Positions 1-64,000 of a stretch of 64,000 bases of DNA are shown piece by piece. A program made the position numbers and the translations under genes. The DNA is from Thermosipho japonicus (GTDB lineage Bacteria; Thermotogota; Thermotogae; Thermotogales; Fervidobacteriaceae): NCBI RefSeq assembly GCF_014201655.1, contig NZ_JACHEX010000001.1, forward strand, positions 310,001-374,000, in the 5' to 3' direction. Each line of letters opens with the position of its first letter. Positions within the stretch are counted from its first letter, which is position 1. The notes under the pieces were generated by a model, which was not told where the DNA came from, ran no database searches, and saw only the letters and a program-made list of their open reading frames with translations.

Positions 1-250
1 TAACTGAGAAGACGTGGTTAACAAGTCCAGGATATTTTTCTGCAAGTTCCCTTGCTTTTGTGTTAGAAATCTTTGCAGAAGTAATCCACTTGATTTTTGC
101 CCCCTCTAAGTTCAATGTGTTCTTATCTACTGGACGTTCTATATTTTCTTCAAGTATTGCTATTAATTCCTTTTTTCTGTCTTGTAGTTTCTTCATGTAT
201 TCATTTACTTTTTTTAGTTCTGTTAAAACATTCTCAACCGTAATGGTCAT
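1..250 (-). CDS. Partial hypothetical gene of the mobile element (runs off the window)
   Basis: An open frame on the minus strand starts with ATG at 248-250 and stays open to the window edge, so the C-terminus is missing. A strong ribosome binding site (GGAGGTGAGGGT) abuts the start, and the start overlaps the stop of the upstream gene as ATGA, which implies translational coupling. The visible 83 residues begin MTITVENVLTELKK and are highly charged and helical, probably coiled coil, in the first 45 residues; a segment with KISNTKARELAEKYP follows. I do not recognise the family. Its place in the leftward operon behind a Cro-like regulator suggests an early phage or integrative-element gene. 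Confidence 0.6.
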   Translation of the reverse strand, partial: MTITVENVLTELKKVNEYMKKLQDRKKELIAILEENIERPVDKNTLNLEGAKIKWITSAKISNTKARELAEKYPGLVNHVFSV

Positions 251-498
251 ACCCTCACCTCCACACTAACTTTTCTTAATGCTCTTCCAGAAGCCAACGC
301 TGCTTCGTATCTAATTTCTCTTGAAAACTTATATCGAATATGTTTGAAATTCTCCATGAATTGTGCTATACTATTCTTTAGAAATGTGTTATACCATACT
401 TTAAGGAAAAGAATTTTTACTTGCTCCCTGTGTTTTGGGGAGCTTTTTTCTATCTCTTCATCCAAGGTTCTTAAAAAATCCTCGTAAAGTTTACTCAT
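247..498 (-). CDS. Small hypothetical protein of the mobile element
   Basis: Encodes 83 residues, soluble, mostly alpha-helical and basic, with no motif I recognise. The start is supported by the ribosome binding site AGGAGGCGAGCTT just upstream, which itself overlaps the stop of the preceding gene at 510. Its own stop overlaps the next start as ATGA. This tight packing is typical of phage-like early operons. Function unknown. Confidence 0.6.
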   Translation of the reverse strand: MSKLYEDFLRTLDEEIEKSSPKHREQVKILFLKVWYNTFLKNSIAQFMENFKHIRYKFSREIRYEAALASGRALRKVSVEVRV

Positions 499-509
499 AA
501 GCTCGCCTC

Positions 510-899
510 CTATTTGTCAAACAATGGCATTCTACAAGCTGCCTTTCTGGTGTAATATCCGCCTTTTGGTTCGTACTGTTTCCATAAGCCATTTGCTTCA
601 CGATTCATAAGAAGTGTTCTGACTATCTTTTCAGTAATTTTTTCAATGATTTGGTCCTGTATTTTGTCAATTTTTTCGATTTTCGAGAGTATATATCTGA
701 GTTTTGTGCGATCCGTTGTAGTAGGATCTTCCAGCCAGGACTTAATGGTTTCTTTGAGTACATCTTCTTCATCCTCCTGTTGTAAAAATTCTTTTAGTAG
801 TTCGTTTTTTATAACTGTCATCATTGCTATGGTTTCTGTGTTTTCTGTTACCTGTTTGCTTATTCTCTTGTGCTCCACCAGAACCTTCTGTTTTAACAT
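510..899 (-). CDS. Hypothetical charged helical protein of the mobile element
   Basis: Encodes 129 residues, rich in Lys and Glu, predicted mainly helical, ending with a Gly/Tyr/Arg segment (EPKGGYYTRKAACRMPLF). The start chosen has AAAGGGGGCG about 7 bases upstream. An internal ATG at 822-824 lacks a convincing ribosome binding site. It overlaps the preceding gene by 131 bases in another frame, which is unusual. Either both frames are used, or the two were one gene split by an indel in the GGGGG run near 914-918. No family recognised. Confidence 0.5.
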   Translation of the reverse strand: MLKQKVLVEHKRISKQVTENTETIAMMTVIKNELLKEFLQQEDEEDVLKETIKSWLEDPTTTDRTKLRYILSKIEKIDKIQDQIIEKITEKIVRTLLMNREANGLWKQYEPKGGYYTRKAACRMPLFDK

Positions 900-1011
900 C
901 TTCTTCGCCCCCTTTGTACAATGATGGAAAAACTAAGCGGTCAATTTCCATTCGATAACGGTCTAAAATATATTCCACAAGCACATCATAAATATCACCA
1001 AATTCACTCAT
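769..1011 (-). CDS. Small hypothetical protein, 3' half overlapping the next gene
   Basis: Encodes 80 residues starting MSEFGDIYDVLVEYILDRY. The start overlaps the stop of the Cro-like gene as ATGA and has a GAGGGGGCG ribosome binding site, so the start is credible. The first 38 residues look like a normal protein. The rest (Gly, Ser, Asn, Lys and Arg rich) lies over the following gene in a different frame and looks like a shadow, so the true product may end elsewhere. See the separate finding on a possible split gene. Confidence 0.4.
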   Translation of the reverse strand: MSEFGDIYDVLVEYILDRYRMEIDRLVFPSLYKGGEEDVKTEGSGGAQENKQTGNRKHRNHSNDDSYKKRTTKRIFTTGG

Positions 1012-1217
1012 AATTTCGCCCCCTCTTTTTTAGGAAGTGCTTCGTATATTTCTTCAACTGAAACTCCGAGAACTTTTCCGAGTTTGATGATTACATCTAA
1101 AGATGGTCTTGCTCTTCCTGTTTCGTAGTGGGAAATAACTTGTTGAGAAACGCCAATTAATCTTGCAAGATCTATTTGAGATAAGTTTTTTCTTTCTCTT
1201 AATTCTTTTAAAGTCAA
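1008..1217 (-). CDS. Cro-like XRE-family helix-turn-helix regulator
   Basis: A DNA-binding protein of about 69 residues that is essentially a single Cro/C1-type HTH domain. The motif runs through LKELRERKNLSQIDLA, IGVSQQVISHYETG and RARPSLDVIIKLGKVLGV. The start is placed at TTG (1215-1217), because GGAGGTGATACT lies directly before it; an ATG 21 bases upstream sits in front of the ribosome binding site and is unlikely. It is the first gene of the leftward operon and faces the S24 repressor across palindromic operators. That is the geometry of a Cro/CI lysogeny switch, where this would be the Cro-type partner. Function inferred from domain and position. Confidence 0.85.
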   Translation of the reverse strand: MTLKELRERKNLSQIDLARLIGVSQQVISHYETGRARPSLDVIIKLGKVLGVSVEEIYEALPKKEGAKL

Positions 1218-1285
1218 AGTATCACCTCCTAGTCGCATAATGCTTGGGTATTCAAAACTTTTATTCAGTTGTCAAAGACCATCAC

Positions 1286-1362
1286 TAACAATAGTTGTTA
1301 TTCAATTACTAATTTCATTAGTAAGTATACAACTTTTTAATCACTAATGTCAAGATTAAAAA
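1286..1362. promoter_or_regulatory. Operator region of the divergent regulator pair
   Basis: Between the two HTH genes lie three clear dyads. TAACAA-TAG-TTGTTA is at 1286-1300. The perfect TTACTAAT-TTC-ATTAGTAA is at 1306-1324. TTTTTAATC...GATTAAAAA is at 1334-1362, with CACTAATG inside it. The CTAA(T/C) core recurs in all three. They are likely binding sites for the S24 repressor or the Cro-like protein; which protein binds which site cannot be read from the sequence. Confidence 0.6.
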
Positions 1363-1445
1363 ATTAATTTTAAGTAAAATTTAATTTAAGTTTAAGCAAA
1401 CTAATATCTTTTGTTGTCGAATGTTCTAATAAGCATATTACTAGT

Positions 1446-1451
1446 TATAAT
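1446..1451 (+). promoter_or_regulatory. -10 element of the S24 repressor gene
   Basis: A consensus TATAAT lies 26 bases before the repressor start at 1477. The -35 region 18 bases upstream (TGTTCT) is weak, as expected for a promoter that is activated or autoregulated. Confidence 0.5.
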
Positions 1452-1476
1452 AGTGGTAGAACAAAGGAGGATTACC

Positions 1477-2097
1477 ATGGATGTTGGTGAGAAGATAAAA
1501 ATATTAAGACAGCAAAAAGGTATTTCACAAGCACGATTAGCTAAAGATTTAAATGTTGCACAACAAACGATTTCTCATTATGAAACAGGTAGAGTTGAAC
1601 CTTCATTAGAAATGTTAAAAACTCTTGCTGATTATTTTGGCGTATCACTTGACTATTTCTTTTCAGAACGCCCGGGTCAGTCAGAAGTTGAATTTGTTGA
1701 TGTTGAATTTAAAACTGTGCCTTTATATTCAGCTCCTGTTTCTGCTGGCAATGGTGCTTTCCCGGATGATATTTATGTTATTGGCGAAGTAACAGCCATC
1801 AGCAAAGATGTAGATTTTGCTGTTAGAGTTGTAGGGGATAGTATGCAGCCTGTCGCTCCAGATGGCTCTGTTTTGTTTGTAAAAAAACAACCTCATGCGT
1901 TTAACGGAGATATGATTGTTTGTACTTATGATGGCTGGATTTACGTGAAATGGTATATCAAAGAAGATGATAAAGTTATGCTGCTTTCTGAAAATCCTGT
2001 ATATCTGCCAATAATAGTAGAACCAGATGATAGATTTATCATCCATGGTGTTGTTAAGGAAATTATGAGTAAGCCACCAAAAAAAGTTTTGAAATAA
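1477..2097 (+). CDS. CI/LexA-like repressor: HTH plus S24 peptidase domain
   Basis: A 206-residue phage-type repressor. Residues 4-60 form an XRE HTH (GEKIKILRQQKGISQARLA, then NVAQQTISHYETG). Residues about 80-200 form the LexA/S24 self-cleavage domain. SAPVSAGNG carries the Ala-Gly cleavage-type site, VVGDSMQP holds the nucleophilic serine, and the FNGDMIVC and YVKWYIKEDDKVMLLSENP segments hold the catalytic lysine region. The start is ATG 1477, right after AAAGGAGGATTACC; an upstream in-frame ATG at 1411 lies before the promoter. It probably keeps the element dormant and yields on DNA damage, by analogy with CI and LexA. It is divergent from the Cro-like gene. Confidence 0.9.
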   Translation: MDVGEKIKILRQQKGISQARLAKDLNVAQQTISHYETGRVEPSLEMLKTLADYFGVSLDYFFSERPGQSEVEFVDVEFKTVPLYSAPVSAGNGAFPDDIYVIGEVTAISKDVDFAVRVVGDSMQPVAPDGSVLFVKKQPHAFNGDMIVCTYDGWIYVKWYIKEDDKVMLLSENPVYLPIIVEPDDRFIIHGVVKEIMSKPPKKVLK

Positions 2098-2120
2098 AAC
2101 AGAGAGGCGATTTATAACAA

Positions 2121-3416
2121 ATGAATCAAATAACTATCTTAACTTCACAAGATTTCTATGAGCTTTTTGCATTGCAATCTTTTGAAACTGCAAGAGAAAG
2201 AATCAATTATTTAACAAAAACTGATTTTGAACTCGTAGCTGTAAGAGCCAAAGAAAACTTTGAAAAACAGTTGGGACCGAAAATTAATTTTAAAATAAGA
2301 AATGAGCCAATTTATAATTATTGGGGAGATTATTTAAACGCTTTGAGATTACCACCAACTATGATTGGTGTATATGATTTGACAATTCCTGGGAAACAAA
2401 TGCTTGGGTATTTCACATTTTATACTTCTATATCTAAGAAGATATCAGAGCATTCGGAATTAATTTTAAAAATGCCAAAAATGAAAATTGTTGTTGATTC
2501 TCCATGGATATTTGAGTCAAAGGATTTAAAGATCAAAGAATTAAAAACTAAGGTTAAATTTTTTTATAAATTAAAAATCGGAATTCAAACACCTGTTGTT
2601 TCTGAAAATTTTTTACCAAAACACGAAGAGTGTGAACATGAATTTAGGTTGGTAAACAATATATCATGGGAATGGCAATTACTTTGGCAGTGTAAACATT
2701 GTGGTTTTTTGACATATTGTGAATGTTTTAGAAAAGCATTAGAAAAATCTCCGCCCCCACCAAAAGATACACCAATACAAATTTATTATAATGAAATACC
2801 ATTAAAATATCCCGGTATGGTGTTTTATCCTAATGCATGTGATGTGTGTAGAGGCGAGGAATCACAACATATGTATTGTTCACCTATGTACACCAGAAGT
2901 AATTTTGAAGTAAAATATGGAGCCTATGTAAAAAAAGCAATGATTGAATTAAATTTGCAGCCTGATTCTGGTAGTAATGATGGGTTATCTAGAGAAGCGG
3001 TAAATTTAGTCCGTCAACAACTAGGATATAAAAAAATTGGTGAAAGTTGGTTTCATGAAACTGAACTATTGAAGATTATTAAATCTATTTTTCCTGATTT
3101 GACAGTTTACCATCACTATCGTCCAAAATGGCTTGAAGGACTTGAATTAGATATTTATGTTGAGGAATTGGAGCTTGGAATAGAATATAATGAAATTCAA
3201 CACTATCAGCCTATTAAGCATTGGGGTGGAATAGAAGCTTTGGAAAAAGTAAGATTAAGAGATCAAAAGAAAGTAAAATTATGCTTTGATAACAATGTCA
3301 TGATAATAATTTTCAGGTACGATGAATCAATTACAAAACATAGTGTATTGCAGAAATTAAGAAAAAGATTAATGCAAGATTCAAGAAGATGGCAATATGC
3401 AAAAAAATATTTATAA
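2121..3416 (+). CDS. Putative zinc-binding nuclease with Vsr-like PD-(D/E)XK C-terminus
   Basis: A 431-residue protein with no close family I can name. The middle carries two cysteine clusters likely to bind zinc: CEHEF...CKHCG at about 170-200, and ACDVCRGEE...YC at about 238-253. The C-terminal 90 residues resemble the Vsr/very-short-patch-repair nuclease fold. LELDIYVEEL and LGIEYNEIQHY give the acidic pair D344 and E355 followed by Q360-H361. RLRDQKKVKLC, then a hydrophobic strand ending IIFRYDES, matches the helix-strand that follows in that fold. It sits between the repressor and a lipoprotein in the lysogenic part of the element, so a defence or DNA-processing role is possible. The ribosome binding site is distant (AGAGGCG, 13 bases), unlike host genes. 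Confidence 0.55.
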   Translation: MNQITILTSQDFYELFALQSFETARERINYLTKTDFELVAVRAKENFEKQLGPKINFKIRNEPIYNYWGDYLNALRLPPTMIGVYDLTIPGKQMLGYFTFYTSISKKISEHSELILKMPKMKIVVDSPWIFESKDLKIKELKTKVKFFYKLKIGIQTPVVSENFLPKHEECEHEFRLVNNISWEWQLLWQCKHCGFLTYCECFRKALEKSPPPPKDTPIQIYYNEIPLKYPGMVFYPNACDVCRGEESQHMYCSPMYTRSNFEVKYGAYVKKAMIELNLQPDSGSNDGLSREAVNLVRQQLGYKKIGESWFHETELLKIIKSIFPDLTVYHHYRPKWLEGLELDIYVEELELGIEYNEIQHYQPIKHWGGIEALEKVRLRDQKKVKLCFDNNVMIIIFRYDESITKHSVLQKLRKRLMQDSRRWQYAKKYL

Positions 3417-3443
3417 CATTTTTTAATAGGAGGTTGGGGGGCT

Positions 3444-4271
3444 ATGAAAAAAGGTATTATTTTTCTTGTGATTGCTCTTGTTATATTGTCTTTTTTTCTG
3501 TTATCAGGTTGTGACGTTTTAAACTTATTGTTTGAAAGTGATAATACTGAAACTTATGAAGAAAATCCTAACCCTTCTGAACAAACTGTAGAATCTGAAG
3601 CACAAATTACTACCACCAATGAAGCGACGGCTGTTATTCCTTTTGTTGCTCATATGTATAGTATTAAGGATTTTGATGTTCCAGACTCCTTTTTAACCAC
3701 CGTTGAAAAAGCTTCAAAAGCTGCGTTATCTGATAAAATAAGAGGCATTAAAGATAATGATTATGTTAATTTACTTCCTATGCCGAATTCACCTGATGAA
3801 ATTTTTTTCAAATTAAACGATATTGACATATATTATTATGGGCAAGTTTTTATAATTCCCTCTTATTGGCGTGATTGGATAAAAGAAACTTATCCTAGAG
3901 TTGTGGGAAGTATTCAATTTTTAGGTGAAAATAATAAATTTACTTCTGCATCTCTAAGTCTTAGTGGTGGTCATTCTTTTGTACCATTGTGTTATATTTT
4001 AAAAATTCACAACCAAAACGGCGATTATTATAAGTTGCTAGTAACTCCAAATTACAAAGGCTCTACTTCACAAGAAGATATATATAAACTTTATAGTCAA
4101 ATCTTTAATGATTTTAATTCTTCTGAGAAGTTAGGTTTTATTGTAATTTATGCAGTGTTTTCAGGAGACAAATATATTGATGATTTTGCTTTGGGGATAT
4201 TATATACTGGTCTTAGCCAGACAGTTCCTAATCAAGATACATTTTTTATACCAATAACAGGTTTGAAATAG
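3444..4271 (+). CDS. Putative lipoprotein of the mobile element
   Basis: A 275-residue exported lipoprotein. The signal peptide MKKGIIFLVIALVILSFFL leads to the lipobox LLSGC, with Cys23 as the lipidated residue. A Ser/Thr/Glu-rich linker (about 35-60) follows, then a globular domain of unknown family. A strong ribosome binding site (GGAGGTTGGGGGG) precedes ATG. Lipoproteins placed between repressor and integrase in temperate phages often block superinfection; that is an analogy from position, not a sequence match. No other function can be assigned. Confidence 0.6.
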   Translation: MKKGIIFLVIALVILSFFLLSGCDVLNLLFESDNTETYEENPNPSEQTVESEAQITTTNEATAVIPFVAHMYSIKDFDVPDSFLTTVEKASKAALSDKIRGIKDNDYVNLLPMPNSPDEIFFKLNDIDIYYYGQVFIIPSYWRDWIKETYPRVVGSIQFLGENNKFTSASLSLSGGHSFVPLCYILKIHNQNGDYYKLLVTPNYKGSTSQEDIYKLYSQIFNDFNSSEKLGFIVIYAVFSGDKYIDDFALGILYTGLSQTVPNQDTFFIPITGLK

Positions 4272-4387
4272 TTTACAGACATTACAAATAAATTTGAAAT
4301 GTAGGCTTTTATCCACCACATTCGATAAACGCGTACGAGTTTGGATATTTTTTTCTCACAAAATGATATTTATGGGGGGGAACAACC

Positions 4388-5848
4388 TTGGGTAAGAAAA
4401 AGCAAAAGTATTATGCCGTTAGAAAAGGAAGAAATACAGGTATTTATAATTCCTGGGTCGAGGCTGAAAAACAAATTAAAGGTTTTCCCGGTGCTGAATA
4501 TAAAAGCTTTTTGAAATTAGAAGATGCGAAAGCTTATTTATCTGGAAAAAAAGAATGTGAATGCCCTGAAATGAATGAAAACACAATTTTAGCTTATATT
4601 GATGGGAGCTATAAAGATAATATATATAGTTCTGGCATTGTTTTATGTGATAAAAATGGAATGACTGAGTATTATTTTTGGGGTGAAGAGTCGTTGTTCA
4701 AAGAAGGCAATAATATCCCCGGAGAAATCATGGCGGCTCTTTTTGTTATGGATTATGCTGTTAAAAATGACATAAAAAAAGTAATATTAAAATTTGATTT
4801 AGAAGGTTTAGAAAAATGGGCAAAAGAAGAATATAAAACAAAAAAATTGATAACAAAAGTGTATAAATATTATTATGAATATTATAAGCAAAAAGGATTG
4901 TTAGTGGAATTTAAAAAAGTTCAAGGACATTCCGGTGATTTTTGCAATGATAAAGCGGACAAACTTGCAAAAAAAGCGTTAGTTAAAGATAGTAATGTTA
5001 ATTTTGATCTTCCCGATTTTGAAAAAATTTTAGAAATGTTAAAAGGATATTCTGTAAATCAAAATTTATCTATACAATTATCTGACAAGGAATTAGAGTC
5101 ATTAATAGAATATTTGAAAAATGAAAAATATGAAATACATGAAGAAATAAATTCTGACAAAAAGAGATTTGATATTAAAAGTAAATTCTTTAAAGATTAT
5201 TTGGTGCTTACCTATCATTTGTGGAGTAGAAAATTACAAATACAAGGAAAAGCTAGAGATGTGCTAAATAATATTGAACTATTTTTGGCAGAATTTGGAA
5301 AAACTCAAGATTTGCTTCAAAAAGTTTACGATGTTTCTCGATCTGAATATAATGATTTTGAACAAACTGTTGATAAAATTGTTCATGGAGCATATACGCA
5401 CGAAAAAGTTTCTGAGACCTTAAAAGGGTTAATGATAACTGCATATTTCAACTATTTGGAATCACCGAATATGCCATATAGAGATTTTTCATTTTATTTA
5501 ATACCTGCAGCACGTGTTTTGGAAGCATTTATTAAATGGGGATTGTATATGTTTAAAATAGCTGATAAATTACCTGAAAAAGAGGCTATAGGAAATTATT
5601 TTGAAAGAATTGAAAAATCAAATAGTTTTACCATAAAAAAAGAGTTTAGAGAAAATTGTAACTGTGAAGATGATTTAATTGTAATAGAAAAATGTTATAA
5701 TTATTATCACAAATACAGACATATTTACTCTCATGCTTCACCAATAGAAGGTCATACATCAACTATTTCTTCTAAACAAGAAGTGAATGACTTGATAATG
5801 ACAGCATTAAAACTTACTGGTGAACTTTTTAATAGATTTCCTTTGTAA
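4388..5848 (+). CDS. Fused RNase HI - RnlA-type HEPN toxin
   Basis: A 486-residue three-part protein. Residues 8-51 are the viroplasmin/RNase H1 N-terminal hybrid-binding domain (YYAVRKGRNTGIYNSW). Residues 66-198 are a complete RNase HI with the acidic tetrad D72 (AYIDGS), E113 (PGEIMAAL), D137 (KFDLEG) and D191 (ADKLAKKAL), plus H181 of the GHSGD loop. Residues 225-486 match RnlA/LsoA toxins as I remember them. LVLTYH...KLQIQGKAR (271-290) corresponds to the RnlA central repeat domain, E379 sits in a RVLEAFIKW helix, and the HEPN motif R444-x4-H449 (YRHIYSH) lies in the last 45 residues. The start is TTG 4388 after a GGGGGGG ribosome binding site. An RnlB-like gene follows 30 bases downstream. 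In E. coli, RNase HI encoded elsewhere stimulates RnlA; here both are one chain. Likely an anti-phage RNA-cleaving toxin. Function inferred. Confidence 0.85.
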   Translation: MGKKKQKYYAVRKGRNTGIYNSWVEAEKQIKGFPGAEYKSFLKLEDAKAYLSGKKECECPEMNENTILAYIDGSYKDNIYSSGIVLCDKNGMTEYYFWGEESLFKEGNNIPGEIMAALFVMDYAVKNDIKKVILKFDLEGLEKWAKEEYKTKKLITKVYKYYYEYYKQKGLLVEFKKVQGHSGDFCNDKADKLAKKALVKDSNVNFDLPDFEKILEMLKGYSVNQNLSIQLSDKELESLIEYLKNEKYEIHEEINSDKKRFDIKSKFFKDYLVLTYHLWSRKLQIQGKARDVLNNIELFLAEFGKTQDLLQKVYDVSRSEYNDFEQTVDKIVHGAYTHEKVSETLKGLMITAYFNYLESPNMPYRDFSFYLIPAARVLEAFIKWGLYMFKIADKLPEKEAIGNYFERIEKSNSFTIKKEFRENCNCEDDLIVIEKCYNYYHKYRHIYSHASPIEGHTSTISSKQEVNDLIMTALKLTGELFNRFPL

Positions 5849-5878
5849 AGTTGTCACTAAAATAAAAGAGGTGGTAAG

Positions 5879-6253
5879 ATGCTTTTTAAAATCTTTTCAA
5901 TTGATCAAAAAAAATTAAAATACAAATATTTTGTAATAATGCTTTCTGAAGTGAAACCATATGAAATAATTGATAAAATTGAACAAAAGTTAAGAAGCCT
6001 AAAAAAAGGTAAAGGTTTAGTTTTGTTTGATTTAACATTAGGGAATCTTAATAAAGATGCACGATATATTGAAGCCACCTTTGATGGCGAAAATATTGAT
6101 ATTTGGAGTTTTAAGATTGTCAAAAACGTTCCAGAATTTTTTAAAAAGAAGAGTTTTAATTATTTGGCAAAAAATTATAAATATGTTGAAAGTAGCTTTT
6201 TGACTTCTGCTGAAAAATTTAGATTTAAGAATAAGATATTCGTTAATAATTAA
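5879..6253 (+). CDS. RnlB-like antitoxin
   Basis: A 124-residue protein, the same length as E. coli RnlB (about 123). The pattern agrees along the whole chain: an N-terminal strand, a helix with IDKIEQKLRSL, then KGLVLFDLTLGN, a strand pair around YIEATFDGENIDIW, KNVPEFFKKKSF and a closing NYKYVESSFLTSAEKFRF. The ribosome binding site GAGGTGGTAAG precedes ATG. It lies directly after the RNase HI-RnlA fusion and is the expected neutralising partner. Family membership rests on recalled RnlB sequence and context; a profile search should confirm it. Confidence 0.75.
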   Translation: MLFKIFSIDQKKLKYKYFVIMLSEVKPYEIIDKIEQKLRSLKKGKGLVLFDLTLGNLNKDARYIEATFDGENIDIWSFKIVKNVPEFFKKKSFNYLAKNYKYVESSFLTSAEKFRFKNKIFVNN

Positions 6254-6298
6254 AGTTCAAGTCAAAAATGTTATTTTTGTTTTAATGAGGCGAAACAT

Positions 6299-7756
6299 AT
6301 GAAACGTGCTGCAGCATATGCAAGATACTCATCAACTCAGCAACAGGACATCTCAATTGAAGCTCAATTTTCACGTATTGAGGAGTTTGCAAAACGGAAT
6401 AATTACATTATAGTAGCCCAATATGAAGATAGAGCAATATCGGGCTTTTCTTCACGTCGTCCAGGATTACAACAACTACTTGCAGACGCAAAATTAGGAA
6501 AATTTGAAACTGTTATTGTTTGGGAATTTGCAAGACTTGCCAGAGATAGAACAATTTCTAGAAACTATAAAGAACAATTCCGTAAGCTTGGAATTGAACT
6601 TATTTCTGTCACCGAGCATATTCCCGATTCTCCAGAAGGTGTAATTATCGAATCACTATATGAAGGAATGGCTGAATATTATTCTAGAAAACTAGCTCGG
6701 GACAGTATGAGGGGGCTTATACAGACTGTGAAAGATGGTTATGTACATGGAGGATACCCTCCTTTTGGTTTAAAATTTGTAAAAGATGAAAAGGGAAAAA
6801 GTAAATATGCCATTGAAGAAAATGAAGCCAAAGCAGTAAAAAAGATGTTTGAAATGGCTGCAAAAGGTGAAACTCTTTCAGCTATTGCTCGATGGCTGAA
6901 TGATAATGGATATAAACCTAGAAGGAGCCAGAAATTTAACGTTGAATCTGTTCGTGATATTCTCAAAAACCCTAAATACATTGGTAAAATTATTTTTAAT
7001 AAACGCAGAGGTAAGGGAAAGTTCAATCCATTTAATGAAATTATTGAAGTTGAAGCTCCAGAAATTGCAATTATTGATGAAGATTTATTTATTAAAGTAC
7101 AACAAAGGTTGTCAAAAAATAAACACAAACCAGCAAGAAGAAATTATATTCTTCGTGGACTAGTCCAATGTGGTATTTGTGGTCATCCACTTTCTGGAGC
7201 CATTCGACAGGGAAATAATGCATATTATTATTGCACTTACTGTTGGCGAAATAATAATAAGAAAGTCAGCATAGGAGCTGACAAATTAGAAAACATTGTC
7301 ATTAATTTTGTGAAATCTCATTTTGAACACCTTGATACAGAAGAACTTACTCGCAGAATTAACAAAAAAATTAAACAAAAACTTAATCCTGTTGCCCTAA
7401 AAACATTTCAAAAAAATCTTGAAGAAGTCAATAATGCTATTAAAAATATAACAAAAGCAATTGAAATGGGAGCATTTTCAAATGAACTCCTTATTCGATT
7501 AAACGAACTTGAACGGGAAAAAATGAAGCTAGAAAAAGATATTCGTTCAGCCCTCACTCAAATAAAATCATTACGTGAATTAACCACTGAAGAAGTTGAA
7601 CATTTAAAGCAAAGTGTATTAAAAGAACTCACAAATAGATCTACAGCAAGAGAATTATTAATTAATTTAATCGAGCATATTACTGTTAATTTTGAAACAA
7701 CAGAAATTTTATTCACCACAAAATTTGGTGACTACGTTGTCAAATATAATAAATAA
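6299..7756 (+). CDS. Large serine recombinase (integrase of the element)
   Basis: A 485-residue site-specific recombinase. Residues 1-145 are the resolvase catalytic domain, with the nucleophilic serine in YARYSS (Ser11) and the DRAISGFSSRRPGLQQLL and EFARLARDR motifs. Residues about 155-270 are the recombinase domain (GYVHGGYPPFGL, ILKNPKYIGK). Residues about 283-320 form a zinc ribbon (VQCGICGHPLSG...YYYCTYC). A coiled coil near 375-440 precedes a short C-terminal tail. The size and order match phage and ICE large serine integrases, which join short att sites. It is the last gene of the element, so an att site is expected just downstream. Confidence 0.93.
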   Translation: MKRAAAYARYSSTQQQDISIEAQFSRIEEFAKRNNYIIVAQYEDRAISGFSSRRPGLQQLLADAKLGKFETVIVWEFARLARDRTISRNYKEQFRKLGIELISVTEHIPDSPEGVIIESLYEGMAEYYSRKLARDSMRGLIQTVKDGYVHGGYPPFGLKFVKDEKGKSKYAIEENEAKAVKKMFEMAAKGETLSAIARWLNDNGYKPRRSQKFNVESVRDILKNPKYIGKIIFNKRRGKGKFNPFNEIIEVEAPEIAIIDEDLFIKVQQRLSKNKHKPARRNYILRGLVQCGICGHPLSGAIRQGNNAYYYCTYCWRNNNKKVSIGADKLENIVINFVKSHFEHLDTEELTRRINKKIKQKLNPVALKTFQKNLEEVNNAIKNITKAIEMGAFSNELLIRLNELEREKMKLEKDIRSALTQIKSLRELTTEEVEHLKQSVLKELTNRSTARELLINLIEHITVNFETTEILFTTKFGDYVVKYNK

Positions 7757-7803
7757 GCGGGTTTTTCAACTCGTGGTTTTCTCGGGGTCTGCCCGCCCAG
7801 ACC
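7757..7803 (+). other. GC-rich hairpin after the recombinase, candidate att region
   Basis: Directly after the recombinase stop, GC-rich DNA stands out from its AT-rich surroundings. GGTCTG (7786-7791), loop CCCGCC, CAGACC (7798-7803) forms a perfect 6-bp stem. GCGGG at 7757-7761 could pair with CCCGC at 7792-7796 as an alternative fold. No T-run follows, so it is not an ordinary terminator. Position next to a large serine integrase gene makes an attachment site plausible; the other end lies outside the window. Confidence 0.35.
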
Positions 7804-7890
7804 ATCTATAGTTCCAACTGTTTTTTTAAACCTTTTATTTATGAGCCTTTGGAACGTTACAATTTTGTTACGCAAAGGCAGACACAAAAA

Positions 7891-7920
7891 ACCCTCTACT
7901 TTTGGAGGGTATTTGTTTTA
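7891..7920. terminator. Bidirectional terminator-like hairpin
   Basis: ACCCTC (7891-7896) pairs with GAGGGT (7905-7910). A T-rich run follows on the plus strand, and AAAAAA lies immediately upstream, giving a T-run on the minus strand. It can end rightward transcription from the element and leftward transcription from the EEP gene. The remaining DNA from 7921 to 8259 shows no gene I can support. Confidence 0.6.
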
Positions 7921-8259
7921 CTTAACCACTGTATTTTCTGCTATATCAAGCATCCCATCTCATGAAATTCAAATTAATAAATACGATTATATTATTCCTG
8001 TGTTTCATAACTTAATGTTAGACCTCAAGTTATGAGTTAGTTAATCTTAATTCCACAATTATAAACTGGTCTATTCTCTAAACATTGTATTCAAAGTAAT
8101 ACATAATCTCCTCCATTTAAATCCACTTTCTCATTTACTTTTTAAGCCTCTTTTATTTACTTTTTATTATTTGATTTGTAGTATCAAAAAAAAAATCAAA
8201 AACTACTTATAACCAATTATTATGAAATATTTTTTCGCTTTTTTACATTGTTTTTATCT

Positions 8260-9105
8260 TTATTCAATAATTTCAAGCTTTGCCCATAATCCCATATGAT
8301 CTGATACCCTTCCATATTTATCATTATCTTTGAAAACAATCCTACTATCTATTGCTCTAAAATGTTTGGAAACCAAAATATAATCAATTCTTCCTCCATC
8401 ATTGAATTTATCTTTCCTAATTGTTGGTTCATCAATTTTGTATCTGTTAGTTTCATAAAAAACATCTGTTAACTTTTCACCTTTTACATTCATAGATATA
8501 AACTTTTCATAATCCTTTGTACCAGCATTAATATTGAAATCTCCAGCAATAATTAACCTACTATTCGAGCTTTTATTTATCCAATTAATTAGTTTCTTAT
8601 ATTCATTTTCAAATCCATTTCTTACCCAATTTAAATGTACTGTATATATATCAACAAGTTTATTATTTATAAGCAAAGTAGTTTTTAAAATTTTTCTTGA
8701 ATAAATAGAAAATTTATCTTTAGTTTTTGAAATATACTTAGATTCAAAATTAACAATAGGATATTTAGTTAATATTCCTAATCCTTCTTCCCATATATTC
8801 CACCCATAATGAGAAAAATCCCAAACATATTCATAAAATTTATTTTTTTTCAATAAAAGTTCATGCAACACCTTAATATAATTTTTTCTTTTTATCTTTA
8901 TCCCAAATTTTTCCTCAATTATATCCATATCTCTATGCTGTGCAGCTTCCTGAAATACAGCAATATCAATGTTTTCATCCATAATAAATTGAACAATCTT
9001 TTCTTGAATATTTTCGTATTTTTCAAAAAATTCTATTAAATTTTTTTCTTGACCTATATCAATCTCTTGATAAGTATGTAAATTCAAAGTTAATATTTTA
9101 AGCAT
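8260..9105 (-). CDS. Endonuclease/exonuclease/phosphatase (EEP) family protein
   Basis: A 281-residue EEP-fold hydrolase with no signal peptide. Family motifs are in order: TLNLHTYQ near the start, the metal-binding Glu in VFQEAAQHRD, AGDFNINAG in the middle, GGRIDYILV, and the catalytic SDHMG at the end. The start is placed at ATG 9103-9105, because GGAGGTAGTATGT precedes it and the upstream ATG at 9118-9120 lies on the ribosome binding site. Substrates in the family include phosphoesters, lipid head groups and nucleic acids; a sphingomyelinase-like or DNase-like activity cannot be told apart here. It stands alone between terminators. Confidence 0.85.
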   Translation of the reverse strand: MLKILTLNLHTYQEIDIGQEKNLIEFFEKYENIQEKIVQFIMDENIDIAVFQEAAQHRDMDIIEEKFGIKIKRKNYIKVLHELLLKKNKFYEYVWDFSHYGWNIWEEGLGILTKYPIVNFESKYISKTKDKFSIYSRKILKTTLLINNKLVDIYTVHLNWVRNGFENEYKKLINWINKSSNSRLIIAGDFNINAGTKDYEKFISMNVKGEKLTDVFYETNRYKIDEPTIRKDKFNDGGRIDYILVSKHFRAIDSRIVFKDNDKYGRVSDHMGLWAKLEIIE

Positions 9106-9162
9106 ACATACTACCTCCAATATCTTAAAGTTTCAAATTAATAAAACACTTAAATTAAAAAT

Positions 9163-9188
9163 TGAGGCTTCGAAAATTCGAAGCCTCA
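9163..9188 (-). terminator. Terminator of the opp operon
   Basis: A 12-bp perfect stem (TGAGGCTTCGAA at 9163-9174, TTCGAAGCCTCA at 9177-9188) with an AA loop and a T-run on the minus strand lies just after oppC. T-rich DNA also follows on the plus side. Confidence 0.85.
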
Positions 9189-9231
9189 TTTATTTTTTAT
9201 TATCATATATAACATTAACCACCTAAACTAA

Positions 9232-10860
9232 TTATCCTAACGCTCTTGGATCAAATGCATCTCTTAATCCATCACCGACAAAGTTAAATGCTAAAACGGT
9301 AACGAATATAAATATACCAGGAATTAAGAGCCATGGTGCATTTTGTAATACGTAAATATCTTGTGCTCTTGCCATCATTAATCCCCATGATGCAGACGGT
9401 TCCCTAATTCCTAACCCTAAGAAGGAAAGCCCTGCTTCACCTAATATATAGCCAGGAATAGACAATGTTGCAGTAACTATCATGTATGTCATTGTATTTG
9501 GAATAACATGTTTCCAAAGTATTTTACTATCTGGATATCCTAATGCATATGCTGCTTCAACAAATTCATTTCTCTTAATTGACAACACCATACCTCTGAT
9601 AATCCTTGCACGTCCAGCCCATCCTATAAAGGAAAGGATAAATACTAACATAATATATACTTGAGATGATGGAATATCTAATGGTAACAATGACCTCAAA
9701 AGTATCAAGAGATAAAATCCTGGAATTGACATAATAATTTCTGTAAACCTCATTAATAATTCATCTGCTACTCCACCGTAATAACCAGCTATTCCTCCAA
9801 AGAACAGTGATAGTGTTAATGTTATTGCAAGACCTATAAATCCTATTGACAATGAAATTCTTGAAGCAAATATTAATCTTGACCAAACATCTCTTCCAAA
9901 CTCATCAGAACCCATTATGTATAATCTTACAAATGGATTGTTATCATAATTGTCTACACCATACAAATGGTATTTTAATGGAATAATCCAGAACACATAA
10001 CCTACTCTTCCATAATCTTTTTTCTTTGGCCCCCAACTTTTAACAAACCACTTTACTGGATAATATTTATAATCAAAATCTTTAATTACCAAATCTTTTC
10101 CAAATAAAATTTTCTTCTTTCCATTTTTATCAGTATATTTTATGTAATTAATTGTGTATTTTAAACCAACCTTTTCAATTTCATTTTCGTTAGTAATCCC
10201 AAGTTTAAAACCGTATTTTCCAAAAATAACATTTTTTGCAGTTGCTGTATCATTTTCTATAAATGCTTCTCCTTCTGTTAAAACACTATCATTTACCCCA
10301 GCTACAAAATATTTTGTTTTCTCACTTGATGATGATACCTTTTTCCATTCATTATTAACCATCGCATATTCTTCTTTTTTTAGTGTAAATTCCAAATCAC
10401 TTACATTAATAACTTTTCCTGGAAAATCAGTCCTAGCAAAATATTTTGTGTTATTCATTACTAATGTTATTAATTCACCTTTGTATTCAAGGGTTATCCT
10501 GCTTGGAAAATATAATTGCCTAGTTTTTCTAGTATAGTCTAGCTTATCAACATAACTTGCGTATGGTAAAACATATAAACCTATTTTTTTCTCAAAATCA
10601 TCAACTTTGTATACCTTATTTACTTTCGTAGGAGGTGCATACGAATGTTTTAGACTTTGCTCAAATGGGTTATATGGTGCAAGAAAATCAGCAGCGAACA
10701 TCATAATATAAAGTACAATTAGCACCCACAATCCTACCATTGCTAGCTTATTTTTCTTAAAAGCTCTCCACATCAATTGTCCACGAGTAAGATATACTTC
10801 TTCAAAATCTATATTTTCATTACTATTATTTTTTTTCTTAACTTGTTCTTTTTTAGCCAT
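9232..10860 (-). CDS. oppC: Oligopeptide ABC transporter permease OppC with large insert
   Basis: An inner-membrane permease of the dipeptide/oligopeptide family. A first membrane segment (LAMVGLWVLIVLYIMMFAAD) is followed by an insert of about 240 residues. The usual OppC core then begins at MGSDEFGRDVWSRLIFASR and ends in ALGIREP-type and FNFVGDGLRDAFDPR motifs. The EAA loop (EAAYALGYPDSKILWKHVIPN) contacts the ATPases. At about 542 residues it is far longer than the usual 300 because of the extracytoplasmic insert between segments 1 and 2. It is the last gene of oppDF-A-B-C. TTG 10863 or ATG 10860 may start it; both follow GGAGGTAGTAG. Confidence 0.9.
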   Translation of the reverse strand: MAKKEQVKKKNNSNENIDFEEVYLTRGQLMWRAFKKNKLAMVGLWVLIVLYIMMFAADFLAPYNPFEQSLKHSYAPPTKVNKVYKVDDFEKKIGLYVLPYASYVDKLDYTRKTRQLYFPSRITLEYKGELITLVMNNTKYFARTDFPGKVINVSDLEFTLKKEEYAMVNNEWKKVSSSSEKTKYFVAGVNDSVLTEGEAFIENDTATAKNVIFGKYGFKLGITNENEIEKVGLKYTINYIKYTDKNGKKKILFGKDLVIKDFDYKYYPVKWFVKSWGPKKKDYGRVGYVFWIIPLKYHLYGVDNYDNNPFVRLYIMGSDEFGRDVWSRLIFASRISLSIGFIGLAITLTLSLFFGGIAGYYGGVADELLMRFTEIIMSIPGFYLLILLRSLLPLDIPSSQVYIMLVFILSFIGWAGRARIIRGMVLSIKRNEFVEAAYALGYPDSKILWKHVIPNTMTYMIVTATLSIPGYILGEAGLSFLGLGIREPSASWGLMMARAQDIYVLQNAPWLLIPGIFIFVTVLAFNFVGDGLRDAFDPRALG

Positions 10861-10873
10861 CAACTACTACCTC

Positions 10874-11839
10874 CTATTCCAACCTAATTCTTGGATCAAC
10901 TGCTGCAAGTAAAATATCCCCGACCAAATTACCTGCAATTAACATGATAACACTTATAATTGTACTAGCCATAACAACATATATATCTTGTTGTACTAAT
11001 GCTTGATAAACAAGTCTTCCAAGTCCTGGCCAAGAAAAGATCGTTTCGGTAATAACAGCTCCACCTAACAAACTTGACAAACTAAAACCAAACATAGTAA
11101 TCAATGGATTTATTGCGTTTCTCATTGCGTGCTTAAATATAACTACTCTTTCGGGCATACCTTTTGCTCTTGCAAATTCAACATAATCTTCATTCAACAC
11201 GTCTAATAAACTTCCCCTCATGTACCTCATCAATCCTGCAAAACCACCAAATGTCAAAGTAAATGCTGGAAGTTGCATGTGCCAGAATATATCTTTGAAC
11301 CCTTGCCAAACTGTCATCTTAGAATGATTAACATCATACATACCAGCAACTGGGAATGTACCAGTCTTTGCTGCAAAATACAATAACAATAAGGCTAAAA
11401 AGAAACCAGGAATTGCTATACCAGTAAATGCAATTACAGTTAAAAATTTATCCCAAAAACTGTACTTTTTTAGTGCAGATACAACACCTAAAATAACACC
11501 AACTATCCATGAAATTACAAACGAGTAAAGTGACAATATCAATGTTGCAAGAACTCTTTCACCAATTAGTTCTACAACTGGTCTTCTATAGTAAAATGAA
11601 TAACCCAAATCACCAGTTAAGACACCTTTTATCCATTTAAAATATTGAACCATCACCGGCTGATCCAAACCGTATTGTTTTTCAAGAGTATGAATAAAAT
11701 CCTTTGAAACTGATGGATCAAGTCTGTACTGGTCAAGAAAATCTCCAGGCGCAGCTTGCATTATCAAAAACACTATTAGCGTTATTATAAAAAGCTCGGG
11801 AATCAAAATTATTAATCTACGTGCTATATACCTTAGCAA
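10874..11839 (-). CDS. oppB: Oligopeptide ABC transporter permease OppB
   Basis: A 321-residue six-segment permease. The N-terminal MLRYIARRLIILIPELFIIT, the DPSVSKDFIHTLEKQYGLDQP periplasmic loop, the EFARAKGMPERVVIFKHAMRN EAA loop and the C-terminal GDILLAAVDPRIR are typical of OppB/DppB. The start is TTG after GAGGTGACTGAGA. It lies between oppA and oppC and pairs with OppC to form the channel. Confidence 0.93.
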   Translation of the reverse strand: MLRYIARRLIILIPELFIITLIVFLIMQAAPGDFLDQYRLDPSVSKDFIHTLEKQYGLDQPVMVQYFKWIKGVLTGDLGYSFYYRRPVVELIGERVLATLILSLYSFVISWIVGVILGVVSALKKYSFWDKFLTVIAFTGIAIPGFFLALLLLYFAAKTGTFPVAGMYDVNHSKMTVWQGFKDIFWHMQLPAFTLTFGGFAGLMRYMRGSLLDVLNEDYVEFARAKGMPERVVIFKHAMRNAINPLITMFGFSLSSLLGGAVITETIFSWPGLGRLVYQALVQQDIYVVMASTIISVIMLIAGNLVGDILLAAVDPRIRLE

Positions 11840-11869
11840 TCTCAGTCACCTCACTTTTAATTTTTAAAA

Positions 11870-11899
11870 TGGGCGCGGGGCTAACACCTCACGCGCCCA
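11870..11899 (-). terminator. Intra-operon terminator between oppA and oppB
   Basis: TGGGCGCG (11870-11877) pairs with CGCGCCCA (11892-11899), and on the minus strand the stem is followed by a T/A-rich run. It sits just after the binding protein gene. Such leaky terminators commonly give binding proteins more transcript than their permeases. Confidence 0.7.
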
Positions 11900-11908
11900 C
11901 ATAATTTT

Positions 11909-13647
11909 TTACTGTTCTTTCCACTCTTCATAAATATTCCATGTTGTTCCACCAAGTGGTCCTATCTTTACATTTCTAAGTGTTGCTTTGTATGCAAATA
12001 ATCTCAATGAATTTACTGTGTAAATCAATGGTAGGTGTTCAGATACTAATTGTTGGAATCTTGAGAAGTAATCTTTTACGATATTTTCATCAAGTATTCT
12101 TACGTTTTCCCTAAATATTTTGTCAATTTCTACTTCCCAATCTGGTAAGTAGTAGTCGTTAGGATCTACAAAATCTGCAACTTCTGGTGAGTAATTCCAG
12201 AAATGCAATGACGCGTCTGTTTTCCATACGTTTGCTCCACTTTGTGGTTCATCTCCACCAGTTAATCCTATGATTATTGATTCCCAATCACCTGTATTCA
12301 ACAATTTTTGAACTAAAGTATTGAAATCGATTGGGGTGAATGTTACGTCCATACCAAGTTGTTTTAATGCATCTTGGATTATATTTGCTACTCCTTCTCT
12401 AACTCTGTTTCCTGAATTTGTTGTAAGTAAGAATTTAACAACATTTCCATCTTCGTCAACTAATTCTCCTTTATCATTCCAGCTAAATCCTCCCATTTCT
12501 AACATTGCCCTTGCAAGGTCTAAGTCGTATTCATACTTTACTACTACATCTTCGTTGTAATATGGTGAACTCATTGAAACTGGTGACCATTGTGCAATTC
12601 CAAGTCCATTGTAGAGTGTATCAATAATTGATTCTTTATCTATTGCATATGCAACTGCTTTTCTGAAGTATTCATTTCTGAACCATTTTCTCTTAACTGG
12701 ATCTGGTGTATTCCAGTTGAATGTAATAAATGTTGTTCCATATGCTGGTCCTGCTGTTGTAACTACTATGTTGAGTTCTTTTTCTTTTTCTTTTAATTCT
12801 GCAAATTCTGTTCCTCTTGGACCATAAACATCAATTTCTCCATTTTCAAACGCAAGTCTCATTGCATCTTGGTTAGAAATTATCTTAAAGAGTACTTCAT
12901 CAAAGTATGGAAGTTGTTGTCCATTTGCATCTTTCTTCCAGTAATATGGGTTCTTTGTAAATCTTACATATTGGTCAGGAACGTATTCTACTGGAATGTA
13001 TGGACCAAGACCTACTACTTCTCCTTTATTTATTGCATCTACTGTCCAGAATTCTTCAAAATTACCATTTTTTACATATTCTTCTGCTAAATGTTTTGGA
13101 TAAATATACATTCCACCAAGGTATCTAAATGCAAGCCTAAATGGTTCAGGATAATACATTCTAACTGTATAATCATCAATCTTTTCTGCTTTTGGTAAAT
13201 ATCCATTTGTACTTGTTATAACATCTTTAAATGAACTTGGAATATCTGGGTTTGTATAAATATCATTCAATGTAAATACAACATCGTCTGCTGTCAATGG
13301 TTGTCCATCACTGAACTTTACTCCTTTTCTGATATGCCAAATAATTTCCATTCCACCATCTGCAGTTAGCCTTGGACCTTCCCAGCTTTCTGCAATTGCT
13401 GGATAGAATTCCATATCTACACCATGTCTTTCAATGAGAGTTCCACCATACCCCATGAACATATCAATAACATAGGTTGAACTTGTTTCCTTTGTGTAAC
13501 ATCGTTTACAGTTTTTGGACCACTAAGAGTTCCTATAACAAACTGACCTCCTGGCTTTCCCTGTGCATCTGCTCCAATATATGGAAGTTGAGCAGCGTAG
13601 GCAAACACTACTGCTAATACTGCAAGTAATACCATGAGTTTTTTCAT
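11909..13647 (-). pseudogene. oppA: Oligopeptide-binding protein OppA, reading frame broken by a 1-base deletion
   Basis: The solute-binding lipoprotein-like component (SBP_bac_5 family) of the transporter, about 579 residues if the frame is restored. The 5' frame (13647 to about 13495) gives signal peptide MKKLMVLLAVLAVVFAYA and PGGQFVIGTLSGPKTVNDVT. The 3' frame, from about 13492 to 11909, continues KETSSTYVIDMFMGYGGTLIE and carries the whole ligand-binding body. The junction reads GTT ACA CA AAG GAA; one extra base (for example GCA) would join the frames as TAKETS. There is no classic slippery heptamer. The body frame is otherwise intact, so this is a very recent mutation or a sequencing error, not an old pseudogene. 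The ribosome binding site GAGGGGGTGTGAG precedes ATG. Confidence 0.85.
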
Positions 13648-13651
13648 AAAC

Positions 13652-14647
13652 TCACACCCCCTCTTTTTCTACCAGGTGACAAGAAACCTGGTGATTTTCA
13701 GAAATTTTATACATTTGTGGATATTCTTTTTCACATTTTTCAGTTTTAAATGGACATCTTGGATGGAAGAAACATCCGCTTGGTCTTGCAATTGGATTTG
13801 GAACATTTCCTGTTAAAATAATTCTCTTTCTTTGTTTTTCTACTTTTGGATCAGGAATTGGAGAAGCTGATAATAATGCCTTCGTATATGGGTGAATTGG
13901 ATTTTCAAAGACTTCATCAACATCACCCATTTCAACAATTCTTCCAAGATACATAACAGCAACTTTATCACTAATAAATCTAACAAGTGATAAATCGTGT
14001 GAAATGAAAATATATGTTAAATCAAGTTCTTCTTGAAATTTTAAAAATAGATTAATAATCTGAGCTTGAACTGACACGTCAAGAGCTGAAGTAGGTTCAT
14101 CTAAAAATAATATTTCAGGCCCAACAGACAGTGCTCTTGCAATTGCAATTCTCTGTTTTTGACCCCCACTGAATTGATGTGGGTATCTATCCATATGATA
14201 AGGTTTAAGACCAACCATTCTCAATATTTCAACCGCTTTGTCGTATGCCTCTTGCCTATTTTTGACTATTTTATGGAACAACAATGGCTCAGTCAATATC
14301 TGACCAATTGTCATACGTGGATTTAATGAACCAATGGGATTTTGGAAAACTATCTGCATTTTTCTTCTAAATGGCAATAACTCTTTTCTTGTCAAATTAG
14401 ATATGTCTTGTCCAAATACCTCAATTTTTCCATCTGTTGGATCTATTAATCTTAACATTGTTCTTGCAGCAGTTGTTTTTCCACATCCTGACTCTCCAAC
14501 TAAAGCAAATGTTTCCTTCTTCTTTACTTCAAAAGATATATCATCTACTGCTTTTACATCACCAACATGTTTTTTAACAAGAAAACCTTTTGCGATAGGA
14601 AAGTATTTTTTTAAATTCTGCACTTTTATGATTGTTTCATTATTCAT
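13652..14647 (-). CDS. oppF: Oligopeptide ABC transporter ATPase OppF
   Basis: A 331-residue cytoplasmic ATPase. Walker A is GESGCGKTT, the Q-loop region is QIVFQNPIGSLNPRMT, the signature is FSGGQKQR, Walker B is EILFLDEPTSALD and the switch His is in FISHDLS. The C-terminal oligopeptide_ABC extension holds a cysteine cluster (SGCFFHPRCPFKTEKCE) that in relatives binds an iron-sulfur cluster or forms a structural site. The start ATG follows GGAGGCG and overlaps oppD by 8 bases. It works as a heterodimer with OppD. Confidence 0.95.
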   Translation of the reverse strand: MNNETIIKVQNLKKYFPIAKGFLVKKHVGDVKAVDDISFEVKKKETFALVGESGCGKTTAARTMLRLIDPTDGKIEVFGQDISNLTRKELLPFRRKMQIVFQNPIGSLNPRMTIGQILTEPLLFHKIVKNRQEAYDKAVEILRMVGLKPYHMDRYPHQFSGGQKQRIAIARALSVGPEILFLDEPTSALDVSVQAQIINLFLKFQEELDLTYIFISHDLSLVRFISDKVAVMYLGRIVEMGDVDEVFENPIHPYTKALLSASPIPDPKVEKQRKRIILTGNVPNPIARPSGCFFHPRCPFKTEKCEKEYPQMYKISENHQVSCHLVEKEGV

Positions 14648-15650
14648 TCTTCATCGCCTCCGATTCTTTCTTGTCTAGTACTGGATTGAAGCACCTTACA
14701 AAGTGTCCTGGTTCTACTTCAACCAATTCAGGCAATTCTTTTGTACATTTATCAAGTTTTCTTGGACATCTTGGTGCAAATGGACATACATTTGGCACAT
14801 CAATCATTCTCGGAGGTTGTCCTGGAATTGCCTCAAGCTTATCTTGCTTTTTATCAAGTCTTGGTATTGCCCTAAGCAACATATGTGTATATGGATGGAG
14901 TGGATTATAGAAAATTTCCTCTGCTGTTGCTATTTCCATTTGCCTACTTCCATACATAACTATAATTCTATCAGCCATCGATGCAATTACACCTAAATCG
15001 TGAGTTATAAACAACAAACCAGTCTTAAATTCTTTTTGCAAATCTTTCATCAATTCCAATATTTGAGCCTGAATAGTAACATCCAATGCAGTTGTAGGCT
15101 CATCGGCAATCAATACTTTTGGATTACATGAAAGAGCAATTGCTATAACAGCACGCTGCCTCATACCGCCGCTAAATTCAAATGGATATGCAAACATTCT
15201 CTTTTCAGGTGCAGGTATCTGAACCTTTCTAAGCATTTCAGTTCCTATTTCCCATGCTGTCTTTCTATCAACATTTTGGTGCCTTATAATAGTTTCAGTC
15301 AATTGATCACCAATTGTATAAAGAGGATTTAAAGAAGTTAGTGGGTCCTGGAAAATCATACTAATTTCTTTTCCTCTTATTTCTGCAATTTCATCTTTCG
15401 ACAACTTTAACAAATCTTCCTCTTTTCCTCTGCCTCTGTAAATAATCTGCCCATTAACGATCTTTCCAGGCTTGTGTATAAGTCTCATAATAGATTTTAC
15501 AGTAACACTTTTTCCAGAACCTGTTTCGCCAACAATTCCTACAACTTCGTTTTCATGAAGATCAAAACTGACATCGTTTACAGCCTTTACTACCCCTTCT
15601 TCCATATAAAACCATGTGCTCAGGTTTTTAACTGATAATATGGGTTCCAA
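14640..15650 (-). CDS. oppD: Oligopeptide ABC transporter ATPase OppD
   Basis: A 336-residue ATPase with Walker A GETGSGKS, signature FSGGMRQR, Walker B VLIADEPTTALD and H-loop FITHDLG. The C-terminal extension with VCPFAPRCPRKLDKC marks the OppD/DppD branch. The start is TTG 15648-15650 after GAGGTGAAATCTT. It is the first of the five transporter genes, 19 bases after a small membrane-anchored protein gene that may be co-transcribed. Confidence 0.95.
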   Translation of the reverse strand: MEPILSVKNLSTWFYMEEGVVKAVNDVSFDLHENEVVGIVGETGSGKSVTVKSIMRLIHKPGKIVNGQIIYRGRGKEEDLLKLSKDEIAEIRGKEISMIFQDPLTSLNPLYTIGDQLTETIIRHQNVDRKTAWEIGTEMLRKVQIPAPEKRMFAYPFEFSGGMRQRAVIAIALSCNPKVLIADEPTTALDVTIQAQILELMKDLQKEFKTGLLFITHDLGVIASMADRIIVMYGSRQMEIATAEEIFYNPLHPYTHMLLRAIPRLDKKQDKLEAIPGQPPRMIDVPNVCPFAPRCPRKLDKCTKELPELVEVEPGHFVRCFNPVLDKKESEAMKNE

Positions 15651-15669
15651 AAGATTTCACCTCTCTTAA

Positions 15670-16275
15670 CTAATTTTTTTCATCGGCTATTAACTCCAAA
15701 ATTTCCAGAGTCGGTTCATATGTGGCAATTAATTCCCAATTATCATACAGTCTATAAATATACATTTTGTTAACAAAATATTCATTTTCAAAGCCTTGAT
15801 AATTACCTTTTAAGATATTTAAAATTGTTCGGAAAACTAATTTTTCTACATTTTCATACATTTCTGGGAGTATCATTATATTTATACCACAATATGTTTC
15901 AAATGTAAAGTGTTTGTAAAAATACTGATTATTAAGGTAAAAGTCGTTATTTTTACTTAAAACTTTGCAATCACGATTTTCAACTAGTGATATTACTTTA
16001 TTTATCATTTTTTCACTATATTTTATATTAAAATGCATTCCATTATACAAAGAAACTTCTAAGTTATCTAAATCAATAACAACATTTGCTTTTTTTATAT
16101 CTACAATTTTGAATTTATATCCATTTAAGTTCAAATAATCCATTAATTTGCCGACATAATAGTTATCTCCTTTTATATATATTTTCTTTGCAGAATTAAA
16201 ATTAAAATACAATGCTACAATGATAAAAGCTGAAATTATGAATATAAAAAACCAGTTTCTACTTATTTTCATCAC
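15670..16275 (-). CDS. Membrane-anchored hypothetical protein upstream of opp operon
   Basis: About 200 residues. One N-terminal membrane segment (WFFIFIISAFIIVALYF) anchors an extracytoplasmic domain rich in Asn, Tyr, Lys and Ile, with no motif I recognise. It lies immediately before oppD and may be the first operon gene. The start is uncertain: GTG 16273-16275 and ATG 16270-16272 both lie on the ribosome binding site GAGGTGATG, and the codon at normal spacing is ATA at 16264-16266. Confidence 0.6.
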   Translation of the reverse strand: MMKISRNWFFIFIISAFIIVALYFNFNSAKKIYIKGDNYYVGKLMDYLNLNGYKFKIVDIKKANVVIDLDNLEVSLYNGMHFNIKYSEKMINKVISLVENRDCKVLSKNNDFYLNNQYFYKHFTFETYCGINIMILPEMYENVEKLVFRTILNILKGNYQGFENEYFVNKMYIYRLYDNWELIATYEPTLEILELIADEKN

Positions 16276-16362
16276 CTCAACATAATATATTTTTCACAAG
16301 TTAATAGGTTACCATATAGAAAAAATTTTTCAAGTCTTATTAAACTTTGTAATTTTGATTTT

Positions 16363-16391
16363 TTGACAATTATACAGAATAATGTTAAAAT
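16363..16391 (+). promoter_or_regulatory. Promoter of the SRP RNA gene
   Basis: TTGACA (16363-16368), a 17-base spacer and TAAAAT (16386-16391) with an extended TG one base upstream. The predicted start falls 7-8 bases later, exactly at the GGTGCC that begins the RNA. It is the best consensus promoter in the window, as expected for a stable RNA. Confidence 0.85.
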
Positions 16392-16398
16392 AATTCAT

Positions 16399-16669
16399 GG
16401 TGCCGTGCTAAGCGGGGGGTTGGTGGTCCCCTGTACCCGAAATCCACCTAGCGGGGCTTAATTCCCTTGCCGAGGTTTGTGGGGTCTGAAAACGGTCCTC
16501 GGTAGGGCGCTGAAGGTTGAGTCCTACGCAACAACTACCTGTGAACCGGGTCAGGTCCGGAAGGAAGCAGCCCTAAGCAGGCAAGTGTGTGCCGTAGGGG
16601 TGCTCAGCCGGAGCCCGAACCGAGGTTACGCTCAGGTCCCGCGTAATCGAAGCAAGGGTGCACGGCACC
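16399..16669 (+). ncRNA. ffs: Signal recognition particle RNA, large bacterial type
   Basis: About 271 bases. The ends pair: GGTGCCGTGC (16399-16408) with GCACGGCACC (16660-16669). The universal SRP domain IV is present (GGTCAGGTCCGGAAGGAAG then CAGCC near 16548-16571), with the GGAA tetraloop and the asymmetric AGCA side. The 5' part (GCGGGG...CCCCTGTACCC) matches the Alu domain with its UGU motif, so this is the large Bacillus-like form. A TTTTTATTTT run directly after the closing stem serves as terminator and contains the stop of the convergent ABC gene. GC content is far above the surrounding DNA, which fits a thermophile. Confidence 0.95.
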
Positions 16670-16672
16670 TTT

Positions 16673-18409
16673 TTATTTTGAAAATTGCACTTCATAGAGC
16701 TTGTAATAAATTCCTTTTTTGCTCAACAATTCTTTATGCGACCCTTCCTCAACAACTTCTCCTTTGTGAACTACATATATTTTATCTGCATTTACAACTG
16801 TAGCAAGTCTATGTGCTATCATTATAACCGTTTTATCCTCAGAAAGTTTTCTAACAGCCTTTTGAATCCTTTCTTCAGTTTGAACATCAATATTACTTGT
16901 AGCCTCATCAAGAATGAATATTTTTGCATCAAAAAGTACAGATCTTGCAAGTGCTATTAACTGCCTTTCCCCTGCCGATATACCTTTTCCACGCTCAATA
17001 ACTTCTGTATATAAACCATTTGGCAATCTTTCAATCAAGTCCCAAACATATACTTTTTTTAATGCATCTATTACCTGCTCTTTTGAAATTTCTTCATGAA
17101 AAAGTCTAACATTATCTAAAAGTGTTCCAGAAAATAAAACTACATCTTGCGGAACAGTTGATATCTGCTTTCTAAGTTCATGGATGTTGTATTTTTCAAG
17201 TTCTGTACCATCAATCAATATTTTCCCCTTTTGAATTCTATACATGCCATTTACAAGATTCATTAACGATGTTTTTCCTGCACCGGTTTCACCTACAACA
17301 GCTATTAATTGCCCTGGTTCAAATTTTAAATTAATATTTTTTAATATCCATCTATCTTCGTTATATCTAAACCATACATTTTTAAACTCTACAACACCTT
17401 CTTCAATTTCTGCTTTCCCATTTTCGTCTCCAAAATGTTCTTCTGTCTGATCCATCAATGTAAATATCTTTTCCGCACTCGCCACAGTATTCTGAATTAT
17501 ATCGTACTTTTCAGATAAGTCCTCAAGTGGTCTCATGAATAATTCTAGATATGCAACAAAGGCATATAGATCACCAAAATTGAGAGTTCTTGAAACTATG
17601 TATTTTGCACCCATCCATATAATTGCAGCAATTGCAAGTCTGTAAAGTGTACTAACAGTCGGTCTAAAAATTGCAAAAACATACATCTGCTGTATTCTAG
17701 ACTTATACAACTCTTTATTTACTTTGTCAAAATTTTTCCTTTCAAAATCCTCAGCATTAAATAATTTAACAACTGGCATACCAGCAATATGTTCTGCAAG
17801 GTATGCATTAACCTTAGAAATATTAGTTCTAACAGCTCTGTAAGCTTTTAAATCAAAGTATCTAAATAAAATCATCGCCACTATTAAGACAGGAAATACA
17901 AATGAAATATTTACAAACAACCTTGGGCTAACTCTTAGCATCATAATAATTACGCCTGTAAGTAAAAAAACGTCATTAAAAATACTCGTTATAACAGACG
18001 TAAAAAATTCCATTATATTCTGCGTATCATTTGCAATTCTTGTAGTTATTTGACCACTTGGATGTTTGTCAAAATAAGACATTGGGAGTTTTAAAACATG
18101 GTCAAAAAGCTCTTTTCTAATATCGTATACAATTTTTCCACCAAGATATGTTGTAATATATATTGAAATATATTCAAATACAAAAATCAAAGAGGTTGTT
18201 AATAAGAAATAAAGTGACATTTTAAAAATACCAGAAAATCTTTCATTTAAAGGTAATGAATCATTAGTTATATAATTATTTACTGTATTTCTTACTATCT
18301 GAGGTGGAAGAAGAGTTACAAAAGTAAGAGAAATAACAACCAAAATTGCAATGACAAATAATAGCGTATACGGTTTAGCATATTTTAACAATCTTTTCAA
18401 AAGCTTCAT
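16673..18409 (-). CDS. ABC exporter with fused membrane and ATPase domains
   Basis: About 578 residues. Residues 1-310 form an ABC-type-1 exporter membrane domain with six segments and the coupling segment DLKAYRAVRTNISKVNAYLAE. Residues 335-578 are the ATPase: Walker A VGETGAGKTS, QISTVPQDVVLFSGT, signature ISAGERQLIA, Walker B KIFILDEATSNID and H-loop IAHRLAT. The type is MsbA/LmrA/YheI, exporting lipids or drugs; the substrate cannot be read. ATG 18407-18409 follows GGGGAGATTTG. Its stop codon lies inside the SRP RNA terminal T-run, so the convergent genes share termination DNA. Confidence 0.9.
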   Translation of the reverse strand: MKLLKRLLKYAKPYTLLFVIAILVVISLTFVTLLPPQIVRNTVNNYITNDSLPLNERFSGIFKMSLYFLLTTSLIFVFEYISIYITTYLGGKIVYDIRKELFDHVLKLPMSYFDKHPSGQITTRIANDTQNIMEFFTSVITSIFNDVFLLTGVIIMMLRVSPRLFVNISFVFPVLIVAMILFRYFDLKAYRAVRTNISKVNAYLAEHIAGMPVVKLFNAEDFERKNFDKVNKELYKSRIQQMYVFAIFRPTVSTLYRLAIAAIIWMGAKYIVSRTLNFGDLYAFVAYLELFMRPLEDLSEKYDIIQNTVASAEKIFTLMDQTEEHFGDENGKAEIEEGVVEFKNVWFRYNEDRWILKNINLKFEPGQLIAVVGETGAGKTSLMNLVNGMYRIQKGKILIDGTELEKYNIHELRKQISTVPQDVVLFSGTLLDNVRLFHEEISKEQVIDALKKVYVWDLIERLPNGLYTEVIERGKGISAGERQLIALARSVLFDAKIFILDEATSNIDVQTEERIQKAVRKLSEDKTVIMIAHRLATVVNADKIYVVHKGEVVEEGSHKELLSKKGIYYKLYEVQFSK

Positions 18410-18432
18410 CAAATCTCCCCTTTTAAAAAAGT

Positions 18433-19371
18433 TTATCTTCTTTCAAATAACTTCTCATCCCATATTTTTGGAATATCTTCACAAATTCTCTCTAAAAATT
18501 TTCTGTCTCTATCATCAAAAGGAGTTATATAATGGCTGTCAATGTCCAATTCACCTATTACATCTTTATTTTTAAATATTGGTACTACAATCTCACTTCT
18601 TACTTTGGGACTACACGACAAATAATTAGTTTCTTTAGAAACGTCCTGAACTATAAATACATCCCTTAACATTGCTGCTTGACCACAGATACCCTCTCCA
18701 ATATTTATTTTCACATGCTCGGTAGGTTCACCAACAAATTCAAACAACTCTAAAACATTGTCTTTATTAATCATATAAAATCCTACCCAATCATAATAGG
18801 GAATTTCATCATAAAGATACTGACAAATCTTTCTCATATATTTTACAGGATCATCTTTAGATTCTTTTTCTAATTTATTAAGCAATTTAATAAATAGTTC
18901 ATCTTTATCATAATAATTTCCATTCATTTCTCCGTTTCTAAAGTGAATTATCGCCTGATAAACTGCTTCACTTAATTTAGACAATTTTTCTTTCTTCCAT
19001 AGCGAATATACATTGTAAAAAAGTATATAACTTCCATTAAAATCAACAACTATCCAATCAAACTCTTTTGGATACACTCCTAAAAATACTATAAAATCTT
19101 CTTTATTAAGTTCTAGCTCTTTTGCGTTTTTACGAATCTTTGTTGTTACATTATCCTTATTTTCTTTTGCAAATTCTCTAAAATCATTTAATAACTTATC
19201 TAGTTCTCTTCTTTCAACACTATCAAAATTTATTTCTCCTAATTTTTCCTCAATCTTTTTGAAAAATTTATATTTGTTTGTAATCTTACTCCAAAATTCC
19301 CCCCATTGGGACTTGTCATATCTTAATATTTCTAAAATTTCTTCAACATGGTTTTCTACAATGTTTCTCAT
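18433..19371 (-). CDS. GAF-domain protein, fRMsr-like C-terminus with novel N-terminal half
   Basis: 312 residues. Residues about 165-305 match the GAF family of free methionine-R-sulfoxide reductase: DWVGFYMI, INIGEGICGQAA, NYLSCSPKVRSEIVVPIF and VIGELDIDSHYITPF. Cysteines in GEGICG and LSCSP occupy two of the redox positions of that family. The N-terminal 160 residues are helical then alpha/beta and unknown to me. It may reduce free Met-R-sulfoxide or be a redox or ligand sensor. The start overlaps the S4 gene stop as ATGA, so the two are co-translated. Confidence 0.75.
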   Translation of the reverse strand: MRNIVENHVEEILEILRYDKSQWGEFWSKITNKYKFFKKIEEKLGEINFDSVERRELDKLLNDFREFAKENKDNVTTKIRKNAKELELNKEDFIVFLGVYPKEFDWIVVDFNGSYILFYNVYSLWKKEKLSKLSEAVYQAIIHFRNGEMNGNYYDKDELFIKLLNKLEKESKDDPVKYMRKICQYLYDEIPYYDWVGFYMINKDNVLELFEFVGEPTEHVKINIGEGICGQAAMLRDVFIVQDVSKETNYLSCSPKVRSEIVVPIFKNKDVIGELDIDSHYITPFDDRDRKFLERICEDIPKIWDEKLFERR

Positions 19372-19607
19372 AGCTGTCCCTCCTCAATCTTTTTTTCTTC
19401 AAGTATTTCATACTCTGCATCAGAAATAACTTTTACCTTTAAATACCTGTTTTTTAAAAAAATTTCCAATATATCACCTGATTTTATTTCACTAGAGGGT
19501 TTTAAAGCTATTTGATTTCTAAATATCCTCTTATTTTTAGCCAACTCTTGGGCTATAGTACGCCTTTTAATAATTCTAGTAGATTTTAAAAACTTATCTA
19601 ACCTCAA
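19368..19607 (-). CDS. S4-domain RNA-binding protein (RqcP/Hsp15-like)
   Basis: 79 residues that are almost entirely one S4 RNA-binding domain: MRLDKFLKSTRIIKRRTIAQELAK at the start, then the strand turn SSEIKSGDILEIFLKNRYLKVKV. The length matches RqcP (YabO), which binds the large ribosomal subunit during ribosome-associated quality control, and is shorter than Hsp15. The start is TTG after AGGGGTGATATT. First gene of a two-gene unit with the GAF protein. Confidence 0.85.
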   Translation of the reverse strand: MRLDKFLKSTRIIKRRTIAQELAKNKRIFRNQIALKPSSEIKSGDILEIFLKNRYLKVKVISDAEYEILEEKKIEEGQL

Positions 19608-19657
19608 AATATCACCCCTAAAAGATTATAACACAAATTGTTCGTATTGCTAAAAAA

Positions 19658-19682
19658 TTAAGCGGCCAAAAAGGCCGCTTAA
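19658..19682 (-). terminator. Terminator after the SurA-like gene
   Basis: TTAAGCGGCC (19658-19667), AAAAA loop, GGCCGCTTAA (19673-19682), with a T-run on the minus strand (19651-19657 complement). It ends the lysS-surA-like transcript. Confidence 0.9.
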
Positions 19683-19703
19683 ATTACTGTTAAAAATAAT
19701 TTT

Positions 19704-21338
19704 TTACTTGTTATTTGAAGTTGAAGTTGAATTTTTCATCGTCTCAAGTTCATTGAAAGCTGCCTCAAAATCCATATAAGTTGGTGTTGCTTCTTTCAAT
19801 TTTTCAAGATATTGTTCAGCAGTTGTTGCATCTTTCAACATTTTATTTATCTCGTATAAATCATATAAAACTTCTGCTTTCCAATCTAAAGAAATATCCG
19901 TTGCCTCAGAAAGGGTATTTAATCCTCCGTATAGGTCTATAAAGTCATTTACAACGCTTTGGAGCATTCCATACTCAACATAAGGTTTTATCTTTGAATA
20001 CAACTTTGTATAGTAATTATATAATACATCCGTTCTTTTTGGATATAACGTTTTCATTTTCTTTGCAGCTATAAATGATTCTGGATAGTCATTGTAAATA
20101 CTTTCCAAAACTAACTTTGATTCTTTACTTGCATCATCCAAAATTTGCTTGTACACTGCATCATTTGTTAATTCAGTAGCTGCCTGCATTTTATCAACAA
20201 GTGTAACAAATGCTGCTTTAATTTCCACTGGTGTATCATGTTTGACAGTTACCATTGTAGATTCATCAAGAACCATTTCATTTAACTTTTTATACACATT
20301 TAACAAGCTAGTTCCAGAATTTGTTAAAACTTGGTTCCATGTCTTGTATACAGGATCAATAATTTTGGAAGAAACATTTTCATTTCTCTTAAATTCATCA
20401 ATAGCTTTTCTAAATTTATCACTCTTTAATTGATTTAAAACATCTTGATATCCCTGAGAAAGGGTAAATTTTTCAAATGTATCTACAGTTTTTACATCCT
20501 TTACATTGAAGACAAAAAAGTTACTACCAAGAGGAATAGGTCCAACAATGGTATTTGTGGAACCAAAAATGCTATCTTCAAATCTTTTGTCAATTATTCC
20601 TCTTTTAAAGCTATCATAATTTTGCACTGATAAGTTCATATTCGTAGCAGCTTGATAAAATCCAGTATTCATTGCCTCACTTATAAAGTCATTTGCACTT
20701 GCTTGTGATGAAAAACTTACAAAATCAACATTTGCTTGATCATATTTATTCATTAAATCTTCTCTATTTTCACTATAATAACTTTTCATCTCATCATCAC
20801 TTACACTAGCTATAGTATCTCTAACTTTTGCAATTGTAAGATACTTTACTACCTCTGGCTCAATTTTCTTTTTGTAATTTTCAACACTTCCATATTTTTG
20901 CTTAATATAATTTAACAACTGTTCATTCTTTTTAATATCTGCAACCTGCTTATCAAGTTCTTGATTGATTTCCTCTTTAGTAGGTGAAATTTTATTAACT
21001 TGAGCGTAATATAGTATTGTTTTAGTTTCAATTAAATCATTTAGTACTGAAGTTTTTAACATTGGTGCCTCAAAAACAGGGTCAACATCTGAAACTTGAT
21101 AATAACTTAAAGCCTTATTATATGAATCTTCAACTTCCCATGGGAAAATCCAATATTCTTCACTAAGTGCTGTTCCATCTTTTGTTAAATAAGCAACTGA
21201 ATCCTCTAAATTATACTTTACACTGCCTTTTCTCGAAGATACATATGAAGAAATTGACCATACAACAATACCTGCGACAAATGCAATAGCAATCGTCCAA
21301 ATTATAGCACCATGTGCTTTTTCAAACCATTTTCTCAT
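19704..21338 (-). CDS. Membrane-anchored SurA/PpiD-like foldase
   Basis: 544 residues. One N-terminal membrane segment ([17 protein letters not shown]) anchors an extracytoplasmic chain. Residues about 85-250 resemble the SurA N-terminal chaperone domain ([16 protein letters not shown]...[14 protein letters not shown]). A long stretch follows without a clear PPIase active site, and the C-terminal 150 residues look TPR-like. It is likely a periplasmic chaperone for outer sheath (toga) or secreted proteins, as an inference. The start overlaps the lysS stop as ATGA. Confidence 0.75.
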
Positions 21339-22843
21339 TCTTGCGATCCCCCTTCTAAGTTCATTTCTTCCTCTTCAAATGAAATTGGTCTAACCAGTGG
21401 AAATGCAATTACATCTCTTATAGTAGGAGAATTAGTTAAAAGCATAACCAATCTATCAATTCCTATACCAAGACCACCAGTAGGTGGCATACCGTATTCA
21501 AGAGCTCTAACAAAATCTTTATCCATCATCTGAGCTTCCTCGTCCCCAGCTTCACGAAGTTTAGCTTGCCTTAAAAACCTTTCGTATTGATCAACAGGAT
21601 CATTCAATTCACTAAATGCATTTGCCATTTCTCTACCATAGATTATAAGTTCAAATCTTTCAGTAACTCTTGGATCCTCCCTATGTTTCTTTGCAAGAGG
21701 TGATATTTCTACTGGGTGTTCTAACAAAAATGTTGGTTGAACAACTTTGTCCTCTACTAAATCCCAGAGTTTTTCAATTAAATGCCCTTTATCTTTTATC
21801 TCAACTTCAACATCGTTTTGCTTTAATACTTCTAACATTTTTTCTTCTGTATCTTCAAGGATATCAACACCTAGATGTTCTTTAATAAAATCTCTCATTT
21901 TAACTCTTCTCCATGGTCTTGAAAAATCAATTTCTATATCTTGATATTTGACTTTTGTTGTTCCAAAAAGTTTTTCAACAATAAAAACAAAAAGCTCTTC
22001 AGTTAAATTCATCATATCTTCATAGTCAGCATATGCCTGATAAATTTCAATTGAAGTAAACTCAGGATGATGTTTGTAAGAAAGACCTTCGTTTCTGAAA
22101 TTCTTTCCTAATTCATATACTTTTTCAAATCCACCTACAATGAATCTCTTCAAATAAAGTTCTGTAGCAATTCTCATGTACATATCAATATCAAACACAT
22201 TTAAGTGTGTTATAAATGGTCTTGCTGATGCTCCTCCCGTAACATACTCTAATATTGGAGTTTCAACCTCAATGAATCCTTTTGAATTCAAAAATTCTCT
22301 AATAAGCTTTATTATCTCGAATCTTATTCTAAACCTATTTAGAGTTTCATCGTTAGCAATCATATCAACATATCTTTGTCTATACAAAACTTCTTTATCT
22401 TTAATTCCATGCCATTTTTCAGGCATTGGCCTTAAAGGTTTATTAAGAAGCTCAATTTCTTTTACTAAAATTGTTACTTCTCCAGTTTTACTTTTAAAGA
22501 CACTACCCTTTACACCAACTATATCTCCAATTGCAATATGTTCTTTAAAAAATTCGTATGCGTCTTTTCCGACTATATCTTGTCTAATATATGCCTGAAC
22601 TCTGCCAAAGAAATCTTTAATATGGAAAAAGGCACTTTTACCATGATGCCTTAAAGACATTATTCTTCCAGCAGTAGACACACTTGTATCCTCTTTAACT
22701 TCTCCAGGATTTAAGCTCTCAAATTGAGATTTAATATCTTGACTACTGTGTGTTTTTTCAAATTTGTATGGATATGGATTAATACCCTTTGCACTTATTT
22801 GCTTAATTTCATTTATCCTCTGTTCCCTAAACTCCTTTAACAA
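21335..22843 (-). CDS. lysS: Lysyl-tRNA synthetase, class II
   Basis: 502 residues, normal length. Residues 55-160 are the OB-fold anticodon-binding domain. The class II core has motif 1 ([21 protein letters not shown]), motif 2 ([24 protein letters not shown]) and motif 3 ([13 protein letters not shown]). The start is TTG after AGGAGGGATTAAG. Charges tRNA-Lys in the cytoplasm. It sits between greA and the foldase gene; greA-lysS adjacency is common in bacteria. Confidence 0.97.
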
Positions 22844-22869
22844 CTTAATCCCTCCTAAATCTTCAAATC

Positions 22870-23340
22870 TTATATTTTAATACCTAAAATTTGATACTTA
22901 AATACCCCTTTTGGTGCTTTAATTTTAACAACCTCGCCTACTTTTTTACCTACTAGGACCCTTCCAATCGGAGACTCAAAGCTTATTTTGTTGTTAAAAA
23001 CATCTGCTTCATGAGGTGTTACAATCTGAATTGTTTTTTCTTCTCCCGTATCCAAATTCTTAATTAACACCCAATTACCAATGTTAATAACATTGGTATC
23101 CAATCCTTCAATAACTTCTGCTTTTGAAAGCATATTTTCAAGTTCATTAATTCTTGCCGCAATCCTTCCTTGTTCATTTTTGGCTTCCTGATATTCTGAA
23201 TTTTCCGATAAATCGCCAAGTTCTCTAGCTTCTTTAATTCTTTGAGCTATTTCAAACATAAGCTTTTGCTTTAACTGATCAAGCTCTGCTTTTAATTTTT
23301 CATATCCCTCTTTTGTTAAATAAATACTCTCTTTTTTCAT
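22870..23340 (-). CDS. greA: Transcription elongation factor GreA
   Basis: 156 residues, full length. The N-terminal coiled coil carries [19 protein letters not shown] and the tip acidic region [16 protein letters not shown]. The C-terminal FKBP-like domain has [21 protein letters not shown]. It rescues backtracked RNA polymerase by stimulating transcript cleavage. ATG follows TGGAGGTGTTTGA. Confidence 0.97.
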
Positions 23341-23356
23341 TCAAACACCTCCAACA

Positions 23357-23812
23357 CTATTTTTCATTTTTCAATTCTTTTACAACTTCTAAAAATTGAT
23401 CAATTTCCCTAAAATCTTTATACACAGAAGCAAATCTAACATATGCAACTTCGTTGATCTTTTTTAACCCCTCCATAACAAGCTTTCCTATCTCAAGACT
23501 TGAAATTTCCAAATTACCTGTTTTTTGAATTTGATTTACCACATCGTCAACTAACTTTTCCATCTCTTCAAGAGTTACATTAGTCTTTTCACAAGCTTTC
23601 ATGATACCACTCAAAATCTTTGACCTATCAAATTTTTCTCTACGCCCATCTTTTTTTATTACAAAAACTGGTCCAAATTCATATCTTTCATACGTAGTAA
23701 AGCGACCTTTACATTTCAAGCATTCTCTGCGACGCCTTATTGTCATCCCTGATGAATCGACTCTTGAATCAAGTACTCTAGTTTCATCATTGCCACAATA
23801 TGGACATTTCAT
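23357..23812 (-). CDS. nrdR: Transcriptional repressor NrdR
   Basis: 151 residues. The N-terminal zinc ribbon has CPYCG and [13 protein letters not shown], followed by the ATP-cone domain ([19 protein letters not shown]). NrdR senses nucleotides and represses ribonucleotide reductase genes. The start is the ATG giving MKCPYCG, preceded by GGAGTG at correct spacing; a GTG and ATG nine and six bases upstream overlap the ribosome binding site. It lies directly after whiA. Confidence 0.95.
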
Positions 23813-23817
23813 ATTCA

Positions 23818-24735
23818 TCACTCCATATTCTTTGATTCAAGTTCCTCATATATCTTAAATATCTTTTTTATCCTATTATAAACCATACTCTTTGAAAGAG
23901 GAGGATCAAAAAGCTTTCCAAGATCACTTAAACTCAAATCTTCATTTTCCAATCTCAAAAGTGCTATTTTCTTTAACTCACCATTTAGAATATCTGCACC
24001 ATATTTTTCAAATAAATTTTTTATAATCCTGATCTGCCTTGCATTACTTTCACCAACTCTTTTAGCATTGGCCGTTAAAAAATTCATAGATCTATTAAAA
24101 TCACTTTTAATTTCTCTTGAGCTTACTATCTTTTCCATCTTGTCAGCGTTTCTTTGAGCACCCATATAATAGAGGATTTCAATTATATCTTTTGCCCTTT
24201 TTAAATAGAACCTGTAATTTTTCTCTCCAAAACTTGCAATTTTACCAAGTATACCTAAATTATCAAAAAGATATTTTTGTATCTCATTTAGAAATTTATA
24301 ATTATGTGAAATAATTTCAAAGTGGTAATTTTTAGTAGGATCAGTTACAGAACCAGTCGATATAAAAACTCCACGCAAAAACGCCCCGAATAGTCCAAGA
24401 TCCTCAAATATATATGCTGGAATCTCAAGAATATCCAACTCTAGTTTAGACAATATTGAAAAAGGAATAAAAATTTGTACCCTTTTCTTCTTCAACTTAT
24501 TTTTAATCATTGTCAACCTTTTTTTATCAGTACCTACTATAGCCATTAAATTCATTATCCTTCTTGCAGCAGGTATGAACCCCACTTCAATTTTTATAAC
24601 AACATCATTAAAAGACCTTATTATTACTCCCCTTGATTTTAAAAATCCAGCCAATTCAGATTTTGCTTCCAACTCAGAGTTAACACTCGTATGGCACAAT
24701 TCACCTTTTACATCTTCAGAAAATGTATATAACAT
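23818..24735 (-). CDS. whiA: WhiA-family DNA-binding protein
   Basis: 305 residues. The N-terminal half is a LAGLIDADG-like fold without nuclease residues ([37 protein letters not shown]). The C-terminal HTH is [24 protein letters not shown]. In Firmicutes WhiA (YvcL) affects cell division and chromosome segregation, and in actinomycetes it controls sporulation genes. It lies third in the conserved order rapZ-yvcK-whiA. ATG follows AGGTGATATA. Confidence 0.93.
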
Positions 24736-24739
24736 TATA

Positions 24740-25678
24740 TCACCTTAAAAGCCTAATTATTAAACTTGCAAGCTTCATAGAATTATGTCTTATTTTCTCT
24801 TTACCATCACTGTCAATTTTTACTTCCAATAAATCATCAAGAATTAGTCTTTCATCATTTTCAATATCTATTTTCACTGGAGCTGATCCTTCATTTTCAT
24901 ATCTTTCTAATATATATTCAGGTATATTGGAGCTCGACGCAATAATCATATCAACTTTCTTTTCAAGATATCTTTCTATTACACTCACATGATCAAATAA
25001 TGCAAAATTGTATGACTCGGAAGGTTGAGTCATCAAATTGGAAATATATATTATTTTTGCGTTTGAATAATTAACCGCCTCTTTAAATCCATCAACCAAA
25101 AAATTCGTAATTATACTAGTATATATACTGCCAGGTCCTAAGATAATATAATCAGCATTTACTAAAGATTTTTGAGCATCTAAATTTATCTTAGCATCTC
25201 TATCTAAATAAACTTTTTTTATTCTTTTTTTTGTTATTTTCATTATTTCACTTTCACCAAAAGCCTTAGTACCATCCTCATATTCCGCAACTAACCTGAT
25301 TAAGTCTTCAGAAATGGGAATAACTTTACCGTTAATTGCTAAAACTTCAGATGCATACTCTATTGCCTTTGTAAAACTTCCTAAAATTTTTGTAAGTGCT
25401 GTTAAAATAATATTTCCTACACTATGACCTGCCAAAAATCCGTCTTTAAACCTGTAAGAAAAAAGTTTCCCCAAAATTTCCTCATCTTTTGCAAGTGCAA
25501 CCAAGTTATTTCTAACATCACCGGGTGGGAGAACATTATATTCTTTTCTTAAAACCCCAGAACTTCCTCCCTCATCGGTTACAGCAATTACAGCTTTTAA
25601 ATCTATATTATTGAAATATTTTAATCCCCTTAAAAGTGTTGAAACACCAGTTCCACCACCAACCACTGTTAGATTCAT
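24740..25678 (-). CDS. yvcK: YvcK/CofD-family gluconeogenesis factor
   Basis: 312 residues. The N-terminal glycine-rich loop VVGGGTGVSTLLRGL, AVTDEGGSSGVLR, LPPGDVRNNLVAL, SVGNIILTAL and DYIILGPGSIYTSI define the YvcK branch of the CofD fold, which binds UDP-sugars. In Bacillus it is needed for growth on gluconeogenic carbon and for cell shape. Its start overlaps the rapZ stop by one base (TAATG). Confidence 0.95.
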   Translation of the reverse strand: MNLTVVGGGTGVSTLLRGLKYFNNIDLKAVIAVTDEGGSSGVLRKEYNVLPPGDVRNNLVALAKDEEILGKLFSYRFKDGFLAGHSVGNIILTALTKILGSFTKAIEYASEVLAINGKVIPISEDLIRLVAEYEDGTKAFGESEIMKITKKRIKKVYLDRDAKINLDAQKSLVNADYIILGPGSIYTSIITNFLVDGFKEAVNYSNAKIIYISNLMTQPSESYNFALFDHVSVIERYLEKKVDMIIASSSNIPEYILERYENEGSAPVKIDIENDERLILDDLLEVKIDSDGKEKIRHNSMKLASLIIRLLR

Positions 25679-26517
25679 TACTTCACATCCCTATGTTCCA
25701 AAAGAACCTCATACCTTTGCCGGTAAATACTTGCAAGTTCTTCTGCAAAGAAAACTGATCGGTGTTGGCCTCCAGTACAGCCTATACCAATACTGAGTTC
25801 CATTCTACCCTCATTTTCATATCTTTTCAACGCAAAATCAACAACGTTTTTTATCATTTCTATATATTCCTTAACTCCTTGAGTATTATACAAAAACTCT
25901 TTTACTTTTTCATCTCTCCCACTTTTTTCTCTCAAGTCTTTTATATAAAAGGGATTAGGAAAAAATCGAACATCAAAAATAAAATCTACATCTAAAGGCA
26001 ATCCATATTTAAATCCAAAACTTAAAATTCTTACCAAAAATTTCTTTTTAACACTACCTAATATTTCCACCAATTTTTCTCTAAGCTGATGTGGATTCAA
26101 ATTAGAAGTATCAATTACTATGTCGGAAAATTCTAAAGCTTTTGTTAAAATTTCCCTTTCAAGCTGTATTGCTTTTTCAAGAGAATTTACTCGCTTAAGA
26201 AGAGGATGATTCCTTCTAGTATGCGCAAATCTGTTAATTATAATCGCATCTTTTGCAGTTAAAAAAATTACCTTCAAATTACTAGCATATTTTTTCTTTA
26301 AATTATTTAAAATCTCATCAATACGTTCAAAATTTTCGCTTCTAGCATCTAAGACAAAAGCAATGTTGTCTACATTCATAGATATTACTGGTAAAATTGT
26401 CTCAACCAAATTTATGGGAAGATTATCTATACAATAAAATCCCATATCTTCAAGTAAACCTAAAGCTGTACTTTTACCAGCGCCCGACAACCCTGTCAGA
26501 ATAATTAGATTTTTCAA
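25678..26517 (-). CDS. rapZ: RapZ/YvcJ nucleotide-binding protein
   Basis: 279 residues. The P-loop is GLSGAGKST, followed by FYCIDNLPINLVE. The C-terminal domain has GYLP-like SFGFKYGLPLDVDFIFDVRFFPNPF and the motif IGIGCTGGQHRSVFFAE. In E. coli it is an RNase E adaptor that binds GlmZ/GlmY RNAs; YvcJ of Bacillus hydrolyses GTP. Which role holds here is unknown. The start is TTG after AGGTGATACAAG. It overlaps murI by 44 bases. Confidence 0.94.
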   Translation of the reverse strand: MKNLIILTGLSGAGKSTALGLLEDMGFYCIDNLPINLVETILPVISMNVDNIAFVLDARSENFERIDEILNNLKKKYASNLKVIFLTAKDAIIINRFAHTRRNHPLLKRVNSLEKAIQLEREILTKALEFSDIVIDTSNLNPHQLREKLVEILGSVKKKFLVRILSFGFKYGLPLDVDFIFDVRFFPNPFYIKDLREKSGRDEKVKEFLYNTQGVKEYIEMIKNVVDFALKRYENEGRMELSIGIGCTGGQHRSVFFAEELASIYRQRYEVLLEHRDVK

Positions 26518-27265
26518 CTTGTATCACCTTTTTTGTTTTAAATTTGTTTATAGTATACGGTACTCTGAAATTAATCCTTTTTAGTTTTTTCTCAAATATC
26601 TTTGGATCACCAGTGACATAAAACTCAACAAATGCTTTTTTAGAGTTATTTTTTGCCAGTTTTTTTGACAATTCTTCAGCTGGGTCAATTATTCGAACCT
26701 TCGGTAATACCCTGGATATTACTCCCTTTAAAAATGGAAAATGTGTGCATCCTAAAATCAACTCTTCAATATTTTTCTTCTTTAATGGAAGCAAATAATA
26801 ATTTGCTACCGCTTCAACCATTCTACCGTAAAAAATACCTTCTTCTACCAAAGAAACAAAAAGCTGAGTTGATTTTTGATATACTTCTTTATTTTCCATT
26901 TCAAGGTATTTTTTATAAATCCCATTACTAACTGTAATATTTGTTCCAATAACTCCTACTTTTTCACCTTTTGGAGCCTGAATCGCAGCTTTAATTATGC
27001 TATTATATTTAATGCCTAAATCCAAATTCCTCTCTAGTATAATTGAATCTGTTGTATTACATGCTGCAAAAATTTCATTAACTCCTCTTTTGTGAAAAAA
27101 CTCTGCAAACTCAAAAATGAAACTCTCCAGAACTTCTGGAGTTTTAATACCATAAGGAGCTCTTTCGGTATCCGCAATATAAATATAATGTGCTCCATTA
27201 ATGTAAGTGAGCTTTTTTAATACAGAAATACCACCTATCCCAGAATCAAATAGACCTATCTTCAA
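26474..27265 (-). CDS. murI: Glutamate racemase
   Basis: 263 residues that make D-glutamate for peptidoglycan. Active-site cysteines are in FAACNTTDS and LGCTHFPFL, the N-terminus is KIGLFDSGIGGISVL, and YIADTERAPYG is the conserved DxxxxPYG segment. The start is TTG 27263-27265, because CTGGAGGAAAGAAGCC precedes it and the N-terminus then matches the family; an ATG 21 bases upstream precedes the ribosome binding site. It overlaps both neighbours. Confidence 0.94.
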   Translation of the reverse strand: MKIGLFDSGIGGISVLKKLTYINGAHYIYIADTERAPYGIKTPEVLESFIFEFAEFFHKRGVNEIFAACNTTDSIILERNLDLGIKYNSIIKAAIQAPKGEKVGVIGTNITVSNGIYKKYLEMENKEVYQKSTQLFVSLVEEGIFYGRMVEAVANYYLLPLKKKNIEELILGCTHFPFLKGVISRVLPKVRIIDPAEELSKKLAKNNSKKAFVEFYVTGDPKIFEKKLKRINFRVPYTINKFKTKKVIQVEKSNYSDRVVGRW

Positions 27266-27506
27266 GGCTTCTTTCCTCCAGATCATTCAACCTTTTCAAA
27301 ATTTCATTAATCTTTTCTGTTAAATAATACTCTCTCTCAATTAATTCACATAACATTACCAAAAGTCTTTCATCAGTAGATGAAAGCTCTTCATATTTTT
27401 CATTTAGCTCTTTAATTCTTTTTTCAATGTAATCTAAAATCTTTTCATCTGAATCAGATTCAACAATATAGTTTCTTCCGTTAATATTAAACCTTTTCTT
27501 GATCAT
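27246..27506 (-). CDS. zapA: ZapA-like cell division protein
   Basis: 86 residues. The N-terminal beta-hairpin (KRFNINGRNYIVESDSDE) followed by long helices (DYIEKRIKELNEKYEE, then a C-terminal coiled coil) is the ZapA layout. ZapA bundles FtsZ filaments at midcell. ATG follows CGGAGATAA. It overlaps a second coiled-coil gene upstream by 20 bases and murI downstream, which places septum and wall functions together. Confidence 0.7.
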   Translation of the reverse strand: MIKKRFNINGRNYIVESDSDEKILDYIEKRIKELNEKYEELSSTDERLLVMLCELIEREYYLTEKINEILKRLNDLEERSLEDRSI

Positions 27507-27732
27507 TTATCTCCGTTGAACTCTCCATTAAATTTTTTAATTTTCCAAGTAATTTATCGAATGTTCCGTTGATTTCCTCTTTTAAAGTTCTGTTTTCTTG
27601 TTCAAGTTGATTAGCCCTCTCAATTGCTGCATTTAATTCTTTCCAAAGTTCCTTATTTTCTTTCTGGAGCTCTTGATATTTATTTATTAAATCTTCAAAA
27701 GCCTGCTCTAATTCTTTAATTTTCTCTTCCAT
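27487..27732 (-). CDS. Small coiled-coil protein (ZapB-like in form)
   Basis: About 81 residues, almost entirely heptad coiled coil (KIKELEQAFEDLINKYQEL...NRTLKEEINGTFDKLLGKL). Size, composition and location before zapA recall ZapB, but coiled coils are poor homology evidence. ATG 27730-27732 follows GGGGGATGAGGTG. Confidence 0.55.
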   Translation of the reverse strand: MEEKIKELEQAFEDLINKYQELQKENKELWKELNAAIERANQLEQENRTLKEEINGTFDKLLGKLKNLMESSTEINDQEKV

Positions 27733-27736
27733 CACC

Positions 27737-28345
27737 TCATCCCCCTTTTCCTATAATCAAAATATCTGTAAGATGATTTATAAATTTAACGAAAGGTTCC
27801 ATAATCATAGGAAGTATCCATATCAATAACATACCCAATAAAAATAATATACCATAAACCTCATATTTTATATACCAATCCCAGTATTCATCCGGTAAAA
27901 AAGCACCTAAAAGTTTTGATCCATCCAATGGAGGGATAGGAAACAAAGAAAAGATCGCATAAGTTAAACTCCATTTACATGCTTTGTAAAAAGTAATGTA
28001 CGCAAATTTATTATCAACTTCTTTTGCTATTATACCATACAGAATAAATAATCCAACACCTAAAATCGAACCAATCAACGATGAAAAAATTAAAACTTTT
28101 CTTATCGTCTTATTTTTCATAGGAACAACCGGTATTGGCCTTGACCATCCAAAATCAAATAAAATAAAAGCTATAGTTCCTATCGGGTCAAGATGTACAA
28201 ATGGATTTAGCGAAGTCCTTTTTAACTTCTTTGGAGTAGCATCTCCTGCTAGCACAACAAGATGTGCTTTTAACAATTCTCTAGGATAAACAACCAGAAT
28301 AACTGCAAAAAATCCGGTAAGAAGATTAATAATTACTTTTTCAAT
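27737..28345 (-). CDS. Site-2 protease (M50) homologue lacking the HExxH motif
   Basis: About 202 residues, a polytopic membrane protein of the site-2 protease family. GDATPKKLKRTSLNPFVHLDPIGTIAF and SLFPIPPLDGSKLLG match the family's second and third conserved blocks. At the place of the zinc motif HEFAHA, however, the protein reads PRELLKA, so both zinc histidines are gone (Arg and Lys instead) while the Glu remains. It is probably not a protease. Start unclear: ATT 28343-28345 overlaps the radical SAM stop and follows AAGGTGAT; GTG 28355-28357 and TTG 28376-28378 are in frame but lack a ribosome binding site. Confidence 0.75.
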   Translation of the reverse strand: MEKVIINLLTGFFAVILVVYPRELLKAHLVVLAGDATPKKLKRTSLNPFVHLDPIGTIAFILFDFGWSRPIPVVPMKNKTIRKVLIFSSLIGSILGVGLFILYGIIAKEVDNKFAYITFYKACKWSLTYAIFSLFPIPPLDGSKLLGAFLPDEYWDWYIKYEVYGILFLLGMLLIWILPMIMEPFVKFINHLTDILIIGKGG

Positions 28346-29696
28346 CGTAACAATCACCTTCTTTAATCTTACGAGCAAGCATTTTTAAATTTTGTACTGT
28401 TTGCTCATCCATACCATACTTCCACCAGAAAGGTAACACTGTATTATTTAATAATACTGGATCTTCTCTTCCACTTAATTTTCCTTCATTTACAAGTTTT
28501 AGCCAATCTTCAGTTCCCACAATTGGTGTAAATTCATTAATTGAAAAACTTATACCTTCACTTTTACATATTTTCATTGCATTTATAACATCTTCAACGC
28601 CTTGCCCTGGTATATTTACCATAATGTAAGCAGAAATCTCTTCTTCAGTAAAACCTGCATTTCTTAAAATTCTTGCTGCGTTAACTAAATCCCTATCAAC
28701 TACCTTTCCACCAGTCTTTAATTGTAATTCACCTGATGTTTCATATCCTAATTTTATCGTTTTAAAATTAAGTTCTTTCATTAAAAAAGCAAGTTCTTCA
28801 TCTATAAGTCTTGCATGTATGCCATTTGGAAGATGAAATCTAATATCTCTACTAAAATTTTTCTCTAAAACTTTTTTTAAAATAACCTTTGCATGTTTAT
28901 TTGAATTTACCAAAAATGCATCATCAAAAAATACTACATCTTTTACTTTAAATTTTTCGACATACCTTTCAATATCACTAACAACCCTTTCTGGATCTCT
29001 AAACTTTATTCCGTTCCATAATTTATGAGCAATACAATACGAGCATTTAAATGGACACCCCAAAGTAGTTAAAAATACTAGATAACCAATATTTTCATAT
29101 AAATCGTACAAAGGAGAAAGTTCCATAAACCAATCTATATTTATTCTCTTAACACTTTTACTTGTCAAATCTTCCAACATCTTTGGAATTCTATTTAAAT
29201 CACTAAATGGAAAAATTATTGCATTAGTTTTCTTTGCATGTTGTGGTAAATTTCTTACGTAAAATCCTCCAAAAAATATTGGAACTTTATTACCATAGTA
29301 ACCTCTTAAAAAATTAATCGTATCCCAATACCCTGGATACCAGTAAGTTAATGTTGAAGTTACAAAAATAGCATCAACATTCCCAACTTCTTTAAGTTTA
29401 TCATAAAAGTACTGTTCTGGTGCACCATAACGTTTGTATTTTCTTGGAACAAATGCCAAAACATCAGGTTTTTTTATCTCTACAAATGGAAACTTCCCTG
29501 TACCATAAAACTTATCTTTGGGAACTTTTGTATATTTTTGTAAAAATTTATCATGCCTATTCATTAAATCTATAAAATGTATTTCAATTCCTAACTTTTT
29601 CAAATATGAAGCAACATATAAAAGCCCAATTGGCTTTAACCAGAAATCATATGCTGCAAAATCTTCTATCCATGGGTTAACAAGCAGTATTTTCAT
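28341..29696 (-). CDS. B12-binding-type radical SAM protein
   Basis: 451 residues. The N-terminus (MKILLVNPWIEDFAAYDFWLKPIGLLYVASYLKKLG) is the B12-binding-like Rossmann domain common in this superfamily. The radical SAM motif is CPFKCSYC (CxxxCxxC), which holds a 4Fe-4S cluster for S-adenosylmethionine cleavage. Later segments (VVFFDDAFLVN, TIKLGYETSG, YIMVNIPGQG) fit the TIM barrel. The substrate is unknown. Its start lies within the end of coaX. Confidence 0.85.
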   Translation of the reverse strand: MKILLVNPWIEDFAAYDFWLKPIGLLYVASYLKKLGIEIHFIDLMNRHDKFLQKYTKVPKDKFYGTGKFPFVEIKKPDVLAFVPRKYKRYGAPEQYFYDKLKEVGNVDAIFVTSTLTYWYPGYWDTINFLRGYYGNKVPIFFGGFYVRNLPQHAKKTNAIIFPFSDLNRIPKMLEDLTSKSVKRINIDWFMELSPLYDLYENIGYLVFLTTLGCPFKCSYCIAHKLWNGIKFRDPERVVSDIERYVEKFKVKDVVFFDDAFLVNSNKHAKVILKKVLEKNFSRDIRFHLPNGIHARLIDEELAFLMKELNFKTIKLGYETSGELQLKTGGKVVDRDLVNAARILRNAGFTEEEISAYIMVNIPGQGVEDVINAMKICKSEGISFSINEFTPIVGTEDWLKLVNEGKLSGREDPVLLNNTVLPFWWKYGMDEQTVQNLKMLARKIKEGDCYD

Positions 29697-30426
29697 AAAA
29701 GTAATAAATCCCCCTAAGTCCGAGTTCTAAGTCGTAAACTATATCTTTTTTCAAATATTCCCTTATAAGCTTTGATTGACCTCCTGTGTATATTATAGGA
29801 GCACTTTTCAAATCATAATCACTTTTTATTCTTTCAATTGTATAATCTATACCTCCAAGAATTGTATTTATAACACCGATTCTAATATTTGATTCAGTAT
29901 CTTTTCCAACAAAAGTATTTGAAGGTTTTAATTCAACCTTTGGTAATTTAGCGGTTCCTTTAAAAAGCGCATTAACCATCATATTAAATCCTGGAATTAT
30001 TACTCCACCCTCATATCTATTGTCTTTTAATACTTCAATTGTAATTGCCGTCCCAAAATCAACAACTATTGCATCTTTTCCATAATCTCTACTAGCAGCA
30101 ATTACGTCAACAACTCTATCTGCTCCTATCTCTTCAGGAGTATTTACATTCCAAGCAATTTCATTATATTCTTTAGCACTAACAAATATAGCCTTCTTAT
30201 TTAAATACTTTTCCGCAAAAAACTCAAATATATAGTTTATATTTGGTACTACTGAAGAAACTACTATATCTTTAAAATCATTTTTATAAAACATCTTCAA
30301 AAAGACATACAATTCATCTTCTGTTTGAATTGAGTGTGTAGAAACTCTTTTAATGTCAAATGACTTCCCATCTTTTGTTAAAGCAATTGTTGTATGTGTA
30401 TTTCCAACATCAAAAAGTAAGAGCAC
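29677..30426 (-). CDS. coaX: Type III pantothenate kinase
   Basis: 249 residues from GTG 30424-30426, chosen because GAGGTGGTAAT precedes it and the product then begins MLLLFDVGNTHTTIAL, the ASKHA phosphate-binding loop of CoaX. Further motifs are EEIGADRVVDVIAA, VVDFGTAITIEVL, GGVIIPGF and IYTGGQSKLI. It phosphorylates pantothenate in the first step of CoA synthesis. It overlaps the radical SAM gene by 20 bases and directly follows the HD gene. Confidence 0.95.
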   Translation of the reverse strand: MLLLFDVGNTHTTIALTKDGKSFDIKRVSTHSIQTEDELYVFLKMFYKNDFKDIVVSSVVPNINYIFEFFAEKYLNKKAIFVSAKEYNEIAWNVNTPEEIGADRVVDVIAASRDYGKDAIVVDFGTAITIEVLKDNRYEGGVIIPGFNMMVNALFKGTAKLPKVELKPSNTFVGKDTESNIRIGVINTILGGIDYTIERIKSDYDLKSAPIIYTGGQSKLIREYLKKDIVYDLELGLRGIYYFYENTAC

Positions 30427-30427
30427 A

Positions 30428-31936
30428 TTACCACCTCGTAGTAAGAGATGTGTCCACTTTTGGAATAATATTATATTTCTCAAGCAAATTTCTTACATCT
30501 TTTGTTACATAAAACCTTACAATTTGAATCAAATTACTCGTCATTAGTTTATAAGCAGGATATTCCCTTACATATTCGTCAAAAGAAAGAACATGCTCTT
30601 TCCAGGAGTCATAAATATAAATATTACTCTTTAAAAATTCATCAGGATGAACAAGAGATAATTTATACGGTGTATCAACCTTAAATATTTCATCAAAATT
30701 TGAAAGTATTTTTAACAACTCTTCTCTATCTGATTCATCAGATATTTCAACAGCCTTTTCTAGCCTTAGCCTTATCTTTTGTAAAATATCCATTGCAAAT
30801 CCTTGACTTGCCGCTGATGGATCTATACCTTCAACTGAAAATGGAGTTTCAAGGATTGTCTTCCAAAAATCTCTATTCTTCAACCTTTCTACAATTTCAT
30901 AAGCCATAACTATATCTAACTCTACTGGTTGCAAATCTATCTCAAAATTTAAAATCTTTTCTTTTGTCTCTTCAAAAGAACTTATATTATACTCTTCCAC
31001 TATCTGATTAAAGTATATTTCAACTTCATTAATTATCCTTTGATCTGTTAATTCCATAAATGTCTCAAGATTTTCCACTCTCTCTTTTAATTTTAAAGGT
31101 CTATAACAAAGTTCCAACAAATCTTGAATCATTAAATCCGCTGCACGTGACGTCTTATGGAAATAAACATTCTTGTACATCATGAACCTACCAAACAATG
31201 TCGTATAAATCTCATCAATTACCTTGATATTATAAGCCAAAAATTTTTTACCATCTTTTTCAACAACCATAGAATTTCTTACAAGCCTATCTAAAGAACC
31301 TGTTCCGAATCCTCTTGTTCCTGCAAAATATGAATCTCTTAAAACAAAATCCATTCTATCAGCACCAAGAGGGCCTTGTATCACAGCAAATTCTATTGTA
31401 CCTTCATTTTCACCTTTATAGGTTTCTACGACCTTTTCCATGACTTTTTTAAAGGCATCTTTTAAATCACCAACTTCTCCTAATACCACATTGAGATCTT
31501 CTAAAACAGCGTTCTTTAATTTTTCAGGTGCTCTTTCAAAGACCTTATACATTGCCTTAGGCATATACTCAAGCAAAATTTTTTCACGGTACTCATCATG
31601 ACCGTCTTCTAGGCCCATATTTTTGTAAACTACCTCGTCAAATTGGTGACTGAAAGGGCCATGCCCAATGTCATGTAAGAGTCCTGCAAGTCTTAAAATC
31701 CTAACTTTTGATGGATCATCTCCAAACAAATGGCTAGCATACATTCCAGAAATATGCATTACTCCAAGAGAATGTGCAAATCGTGTATGAGTAGCACAGG
31801 GATAAACATATTCTGAGCCTACAAGTTGCGATAAATATCTCAACCTTTGCATTGCTTTCGTATCTGATGCTATTATTTCAAGTGGATACATAAAAATTTC
31901 CGCATGAATTGGATCCCTTGATACTTTATAATACAT
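30428..31936 (-). CDS. HD-domain phosphohydrolase
   Basis: 502 residues. The N-terminal HD domain is SQLVGSEYVYPCATHTRF-AHSLGV, LAGLLHDIGHGPFSHQFD and VIQGPLGADRMDFVLRDSYF, the pattern of dGTPase/SAMHD1-like hydrolases. The C-terminal 230 residues are helical and specific to this branch. It is probably a nucleotide phosphohydrolase; the exact substrate is not visible. ATG follows GAGGTGTAATTT. Confidence 0.85.
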   Translation of the reverse strand: MYYKVSRDPIHAEIFMYPLEIIASDTKAMQRLRYLSQLVGSEYVYPCATHTRFAHSLGVMHISGMYASHLFGDDPSKVRILRLAGLLHDIGHGPFSHQFDEVVYKNMGLEDGHDEYREKILLEYMPKAMYKVFERAPEKLKNAVLEDLNVVLGEVGDLKDAFKKVMEKVVETYKGENEGTIEFAVIQGPLGADRMDFVLRDSYFAGTRGFGTGSLDRLVRNSMVVEKDGKKFLAYNIKVIDEIYTTLFGRFMMYKNVYFHKTSRAADLMIQDLLELCYRPLKLKERVENLETFMELTDQRIINEVEIYFNQIVEEYNISSFEETKEKILNFEIDLQPVELDIVMAYEIVERLKNRDFWKTILETPFSVEGIDPSAASQGFAMDILQKIRLRLEKAVEISDESDREELLKILSNFDEIFKVDTPYKLSLVHPDEFLKSNIYIYDSWKEHVLSFDEYVREYPAYKLMTSNLIQIVRFYVTKDVRNLLEKYNIIPKVDTSLTTRW

Positions 31937-31958
31937 AAATTACACCTCTTTTCTAAGT

Positions 31959-32573
31959 TCAATTTTGAGACATTTTCTTAAATATAAACTCAACAACAAC
32001 ATTAATTGCCTTTTCATTAAAGCCACCACGTGGAATTATTAAATCTGCATACTTTTTACTTGGTTCAACATATGCATCATGCATTGGTTTTACCATGTTT
32101 AAATATTGATTTATTACACTATCTATAGTTCTTCCTCTTTCCTTTATATCTCTTTCAAGTCTTCTTATAAACCTCACATCACTTTCTGCATCAACAAAAA
32201 TAGAAAGGTCATAAAACCTTCTTAATTCTTCATAGTATAGTGCAAATATACCTTCAATTATTATCACCGGTTTTGGATCTAACAATGTAAAATTCCCGGT
32301 CCTAGTATACTTTGCAAAATCGTACTCGGGCAATTTTATGCTTTTTCCATCCAAAAGTTCTTTTAAATGATCTACAAGCAAAGAAAATTCAATCATATCC
32401 GGGTGGTCATAATTGTACTTTTTCCTTTCTTCAAAAGGCACATGACTCATGTCCTTATAATAATTATCCATTGGTAGAATAACACTATTTGATTCTCCTA
32501 TAATCTCATTTATTTTTTGTGCTACAGTTGTCTTTCCTGAACCTGTTCCTCCGCCAATTCCAATTATAAACAT
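31959..32573 (-). CDS. udk: Uridine kinase
   Basis: 204 residues. The P-loop is GIGGGTGSGKTT, with MDNYYKDMSHVPFEERKKYNYDHPD and VIIEGIFALYYEELR as the family motifs, and RFIRRLERDIKERGR as the lid. It phosphorylates uridine and cytidine in pyrimidine salvage. ATG follows AAGGTGATAGACT; the gene lies 6 bases after the DUF457 gene. Confidence 0.95.
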   Translation of the reverse strand: MFIIGIGGGTGSGKTTVAQKINEIIGESNSVILPMDNYYKDMSHVPFEERKKYNYDHPDMIEFSLLVDHLKELLDGKSIKLPEYDFAKYTRTGNFTLLDPKPVIIIEGIFALYYEELRRFYDLSIFVDAESDVRFIRRLERDIKERGRTIDSVINQYLNMVKPMHDAYVEPSKKYADLIIPRGGFNEKAINVVVEFIFKKMSQN

Positions 32574-32579
32574 AGTCTA

Positions 32580-33128
32580 TCACCTTATTCCTAATTTTCC
32601 GTTTTTTTCGACAAAATAACGATCAAGTATTAAATGCAGTACATATCCAAACACTGAAATTATACCAAGAAATAATGCATTATTTAAACTAGAAGTTATA
32701 TAGTATGTTCCATATCCAATAATCCCACCATATATTAGAGCAGCCCATATTGTATGCAGAGGACCTCTATGACGAGGTATAATTAGCTCATACAAAATTC
32801 CTATTAATATTCCAAAAAGAAAAGAAAACAAAAATCTCAAAAATACATTCTCAACATTTAAATCAAAATAAGAAATTATAACTTTTCCAGTAAATTCAAA
32901 ATAAATTGCCGCTGAAATAGTAAGTAGTTTAACAAATCTGTGTAAAAGAGAATGATTGTGATCAATATCTGGCATATCTGAAGAAAGAACAAATATCAAA
33001 AAACCTATAGCAATAATTTTATCTTCTGGCATAGAAAAATGCAAAAATTGAGAAGCTATCTTGTAAATAAACAAGACAAAGGGATAAAAATAAATTCCAA
33101 AATTTACATGTGTATTAAAATTGGGCAA
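32580..33128 (-). CDS. YdjM/DUF457-type membrane metal-dependent hydrolase
   Basis: 182 residues with about four membrane segments. Histidine and aspartate motifs fit the family: NTHVNFG, SDMPDIDHNHSLLHR, PRHRGPLHTIW and GYVLHLILDRYF. The family (also called LexA-binding inner-membrane hydrolase) is poorly understood. The start is TTG after AAGGAGTGATTAGGT. Confidence 0.8.
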   Translation of the reverse strand: MPNFNTHVNFGIYFYPFVLFIYKIASQFLHFSMPEDKIIAIGFLIFVLSSDMPDIDHNHSLLHRFVKLLTISAAIYFEFTGKVIISYFDLNVENVFLRFLFSFLFGILIGILYELIIPRHRGPLHTIWAALIYGGIIGYGTYYITSSLNNALFLGIISVFGYVLHLILDRYFVEKNGKLGIR

Positions 33129-33130
33129 AC

Positions 33131-34147
33131 CTAATCACTCCTTAATCTAGATATTAGATCTATTACAATATCTTTAGAAGCATCATTCAAATCTAACTTT
33201 CTTATTTTTGAAATCGACTCTTCAAACAAGGAATTCATAGCGTTCTTAGCTTTTTCAATTGCCCCACTTTTTAAAATTTGTTCTAAAATATATTGTATTT
33301 CTTCCGAAGATTTTTCTTGCTTTGAATAAACTCCAAAGAATTCTTCATCATATTCACCAAAATCAATTAATGCAGTTAATTTACCTTCCAAAATATCCGT
33401 AACATTAGATTTTCCAGATTTTTCATCAAATGTACTTATAATATCATCTCTAATTTGAAAGGCTATTCCTGCTGGAATAATTGCATCTTCAATCTTTTTC
33501 TTATCAATACTCTCATTTGAAAGTAAAGCTCCTAGATAAAAAGGATAAAAAAATGTATAATATGCAGTTTTCAATCTAGCAATCTCAAGAGAAATTTTAT
33601 CTGCGTCTGGTTTACATTTTCCTAGAGAGTATAAAACATCAAGTGTTTGACCATAACCTGTGTTTATATAGCAATTTGAAAATTCTTCTAAAAATTTTGA
33701 TGATAAATTCAATTTACTTAGCTGCCTGATAGCAATAAAAAATAGTATGTCACCAAATACCAAAGCCAAGTCTTCACCAATTTTTTCATTGTTATTTTTT
33801 TCTTTAAATTCTTCATAAAATACTACATGCAACGATGGAAGTCCTCGTCTTAAAGTAGACCGATCCATTATATCATCGTGAATTAAAAGAAAACAATGCA
33901 TAATTTCTATTACCGCAGCTATCCTATACAATTTTTCATAATCTAATTCTTTTTTTGCATATGAAGTTGCACCTAATAAAAATAAAAGAGGGCGTATTCT
34001 TTTGCCTGGTCTTAAACAATACTCTATCAGCGTCTTAATTAACGACTCTATTTGCTTTGGTGGATTAACTTTATTTTCCAAAATAACTTTTTCAATGTAT
34101 TCTTCCACTTTTTTTTGATGCGATTTTTTAAATTCATTAAAATCCAT
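33131..34147 (-). CDS. Polyprenyl (isoprenyl diphosphate) synthase
   Basis: 338 residues. The first aspartate-rich motif is LLIHDDIMDRS and the second is FQIRDDIISTFDEKSGK; PGKRIRPLLFLLGA is the substrate-binding GKxxR segment. Trans-prenyltransferases of this type make farnesyl, geranylgeranyl or longer diphosphates for quinones or lipid carriers; chain length cannot be safely read here. ATG follows GGGAGGATAAAA, two bases after the HEAT gene stop. Confidence 0.92.
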   Translation of the reverse strand: MDFNEFKKSHQKKVEEYIEKVILENKVNPPKQIESLIKTLIEYCLRPGKRIRPLLFLLGATSYAKKELDYEKLYRIAAVIEIMHCFLLIHDDIMDRSTLRRGLPSLHVVFYEEFKEKNNNEKIGEDLALVFGDILFFIAIRQLSKLNLSSKFLEEFSNCYINTGYGQTLDVLYSLGKCKPDADKISLEIARLKTAYYTFFYPFYLGALLSNESIDKKKIEDAIIPAGIAFQIRDDIISTFDEKSGKSNVTDILEGKLTALIDFGEYDEEFFGVYSKQEKSSEEIQYILEQILKSGAIEKAKNAMNSLFEESISKIRKLDLNDASKDIVIDLISRLRSD

Positions 34148-34149
34148 TT

Positions 34150-34764
34150 TTATCCTCCCAAGTAATCTTCATCTTTATCTCCGACTAACTTTTTAAGTAT
34201 TTCATAGTACATAGAGTTTTTTGTCACCAGATTTGAAAGGGCCTTTTTTATTATCTCTAGATCTTCACCAGAAAAATCACCGCTATCTATTGCTTGAACC
34301 AAATCTTTAACAACTTCAGGCATTTCTACATAAGAAAGTGCCATTGCAGCCTGCGCGCCATATTTTTTTCTATCAGCATCCTCCAGGAGAAAATATCTCA
34401 ATATTTTATAAACTTTTTCACCATCTCCAAGTTTTGAAAGCGCTTCATAAATTATTAATTCTGCCTCTTCAAAATCAAAAAGTGATAATGCATTATAGAG
34501 CTCCTTTTTTATCCTTTCATCTCCAAGATCAGCAAGTAAATCTATAATGTAAAGAAGTGTTATATCATTTCTATTACCCTCATAGAGCCTCTTTTTAAAT
34601 TCCATATATAAAGGATCTTTTGAAGCTTCTCCTAATTTAAATAAAGTTTCTGACGCAATTTCTTTAACCTGAGAATCTTCATCCTCCAAAAGCTTTATTA
34701 AATCGTCTATTGCTTGTTCTCCTTTTTCCTCTATTATCCTTTTTATAAGTTCTTCTCTTTCCAT
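34150..34764 (-). CDS. HEAT-repeat protein
   Basis: 204 residues in paired helices of HEAT/PBS-lyase type (AIDDLIKLLEDEDSQVKEIAS, LGDERIKKELYNAL, KLGDGEKVYKILRYFL, VKDLVQAIDSGD). It is a soluble protein-protein scaffold; partner unknown. First gene of the leftward operon, with GGAGGGCTAAT before ATG. Confidence 0.75.
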   Translation of the reverse strand: MEREELIKRIIEEKGEQAIDDLIKLLEDEDSQVKEIASETLFKLGEASKDPLYMEFKKRLYEGNRNDITLLYIIDLLADLGDERIKKELYNALSLFDFEEAELIIYEALSKLGDGEKVYKILRYFLLEDADRKKYGAQAAMALSYVEMPEVVKDLVQAIDSGDFSGEDLEIIKKALSNLVTKNSMYYEILKKLVGDKDEDYLGG

Positions 34765-34798
34765 ATTAGCCCTCCAAAATATTTTATTCTTGTTAATT

Positions 34799-34807
34799 AT
34801 TATACCA
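34799..34807 (-). promoter_or_regulatory. Extended -10 promoter of the leftward HEAT operon
   Basis: On the minus strand TGGTATAAT (TG plus TATAAT) lies about 35 bases before the HEAT gene start. No good -35 is seen, as often with extended -10 promoters. Confidence 0.55.
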
Positions 34808-35038
34808 TAATTGCTTATTCTGCACTATTATAACTCCATAAGATCTACACAAAAAATGGATGTTGCCTTATCATTTTCTCCTAAAACATATTATTCCATC
34901 ACCAAATGCAGTTTCATTTTTAACATTTGATTAATACGATAACGCATTTTCTTTCCTTTTATGTCTATCATACATATCTATATAAGTTATACTATTCTAA
35001 TTTAATTTGTTTTTCCTATTCATTATTTTCGCATTTTC

Positions 35039-35047
35039 TGATATAAT
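35039..35047 (+). promoter_or_regulatory. Extended -10 promoter of hydF
   Basis: TGATATAAT lies 42 bases before the hydF start. The rest of the 324-base divergent region (34765-35088) shows no gene or further structure I can support. Confidence 0.55.
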
Positions 35048-35088
35048 TATTTATGATAATTATTGTTAAGCCAAAAAGGGGTGAACAA

Positions 35089-36288
35089 ATGATTGCAAGC
35101 GGGGGATTTAGAAAATACATAGCAATTACAGGAAGAAGAAATGTTGGAAAATCATCCTTCATGAACGCACTTATTGGACAAGATGTTTCAATAGTTAGCA
35201 ACGTAGCAGGGACAACTACTGATCCTGTATTTAAAAGTATGGAACTTTCTCCGATTGGCCCTGTTACTTTAATAGATACTCCTGGACTTGACGATATTGG
35301 AGAACTTGGTAAAAAAAGAATTGAAAAAGCAAAAAAAACTTTATATAGAGCAGATTGTGGAATACTAATAGTTGACAGCCAACCAAAAGAATATGAAAAC
35401 CAAATAGTAGAAATTTTCAAACAATTAGAAATTCCATATATTATTGTTATTAATAAAATCGACACAATAAACAGCGATGAAGTTGAAGAAGCGTATAAAA
35501 AATTTAATGTACCAATAGTTAAAGTTTCCGCTTTAAAAAAGATTGGTTTTGAAAATATTGGAAAGGTAATAGATTCTGTAATTCCTAAAGACGATGAAAT
35601 TCCATATCTTTCTGATTTAATAGATGGAGGAGATCTTGTAGTTTTGGTAGTCCCAATAGATCTTGGGGCTCCAAAGGGAAGGTTAATTATGCCACAAGTG
35701 CACGCAATAAGAGAAGGATTGGATAAGGAAGCTTTAGTTCTGGTTGTAAAAGAAAGGGAATTAAGATATGCACTTGAAAACATAGGAATGAAGCCAAAGA
35801 TTGTGGTAACTGATTCTCAAAGCGTAATGAAAGTAGTATCTGATGTACCTGATGAAATAAAATTTACAACGTTTTCTATACTTGAATCAAGATACAGAGG
35901 TGATCTAAATTATTTTGTAAAAAGTGTAAAGCATATTGAAAACTTAAAAGATGGTGATAAAGTAATAATTATGGAAGGTTGTACCCATAGACCACTTACA
36001 GAAGATATTGGAAGAGTCAAGATCCCAAGATGGCTTACAAATCATACCGGTGCAGCACTTGAATTTAAAGTGTGGGCTGGTGTTGATATGCCTGAATTAA
36101 ATGAAATAGAAGATGCAAAGCTTGTTATACACTGCGGAGGATGTGTAATGAACAGGAATTCAATGATGAGAAGAGTTAGGATGTTTAAAAGGTTAGGTAT
36201 TCCCATGACAAATTATGGTGTTGCAATTTCATACCTTCACGGTGTTTTAGAAAGGGCTTTAAGTCCATTTAAGGATGTGGAAATATGA
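35089..36288 (+). CDS. hydF: [FeFe]-hydrogenase maturation GTPase HydF
   Basis: 399 residues from ATG 35089, which follows AAAAGGGGTGAACAA; an ATG at 35053 lies before the ribosome binding site. The GTPase domain has [14 protein letters not shown], switch I GTTTDP, DTPGLDD and NKID. The C-terminal cluster-binding domain has [20 protein letters not shown] and [11 protein letters not shown], which carry the cluster ligands. HydF is the scaffold on which the di-iron part of the H-cluster is built before transfer to the hydrogenase. It is co-translated with the following lyase gene (ATGA). Confidence 0.96.
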
Positions 36289-37649
36289 GAGAAGAAAAAG
36301 ACTATCTTGGCAAAGTCGAAATTGAAGATGACAAATTATACGGTATAAGCTCCTACAGAGCATGTAAGCTTTTTCCCGAAACAGGCGAAAAATTTGACGA
36401 AAGATTTATCTGGGCTTATTTTATGATAAAAAAGGCAGCTGCAACATTAAATAAAGAATTAGGATACATAGATTCAAATATTGCAGATGCAATAATTTCT
36501 GCATGTGATGAATGGAAAACTTTAAAAGATCACATTATTGTTGATCCTCTTTCAGGTGGCGCTGGTACATCGGTTAACATGAATATCAATGAAGTAATTG
36601 CAAACAGAGCTTCACAACTTTTAAATAAAGAAATTGGCTATGTAAAACCAATTGAACATGTAAACCTTCATCAATCAACCAATGATACATTTGTAACAGC
36701 GGGTAAAATTGCCATAATTGTAAGGCTTAGGGAATTAATAGATCAAATAATTAATCTTCAAGAAATAATTCAAACCAAAGAAAAAGAATTCTACAGAATT
36801 AGAAAAGTTGGAAGAACACAATTAATGGATGGACCCCCAATAATGCTTGGTCAGGAATTTGGTGCATGGGCAGATGCACTTGCAAGAGATAGGTGGAGAT
36901 TAAATAAAGTGGAAGAAAGAATAAGAAACGTAAATATTGGAGGAACTGCAATAGGTACTGGAATAGGTGCTCCAAAAAATTACGTATTAAAAATAGTTAA
37001 TGTACTCAGAGAAACATGTAATGTAAAAATTGCAAAAGCTGATAACCTAATCGATGCAACTCAAAATATGGATGTTTTTTCTGAAATTCACGGTCTTTTA
37101 AAGGCTCTTTCAGTAAACCTATATAAAATTTCTAACGATATTAGGTTACTTGGTAGTGGCCCAAATACTTCAGTAGGTGAATTAATTCTTCCAAAAGTTC
37201 AAATTGGAAGTTCTATAATGCCTGGAAAAAATAATCCAGTAGTACCTGAATACGTTATGCAAATTTCATTGGTTGTTTTTTCTCATGATAGTTTAATAAA
37301 CCATGCAAGTGCATTGGGAAATCTTGAACTCAACCAATTTTCACCTTTAATTGTTCACTATGCACTAAAATCAATTAATTTGTTAAAAAATGCATGTCAT
37401 TCTCTTTCAAAATACATTGAAAACATTAAAGCAAATGAAGAAAGATGCAGAGAAAACCTTGAAAAATCTATATCAAACCTTACACCACTTATAAATATAT
37501 TTGGATATAATGAAGTTGCACAAGCAGTTAAAGAATCAAATTATGATGTTGATAAAGCAATAAAATTATTATCAGAAAAATTTTCTATTTCAGTAGAAGA
37601 TATTAAAAAGAAAATAAATCCAGATAATCTTACAAAATTAGGGTTTTAA
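36285..37649 (+). CDS. aspA: Aspartase/fumarase-family lyase, likely aspartate ammonia-lyase
   Basis: 454 residues. The superfamily signature [17 protein letters not shown] and the [25 protein letters not shown] and [14 protein letters not shown] segments are present. Aspartase gives fumarate plus ammonia from aspartate. The gene overlaps the hydF stop as ATGA. aspA-like genes travel with hyd maturation genes in several anaerobes; a role in supplying ammonia for the bridging amine of the H-cluster is an inference. Fumarase activity cannot be excluded from the sequence alone. Confidence 0.85.
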
Positions 37650-37750
37650 AATTTTAAATCAAAGTTTTAATAAATTATTTGATTTTTTTGCTTTATGTGT
37701 TATACTTTTATAGAACACTATATATTTATAACAAAAAGGGGGTTAAATGT

Positions 37751-38692
37751 ATGAAGTTTTTTCATAACTATCCTACTTTTTCCAAACTAATTCTAGTCTT
37801 AGTTATTGGTCTACTATCATTTTTAATACCACTTTGGAGCATTAAGATAATTTTGTTCATAGTTGGATTATTTATTTTTTCTACCATCTTAAAAAAAGGA
37901 AAGATTGTATTCTTCATATTAGTCTTCATATTTTCTATACCTTTTATATCGATAAAAAGATTTTCAGATAATTTTTTTGAATTCTACAACTTTTTTGGAA
38001 ATTTTGAAGTAAGTTCAAATGAAAAATATATTATACAACCTGATAAGAAACAATTTCCAATCTACAATGACATAACAATAGACATTAAAAATCAAAATGG
38101 AGTAATTATTGAGTTTGTAGATGGAGATTCTATAGAGTTTCCATCAAAGCTTAACTTAACAACAGACAATAAAAAAATCGAAATTAACAATTATGGACAT
38201 TTCTCAAAAAATTATTATTTTGTAATCAAAATAGGAACCAAGGGAGTTAAAAACTTAAAAATTTCTGCAACAAAAATTGAAATAAATGGAAAAGCAAAAC
38301 TTGATAATCTAATTTTGAATGGTACTGCTATTAACATGAAAAACTGTTCAATTGAAAGTGAGTATCTGCATGTATCTGGTACTGCTATTAATTTATCCGA
38401 TTTTTTCAGAGGACATTACGCTTATATCGATGGAACAGCACTTAATTTTTCTGGAACATTTGATTTTCAACAAATAAAAATTGATGGTACAAGTATAAAT
38501 ATAAATTTAAATATTGGCAAATTAAATAAAGAAACAATAATAGATGGCACTGCTATAAATGCAACTATAAATTTTCTTTCAGATAATCCAAAAATTCTAA
38601 ATATTGATGGTACAAGCGGCACTGTAAAAGTGAAAAACTATGAAAGTGCGACTATAAACGTTGATGGTCCAAAAATTATCTTAGAGAAATAG
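37751..38692 (+). CDS. Membrane protein with GTAIN repeats (putative adhesin-like beta-solenoid)
   Basis: 313 residues from ATG 37751 after AAGGGGGTTAAATGT. Two or three N-terminal membrane segments (about 14-70) precede an external domain of about 235 residues. There a short motif recurs six times at 18-24 residue spacing: NGTAIN, SGTAIN, DGTALN, DGTSIN, DGTAIN, DGTSGT. This suggests a right-handed beta-solenoid like the DUF4097/DUF2807 putative adhesins, which often sit next to GntR or PspC-type regulators. A GntR-ABC module follows directly. Confidence 0.65.
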   Translation: MKFFHNYPTFSKLILVLVIGLLSFLIPLWSIKIILFIVGLFIFSTILKKGKIVFFILVFIFSIPFISIKRFSDNFFEFYNFFGNFEVSSNEKYIIQPDKKQFPIYNDITIDIKNQNGVIIEFVDGDSIEFPSKLNLTTDNKKIEINNYGHFSKNYYFVIKIGTKGVKNLKISATKIEINGKAKLDNLILNGTAINMKNCSIESEYLHVSGTAINLSDFFRGHYAYIDGTALNFSGTFDFQQIKIDGTSININLNIGKLNKETIIDGTAINATINFLSDNPKILNIDGTSGTVKVKNYESATINVDGPKIILEK

Positions 38693-38707
38693 TATGGAGT
38701 GATCCTT

Positions 38708-39070
38708 ATGCTAAGACCTGTTGATAAACACAGTGGAATACCATCTTACATTCAAATCGTTAATATGATTAAAGCGGAAATACTTCTTGGGAAAATACAT
38801 CCTGGAGAGCAACTATTGCCTGTTAGGAAGCTAAAAGAAATTTTTCAGGTAAATATAAATACAGTTTTAAAAGCACTTGAAAAACTTAAACTTGAAGGGT
38901 ACATAACTTCTGAACAAGGAATTGGATATTTTGTAAGTAAAGAGCTTCAAATTGCCCCAAATATAATGGTGGAGGTAAAAGAAGCCATAAAAAAACTTAA
39001 AAGTACAAAGATAGACCTTAATACTTTGTTTATAATCCTCGAGGAGGTGTGGAAAGATGAAAAAGATTGA
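38708..39070 (+). CDS. GntR-family regulator, short YtrA-type
   Basis: 120 residues from ATG 38708 (GGAGTGATCCTT upstream). The GntR winged helix is IPSYIQIVNMIKAEILLGK, LPVRKLKEIFQVNINTVLKALEKL and GYITSEQGIGYFVS. Only a short C-terminal helix region follows, as in the YtrA group that controls neighbouring ABC transporters. It likely represses this operon and responds to cell-envelope stress or a drug, by family analogy. Confidence 0.88.
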   Translation: MLRPVDKHSGIPSYIQIVNMIKAEILLGKIHPGEQLLPVRKLKEIFQVNINTVLKALEKLKLEGYITSEQGIGYFVSKELQIAPNIMVEVKEAIKKLKSTKIDLNTLFIILEEVWKDEKD

Positions 39071-39623
39071 AAATCTCTTTGAAATTACTCTAAAAGAAAA
39101 AAGTGGCGGATGGTTTTTCTGGTTTTTTCTCCTGTTTATACCACATTTAAATCTTTTTTCAATATTTTTTATATCCAATTTGTTACTTGCATCAAAAATA
39201 AAGAATAAAAAAGATAAATCTTTTTATTACCTTCCATTTACAAAAAAAGACGTTTTCTTTATCTTGTACCTTCTCCTAGTTCTTTTAATTTCTTCAACTT
39301 CATTTTTTAATTTACTATTGATTTCCAGATACTCATTGAAATATATATTAGGGCCACTAATATTTTCTACTGCAATTTATTCTATAGGTATAATAGCTTC
39401 ATCCCTAAATGGAGATAATTTTGCAATTACGATACTTTTTATTATTTTCGATGCAATACTTTCCAATCTAGGATCACCACATTTAGGTATTAATTTCAAC
39501 CCTTACATTTTAATTAGTCCAATAAGGCAAGAAAGTTTAATAGGCTCTTTGTTATTCTCTTTGGCATTGTTATTTATTGCATTTAAATTATATGTAGGTG
39601 GTGAAAGTTATGTTAAAAATTGA
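39057..39623 (+). CDS. Membrane component of the GntR-linked ABC module
   Basis: 188 residues with about five hydrophobic segments (WFFWFFLLFIPHLNLFSIFF, DVFFILYLLLVLLIS, GPLIFSTAIYSIGIIA, ITILFIIFDAILS, GSLLFSLALLFIAF). No enzyme motif. It overlaps the regulator (14 bases) and the ATPase gene, so it is the presumed permease. ATG follows GGAGGTGTGGAAAG. Confidence 0.65.
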   Translation: MKKIENLFEITLKEKSGGWFFWFFLLFIPHLNLFSIFFISNLLLASKIKNKKDKSFYYLPFTKKDVFFILYLLLVLLISSTSFFNLLLISRYSLKYILGPLIFSTAIYSIGIIASSLNGDNFAITILFIIFDAILSNLGSPHLGINFNPYILISPIRQESLIGSLLFSLALLFIAFKLYVGGESYVKN

Positions 39624-40419
39624 AAATCTAAAAAAATCTTTCAAAAATAAATTTGTTCTAAATAATGTTTCTTTAGAAGTAGAAAGAGGAGAGATACTTG
39701 CATTAATAGGTCCAAATGGTGTTGGAAAAACAACAACACTAAATTGCATTTCATTTGTCATAAAAAAAGATGGTGGGAAAATAATCTTGGATGATCAAGA
39801 ATTTATTGAAGAAGAAAAATATAAAATATCATATGTTCCAGAAGATAGAGTCTTCTTTCAAAATTTAACAGGAAAAGATTATCAAAAAATTTGGTCATCA
39901 CTTTACCCAGAATGGAACGAAAATATATTTCAAAAGTTTATTACAAAGTACAATCTTGATTTAAATCAAAAAGTCGAAAAATATTCACAAGGAATGAAAA
40001 CACTATTTCTTACTGGTCTTTCTGTATCAACTAATGCAAATATATTACTTTTAGATGAGCCAACTCAACACCTTGACCCTACTATAAGGCTTGAAATAAT
40101 GAAAATAATCCGAAACTACGCGGATCTTGGAAAATATGTAATTATTTCATCACATGAAATTTTTGAAATAGAAGAATATGCAGATAAAATTGCAATTATA
40201 AAATCTGGAGAAGTTATATATAAAGACTACATCGATAATGCTAAAGAACAACACAAAATAATTGACTCAGAAGAAAAAATAACTTCTGGAGAAGTTGTAG
40301 GACTTGTAGGAGATAAAATCCTTATAAAGACAGACGAAGAAATCGGAAGATATCCAAAATTAAATGAAATAGTTGTAGGATATTTGAACAGCAAAAACAA
40401 AGTGGATATTTTTAAATAA
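39610..40419 (+). CDS. ABC transporter ATPase of the GntR-linked module
   Basis: About 269 residues. Walker A is GPNGVGKTTT, Walker B LLLDEPTQHLDP and the H-loop ISSHEIFE. The signature reads YSQGMKTL instead of LSGGQ, as in YtrB/BcrA-type ATPases. The start is ATG 39610 after GGTGGTGAAAGTT. A C-terminal extension of about 60 residues follows the core. Substrate unknown. Confidence 0.9.
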   Translation: MLKIENLKKSFKNKFVLNNVSLEVERGEILALIGPNGVGKTTTLNCISFVIKKDGGKIILDDQEFIEEEKYKISYVPEDRVFFQNLTGKDYQKIWSSLYPEWNENIFQKFITKYNLDLNQKVEKYSQGMKTLFLTGLSVSTNANILLLDEPTQHLDPTIRLEIMKIIRNYADLGKYVIISSHEIFEIEEYADKIAIIKSGEVIYKDYIDNAKEQHKIIDSEEKITSGEVVGLVGDKILIKTDEEIGRYPKLNEIVVGYLNSKNKVDIFK

Positions 40420-40437
40420 AATTTAGTATAGCCCAAA

Positions 40438-40460
40438 AGCCAGCGAAATATTCGCTGGCT
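40438..40460. terminator. Shared convergent terminator
   Basis: AGCCAGCGAA (40438-40447), ATA loop, TTCGCTGGCT (40451-40460) between the convergent ABC and chemoreceptor genes. T-tracts are short on both sides (TTTT on the minus strand). Confidence 0.7.
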
Positions 40461-40481
40461 AATGTTATCGTTAATTAAATA

Positions 40482-42485
40482 TTATACTTTAAACTTTTGA
40501 ATCAAATCATTTAATTCTGAAGACATTGAACTTAACTCCTGAGCTAAAGCACTTACATTTTGAGTTGCTCTTGTCTGTTGATTTACAACATTTAATATCT
40601 CTTCTATTTGCTGTGATAACGCCATCATAGATTTTGAAGACATATCCATTGCACTGCTTATTTCCTGTGCTGCCGCTCCCTGCTCTTGTGCACTTGCCGC
40701 TAAACTCTCTATCTCTGTTGACATATTCGTTACTTCATCTGTTATCTTTTCAAATTGCTTTACTATTGTATCGGACTGATCACTAATATTTTCAACTAAC
40801 TCTACAACTTTCTTTGTCGCCTCATCAGCCTTTATTGCCCCTTGACTTATTTGTTCTAATATTTGACCTATTTGATTTGTTGCATTTTTACTTTCTTCAG
40901 CAAGTTTTCTAATTTCATCAGCAACCACAGCAAATCCTTTTCCCGCTTCCCCGGCTCTTGCTGCTTCTATTGCTGCGTTTAATGCAAGAAGATTTGTCTG
41001 CTCTGCTATTGAATTTATTGCTTCCAATATTACTCCTATATTCTTTACTTGATTGCTTAAGCCATCTACAACACTTACAGTTTCTTCCCCCATTTCTTTC
41101 GCCTCTTTTATCATTTCTGCAATCTTCTCTATTGCTTTATCCCCCTCTTTTACTGCTCCAGCTACTTGTTCTGATCTTTCACTAAGTTGTTCAGCTGCCT
41201 TTGACACTGTTTGAGCGCTTGCTGCTACTTCCTCAACCCCACTTGTTACTTCTTCTATTGACGCTGACATACTTTGTGCTGCTTTATCTACCTCTTCCAT
41301 TTGAGATAACATTTTTTCTGACGATGCTCCTAATTCTTCTGCTGTTGCCGAAAGCTCTGATGCTGACTCATTTACTTCTATTGATGCCTTGTTTATTATT
41401 GTCATTGCCTCTTTAATTAAATTTGCCATACCATCTAATTCTTTTGATATATTGGCTATTTCATCATTCCCTTTTGCCTCAAATTGAACAGTTAAATCAC
41501 CTCTTCCAAACCTTATTACTGTTTCTGATAACTTATTTATTGGTTTTGAAAAACTCAATGATACAAAAGATATTATTATTGATATTATTACACCTAAGAT
41601 TGCAAACATCATTATTACTACTTTTATTAGCTTATTTGTGCTTGCTAATAATTCATTTTCAGGAACTGCTACTGCCATTGCCCATCCATTTGTTGCTTTT
41701 ATTGGTGCATAATATACATAATTTGTTAAACCATTATCTTCTTTTGATTTAAAATATCCATTTTCTCCAGATAGAATTTTTTCTGAAGCTTGTTCAAGGT
41801 CAGGAATACCTGCTTTTGATGCCTCTTTTATATTTAATTTCATTAAATATTTTCCTGTTGTATCACCAATAATCAAACCGGATGAATCAGTTATCCAGGC
41901 AAAAGCTGATTGAGTTATCTTAAGATCATCAAGTAAATCATCAAATGAATCAGATTTCACACTAGCACCTAATACACCAATTGTTCTATTATTTTTACCT
42001 TTTACAGCCACTGCTATAACAAATACATTTTGACCTGTTACTTTTGATATTATTCCATCACTAATTACAACATCGGCACCTTGCCTCATAATTTTTTTAA
42101 AATAGTCTCTATCAGAAATATTTGCAGTAATACCTAAAGTTGTTATGGCCTTTCCGTCAGGATAGGCAATAAATAAAGATTCGTAATACGAGTTTTTAGC
42201 AACTTTACTTTTTAACTCGTTTTCAACAAGTTCTTTCCAATCACCAGATTTTAATGCATCAATGACAAAAGTTAAATCAGAAACAGCCCTAACTTCTTTG
42301 ACAACAGCATCAATTCTTTCACTAATTAAAGCAGCTTTACTCTCAATCAAACTTTTAGTTGATTGAGTAGCAGAATCTACAGCATTTGCTCTAATTTGAA
42401 AATAAGTTACAAACGTAATAACCAGCGATAATGCAATTACTGGTGTTAAAATAAATACTAACATCTTCCCAAGCATGGTTTTCAT
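40482..42485 (-). CDS. Methyl-accepting chemotaxis protein (dCache-HAMP-MA)
   Basis: 667 residues. Membrane segment 1 (about 10-30) and segment 2 (about 285-308) flank a dCache-type sensor ([41 protein letters not shown]). HAMP follows (about 310-360), then a long coiled-coil signalling domain with the hairpin tip [20 protein letters not shown] and [15 protein letters not shown]. It should control CheA. The ligand is unknown; dCache sensors often bind amino acids. ATG follows GGGGAGGCGAATAT. Confidence 0.95.
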
Positions 42486-43226
42486 ATATTCGCCTCCCCG
42501 AATAAAACTTTAGAAAATATCATAGCAAGTATTTTAAAATAGCTTTCTAAGCTTTAGAAAACATATCTTTCTAATTCACATATCACTATTACTCATATTC
42601 ACTAGCTTTACACCCCAATTAATATAAAATTTATTTGCTAATTAACCTAATTATTTTAGGACAAACAGAGAGTATGACTCTTAACACTGTTAGCTGCTGC
42701 CATAGTGTCATCTATGTAATCTGTGCCTTTAGCGTCTTTTCATCCTTCTCATCTTCATCCTCTGTTTCAACCTTTCTATATACCATTCCATTTCCCCCTT
42801 GAATGTGGTTATCTTTGTACTAAAAACAACCACATTCAAGGAGATGTAGTCCGACAATATTCACTTTAATATTATTTGACCACAAAAATTACTCAATAAA
42901 ATATCTAATACTGGTACAAATCTTAAAAAATGTATCTAAGAAAGCATCCTGATCATATCTTTGCTACAATTCTAACCCTTATGTATTTAACTAATATTCA
43001 ATCAAGAATAAAAATAAATAATTCTACCTTCTAGGCAAATAACAGACTATTAATACACTTATAGATTGGAAAAATTGTCAAAAAAGGAAAGTAAGTAAGA
43101 AACTAAAAAGACTTTTTGGAACATTAAAAGATTGATAGCAGTGAAAATAGAAGCAAAAAAAGAGGCTTCACCTTTTATACGAAGCAAAGACAAAAGTGTA
43201 AAGTTTTATTAAATTTTGAGAAATGA
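42486..43226. other. Non-coding AT-rich region with a long inverted repeat
   Basis: I see no intact gene here. A 14-bp perfect inverted repeat, CCTTGAATGTGGTT (42797-42810) and AACCACATTCAAGG (42828-42841), has a 17-base loop and no T-run, so it is not a standard terminator. Its location next to a transposase remnant suggests an insertion-sequence end or a junction scar. The minus strand before the repeat reads a short open frame (MEWYIERLKQRMKMRRMKRR) without clear identity. Confidence 0.5.
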
Positions 43227-43433
43227 AATAACAAAGAGCTAGACCATGCAGAAGTTATGCTAAAAGATATAGGACGTTCGATACTCTTAGCAGATAGAGG
43301 GTACTGGCAATGGCAGTTTGTTGAAAAAAATGAAAGAAAAGCTAGCCAATCTTATTTAAGAGAGCTAACTCTCAAGGAGGAAAAAACTAAAAATATTTTA
43401 CCAGAGGTGTTTGATAATAAACAAAATATATAA
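43227..43433 (+). pseudogene. Transposase remnant
   Basis: A 68-codon open stretch reads ELDHAEVMLKDIGRSILLAD then RGYWQWQFVEKNERK, which looks like the second-aspartate region of a DDE transposase (ILLADRGY). There is no start codon with a ribosome binding site, and frames upstream (43120-43226) are broken by stops. It is a decayed insertion sequence. The DNA from 43434 to 44008 shows no gene. Confidence 0.5.
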
Positions 43434-44008
43434 ATATTAATTACACAACACTATTTGCTTTTCAATGACCAATTTATACTTTTTACTAAACTTATTATAC
43501 GAGGAGGTGTAGCTCTTTTTTATTCTAATTTAACCTATTTTTTGCTTTGACCAGGGTCTATTATTCGCTAGTTTCACATAGATTATAAAACTTAACATAC
43601 CCCTTAGATGTTTTCTATCACATCTATTACAACTCTGACACATGATTCAATAAATTTATAGTTTGATTCATTTTTCTCCGTAAACTATTAACAAAAGAAA
43701 GGTATTATATTATCTAAGGGTTCATTAAATTAATTAAAAAGGTAGCAATTGGTATAAAAAAGAAAAACTTTTTTAGTTTTTAAATTCTAAGTTATCCGTT
43801 ATGAAAAACTAGATAATTTTAATTTTTTCTTATCTGATCTTTCAAAAAAGCAGATACTTTTTGTTTAATAATTATGTCTGATTTAAAATTATATTAATTT
43901 TCCGCTATACTAATAATTCCTAAGTGTTGTAAGTATATTTAAATTTACAATATATATTAGTTTTGTATATAATATTATACCACATATATCATTTTACTTT
44001 TTAATTCT

Positions 44009-45079
44009 TTAATATACATGTTTAAGCTCCTGCATTTTACTTTGATAAAATTTACAAATATTATCTTTTACTTTAAACAAAGCATTAACAAGTTTTGGAT
44101 CGTACAATATGCCAGACAGCTCTTTCATCTCTTCAAATGCTTCAGTTAAGGGTCTTGCCCTCTTATATGGCCTTTTACTCACTATTGCGTCAAGACTATC
44201 TGCTATCGCTACTATTCTCGCTTCTATCGGTATTTCTTCGCCTTTTAAACCTTCTGGATATCCTTTCCCGTTCCATCGTTCATGATGATACTTTGCTATT
44301 ACTGCTGCTGTTTTTAGTAATGAAGTTGATGATTCTCTCAATATGTTATACCCTATTATTGTATGGCCTTTCATTATTTCATATTCTTCTTCGTCTAACT
44401 TTCCTGGCTTCAATAGTATCCTATCTGGTATTCCTATCTTTCCTATATCGTGAAGCTGTGCTCCAAAATATATATCTGCTACTTTAGCTTTTTCCAAACC
44501 TATTTCTTCTGCTATCTTTGAACTTACCCATCCAACTCTCAACGTATGCTCATGGGTCTCATCATCCCTATACTCCGAAACTACATTTAATATCTTTATC
44601 ATTTCCATAACTAACTGTTCGTTTTTATCATGAAGTTGCTTTATTATTTCTTTACTTATACAAGCTTCCTCTTTAACCTTTTTGGCAATAATATTCTTTG
44701 TAGTGTAAAAATCGTATTTTGACATTAACATATTAATTCGTGAAGTTAATAATTCAAAATTAACTGGTTTTGAAATAAAATCATCCACCCCTATTTCTGC
44801 TGCTTTATCTAACATTTCTTTATCCGAATATGCTGTTAACATAATTATTGGTCCTAAAAAGTGGCTTTTCCTTATCTCTTTTACTGCTGTTATACCATCC
44901 ATCTCTGGCATTAATATATCCGTTATTACCACATTTATACTATCTTTCTCCTTTTCCATTATCTCAACCGCTCTCTTTCCATTTTCAACTGTAATAACAT
45001 CAAATCCTTTATGCTTTAAAAACATTTCAAGCATCTTTCTAATTTCTCTTTCATCTTCTACTACTAGAATTCTAATCAT
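44009..45079 (-). CDS. Response regulator with HD-GYP phosphodiesterase domain
   Basis: 356 residues. Residues 1-120 are a receiver with VVEDE, the phosphoryl Asp in VVITDILMPEMDG, and ISKPVNF holding the conserved Lys. Residues about 165-345 are an HD-GYP domain: GAQLHDIGKIGIPD, GHTIIGYNIL, YHHERWNGKGYPEGLKGEEIP and RIVAIADSLDA. HD-GYP enzymes hydrolyse cyclic di-GMP. The start overlaps the kinase stop (TAATG), so the pair is co-translated and likely cognate. Confidence 0.96.
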   Translation of the reverse strand: MIRILVVEDEREIRKMLEMFLKHKGFDVITVENGKRAVEIMEKEKDSINVVITDILMPEMDGITAVKEIRKSHFLGPIIMLTAYSDKEMLDKAAEIGVDDFISKPVNFELLTSRINMLMSKYDFYTTKNIIAKKVKEEACISKEIIKQLHDKNEQLVMEMIKILNVVSEYRDDETHEHTLRVGWVSSKIAEEIGLEKAKVADIYFGAQLHDIGKIGIPDRILLKPGKLDEEEYEIMKGHTIIGYNILRESSTSLLKTAAVIAKYHHERWNGKGYPEGLKGEEIPIEARIVAIADSLDAIVSKRPYKRARPLTEAFEEMKELSGILYDPKLVNALFKVKDNICKFYQSKMQELKHVY

Positions 45080-47508
45080 TAGTTTTCACCTCCCAGTGCT
45101 ATAACTAATAGCTTGATTTCTGGGAATATTTTAACTAGCTCTTTTACAATACTAGACGATGATTCTAATTCTTTTTTTGTAGCAAATAATACAATTATCT
45201 TATACTCACGGATGACATCTTTTGTTATTTCATTCAAAACTTTGAATGTATATTTACCAAGACTTTCTATTTGTTTTAAATACTCTTTAGATCTTTTTGT
45301 ATAAATAACCATAACTTTTTGATTTAACAATTCCCTTATCATTTCTACCTGCTCTAAAAAGTTTGTACCTTTCTCTATTATCTGCTTTTTTTCTTTTGCA
45401 AAATATTCCTCTGTGTAAAATATGAATCTTGTGTGTAAAAGCCGCGACTCCTCCTCAAGAAGCTTTACTAAAACTTCTCCAGAAACATCACTCAAATTCA
45501 TTTTCGTTAAGATTACATCAGGTGTATGTTCTAATGCTTTTATATATCCGTCATATCCATTACTTGCTTCTACTATTTCTTGCGGTTTAAAAAATTTCCT
45601 TACTAACTTCCTTAATTCTTCATCTGGTTCTATTAAAAGAAGTTTGATGTGTTCTTTTTCCCTCACATTCTTTGGTGTTACAAACCTTGGTATCTCTACA
45701 TGAAACTTTGTTCCTTTACTGACTTTACTATCAACTCGTATTTTCCCATCTAATAGCTCTACAAATGTTTTTACAATTGATAACCCTAATCCTGTACTTG
45801 CGTAATCTTTTTCACCAACAAATGGTTCAAATATTTTTTGAAGCTTTTCTTCTTTTATCCCTTTTCCCGTATCTTCAACTTCAATTATAATTTTTTCTTT
45901 TTCAACTTTCATCTCACCTTTTACACTTCCCTTTTCCGTATATTTAATTGCGTTACTTAACAAATTTGATAGTATCATTGAGTCAACTTTGTAGTCTCCA
46001 GAAAAAACTTCTTCTCCACTAAATTCAAAATTAAAATTTAGCCCTTTTTGTGTTGCAAGGTCTCTATATTCTGAAATCAATGGCTCAAACAATGATTGTT
46101 TTAGTGTCTCTATTTTCACTTCAAGTTTCCATGCTTCTATTCGCAAAAGACCTAAAAGATTATTTACTAATTCCTCCATACGTTTTAAAGCTTTTTCCAT
46201 ACTCTCAAGCGGTTCTTTTAAGTTGCTTATATTCCCATATATCCCTGATTTTATCAACTGCACATTTCCACTTATTACAGTTATTGGAGTTTTCAATTCA
46301 TGTGATATTGAACGTAGAAAATAGGTACGAAGTTCACTCAATCTTTTTAACTCCTCTGTAGTTTCTTGTAAAGCATCCTTTTGCTCTATTTCATTCAATT
46401 TTAATTCAACTAAATATATTTGAGACTTTAATATTTCTTCTGTATTTTTGCTTAACGTATTTGTTTTAAGATATAAGGCTATGTTTTTTGTATGAATCTT
46501 TGGCCAATTTTTAAATTCTCTTGGAATATCTTTCATTGTTGAATACACCATTTTATCCTTATATAGTACAACTATTTCTCCTATTCCAAGACGATTTTTA
46601 AAAAATTCTCTGTATTTATCCAATAATATATTCATGTTCTTTTTTACATCTTCTTTTGTTTGAGAATTAAGTAATAATTGTTGCTGATATAATAAAATCT
46701 TTTGCTTCATTTCACATAACAAAATTTCATCACTTAAATCCTCAAGAGTCCAATTATATTTACTTAAAATTTTACTTACTTGATTTAATGACTTTATAAA
46801 TACATTATTCGTTACACTAACCAGCATAACGATAGCATGAGAAATCAATAGAGAGTATCCAAAAGTAAAGTGTTCGTTAAAAGCATTATCTCTATACAGA
46901 ATAAAACTAATTTCAGCCAATGCCGCAAACAAAAGACTAACAAAAAGACCGGCTCTTTTGCGCAACATGTATGCAGAAACAAATAATACTATAGTCAAGA
47001 CAACCTCAAAAATTGATTTATATCTTGTCGTGTTTGTAGTATAAAACATTTTTTGTGGAATAAACTTTGAAAGAAGTATAAATAAAAACGTTAGTAATAT
47101 TGGAAAACACAAAAATTTTGTTGAAACTTGTTTGTTTGACCTTTGAAATTTGTAATCTAAAATTGCATACGAAAATGTCCCAAAAACAAAGAGAGTTCTA
47201 GCATAAATCCATAATTCAAAGGATATTTCCATCGTGTTAGTATAAAAACCCGAAAAAAATACAACATGAATAATTTCTAATAATGCTGCTCCAAAAAGAA
47301 AAAATCCATATATGACATAATGAATGTATTTAAGATTTTTTGGAAAAACAAGAAAATAGATAAATATAAGTAGGTAGGAAAATATTGTAATAAGTTCTAC
47401 AATAAGAAGATTAACAAAATCAAAATGAATGCGGATGAATATAAAAGATAAAAAAAAGATTGTAATCCCTAACAAAAAATACTTAAGTAATTCTTTACCG
47501 TTTGGCAT
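45079..47508 (-). CDS. Hybrid sensor histidine kinase with degenerate receiver
   Basis: About 809 residues from ATG 47506-47508 (GAGGTGTTTGAA upstream). The N-terminal 240 residues form about seven membrane segments, resembling MASE3-type sensors. A linker region follows, then the kinase: H-box SISHELKTPITVISGN (His near 403), N-box LSNLLSNAIKYTEKGS, and G boxes EDTGKGIKEEKL and STGLGLSIVKTFVELL. The C-terminus has a receiver-like domain in which the acceptor Asp is lost (VILTKMNLSDVSG, Lys in place of Asp), then a further alpha/beta segment. It probably phosphorylates the HD-GYP regulator encoded next. Confidence 0.92.
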   Translation of the reverse strand: MPNGKELLKYFLLGITIFFLSFIFIRIHFDFVNLLIVELITIFSYLLIFIYFLVFPKNLKYIHYVIYGFFLFGAALLEIIHVVFFSGFYTNTMEISFELWIYARTLFVFGTFSYAILDYKFQRSNKQVSTKFLCFPILLTFLFILLSKFIPQKMFYTTNTTRYKSIFEVVLTIVLFVSAYMLRKRAGLFVSLLFAALAEISFILYRDNAFNEHFTFGYSLLISHAIVMLVSVTNNVFIKSLNQVSKILSKYNWTLEDLSDEILLCEMKQKILLYQQQLLLNSQTKEDVKKNMNILLDKYREFFKNRLGIGEIVVLYKDKMVYSTMKDIPREFKNWPKIHTKNIALYLKTNTLSKNTEEILKSQIYLVELKLNEIEQKDALQETTEELKRLSELRTYFLRSISHELKTPITVISGNVQLIKSGIYGNISNLKEPLESMEKALKRMEELVNNLLGLLRIEAWKLEVKIETLKQSLFEPLISEYRDLATQKGLNFNFEFSGEEVFSGDYKVDSMILSNLLSNAIKYTEKGSVKGEMKVEKEKIIIEVEDTGKGIKEEKLQKIFEPFVGEKDYASTGLGLSIVKTFVELLDGKIRVDSKVSKGTKFHVEIPRFVTPKNVREKEHIKLLLIEPDEELRKLVRKFFKPQEIVEASNGYDGYIKALEHTPDVILTKMNLSDVSGEVLVKLLEEESRLLHTRFIFYTEEYFAKEKKQIIEKGTNFLEQVEMIRELLNQKVMVIYTKRSKEYLKQIESLGKYTFKVLNEITKDVIREYKIIVLFATKKELESSSSIVKELVKIFPEIKLLVIALGGEN

Positions 47509-47517
47509 TTCAAACAC

Positions 47518-48063
47518 CTCTATACTATGCTTATTAATCCTAACCTAATGCCTTAACAATACTTTATATCAAAAAATTGATAAAAATTCAATATTTATTA
47601 TTGTAAAACTTTCTACGTTAATGTTTACTTTATTGTTATATAATATAAAAAAAACATGAAATTTATCAAAATCTAAAAACGCAATATAAATGGAATAAAT
47701 CTTTAGCCTGCCATTAAACCTGTTTTTATGAACAATCCTTTATTTACCATTTTCAACTTGGAAAAATTATTCGCATCAAGTTGGAAATCGTTAATATACT
47801 CGACTAGGGCCTTAAAAACCAAAGTGTTTGATGACCAGATAAGAGTTACAATGAAAGTTTCAAAGCAGGAAGGTTACTGACAAACAAACAACTCCCATAT
47901 TAAATGCATTATTCTTATTAACTTTCACTCCAAAAACATGCATTCATTCAGACTAATATTTTTTATCTTCGGTTCAATACTTTCAGTTAAATTTTAGGAA
48001 AAACTAAGAAAAAATAACTTGAATTATAATCAAAAATTCCACGAATATTCTTTTAATATTAAA
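47518..48063. other. Intergenic region, no supported gene
   Basis: AT-rich DNA upstream of the kinase gene. A 50-codon open frame at 47728-47880 on the plus strand lacks a ribosome binding site and resembles nothing I know; it may be a remnant. No RNA structure is evident. Confidence 0.5.
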
Positions 48064-48101
48064 AACAAGACTTCTAAGGCAAATGTCTTAGAAGTCTTGT
48101 T
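48064..48101 (-). terminator. Strong terminator after the DUF4438 gene
   Basis: AACAAGACTTCTAAG (48064-48078) pairs perfectly over 15 bp with CTTAGAAGTCTTGTT (48087-48101); the minus strand continues in T-rich DNA. Confidence 0.85.
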
Positions 48102-48125
48102 CTAATTAAATAATTTTTTGAAATT

Positions 48126-48968
48126 CTAAAACAGCTCTTTAATATTCATCTTTGAAACCTTTTTAGGTTCGATTATAGCTTTATCAGAAGTCATAATTAC
48201 GACAATACCTGGTCCATGGCCTGTTTGTACACAATTTGAATGTACAACTACTCCAATAGACACTGCTCCTTTTCTAAAACCTCCAACCCCAAAACCGCTA
48301 TAATGATCTTTGATTGCTACTATATCTCCAATTTTTATCTTATCAATTCCATATTTTTTTATTTCTTCCATATCATGAGTATTAATATCATAGTCGGTTC
48401 CTGCAGGATTTGAAGAGCCTATTCCTGAACCGGTAAGATGTGCTGGAATTTCTGCAGTAACAGGAACTATTAATTTTCCATCTTTTTCCTGGATTGGTAG
48501 CTTTTCTAATAACTCTGGATCAATATTAAAGACTTTTACCTCAGGATAATCTAAAAGTTCTAATCCTTGTCCCCACGCTTTGATTTGAATCTTGTCACCT
48601 ACTTTCAACTTTTCCTTTTCGGGAAAATACACTAAAATATGGTTAATTCCACCATGCTTTCCTATCACAAACCCTTTCATTCCTTTAGCATCACCAGAAA
48701 TAACCTCCGCTTCATTTCCAATACAAGCCAAGGTCATACAAGTTGAATTAAGTTTGTCGTTACTATTTTTAGTTGAAACATCCGGTTCAATATGATCACC
48801 ATGCATTTTAAAAGCATTATCACCCAACCCAAAATTATAAGTTATTCCACCAACACCAGGAAAGTAAAATGCATTTCCTTTTCCATCAAGAACGGGGGTT
48901 CTGACCACAGGATGTGCTACTTCAACCATTATTGAAAGCTTTACTACCTTTTCTTTATTTGTAATCAT
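48126..48968 (-). CDS. DUF4438-family protein
   Basis: 280 residues, soluble, with many glycine turns. The layout (VVRTPVLDGKGNAFYFPGVGGITYN, GDAKGMKGFVIGKHGGINHILV, LTGSGIGSSNPAGTDYDI, VAIKDHYSGFGVGGFRKGAVSIGVVVH) matches the DUF4438 family, which is well represented in Thermotogales. No function is established to my knowledge. ATG follows GGGAGGTGAAAAA. It is followed by a strong terminator. Confidence 0.75.
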   Translation of the reverse strand: MITNKEKVVKLSIMVEVAHPVVRTPVLDGKGNAFYFPGVGGITYNFGLGDNAFKMHGDHIEPDVSTKNSNDKLNSTCMTLACIGNEAEVISGDAKGMKGFVIGKHGGINHILVYFPEKEKLKVGDKIQIKAWGQGLELLDYPEVKVFNIDPELLEKLPIQEKDGKLIVPVTAEIPAHLTGSGIGSSNPAGTDYDINTHDMEEIKKYGIDKIKIGDIVAIKDHYSGFGVGGFRKGAVSIGVVVHSNCVQTGHGPGIVVIMTSDKAIIEPKKVSKMNIKELF

Positions 48969-48980
48969 TTTTTCACCTCC

Positions 48981-50345
48981 CTATACTCTTTTATGTTTCC
49001 AATCACCCTTTTTGTAGAAATAGACAGCTATTAAAAATTCTGCAATATCTCCAAATGTAAATGATAGCCATAACCATATAATCGATAATCTTAATATGTA
49101 AGAAAAAATATACATGATAGGAATTTGGATAAACCATCTTGAGAAAAGACTCATGAAAAAATATGGCATATTATAACCTGAACCAGTAAATACAATGCTT
49201 ATACCGATACCATATCCAAGAAAAACTAATCCAATTACACTATATCTTAAAAATAACACCCCTATATCTATTATCTCACTTTCTTTTGTAAACAATTGCA
49301 TCATTTCTGGAGCAAATACAACTATAAGAATTACAAAAATAAATGTTAAAGTAGCTGTAAGCCAACCAGATACTTTAGCAACTTTTTCTGCACGTTCTAT
49401 CTTCTCAGCACCAAGTGTTTGACCAATTATTGCAGAGCCCCCCATTAAAAGTCCCATAAGTGGCATAAATAGAAATCCAAAAATCCTTCCACCAATGGTA
49501 TATGCTGAAACTGCTGTTGTACCATACCTAGAAACAAAATAAAGTATTATTGTTCCAGACATGTTTCTCATAAAGACTTCAAAACCATTTGGCAAACCTA
49601 CAATTATAAGCTTTTTATCAATTTCTAAGTTAAGTTTGAATAAACCTTTTATTGAAGGTTTAATATTTTCAATGCCACTAAACAAAAAGTAAAAACCTAT
49701 TAAAAATGCAACTGTTTGAGAGACAATAGTTGCCCACGCAGCACCGGTAACTCCTAAATTTAAACCTTTTAATTTCAAAACAGGAATCTTTTCAAACATA
49801 AAAATTGGATCTAAAATTATATTCAATATACTCGACAAAATCATCAAATTCATTGGAGTTTTTGAATCACCAATACTTCTCAAAGCAGTATTTACCGAAT
49901 AAGATGAAAACATAACTGGCAAGAAAAATATTCTTACATATCCATATTCAATTCCCAGACTTATAACTTCATAATCGTCTGAAAATAATCCCAATATTGG
50001 TTTTAAAAAAACAAAAAGGAAAAGACTACCTAATAATGCTATTAAAAATTTAAAAGTTATAGTCTGTTCTATAGCCAAATTAGTTCGCTTGTAGTCTTTT
50101 TTTCCAAAACTTTGCGAAATTAGAGAAATTGAACTTACTCCAATAATTTCATTTAATGCCTCAACAACCCAAAAAACTGTAGAGAAAATTCCTACACCTG
50201 CAATTGCCTTTGATGATATTTTCCCAATCCAAAAAAGATCAACAACATCATAAAACATCTGGAAAGAAAAGCCAATTGCAGTAGGAAGTCCCATAATCAA
50301 AATTTGTTTTAATATATTTCCTCTTGTTAAGTCTTTTGCTGGAAT
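48981..50345 (-). CDS. MATE-family efflux transporter, probable ATT start
   Basis: About 454 residues with twelve membrane segments and the MATE pattern (QMFYDVVDLFWIGKISSKAIAGVG, NTALRSIGDSKTPMNLM, GAAWATIVSQ, LLMGGSAIIGQTLGA). It exports drugs or other cations using a Na+ or H+ gradient. In frame before the first TTG (50298-50300), the sequence reads PAKDLTRGNILKQILIMGLPTA, the usual MATE N-terminus. The only codon at normal distance from GGGGGTG is ATT 50343-50345, so AUU initiation is likely. A minus-strand TATAAT at 50365-50370 leaves no room for an upstream ATG. Confidence 0.9.
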   Translation of the reverse strand: MPAKDLTRGNILKQILIMGLPTAIGFSFQMFYDVVDLFWIGKISSKAIAGVGIFSTVFWVVEALNEIIGVSSISLISQSFGKKDYKRTNLAIEQTITFKFLIALLGSLFLFVFLKPILGLFSDDYEVISLGIEYGYVRIFFLPVMFSSYSVNTALRSIGDSKTPMNLMILSSILNIILDPIFMFEKIPVLKLKGLNLGVTGAAWATIVSQTVAFLIGFYFLFSGIENIKPSIKGLFKLNLEIDKKLIIVGLPNGFEVFMRNMSGTIILYFVSRYGTTAVSAYTIGGRIFGFLFMPLMGLLMGGSAIIGQTLGAEKIERAEKVAKVSGWLTATLTFIFVILIVVFAPEMMQLFTKESEIIDIGVLFLRYSVIGLVFLGYGIGISIVFTGSGYNMPYFFMSLFSRWFIQIPIMYIFSYILRLSIIWLWLSFTFGDIAEFLIAVYFYKKGDWKHKRV

Positions 50346-50383
50346 ATTTTCACCCCCAAAAAAGATTATAACATTTAATATGA

Positions 50384-50389
50384 TATAAT
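50384..50389 (+). promoter_or_regulatory. -10 element reading toward the acyltransferase remnant and tdh
   Basis: TGATATAAT (50381-50389) is an extended -10 about 35 bases before the remnant ATG at 50424. It shows the truncated gene still has a promoter. Confidence 0.45.
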
Positions 50390-50423
50390 TCTAAATGCTA
50401 ACAAAATATATAGGAAGAAAAAT

Positions 50424-50567
50424 ATGCATCCTATATGGTATTTAAGACACCCACTCGGATATTTACTTAGAAAACGATACAATTTTGAAATATCTGGAAG
50501 CTTTCCAAAACCTCCATTTCTATTAATTGTAAATCACACTCAACAAGGTACATTGAAAAATCAATAA
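50424..50567 (+). pseudogene. Truncated PlsC-like acyltransferase remnant
   Basis: A 47-codon frame begins MHPIWYLRHPLGYLLRKRY and reaches PPFLLIVNHTQ, which resembles the N-terminus of 1-acylglycerol-3-phosphate acyltransferases, where NHxxxxD is catalytic. The Asp and all later blocks are absent and a stop follows. A different frame stays open from about 50538 to 50699 (TRYIEKSIKDIFKVQKLNK...), consistent with an internal deletion or frameshift. AGGAAGAAAAAT precedes ATG. Confidence 0.4.
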
Positions 50568-50726
50568 AAGATATTTTTAAAGTCCAAAAACTAAATAAAT
50601 TAAGTAAAAATAACGACATATTTAATTTAAAAAGAATATTTTCACATAACAACCTACCATGTTTATTTACTTTATTTGACATAAGTTATATAATTTAACT
50701 GGAAGTTAATCGAAAGGAGGATAAAT

Positions 50727-51758
50727 ATGAAAGCCATATTAAAAGAAACAGCAGGTCCTGGTTTTGTAATGAAAGAAGTTCCAAAGCCAGAAAAATTAGG
50801 TCCAAGAGAAGTTTTAGTAAAAATTAGGCGTGCTTCTATATGTGGAACTGATGTCCATATATACAAATGGGATGAATGGTCTCAATCAAGAATAAATCCA
50901 CCTCTAATTGTCGGTCACGAAATGGCGGGGGAAGTTGTTGCAATTGGGGACGCTGTAACACAAGTAAAGGTTGGAGATCTAGTATCTGCAGAAACACACA
51001 TTCCTTGTGAGCATTGCGTACAATGTAAAACTGGAAGAATGCACGTATGTAAAAACCTAGAAATTTTAGGTGTTGATAGAAATGGGGTTTTTACAGAATA
51101 CGCAGTAATCCCTGAAACAGTTCTATGGAGATTTTCAAAAGAAATTCCATTAGATTATGCATCGGTTATGGAACCATTTGGAAATGCAATCCATACGGCG
51201 CTTGTAACAGATCTTACAGGTAAAAAAGTTTTGATTACCGGTGCTGGACCAATAGGTTTAATGGCGATACAGGTAGCAAAGGCATCAGGTGCAAGTCTTG
51301 TTATAACCAGTGAAGTTGATCCAAATAGAATTCAAATGGCAAAGGAAAACGGTGCAGATATTGTAATTAACCCAGCAGAGCAAGATTTAGTAAAAAGTAT
51401 ATATACAATAACAGATGATGGAGTAGACATATTACTTGAAATGAGCGGAAATAAAAAGGCTTTAGAAGATGGTTTAAAATGTGTAACGATGGGAGGAGAA
51501 GCTTCACTACTTGGAATCTTTGGTGGCAGTATTGATATCAATCTAGACTCTCTTGTCATAATGAGAGGAATCACTATTTATGGAATCACAGGAAGAAAAA
51601 TGTTTGATACATGGAAGGTTGCAGATGAACTTTTAAAAAGTAAAAAGGTTGACCTTTCAAAAGTTGTTACTCATGTTCTTCCATTTGAAGATTGGGAAAA
51701 AGGTTTTGAATTAATGTTAAACAAACAATGTGGAAAAGTTGTTCTAAATCTTGATTAG
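50727..51758 (+). CDS. tdh: L-threonine 3-dehydrogenase
   Basis: 343 residues, a zinc medium-chain dehydrogenase. The catalytic zinc site uses Cys39 ([15 protein letters not shown]) and GHEMAGE, the structural zinc [15 protein letters not shown], and the Rossmann loop is GAGPIGLM. The tdh family marker near [13 protein letters not shown] separates it from sorbitol dehydrogenases. It oxidises threonine to 2-amino-3-ketobutyrate with NAD+. ATG follows AAAGGAGGATAAAT. kbl follows 11 bases later, completing the pathway. Confidence 0.95.
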
Positions 51759-51769
51759 GGGGTGTAAGT

Positions 51770-52945
51770 ATGTTTGATTACTCTATTTTTTCAAAAGAAC
51801 TTGAAAGCTTAAAAGAACAAGGCCTTTATACATACATTAAAACTCTTGAATCACCACAGGGTGCATGGTTAACAATTAATGGTAAAAAAGTACTAAATTT
51901 GTGCTCAAACAACTATTTAGGATTTGCAAATGAAGAACGTCTTAAAAAAGCAGCAATAGAAGCAATTGAAAAATGGGGTGTAGGACCTGGTGCAGTAAGA
52001 ACCATTGCAGGTACTTTCTCCTTGCACAACGAACTTGAGAAAACTCTTGCCGAGTTTAAAAAAGTAGAAGCTACAATATTCTTACAATCAGGATTTGTCG
52101 CAAACCAAGCTGTTATTCCTGCAATTACTAATGAAGAAGATGCAATATTGTCGGATGAACTTAACCATGCAAGTATAATAGATGGGGTAAGACTCTCCAA
52201 GGCAAAAAGATACGTATGGAAACATAGAGACGTTAAAGACCTTGAAGAAAAATTAAAAGAAGCAAAAGACGCAAGAAGAAAGCTAATTATCACCGACGGT
52301 GTATTTAGTATGGATGGGGATCTTGCTCCTCTTCCAGAAATTGTTGAACTTGCTGAAAAGTACAATGCAATGGTCATGGTAGATGATGCCCACGGAGAAG
52401 GAGTGCTTGGAAGCCACGGAAGAGGAATTGTAGATCACTTTGGACTTCATGGACGTGTTGATATAGAAATCGGAACATTATCAAAGGCCTTCGGTGTACT
52501 AGGAGGATATGTAGCTGGTAAAAAGGAGCTTATTGATTATCTTAAACAAAAAGCAAGACCATTCTTGTTCAGTAGTCCACTATCACCTGCCGATACAGCG
52601 GCAGCACTTGAAGCTACCAAAATACTTCAAGAATCAGATGATAGGGTAAAAAGACTTTGGGACAACGCAAAGTATTTCAAAGAAGAAATGAAAAAATTAG
52701 GATTTGACACAGGGGAAAGTGAAACTCCTATAACACCAGTTATGCTGTACGATGCAAAATTATCCACCAACTTTAGTAAAGAACTTTTCGAAGAAGGAAT
52801 CTTTGCACAATCAATAGGATATCCAACCGTTCCAAAAGGAAAAGCAAGAATAAGAGTAATGATAAGCGCTGTTCACACGAAAGAAGATCTTGACTTTGCC
52901 CTTGAAAAATTTGAAAAAGTTGGAAAAAAATTAGGTGTTATATGA
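51770..52945 (+). CDS. kbl: Glycine C-acetyltransferase (2-amino-3-ketobutyrate CoA ligase)
   Basis: 391 residues, a PLP-dependent alpha-oxoamine synthase. Markers are [44 protein letters not shown] and the PLP lysine in [14 protein letters not shown]. With Tdh it splits threonine to glycine and acetyl-CoA. ATG follows GGGGGTGTAAGT; the two genes form one operon with a terminator at the end. Confidence 0.95.
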
Positions 52946-52952
52946 AAGTAAA

Positions 52953-52980
52953 AAACCTCCGAAGGAAACTTCGGAGGTTT
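52953..52980. terminator. Bidirectional terminator between kbl and gdpD
   Basis: AAACCTCCGAAG (52953-52964), GAAA loop, CTTCGGAGGTTT (52969-52980) followed by TTTTTTT on plus; A-run before it serves the minus strand. It overlaps the gdpD stop. Confidence 0.92.
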
Positions 52981-53671
52981 ATTTTTTTAAGTATTCAACC
53001 ATTTTTTCAACTGAATTAGTAATTATAATATCCGTAAAGTCCTTAATTGCTTCTACCTCTTCTATCTTATTCACCGTCCAAAAGACAATCTTTTTTCCTA
53101 TTCCCTTTAGATATTTTACCAACATAAAAAATTTCTTCTTATCAATATATAATAGCTCAATTGGCAAATGAGCACTATATATATTATGATTTTCAAAAAG
53201 CTCTCTTATATTTTCAAAACTCAAATTTTGGTGTCTTTCATCAAATAAAAGCCCAAATTTTTCATCTTTATACTTTTCAGCACATTTTAATATAATTTCA
53301 TGTTCAAATGAGCTAAAGATTATATCATGCTTTTTGTTTTCAATAACGTATTCTACTATTTTTTCTCCCTTTTCTTTATCCTTTACTTCCACATTTATTA
53401 ATTTTTCTTTTGGCAAAACATTGAATACTTCAACAAGTTCAGGTACTGGCGCTACCTTTTTAATATCTTTCAAAAAAGATTTTGTTACCTCTAAATCCAC
53501 ATTAAATACCCTTTTTAGATTAGAATCATGCGTTACAACTATTTTCTCATCTAACGTCATATAAACATCAAGTTCTACACCATCTGCTCCATAATCAATT
53601 GCACCTTTAAATGAATCAATAGTATTTTCAATATACTTTTCAGGATAACCTCTATGTCCCAAAATTTTCAT
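52979..53671 (-). CDS. Glycerophosphodiester phosphodiesterase
   Basis: 230 residues from ATG 53669-53671 (GAGGTGAGATGC upstream; the earlier GTG lies on the ribosome binding site). The TIM-barrel motifs are LGHRGYPEKYIENT, DGVELDVYMTLDEKIVVTHD and NVEVKD. It cleaves glycerophosphodiesters to glycerol-3-phosphate and an alcohol. No signal peptide, so it acts in the cytoplasm. Confidence 0.93.
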   Translation of the reverse strand: MKILGHRGYPEKYIENTIDSFKGAIDYGADGVELDVYMTLDEKIVVTHDSNLKRVFNVDLEVTKSFLKDIKKVAPVPELVEVFNVLPKEKLINVEVKDKEKGEKIVEYVIENKKHDIIFSSFEHEIILKCAEKYKDEKFGLLFDERHQNLSFENIRELFENHNIYSAHLPIELLYIDKKKFFMLVKYLKGIGKKIVFWTVNKIEEVEAIKDFTDIIITNSVEKMVEYLKK

Positions 53672-53694
53672 GCATCTCACCTCTCATATAATAG

Positions 53695-53723
53695 TTGAAA
53701 AATTAAAAAAATACTGTTAGAAT
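53695..53723 (+). promoter_or_regulatory. Promoter of the diguanylate cyclase gene
   Basis: TTGAAA (53695-53700), 17-base spacer, extended TGT-TAGAAT (-10 at 53718-53723). Predicted transcription start near 53730. No ATG, GTG or TTG at normal distance from the AAGGGGG ribosome binding site (53735-53741) exists in the leader, which bears on the ATT start call. Confidence 0.7.
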
Positions 53724-53749
53724 AAAAGTGTAATAAGGGGGTAATAAAA

Positions 53750-55294
53750 ATTAAAACTTTAATAAAAATTGCTTTAACTTTAGTGTTTTCATCTATTTTT
53801 GTTTTAGTTTTAATAAATTTATACAATTATTCATTAAAAGTCGAAGGACTGAAAATCGAAAGTTTTTCAGTTGTTGAAAACTCTAATAAATATGGCAAAA
53901 ATTTGAAAATACCTTTCTTCTTTTTGCTAAAAAAGCCCTTAAGTATTTCTTTGGGGGCAAAATTAGATAATGTACCTAAAAATTCATATCTATATATCCC
54001 TCAGGTTGATGCTTCCTATATTGAAATATATATTAATGACATATTAATTAAAAAAATAGGGTATAAAAACAAAATAGGGCACTTTTTTTATTCACCATTT
54101 TTAATAACTTTGCCGGATGAATCTAGAGAATTAAAAATAAAAATGTCAGGAACATATGAGCTAGGCATCGACTTTCCAATATTTATAATTCAAGAAAATC
54201 AACTTCCAAAATATTGGACATTAAAAATTTTAACATTTTATCTAGTAATATTTTTGATGGGAACATTGTTATCACTTTCAATTATATTACTCTTATTTTC
54301 CATCAATTCAAAAAGAAACGAAAAGAAATTATTCTTACATTTTTCATTAGCTTCTATTCTTGGAATAATATGGCTCTTTGATACATTACCGCTTCCAATT
54401 TTTGATTCAATAGAAAATTTTTCTTTATTTAAAAAAATTACTTTAGTTAGTCTTTATCTATCTTTTTTATTCCTTTCAAAAGGTAGTTTTATATACTTTA
54501 ACTACAATGGATTATTTGGTAAGACCTTAACTTTTCTCTATTATGTTTCATGCATTATCTTAATATTTTCACCTTCAGTCTACCACACTCACATATTCCA
54601 TAATTACCTTTCTGTAATTTTTGTTCTTAATGCAGTATTTTTGATTTATCTTTTTTTCAAGTCAAACACAAAAAAATCACTTACTTTACTCTTTATTTTA
54701 TCATCATTTATTTTAACAGCAATACATGATGTAATTGTTCTAATCTTTGATATTGAAACCAAATTTTTGAGCCCCTTAGGCGTTCTTATACTATTTTTTG
54801 TATTTTCTTATATAATTATCTCAAGCTATAAAGAAACTGTAAAAGAAAAGCACATATACTATAAAAAAAGCGTTTTTGATAATCTAACAAAAGCATATAA
54901 TAGAAATATATTTGACTTTGAAAAATTCAATGAATCTGATCTTTTTATATACATCGATATTAATAAACTAAAGGAAATAAACGATACTCTCGGACATAAA
55001 TATGGTGATAAAGTACTTAAAAAATTCTCGCAAATCGTCAAAAATAACATAAGAAAAGATGATCTACTAATCAGACTTGGCGGTGATGAATTCCTTATTG
55101 TGCTTAAAAACTGTTCTAAGAGAAAAGGAAAAATAACAATTAATAGAATACTAAATGAATTTAGAAATAGTGATGAAACTTCACCAACCTTTTCGTGGGG
55201 TATAATTCGATACAAGGATTCACTTGAAAAAACCCTTGAATCCGGAGATCTACTTATGTATAAAATGAAAAATAAATATAAATACAGGAATTAA
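53750..55294 (+). CDS. Diguanylate cyclase (GGDEF) with 7TM sensor, probable ATT start
   Basis: About 514 residues. An N-terminal membrane segment, an external beta-rich domain (about 35-150) and seven further membrane segments (about 160-370) resemble 7TMR-DISM receptors. The C-terminal GGDEF domain has KSVFDNLTKAYNRN, FIYIDINKLKEINDTLGH, LIRLGGDEFLIVL and SWGIIRY; the catalytic GGDEF is intact. It makes cyclic di-GMP. The first GTG (53783) lacks a ribosome binding site, while ATT 53750 lies 8 bases after AAGGGGG and gives the natural N-terminus MKTLIKIALTLVFSS. It opposes the HD-GYP regulator in the same pathway. Confidence 0.9.
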   Translation: MKTLIKIALTLVFSSIFVLVLINLYNYSLKVEGLKIESFSVVENSNKYGKNLKIPFFFLLKKPLSISLGAKLDNVPKNSYLYIPQVDASYIEIYINDILIKKIGYKNKIGHFFYSPFLITLPDESRELKIKMSGTYELGIDFPIFIIQENQLPKYWTLKILTFYLVIFLMGTLLSLSIILLLFSINSKRNEKKLFLHFSLASILGIIWLFDTLPLPIFDSIENFSLFKKITLVSLYLSFLFLSKGSFIYFNYNGLFGKTLTFLYYVSCIILIFSPSVYHTHIFHNYLSVIFVLNAVFLIYLFFKSNTKKSLTLLFILSSFILTAIHDVIVLIFDIETKFLSPLGVLILFFVFSYIIISSYKETVKEKHIYYKKSVFDNLTKAYNRNIFDFEKFNESDLFIYIDINKLKEINDTLGHKYGDKVLKKFSQIVKNNIRKDDLLIRLGGDEFLIVLKNCSKRKGKITINRILNEFRNSDETSPTFSWGIIRYKDSLEKTLESGDLLMYKMKNKYKYRN

Positions 55295-56284
55295 TTATTT
55301 TTCTTCAAATTTAATCTTCTCCATTAATCTTGCTTGTCTTCTAAATTCATTTGCATCCATTTCCTTTAAAATAAATCTTGCAAGAAAATATTGAAAAGGC
55401 AACCACGTAACATGTCCAGAGAATATGACATGCCTTCTTGGTTTTCCAAGCATCTCCCATAACATTTTTCTAGTCGATTTTGGCAAAGCTTTATCAAACA
55501 AGGCCTCAATAAATATTATTCTTTCAGTTTTTACAAATTTTGCGTACGCAATTGGATCTATTTTCAAGAATGGATGTATATCACTTTGCTGCATTTGCTT
55601 TACATTTTCAAATTTTTTCAATTTTTCTATATCATTCTTGAACCTCTCCAAGAATTCTTCTTTATGTATTATATCTCCACCAAACCCTTTTTTAATTTCC
55701 CTTCTCATAAAAGCAAGCGTTGGTGAGTACCAAATTAACGTTCCAACATCACCACCGGTTGTCATCAAAATTGTCTTTTTAAAGTCATCTGTCAATGAAT
55801 TAAGTATTACACTTAACATCCCACCAAGACAAAATCCAAGCAAACAATTATTTTCATGCCACAAATCTAAATTTTTTGCAAGATTTAAAACACTTAATGT
55901 ATCAACAACAGCATGTTCCCAAAATCTGGTAGCACGTTCAACATCGGTTGAAAAATAATCTTTCCCACTTACCGATCTATCTGCTACTCTTGTAAAATTA
56001 CCTGGAAGTATTGGAACAATTGTTCTAACCCCTGCATTAGCAAGATGTGTACCCATCCAAAGTAAAAATGGAATATTACTTGTTCCCAGTCCATGCAGAA
56101 TCATTAAACTTCCAGCAATATCTCTTTTAGGTTCAAACAAGTAAGTTTCAACTATCTCTGTTCCCTTTTCTGCAAATTTATATTGAGTTGGAAATTTAAT
56201 AAATGACACTCGAAAATTCTTTGATTTTAGTATATAACCAGATGTATATTCTGGCATTGAAAAATCAAAATCAAAACTAATCAT
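55295..56284 (-). CDS. Alpha/beta hydrolase with cysteine at the nucleophile position
   Basis: 329 residues. The fold shows ILHGLGTSN (oxyanion), LLGFCLGGML (nucleophile elbow with Cys rather than Ser) and SGHVTWLPF near the end with the catalytic His. GxCxG is found in PHA synthases and dienelactone hydrolases. The PHA synthase branch is suggested by VPILPGNF and the length, but I am unsure. ATG 56282-56284 follows AAAGGGTGATGGAT and overlaps the upstream hydrolase by 8 bases. Confidence 0.75.
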   Translation of the reverse strand: MISFDFDFSMPEYTSGYILKSKNFRVSFIKFPTQYKFAEKGTEIVETYLFEPKRDIAGSLMILHGLGTSNIPFLLWMGTHLANAGVRTIVPILPGNFTRVADRSVSGKDYFSTDVERATRFWEHAVVDTLSVLNLAKNLDLWHENNCLLGFCLGGMLSVILNSLTDDFKKTILMTTGGDVGTLIWYSPTLAFMRREIKKGFGGDIIHKEEFLERFKNDIEKLKKFENVKQMQQSDIHPFLKIDPIAYAKFVKTERIIFIEALFDKALPKSTRKMLWEMLGKPRRHVIFSGHVTWLPFQYFLARFILKEMDANEFRRQARLMEKIKFEEK

Positions 56285-57176
56285 ATCCATCACCCTTTAA
56301 AAAATCAATTGTTTTTAGTAAAATACTTTTTGTTTTTTCATCTTTCAAAATAAACTCAAATCCATGATCCCCAAATGGATGAAGTAGTAACCTCGCTTTA
56401 TTTGAAAAACTTCGCAACTTTTTATACATTTTTACTGATGAAATATAAGGTACAACCTTATCTTTCATACCATGGACTAATAATATTGGCACAACACCTT
56501 TTTCCACATAAGAAATAGGCGAATAATATTTGTAAACATCTTTTGATTTTGACGGAAATCTTTTTAAAGTTGTAGAAACCGCAAATCTTGCAAATAAAGA
56601 TTCACTCTTCCATATATCTAGTAAATCACAGGGAGAATAATACGCAACTATATTTTCCAGTTCTATTTTATGTTTCAATCCAAAATATAAAGCAAGATGG
56701 CCTCCAGCCGAAAGTCCCATTAAGCTTATCTTTTTAACATTTATATTATTCTTTACAAAATTATATGCATCTGATAAATCCTCCACAAGTTGCTCAATTT
56801 CATTTAGAAAACCGTATCTATAATCTATTGCGGCAACTATAAAACCTTTCGAGACAAGAAATCTATACCATGATACGTTATTAGGTTGTCTTCTATATCC
56901 ACTAATCCAACCACCACCATGTGCAAACAAAATAAGATGTTCAGATTTTTCCTTTGGAAAATAAACATCAAGCCACAAATTTTTCTTATATTCAAAAGTT
57001 TCTTTTCTACTCCATGGTTTCTTATCAAGTTTAAAAGGTAATTTACCAAGTAGAGATTTTCTAATAACTGGTATTTGTAATATAAAAAGTATTAACAATG
57101 TAAGGGTAAAATGCGAAATCGATAAAATCATTAAAAAAATATAAACAAAATACTTAATAAAAATTTTAAAATTCAT
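56277..57176 (-). CDS. Membrane-anchored alpha/beta hydrolase (esterase, HGGGW type)
   Basis: 299 residues from ATG 57174-57176 (CCAGGTGATAAG upstream). An N-terminal membrane segment (IKYFVYIFLMILSISHFTLT) precedes a hormone-sensitive-lipase/BD-FAE-like domain: LFAHGGGWISGYR (oxyanion), GLSAGGHLALYFG (nucleophile Ser), LLVHGMKDKVVPY (acid) and HPFGDHGFEF (His). It probably cleaves carboxyl or acetyl esters. It forms an operon with the second hydrolase. Confidence 0.87.
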   Translation of the reverse strand: MNFKIFIKYFVYIFLMILSISHFTLTLLILFILQIPVIRKSLLGKLPFKLDKKPWSRKETFEYKKNLWLDVYFPKEKSEHLILFAHGGGWISGYRRQPNNVSWYRFLVSKGFIVAAIDYRYGFLNEIEQLVEDLSDAYNFVKNNINVKKISLMGLSAGGHLALYFGLKHKIELENIVAYYSPCDLLDIWKSESLFARFAVSTTLKRFPSKSKDVYKYYSPISYVEKGVVPILLVHGMKDKVVPYISSVKMYKKLRSFSNKARLLLHPFGDHGFEFILKDEKTKSILLKTIDFLKGDGYD

Positions 57177-57186
57177 CTTATCACCT

Positions 57187-57200
57187 GGTATAATTATACC
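57187..57200. promoter_or_regulatory. Palindromic overlapping divergent -10 elements
   Basis: GGTATAATTATACC is a perfect 14-bp palindrome holding TATAAT on both strands (57189-57194 plus, 57193-57198 minus). It lies between the divergent esterase (start 57176) and ogt (start 57215). Predicted leaders would be only about 10-14 bases, and the two polymerases cannot bind together. Confidence 0.6.
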
Positions 57201-57214
57201 AAAGGAGTGAAAAA

Positions 57215-57652
57215 ATGGAAAAAGGAATTGTAAATACTGAATTTGGTTCAATAATTGTATATGTTAAAGACAACAAAGCAATTAAAATAGAATTCACAAA
57301 TGAATTTTTAGAAGAAATAGAATTAGGTATATTCACTAGTCAAATAAAAGAATACTTTGAAGGTAAAAGAAAAAAACTTTTGTTTGACGTAGAAATTAGC
57401 ACAGGAAAAACATTTAAAAAAATATGGGATTTTGTAAGAGAAATTCCATATGGTCAAACTATGACATATGGCCAAATAGCAAAAATATTAAATGTAAACC
57501 CAAGAGTTGTAGGTTTTGCAATGTCAAAAAATCCATTACCTATTTACATTCCATGCCATAGAGTTGTTGGGAAAAACGATATACATGGTTTTACTGGAGG
57601 AAGAAAATGGAAAGAATATCTTTTGAATTTAGAGTCTTCTCAGCAATATTAG
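57215..57652 (+). CDS. ogt: Methylated-DNA-protein-cysteine methyltransferase
   Basis: 145 residues. The acceptor cysteine is in PIYIPCHRVVGKND and the DNA-binding helix is YGQIAKILNVNPRVVGFAM. It removes alkyl groups from O6-guanine in a suicide reaction. ATG follows AAAGGAGTGAAAAA. It overlaps the next gene by 46 bases. Confidence 0.95.
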   Translation: MEKGIVNTEFGSIIVYVKDNKAIKIEFTNEFLEEIELGIFTSQIKEYFEGKRKKLLFDVEISTGKTFKKIWDFVREIPYGQTMTYGQIAKILNVNPRVVGFAMSKNPLPIYIPCHRVVGKNDIHGFTGGRKWKEYLLNLESSQQY

Positions 57653-58191
57653 CAGCTGGTCAAGGTGAAAGATTCCAAAACAACGTAAAAATTTTACATA
57701 ATATAAACGGAAAGCCTATGCTTCAACACGTCATTGACGTTGTAAAATCTATAAACTTTGAAAAGAACTTTTTAGTAGTTAATCCACTTTGGAATAAGAT
57801 TAATCCTTACTTTATAATTCCAGAAAATTTTACAATTTTAATAAACAACGAATACAAAAAGGGCATTTCAACTTCTTTAAAATTATTAATTAAAAACATT
57901 ATCCATTTTGAGCCTGATTACATTGCTATCTTTCTTGCAGATATGCCTTATATAAGTACTGATATAGTATTTAGCATTTTGCAAAAAATTGAAAAAGAAG
58001 ATAAAATAATTGCCCCTTACTATAAAAATATTAAAGGCTTCCCAACAATAGTTCACAAAAGTTTATTTCAAGAAATTTTAAATCTTAAAGGTGATAAAGG
58101 TATAAAACAAATAATTTATAAAAATCCAAATTTAGTAAAAAAGATAGAATTTAAAACAGACAAAGTTATAAAAGATATAGATCAACCATAA
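57607..58191 (+). CDS. MobA/MocA-like nucleotidyltransferase
   Basis: 194 residues. The nucleotide-binding loop is SAILAAGQGERFQNNVKIL, then KPMLQHVID, and the metal motif FLADMPYIS. The pattern fits CTP:molybdopterin cytidylyltransferase-like NTP_transf_3 proteins; no other molybdenum genes are visible, so the sugar or cofactor is open. The start is supported by GGAGGAAGAAA inside ogt. It overlaps the convergent MFS gene by 10 bases. Confidence 0.82.
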   Translation: MERISFEFRVFSAILAAGQGERFQNNVKILHNINGKPMLQHVIDVVKSINFEKNFLVVNPLWNKINPYFIIPENFTILINNEYKKGISTSLKLLIKNIIHFEPDYIAIFLADMPYISTDIVFSILQKIEKEDKIIAPYYKNIKGFPTIVHKSLFQEILNLKGDKGIKQIIYKNPNLVKKIEFKTDKVIKDIDQP

Positions 58192-59339
58192 AGTTCTGAA
58201 TCTTTATCCTTCATCATCTTATAGAAAACATAAATCACCAATGCATTTACAAAATAAAATATTGAACTTATTAAGAATATAACAGAATATCCACTTGAGC
58301 TAGTGGCTAGTACAGAAAACAACATTGCAGCAAAAGCTCTACTTGCGTTATTTGCAAAGCTTCTTATTCCAGCAGTTGATGCAAGTATACTTTTTGGTAA
58401 GTATGATAAAACTAGAGTATTAAATATAGGATTTACCATATTCATTATTGTAAATCTTGCAACATATATAGTTGTAAAACTTATAGGTTCTCTAACAAAG
58501 GAAAGCATTAGTATCAAGATTGGAACAGCAAGATTAGAAAGCATCAATACTTTAGCTGCTCCAAATTTCTTTCCTAACTTGTGGGAAAAGGTTGAGCCAA
58601 TACTTGTTCCAAACTGTGCAAGCGCCAAGATAAAACCAATTACTGTTGCACTTAAAGCAAATAAATCATAGAATATGACATTTCCAAAGTGAATGAATAG
58701 ACCTGCACCAAAACCTACACTAGCAGTTGAAAAAATATAAAATGCAAATATCTTCTTTTGAAATTCATTCATCTTTATTTTTTCTTTTAAAATTACAACT
58801 TCATTTATTTTAAGAATTGGAATAAGCGCAAAAACTCTCAATACCATAGACCAAATCATTACATTTCTAAATCCAAAAATATCTCCCAAAAATCCTCCCA
58901 ATGCATTTCCAATAACCCCTGTCAACATCCTTACTCCAAAATTCATTCCAAAAAATTTAGCTCTATTTTTGTTATGCGTACTTTCAACCAAAAATACATC
59001 AGTCAATATCATTATTGCAGAATTAAACCCACCAAATAAAAAAGAAGTAATATAAAGCCAAGTCAAATTAAATGGAAATAATCTCATTATCGCAAATAAT
59101 GCTCCAAGTGGTTGAACAAGTAAAAGCATCTTTTTTCTACCGATTTTATCTGAAAGAATCCCCAAAAGTATTGCAAGTATTGCTGAACCCCAAAGATTAA
59201 AAGACATTATTTTTCCAATAATGGAGTTATTATAGCCAAAATTTTTCAAATATAAATTGAATAGCACTTGATATACATTTCTTGATATACCATTCAAAAA
59301 CGTATAAAACACAATCCTTACTGGTGGACTCAAAAACAT
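58182..59339 (-). CDS. Major facilitator superfamily transporter
   Basis: About 385 residues, twelve membrane segments. The MFS loop 2-3 motif is GILSDKIGRKKMLLLVQPLGA and a second-half equivalent is SHKLGKKFGAAKVLML. Substrate unknown. The start is uncertain among TTG 59342, ATG 59339 and TTG 59333; AGGAG lies at 59345-59349. Confidence 0.87.
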   Translation of the reverse strand: MFLSPPVRIVFYTFLNGISRNVYQVLFNLYLKNFGYNNSIIGKIMSFNLWGSAILAILLGILSDKIGRKKMLLLVQPLGALFAIMRLFPFNLTWLYITSFLFGGFNSAIMILTDVFLVESTHNKNRAKFFGMNFGVRMLTGVIGNALGGFLGDIFGFRNVMIWSMVLRVFALIPILKINEVVILKEKIKMNEFQKKIFAFYIFSTASVGFGAGLFIHFGNVIFYDLFALSATVIGFILALAQFGTSIGSTFSHKLGKKFGAAKVLMLSNLAVPILILMLSFVREPISFTTIYVARFTIMNMVNPIFNTLVLSYLPKSILASTAGIRSFANNASRAFAAMLFSVLATSSSGYSVIFLISSIFYFVNALVIYVFYKMMKDKDSELYG

Positions 59340-59406
59340 CAACTCCTAAAAATTAATTCGGCTTACAAACTAATTATACAATAAATATAAAAATTATCAA
59401 TAAAAA

Positions 59407-59435
59407 AGTCGCCATGGAAAAAATCCATAGCGACT
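59407..59435 (-). terminator. Terminator after the beta-helix gene
   Basis: AGTCGCCATGG (59407-59417) pairs with CCATAGCGACT (59425-59435) with one mismatch, and a T-run follows on the minus strand. Confidence 0.75.
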
Positions 59436-59459
59436 CTTTAAAAATTCTTATTTAATTTA

Positions 59460-60362
59460 TTATTTCCAAAAATATTTTCCAAAATTTTCATTTAAAATTT
59501 CTGGAGACTGTAAAATATTTGAAAAACCTATAATTTTTCCAGAAAAACGTTTCAAATTTGGGCAAGAAGAACAATCATCTTTTTTTATTACAAAATTATA
59601 GGAATTATCTTTAAATGTATTTCCTACTAACTCTACTTCAGGAGAATTTGCAACTTTAAATGCCTCAACATTTAATTCAAATCTGTTGTTTATTAATTTT
59701 TGCTGCCCACTTAATATAACTGCTACGTTTTCATTTTCTAAAAAGTCTGAATTGTATATATATGACATTCTGTTATTCAAAATTAATCCATTTTTCATTC
59801 CTTTCATCTCAATATCATTTGCTACAAACATTGAATCCCCAGAAAGCATTATTCCAACACTGTTAAAACTTAAATTTACATTCTTACCTGAACTACTTTT
59901 ATAATTTACATCTTTAACACTCAAATTTGAAACTTCTAAAAATGATTCTTTTTCTTCATCGGCTACACATACTACTCCATACGCATTATCAAGATTCATA
60001 TTTACATTGCTCAATGAAATCTTAGAATTTAAAAGTCCAATTCCAATTGAGTTTACTGATCCAATTTCCAAATTTTTTATTACAACATTTGAATTTTCAA
60101 TATAAATTGTTGGACTTGAGGCAAAAACGTTTTCCGAATCCTTTCCAACATAGTTTATATAAACACCTTCTTCTCCTAATAAAGTCAACTTTTTAGATAC
60201 TATCGACAAATTTTCTTTGTAAGTACCAGCTTTCAGATAAATTATATCACCATCTTTTGCCTTATCAATAGCTTGTTGAATATTTTCCTCAACTATTATA
60301 GTTTCTGAAATAAGAATAATACTAAATGCAAGTAAGAATATAATAACTAAACTTTTTTTCAC
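59460..60362 (-). CDS. Secreted parallel beta-helix (NosD-like) protein
   Basis: 300 residues with a signal peptide (MKKSLVIIFLLAFSIILIS). The N-terminus has the pectate-lyase-like IQQAIDKAKDGDIIYLKAGTYKENL and the rest is short repeating strands (VVIKNLEIGSVNSIGIGLLNS, GLILNNRMSYIYNSDF, KLINNRFELN, ELVGNTFKDN), a right-handed beta-helix. No polysaccharide-lyase catalytic residues are recognisable. A CSSC pair near the C-terminus may form a disulfide. The start is GTG after GGGGGGATCTTT. It follows a cysteine-rich secreted protein gene by 15 bases. Confidence 0.8.
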   Translation of the reverse strand: MKKSLVIIFLLAFSIILISETIIVEENIQQAIDKAKDGDIIYLKAGTYKENLSIVSKKLTLLGEEGVYINYVGKDSENVFASSPTIYIENSNVVIKNLEIGSVNSIGIGLLNSKISLSNVNMNLDNAYGVVCVADEEKESFLEVSNLSVKDVNYKSSSGKNVNLSFNSVGIMLSGDSMFVANDIEMKGMKNGLILNNRMSYIYNSDFLENENVAVILSGQQKLINNRFELNVEAFKVANSPEVELVGNTFKDNSYNFVIKKDDCSSCPNLKRFSGKIIGFSNILQSPEILNENFGKYFWK

Positions 60363-60377
60363 AAAGATCCCCCCTTT

Positions 60378-60731
60378 TTAGTATCCCCAATTACACGGAT
60401 AAACTCTTATTACGTCCCAATCAAGACATTTCTTGCTTTCAGGTTTCCAACAAGCTCCATAACAACCTACAGAGCAAGCAAGCACAGCAATTTTATTAGG
60501 AAGTACTTGACAAGCAGTTTGACAAACATTTAAACAAGTATTATCTAAATATCCTGGTTTTTCTTCCCATTTTGTACATATTGCATATGTAACTGGTTCA
60601 GTTAAACTTTCATCACATTCTCTATCAAGCTTTGGAAACGACTTAGATACTATCATTTCAAAATCATAATATTGAGAAAAGATTGTCATAGATAACAGTA
60701 AAAAAAATAAAATTCCCCAAAATTTCTTCAT
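60378..60731 (-). CDS. Secreted cysteine-rich protein with paired CxxxCxxxC motifs
   Basis: 117 residues with signal peptide MKKFWGILFFLLLSMTIFS. The mature part (about 98 residues) has ten cysteines. The centre is TCLNVCQTACQ then LACSVGCYGACW, two CxxxCxxxC runs separated by 10 residues, which suggests two helices stapled by disulfides. ATG follows GGAGGGTGAGATT. It forms a two-gene unit with the beta-helix protein. I do not recognise the family; the helical-hairpin pattern recalls cysteine-stapled peptides and some bacteriocins, but that is only an analogy. Confidence 0.7.
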   Translation of the reverse strand: MKKFWGILFFLLLSMTIFSQYYDFEMIVSKSFPKLDRECDESLTEPVTYAICTKWEEKPGYLDNTCLNVCQTACQVLPNKIAVLACSVGCYGACWKPESKKCLDWDVIRVYPCNWGY

Positions 60732-61255
60732 AATCTCACCCTCCTCTTGTAATAATAGCTTTTAAAATTTTCATATAATTTTACAACCTTCAATTAAATG
60801 AATACAAGTTTAATATATATTATTTTTATCTTAAATCCAAACTTTGATTTTGCTAATATTTTCCAATTATCTTAAAAAAAAAAAAAATAACAACTGTTTT
60901 CTATACCGCTCATAATATTTCAATATTATTAACAAATAACTAATTTTAGTTGTTTATCGACATATTAAATAGATTATTGAATATATAAAATTCATTATAA
61001 ATAAACAATATAATTATCTTTAAAAACAAACAAAAGAACAATATTTTATATTTAATTAATTTATTGTTAATATTATTAATCTTTCTATCAAGTTTTACTA
61101 AAGCAATATAATAAAATATTTTATAGTTAAATTTTTTATTAATTTAACCAATAAAAACTTAATCAAATTACTGCGTCGACTTCAAGAAACGAAACTCAAT
61201 AAAAATTAATGAAAAAAACACTCCCAAAGTGGTACAATAAAACCAACATGAGGAT
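60732..61255. other. Very AT-rich non-coding region
   Basis: Upstream of the cysteine-rich gene, extremely AT-rich with a poly-A run near 60875-60888. No gene, repeat family or RNA structure seen. It may hold promoter DNA for the leftward pair. Confidence 0.5.
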
Positions 61256-61600
61256 GTTTTCTTTGGTTAAGGAACTACAAAAGCAATGTATCCTTTGGAT
61301 ATAAAATAAGAAGTCATTAAGATTTACACAGATGAAAAACTTCTTAAGAAGACTATTGCTTCTCTCTTAGGGGGCCCTGAAAGTAGATAGAGTACGATTG
61401 TGGATAAATAATTAACTAACATATGGCATCACTGAACTTACAAAAAAGAGATTAGAGAACTATATTTTAGATACAAAGAAATATATGGATACAGGAGACT
61501 AACAGCGATATTAAAAAGAAAAGATAAACCACAAGAAAATATATAGATTAATGAAAGAGATATACAGCTCCCCTGAAGGATTGGACAGAGAAAAAAGAGA
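61256..61600 (+). mobile_element. Decayed IS3-type insertion sequence, copy 1
   Basis: Fragments of transposase in shifting frames. YPLDIK-stop-EVIKIYTDEKLLKKTIASLL recalls an OrfA start, and IREL/YFRYKEIYGYRRLTAILKRKDK is the IS3 OrfB HTH_21 region. Several stops and frame breaks; not functional. Copy 2 starts right after it in the same direction. Confidence 0.6.
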
Positions 61601-61633
61601 GAGTATAATTTTTCATGAGGGGGAGTGAAAGGT

Positions 61634-62385
61634 ATGAGGAGAAAGTTTTCTGCTGAAGAAAATTGTAGATGTTCTTGAAGGTTTAAGAGGGCAAAAAGCT
61701 ATAGCTGAAATTTGTAGAGAACATGGTATTTCTCAATGGCAGTATTACAAGTGGAGAGATAAGTATTGGTGCAAAGTCTGCACTTGAAAATTCTTCCAAT
61801 TCTTCTCAAGTAGCACAATATCAAAGAAAGATACAAGAGCTTGAACAAATTATTGGTAAACAAGCTATTGTTATTCAGTCTAAAAAAATACTCATTCACC
61901 CTGGAGGAAAACAGTAAGTTTATTAATTGAAAAAGGATTCAGTATATCTGAAGCTATTATGTATTTGAAAATAAGTAGAAGTACGTATTATTACAAAACG
62001 AAAAAATACATGAGAAAGAAAAATGATGAAAGTGTTTGATCATACAAAAGTTAAAGCAGGAACATCCATATTGGGGATATAGACGTATTTGTGCTATGCT
62101 TAGAAAACAGGGAAAGAAAATCAATCACAAAAGGGTCTACAGAATAATGAAAGAAAATAGATTGCTTCTAAAGAAGCACATAAAGAAAGCAAAAAGAAGT
62201 TTTCAAAGAAAGATAGTTCCAACCAGGCCAAGGCAGGTACTGGGAATAGACATGACGAAAGTAATGACGAAGAACGTAAGAATGATACGAGGAATTTTAC
62301 AATAGTAGATATCCAGACAGTGCATTGAAATACAGAAGTCCGCGGGAGGTATACGAAGAATACTCAAACTACACAAAAGTTTCTT
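61634..62385 (+). mobile_element. Decayed IS3-family insertion sequence, copy 2
   Basis: OrfA begins MRRKFSAEE, then after a frame break reads IVDVLEGLRGQKAIAEICRE and HGISQWQYYKWRDK (HTH_Tnp_1), followed by a coiled coil (SSQVAQYQRKIQELEQIIGK). OrfB begins near 62036 with HPYWGYRRICAMLRKQGKKI and reaches QVLGIDMTKV, the first catalytic Asp. Most of the integrase core is deleted. The end is recognisable as RYPDSALKYRSPREVYEEY. Internal deletion and frameshifts make it inactive. Confidence 0.75.
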
Positions 62386-62486
62386 GATTTCTGCCCAATT
62401 TTTTGTGGTGCATTACAATAGCGAGATAATAGAATATATACTAAGTGAAAGTAACAATATGGAGTTAGTGACAAACACAATAAAAA

Positions 62487-62513
62487 ATGGCTTCGATGGA
62501 GTACCGAAGTCAT
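62487..62513 (-). terminator. Terminator after the PAP2 gene
   Basis: ATGGCTTCG (62487-62495) pairs with CGAAGTCAT (62505-62513) with one G-T pair; the minus strand continues TTTTTTA. Confidence 0.6.
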
Positions 62514-62591
62514 GCTGTTTAAAAAAGTAAATTATTAACTTTTTTATTTGTACCATTTACAGAGTAAGTCTACACTATAGGACGATTTATT

Positions 62592-63206
62592 TTAATTATA
62601 ATAAAAGCATTTTGAAATAGTATAACCAATAAATGCTCCAAAAATGACATCGCTAAGCCAGTGATAATTTCCTACAACCCTTGACATTGAAAATAAAAAG
62701 GGAAAAACATATAGTACTTTGTTATACCTTTCAGCTAGTGGAGTAAATAGGGCCCAGGCAAATGAACTATGTCCAGAAGGGAAGGAAAAATTTTTATTTT
62801 CAAAAGAAAAAGGCTTAAAAACAAAAGGGTTGTCATATGCATAAGGTCTTCCTCTGCCAATTGAAATTTTCAAAGCATACGTTATCACCGAAGTAAAAAC
62901 AGTACTTTCAAGTATAGTATATGAAAGTACAGGATCATCAAAATAAGTAATTCCTGCAACAAGCGCAGTTAAAATTAAAAAATCTTTCTCACCTAAATTG
63001 TTAATTGTTTCAAAACAAAAATTATCAAACTTAGAAAGCTCTAATCCTTTAACTTTTCCATCAATCAAGAATGTAGTTGAAAAAAGCAATGGTTCGTTAA
63101 TATCAAACTGTATCGCTTTTATGTCTTTTCGTGTTTCATCTAAAATATTAAATGAAAAAGAAAGAACTTGAAAAAACAGTAGAACAAATAAAAACAACTT
63201 TTTCAT
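62592..63206 (-). CDS. PAP2-family phosphatase
   Basis: 204 residues with a signal-like N-terminus (MKKLFLFVLLFFQVLSFS). The three phosphatase motifs are KISIGRGRPYA (KxxxxxxRP), FPSGHSS (PSGH) and SRVVGNYHWLSDVIFG (SRxxxxxHxxxD). It removes phosphate from lipids such as undecaprenyl or phosphatidyl diphosphates, outside or at the membrane. ATG follows TTGGGGTGTTATGA. It has few full membrane segments, so it may be peripheral. Confidence 0.9.
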   Translation of the reverse strand: MKKLFLFVLLFFQVLSFSFNILDETRKDIKAIQFDINEPLLFSTTFLIDGKVKGLELSKFDNFCFETINNLGEKDFLILTALVAGITYFDDPVLSYTILESTVFTSVITYALKISIGRGRPYAYDNPFVFKPFSFENKNFSFPSGHSSFAWALFTPLAERYNKVLYVFPFLFSMSRVVGNYHWLSDVIFGAFIGYTISKCFYYN

Positions 63207-63256
63207 TCATAACACCCCAAAATGGCATAAGGACAGTTTAATGTTCAATTACATAT

Positions 63257-63616
63257 TTAGATTAACTTCTTAGCTTCAATAATAAATCTGGATATAGTAT
63301 TATTTATTTTTTCAAGTTCTTCCACACTTCTTTTTAAGTACTCAAGTCCTTCTGGTGTAATATAATAAACTTTTTTAGAAGGTCCCTGATTTGTATTATC
63401 CCATTCAAATCTCAAAAGACCTTCTTCTTCAAGCTTTGAAAGGATTCTATAAAGATTTCCCATCTGTCCAAGACCTGTAAGTTCTATACCAAATTCTAAA
63501 AGTTTATTTGCTATTTCATATCCATGCAATGGACTTTGTGCTATTATTAACAAAACAAATGGTTCAATAAATGTTTTCCTGAAACGTCCCATTCCTCTTC
63601 TTCGCCTTCCGTTAAT
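63257..63616 (-). CDS. PadR-family transcriptional regulator, probable ATT start
   Basis: About 119 residues. The PadR winged helix is FVLLIIAQSPLHGYEIANKL, GQMGNLYRILSKLEEEGLL and GPSKKVYYITPEGLEYLK, followed by a C-terminal dimerisation helix. GGAGGAG (63622-63628) lies 5 bases before ATT 63614-63616, which gives the start NGRRRRGMGRF and follows the upstream stop by one base. The ATG at 63632-63634 and GTG 63635-63637 lie before that ribosome binding site. The target is unknown; neighbours suggest control of its own operon. Confidence 0.88.
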   Translation of the reverse strand: MNGRRRRGMGRFRKTFIEPFVLLIIAQSPLHGYEIANKLLEFGIELTGLGQMGNLYRILSKLEEEGLLRFEWDNTNQGPSKKVYYITPEGLEYLKRSVEELEKINNTISRFIIEAKKLI

Positions 63617-63617
63617 T

Positions 63618-64000
63618 TTATCTCCTCCATTCATCACCAGAATTTAAAATAATACACTTATCTTTCAAGCTATCTTTCATAAATTTTATTGCATTTTCAC
63701 CAGTACAATGGAGAGGTATCACTTTTAAATCATATTTTTCAAAAAGTTCAGTAATTTTTCTTACTCTTTCACTTGAGGCATTAACTAAATGGAATCCTCC
63801 TACTACATATTCTATATTATACCTTTTTATCACTTGCTCTACAATATTTTCAATCCCCCTATGCGCACAACCAGTAAACAAAAAATTCTCAATTACTATG
63901 TTTATTTCATCTTCAAAAAAATCCTTTCTTCCATCTGATAACCTAAATTTCTCATCAATAATATCTTCTCTCATTTTAATATTTGTTATTATTCTAACTT
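63618..64000 (-). CDS. Metallo-beta-lactamase-fold protein, C-terminal part only
   Basis: The frame is open to the window edge, so the N-terminus with the HxHxDH metal motif is outside. Visible blocks are FLFTGCAHRGIENIVEQVI, YVVGGFHL and VIPLHCTGENAIKFM, which match the branch related to dihydropteroate-type (MptA/ribofuranosylaminobenzene phosphate synthase-like) MBL proteins, with GCAHRG, GGFHL and HCTG as metal ligand segments. The ATG at 63972-63974 is internal. The stop lies one base before the PadR start. Confidence 0.82.
   Translation of the reverse strand, partial: VRIITNIKMREDIIDEKFRLSDGRKDFFEDEINIVIENFLFTGCAHRGIENIVEQVIKRYNIEYVVGGFHLVNASSERVRKITELFEKYDLKVIPLHCTGENAIKFMKDSLKDKCIILNSGDEWRR

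Follow-up and report, generated by a model that had tools for sequence, protein, structure and literature searches.

The window, a 64,000-nucleotide stretch of DNA from Thermosipho japonicus, encodes an exported ten-cysteine protein which is a new family on a known kind of scaffold: a helical hairpin, predicted to be stapled by nested disulfides between its helices (three bonds, 66-94, 70-90 and 74-86), within a beta-alpha-alpha-beta core. Its gene forms a pair with that of a secreted beta-helix protein, and the reading adopted here, to which slightly less than an even chance is given, is that the two proteins act jointly, the small one as an accessory disulfide-stapled module, at the surface of the cell or outside it. 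From the comparisons and models presented below we infer bonds in the cell, a contact between the two proteins and a binding target for them.

A previous sequence-only reading had described a signal peptide, ten cysteines, a mature chain of about 98 residues and two CxxxCxxxC runs, and an open reading frame (ORF) with all of these is present (Table 1), starting with ATG at 60731. The N-terminus consists of a Lys-Lys n-region followed by a hydrophobic core, with likely cleavage after Ser19 (a manual estimate), giving a mature chain of 98 residues; in the AlphaFold2 model one N-terminal helix is followed by a low-confidence linker at residues 25-36. Cysteines occupy positions 39, 52, 66, 70, 74, 86, 90, 94, 102 and 113, and when the mature chain is shuffled with its composition preserved, two C-x3-C-x3-C runs arise in 0.27% of trials. 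A survey of cysteine content covered a 404 kb sample of the same genome, comprising 412 ORFs, 60 of them secretory-like by a simple rule. The ten-cysteine ORF has the highest cysteine density of all, and the runner-up among the secretory-like ORFs has 3 cysteines in its mature chain, which marks the protein as truly exceptional for its genome; the rarity of cysteine-rich secreted proteins, previously asserted for anaerobic thermophiles, thus holds within this sample. The genome also has a small group of neighbouring genes (L090:529-2643) for secreted proteins of 2 or 3 cysteines each, in which the protein sequences of ORFs 529-990 and 2182-2643 start identically.

Table 1. Features of the ten-cysteine gene, its partner and the surrounding insertion, with the evidence for each.
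Feature	Coordinates	Strand	Evidence
Gene of ten-cysteine secreted protein, 117 aa	60378..60731	-	ORF, ribosome-binding site, homologues, dN/dS
Strong Shine-Dalgarno sequence of ten-cysteine gene, GAGGAGGGTG	60736..60745	-	sequence
Signal peptide, residues 1-19	60675..60731	-	sequence; N-terminal helix in AlphaFold2 model
Conserved N-terminal motif RECDESLTEP, residues 37-46	60594..60623	-	invariant or nearly invariant columns in two alignments
Predicted strand 1, residues 47-58, with Cys52	60558..60593	-	AlphaFold2 model
Predicted stapled alpha-hairpin, residues 64-94, C66-x3-C70-x3-C74 and C86-x3-C90-x3-C94	60450..60542	-	AlphaFold2 model, nigellin-1.1 matches, paired cysteine changes
Predicted strand 2, residues 99-110, with Cys102, then conserved YPC (Cys113)	60402..60437	-	AlphaFold2 model, conserved columns
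Partner gene, secreted right-handed beta-helix protein, 300 aa, GTG start, C-terminal C-x2-C	59460..60362	-	AlphaFold2 model, fold matches, adjacency
Intrinsic terminator closing the two-gene unit	59403..59439	-	16-bp hairpin and T run, -23.7 kcal/mol, z -7.5
3.2-kb segment inserted between PAP2 and MFS genes	59343..62591	.	comparison with sister genomes
Degraded IS3-type transposase, orfA/orfB remnants	61600..62400	+	tblastn to IS3-type ORFs beside a Kosmotogales-like copy

The AlphaFold2 model, obtained from an input of five sequences, has a beta-alpha-alpha-beta topology, in which helices 64-74 and 80-93 lie between strands 47-58 and 99-110; pLDDT is about 90-95 in the hairpin and the overall pTM is 0.41. 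A profile search of PDB sequences returned the plant alpha-hairpinin nigellin-1.1 as top match (E 0.0015), and the same peptide came first in a Foldseek search with the model (TM 0.72 on the target, rmsd 1.0 over 31 residues), with BWI-2c also among the matches. Cysteine spacing accounts for most of the profile match, and the best Foldseek E-value, 0.49, is not significant alone; homology is proven by neither match, and convergence with the plant alpha-hairpinins is more likely. A viral fold library gave no meaningful match.

The 6C class of alpha-hairpinins is defined by the motif C-X3-C-X3-C-X4-20-C-X3-C-X3-C (PMC11591084), which residues 66-94 contain with a loop of 11 and which is kept in most homologues. 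Nigellin-1.1 (PDB 2nb2) has the identical six-cysteine spacing, and its antiparallel helix-loop-helix overlays the two helices predicted by the model, while the bonds of classical alpha-hairpinins are nested (Cys1-Cys4 and Cys2-Cys3; PMC7191063). Unlike these plant products, which are short free peptides with unstructured tails derived from a plant precursor, the bacterial hairpin is part of an ordered domain that also has two strands and four additional cysteines, and the protein has a conserved N-terminal motif, is not cationic and is linked to a beta-helix gene. How a hairpin of helices familiar from the defence peptides of plants arose in bacteria is one of two questions which the protein makes testable. 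Plant thionins, in which disulfides brace the helices of a beta1-alpha1-alpha2-beta2 fold (PMC5507927), have the same order of secondary-structure elements as the model. Their cysteine pattern, however, differs from that of the ten-cysteine protein, which has a net charge of -2, and no thionin was matched in Pfam, sequence or PDB fold searches. Thionins are cationic.

The pairing of the cysteines can be followed through the homologues. In copies which appear to be Kosmotogales-like (G069 and G070) one cysteine has been gained at the turn end of both helices, equivalent to an extra rung, and in an apparently Marinitoga-like copy (G100), itself a broken gene, the middle cysteines of both helices, 70 and 90, have been lost together. 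Cysteine is found at both positions 50 and 107 in 5 rows of the alignment and at neither in the remaining 7 that are readable; cysteines at 57 and 100 have been gained together in L021 only. Both pairs sum to 157, in the register of the ends of the predicted strands. Since gains follow few lineages, these represent few independent events, and the homologue in G043 has an unpaired extra cysteine next to Cys70. In the hairpin at least, such paired changes are more readily explained by disulfides than by a metal site, and they lend support to the predicted nested inter-helix disulfides. A fully symmetric thionin-like pairing including 52-102 is doubtful, because in the 50/107 and 57/100 register residues 52 and 102 would face opposite sides of the sheet. 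The earlier proposal of disulfide-stapled helices is therefore well supported by the fold model, the two nigellin-1.1 matches and the paired gain and loss of cysteines, the bonds themselves being predicted; it is plausible that they also confer heat stability, as had been suggested. The paired gain and loss of rungs constitutes a natural experiment in disulfide evolution, and the family is a possible heat-stable scaffold.

Homologues were sought in 61 relatives and then in 103 Thermotogota genomes, 11 of which carry the family, at 13 loci in six family-level groups. In a public collection of genome contigs a profile scan found four loci of the family in metagenome-assembled genomes (MAGs), and a single-sequence pattern scan found no relative; the named relatives in that collection belong to Thermosipho, Thermotogaceae and other Thermotogae MAGs. 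Neither Pfam, NCBIfam, PHROGs nor PADLOC gave a match above threshold, and the viral contigs, phages and plasmids searched held no relative. The protein had been assigned to no known family, an assignment which stands, as no household family was matched. One further match, in G002 (E 0.009), was rejected because it lies inside a cysteine-free ORF of 551 aa. The ten cysteines, an N-terminal R-x-C-x-E-S-x3-P and a C-terminal YPC are kept in all or nearly all members in the alignments. Between intact copies dN/dS is 0.11-0.28, indicating purifying selection; the value for a stop-bearing copy in G007 was discarded as probably misaligned.

A gap of 15 nt separates the ten-cysteine and beta-helix genes, which share a strand, and each gene is preceded by a ribosome-binding site of its own. 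An intrinsic terminator, missed by a generic terminator scan, is found only after the beta-helix gene and not between the two. The beta-helix gene comes next on the same strand in 12 of the 13 loci, the exception being a broken copy in a MAG (G051), and no third neighbour is constant, the other neighbours varying by locus. Co-transcription, claimed from the sequence at the outset, is supported by the short gap, the common strand, the position of the terminator and this recurrent pairing. Moreover, the pairwise distances of the two proteins are correlated (r = 0.93 over 66 pairs).

The beta-helix model (pLDDT 86, pTM 0.84) matches pectin methylesterases, PL6 lyases and RbmB among PDB folds. Weak Pfam NosD matches occur in 6 of 12 partner homologues (best 1.9e-6), together with weak Beta_helix matches. 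The fold is common to NosD-like (CASH) right-handed beta-helix proteins, but the window protein falls below the curated cut-offs and has a C-terminal C-x2-C block of its own. A conserved catalytic residue set was not found in the partner family and few polar columns are conserved, which makes catalysis less likely than binding. Other Thermotogota have stand-alone relatives of the beta-helix, more distant but with the same C-terminal cysteine block, and the beta-helix is thus not always in need of the small protein.

In the proposed mechanism, the two proteins would be made and inherited as a unit. The two-stranded sheet would frame the stapled helices and carry, or be flanked by, the four further conserved cysteines, and the small protein would be a heat-stable cap or binding module that works together with the beta-helix in an extracytoplasmic position, the pair forming an accessory surface or extracellular complex in contact with glycans or a surface. 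Against this mechanism speak the stand-alone beta-helix relatives and the partner genes that stay intact beside broken copies of the small gene. The sequence-only reading had considered an adhesin tip, a structural toga component or an antimicrobial peptide. The strict beta-helix partner makes an adhesin or surface component the more likely prediction, whereas a core component of the toga is unlikely, since the gene is frequently disrupted and occurs in 11 of the 103 genomes.

The history of the locus is one of mobility and decay. A gap of about 90-100 bp separates the PAP2 gene from the MFS gene in two sister genomes (G002 and G003); in T. japonicus the segment inserted between these two genes holds the gene pair and a decayed IS3-type transposase. 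IS3-type remnants are also found close to the gene copies of G001, G012, G043 and of the Kosmotogales-like genomes, and G003 carries the pair at a site other than PAP2/MFS. Two near-identical copies of the pair occur in G069 (L044 and L045), and both have transposase genes, or remnants of them, no more than a few kb away. The small gene is broken in 4 of the 13 loci, by a one-base insertion in G003, a stop codon (TGG to TGA) in G007 copy 1, and frameshifts in G051 and G100. The frameshift in G051, which is a MAG, could stem from misassembly; the other three genomes (G003, G007 and G100) each consist of a single contig, and in all three the beta-helix gene beside the broken copy is intact. Compared with G012, the G003 small gene has accumulated 1 synonymous and 11 nonsynonymous changes, and its partner is still constrained. 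Phase variation was rejected as an account of the broken copies, which result from differing single events with no common repeat tract.

A small gene which breaks beside an intact, selected partner recalls a toxin lost with its immunity kept, and the best rival explanation is a secreted bacteriocin-like toxin directed at related strains and outlived by its partner, the beta-helix being an immunity factor or carrier. The product is small, stapled and exported, its gene is patchy and mobile, and antimicrobials are known among plant alpha-hairpinins (PMC7191063). Nevertheless, a toxin is unlikely: no exporter or maturation gene lies nearby, immunity would be an unusual task for a secreted beta-helix, the mature core shows good conservation from family to family and no diversification, and the net charge of the folded part, -2 here, ranges from +2 to -10 in intact homologues, unlike that of cationic antimicrobials. 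The antimicrobial peptide of the sequence-only reading is likewise weakened, since neither a cationic chain nor a conserved hairpin loop is present, the conserved residues being located outside that loop.

The accessory-module reading raises the question of how an obligate anaerobe would oxidise ten exported cysteines. VKOR and DsbB were above cut-off in none of the 103 Thermotogota genomes, and DsbA was found in 1 of 61 relatives, which does not carry the ten-cysteine gene; control genomes gave matches. The sole DsbA-family match, in G009 (L101 and L102), was possibly acquired. No DsbA, DsbB or VKOR was found in the T. japonicus genome, which sets the protein apart from Dsb-dependent secreted proteins. 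Disulfides are therefore not guaranteed and, if they form, need another route, perhaps polysulfide or sulfur chemistry outside the cytoplasm. How oxidation proceeds without the three enzymes is the other question that the protein makes testable, and a stapled hairpin formed without known enzymes would imply an unrecognised extracytoplasmic disulfide route in an anaerobic thermophilic phylum. The broadest version of the proposal is rated as rather doubtful: a ladder-stapled alpha-hairpin convergent with plant alpha-hairpinins, its rungs paired in evolution, together with such a route and a new two-component beta-helix surface module.

The same lack of DsbA, DsbB and VKOR matches would suit a protein whose reduced cysteines hold copper, zinc or an iron-sulfur cluster, next to a NosD-like beta-helix partner. 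Copper-storage proteins also have C-x3-C runs in helices, the partner homologues do give weak NosD matches, and the four conserved cysteines around the sheet (39, 52, 102 and 113) are assigned to no bond. Metal binding is nonetheless improbable, as cysteines are gained and lost in register pairs, both profile and fold match a disulfide peptide, the alignment has no conserved His or Met ligands, and the loci read contain no metal-handling gene nearby.

The IS3-type debris in the 3.2-kb insertion, the remnants near other copies and the four broken loci would also be expected of an insertion-sequence passenger with no lasting benefit to the host, an explanation with a small chance of being right, given that the dN/dS values of intact pairs and the class-wide conservation indicate long-term selection. 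A protease inhibitor, or another alpha-hairpinin-like binder of an outside enzyme acting independently of the beta-helix, is very improbable: the hairpin type is common to the plant trypsin inhibitors BWI-2c and VhTI (PMC7191063), the former among the fold matches, but the inter-helix loop, where these plant peptides carry their inhibitory residue, shows no conservation, and the linkage to the beta-helix gene is strict.

A thioredoxin-CcdA (DsbD-like) fusion was rejected as a redox partner of the ten-cysteine protein, with no match in the T. japonicus genome or in Thermosipho-type relatives. In several other Thermotogota the gene of this fusion adjoins a beta-helix relative (L060:911-2053, L062:275-1426, L065:2398-3552 and L068:2405-3577), a possible thiol-redox link.
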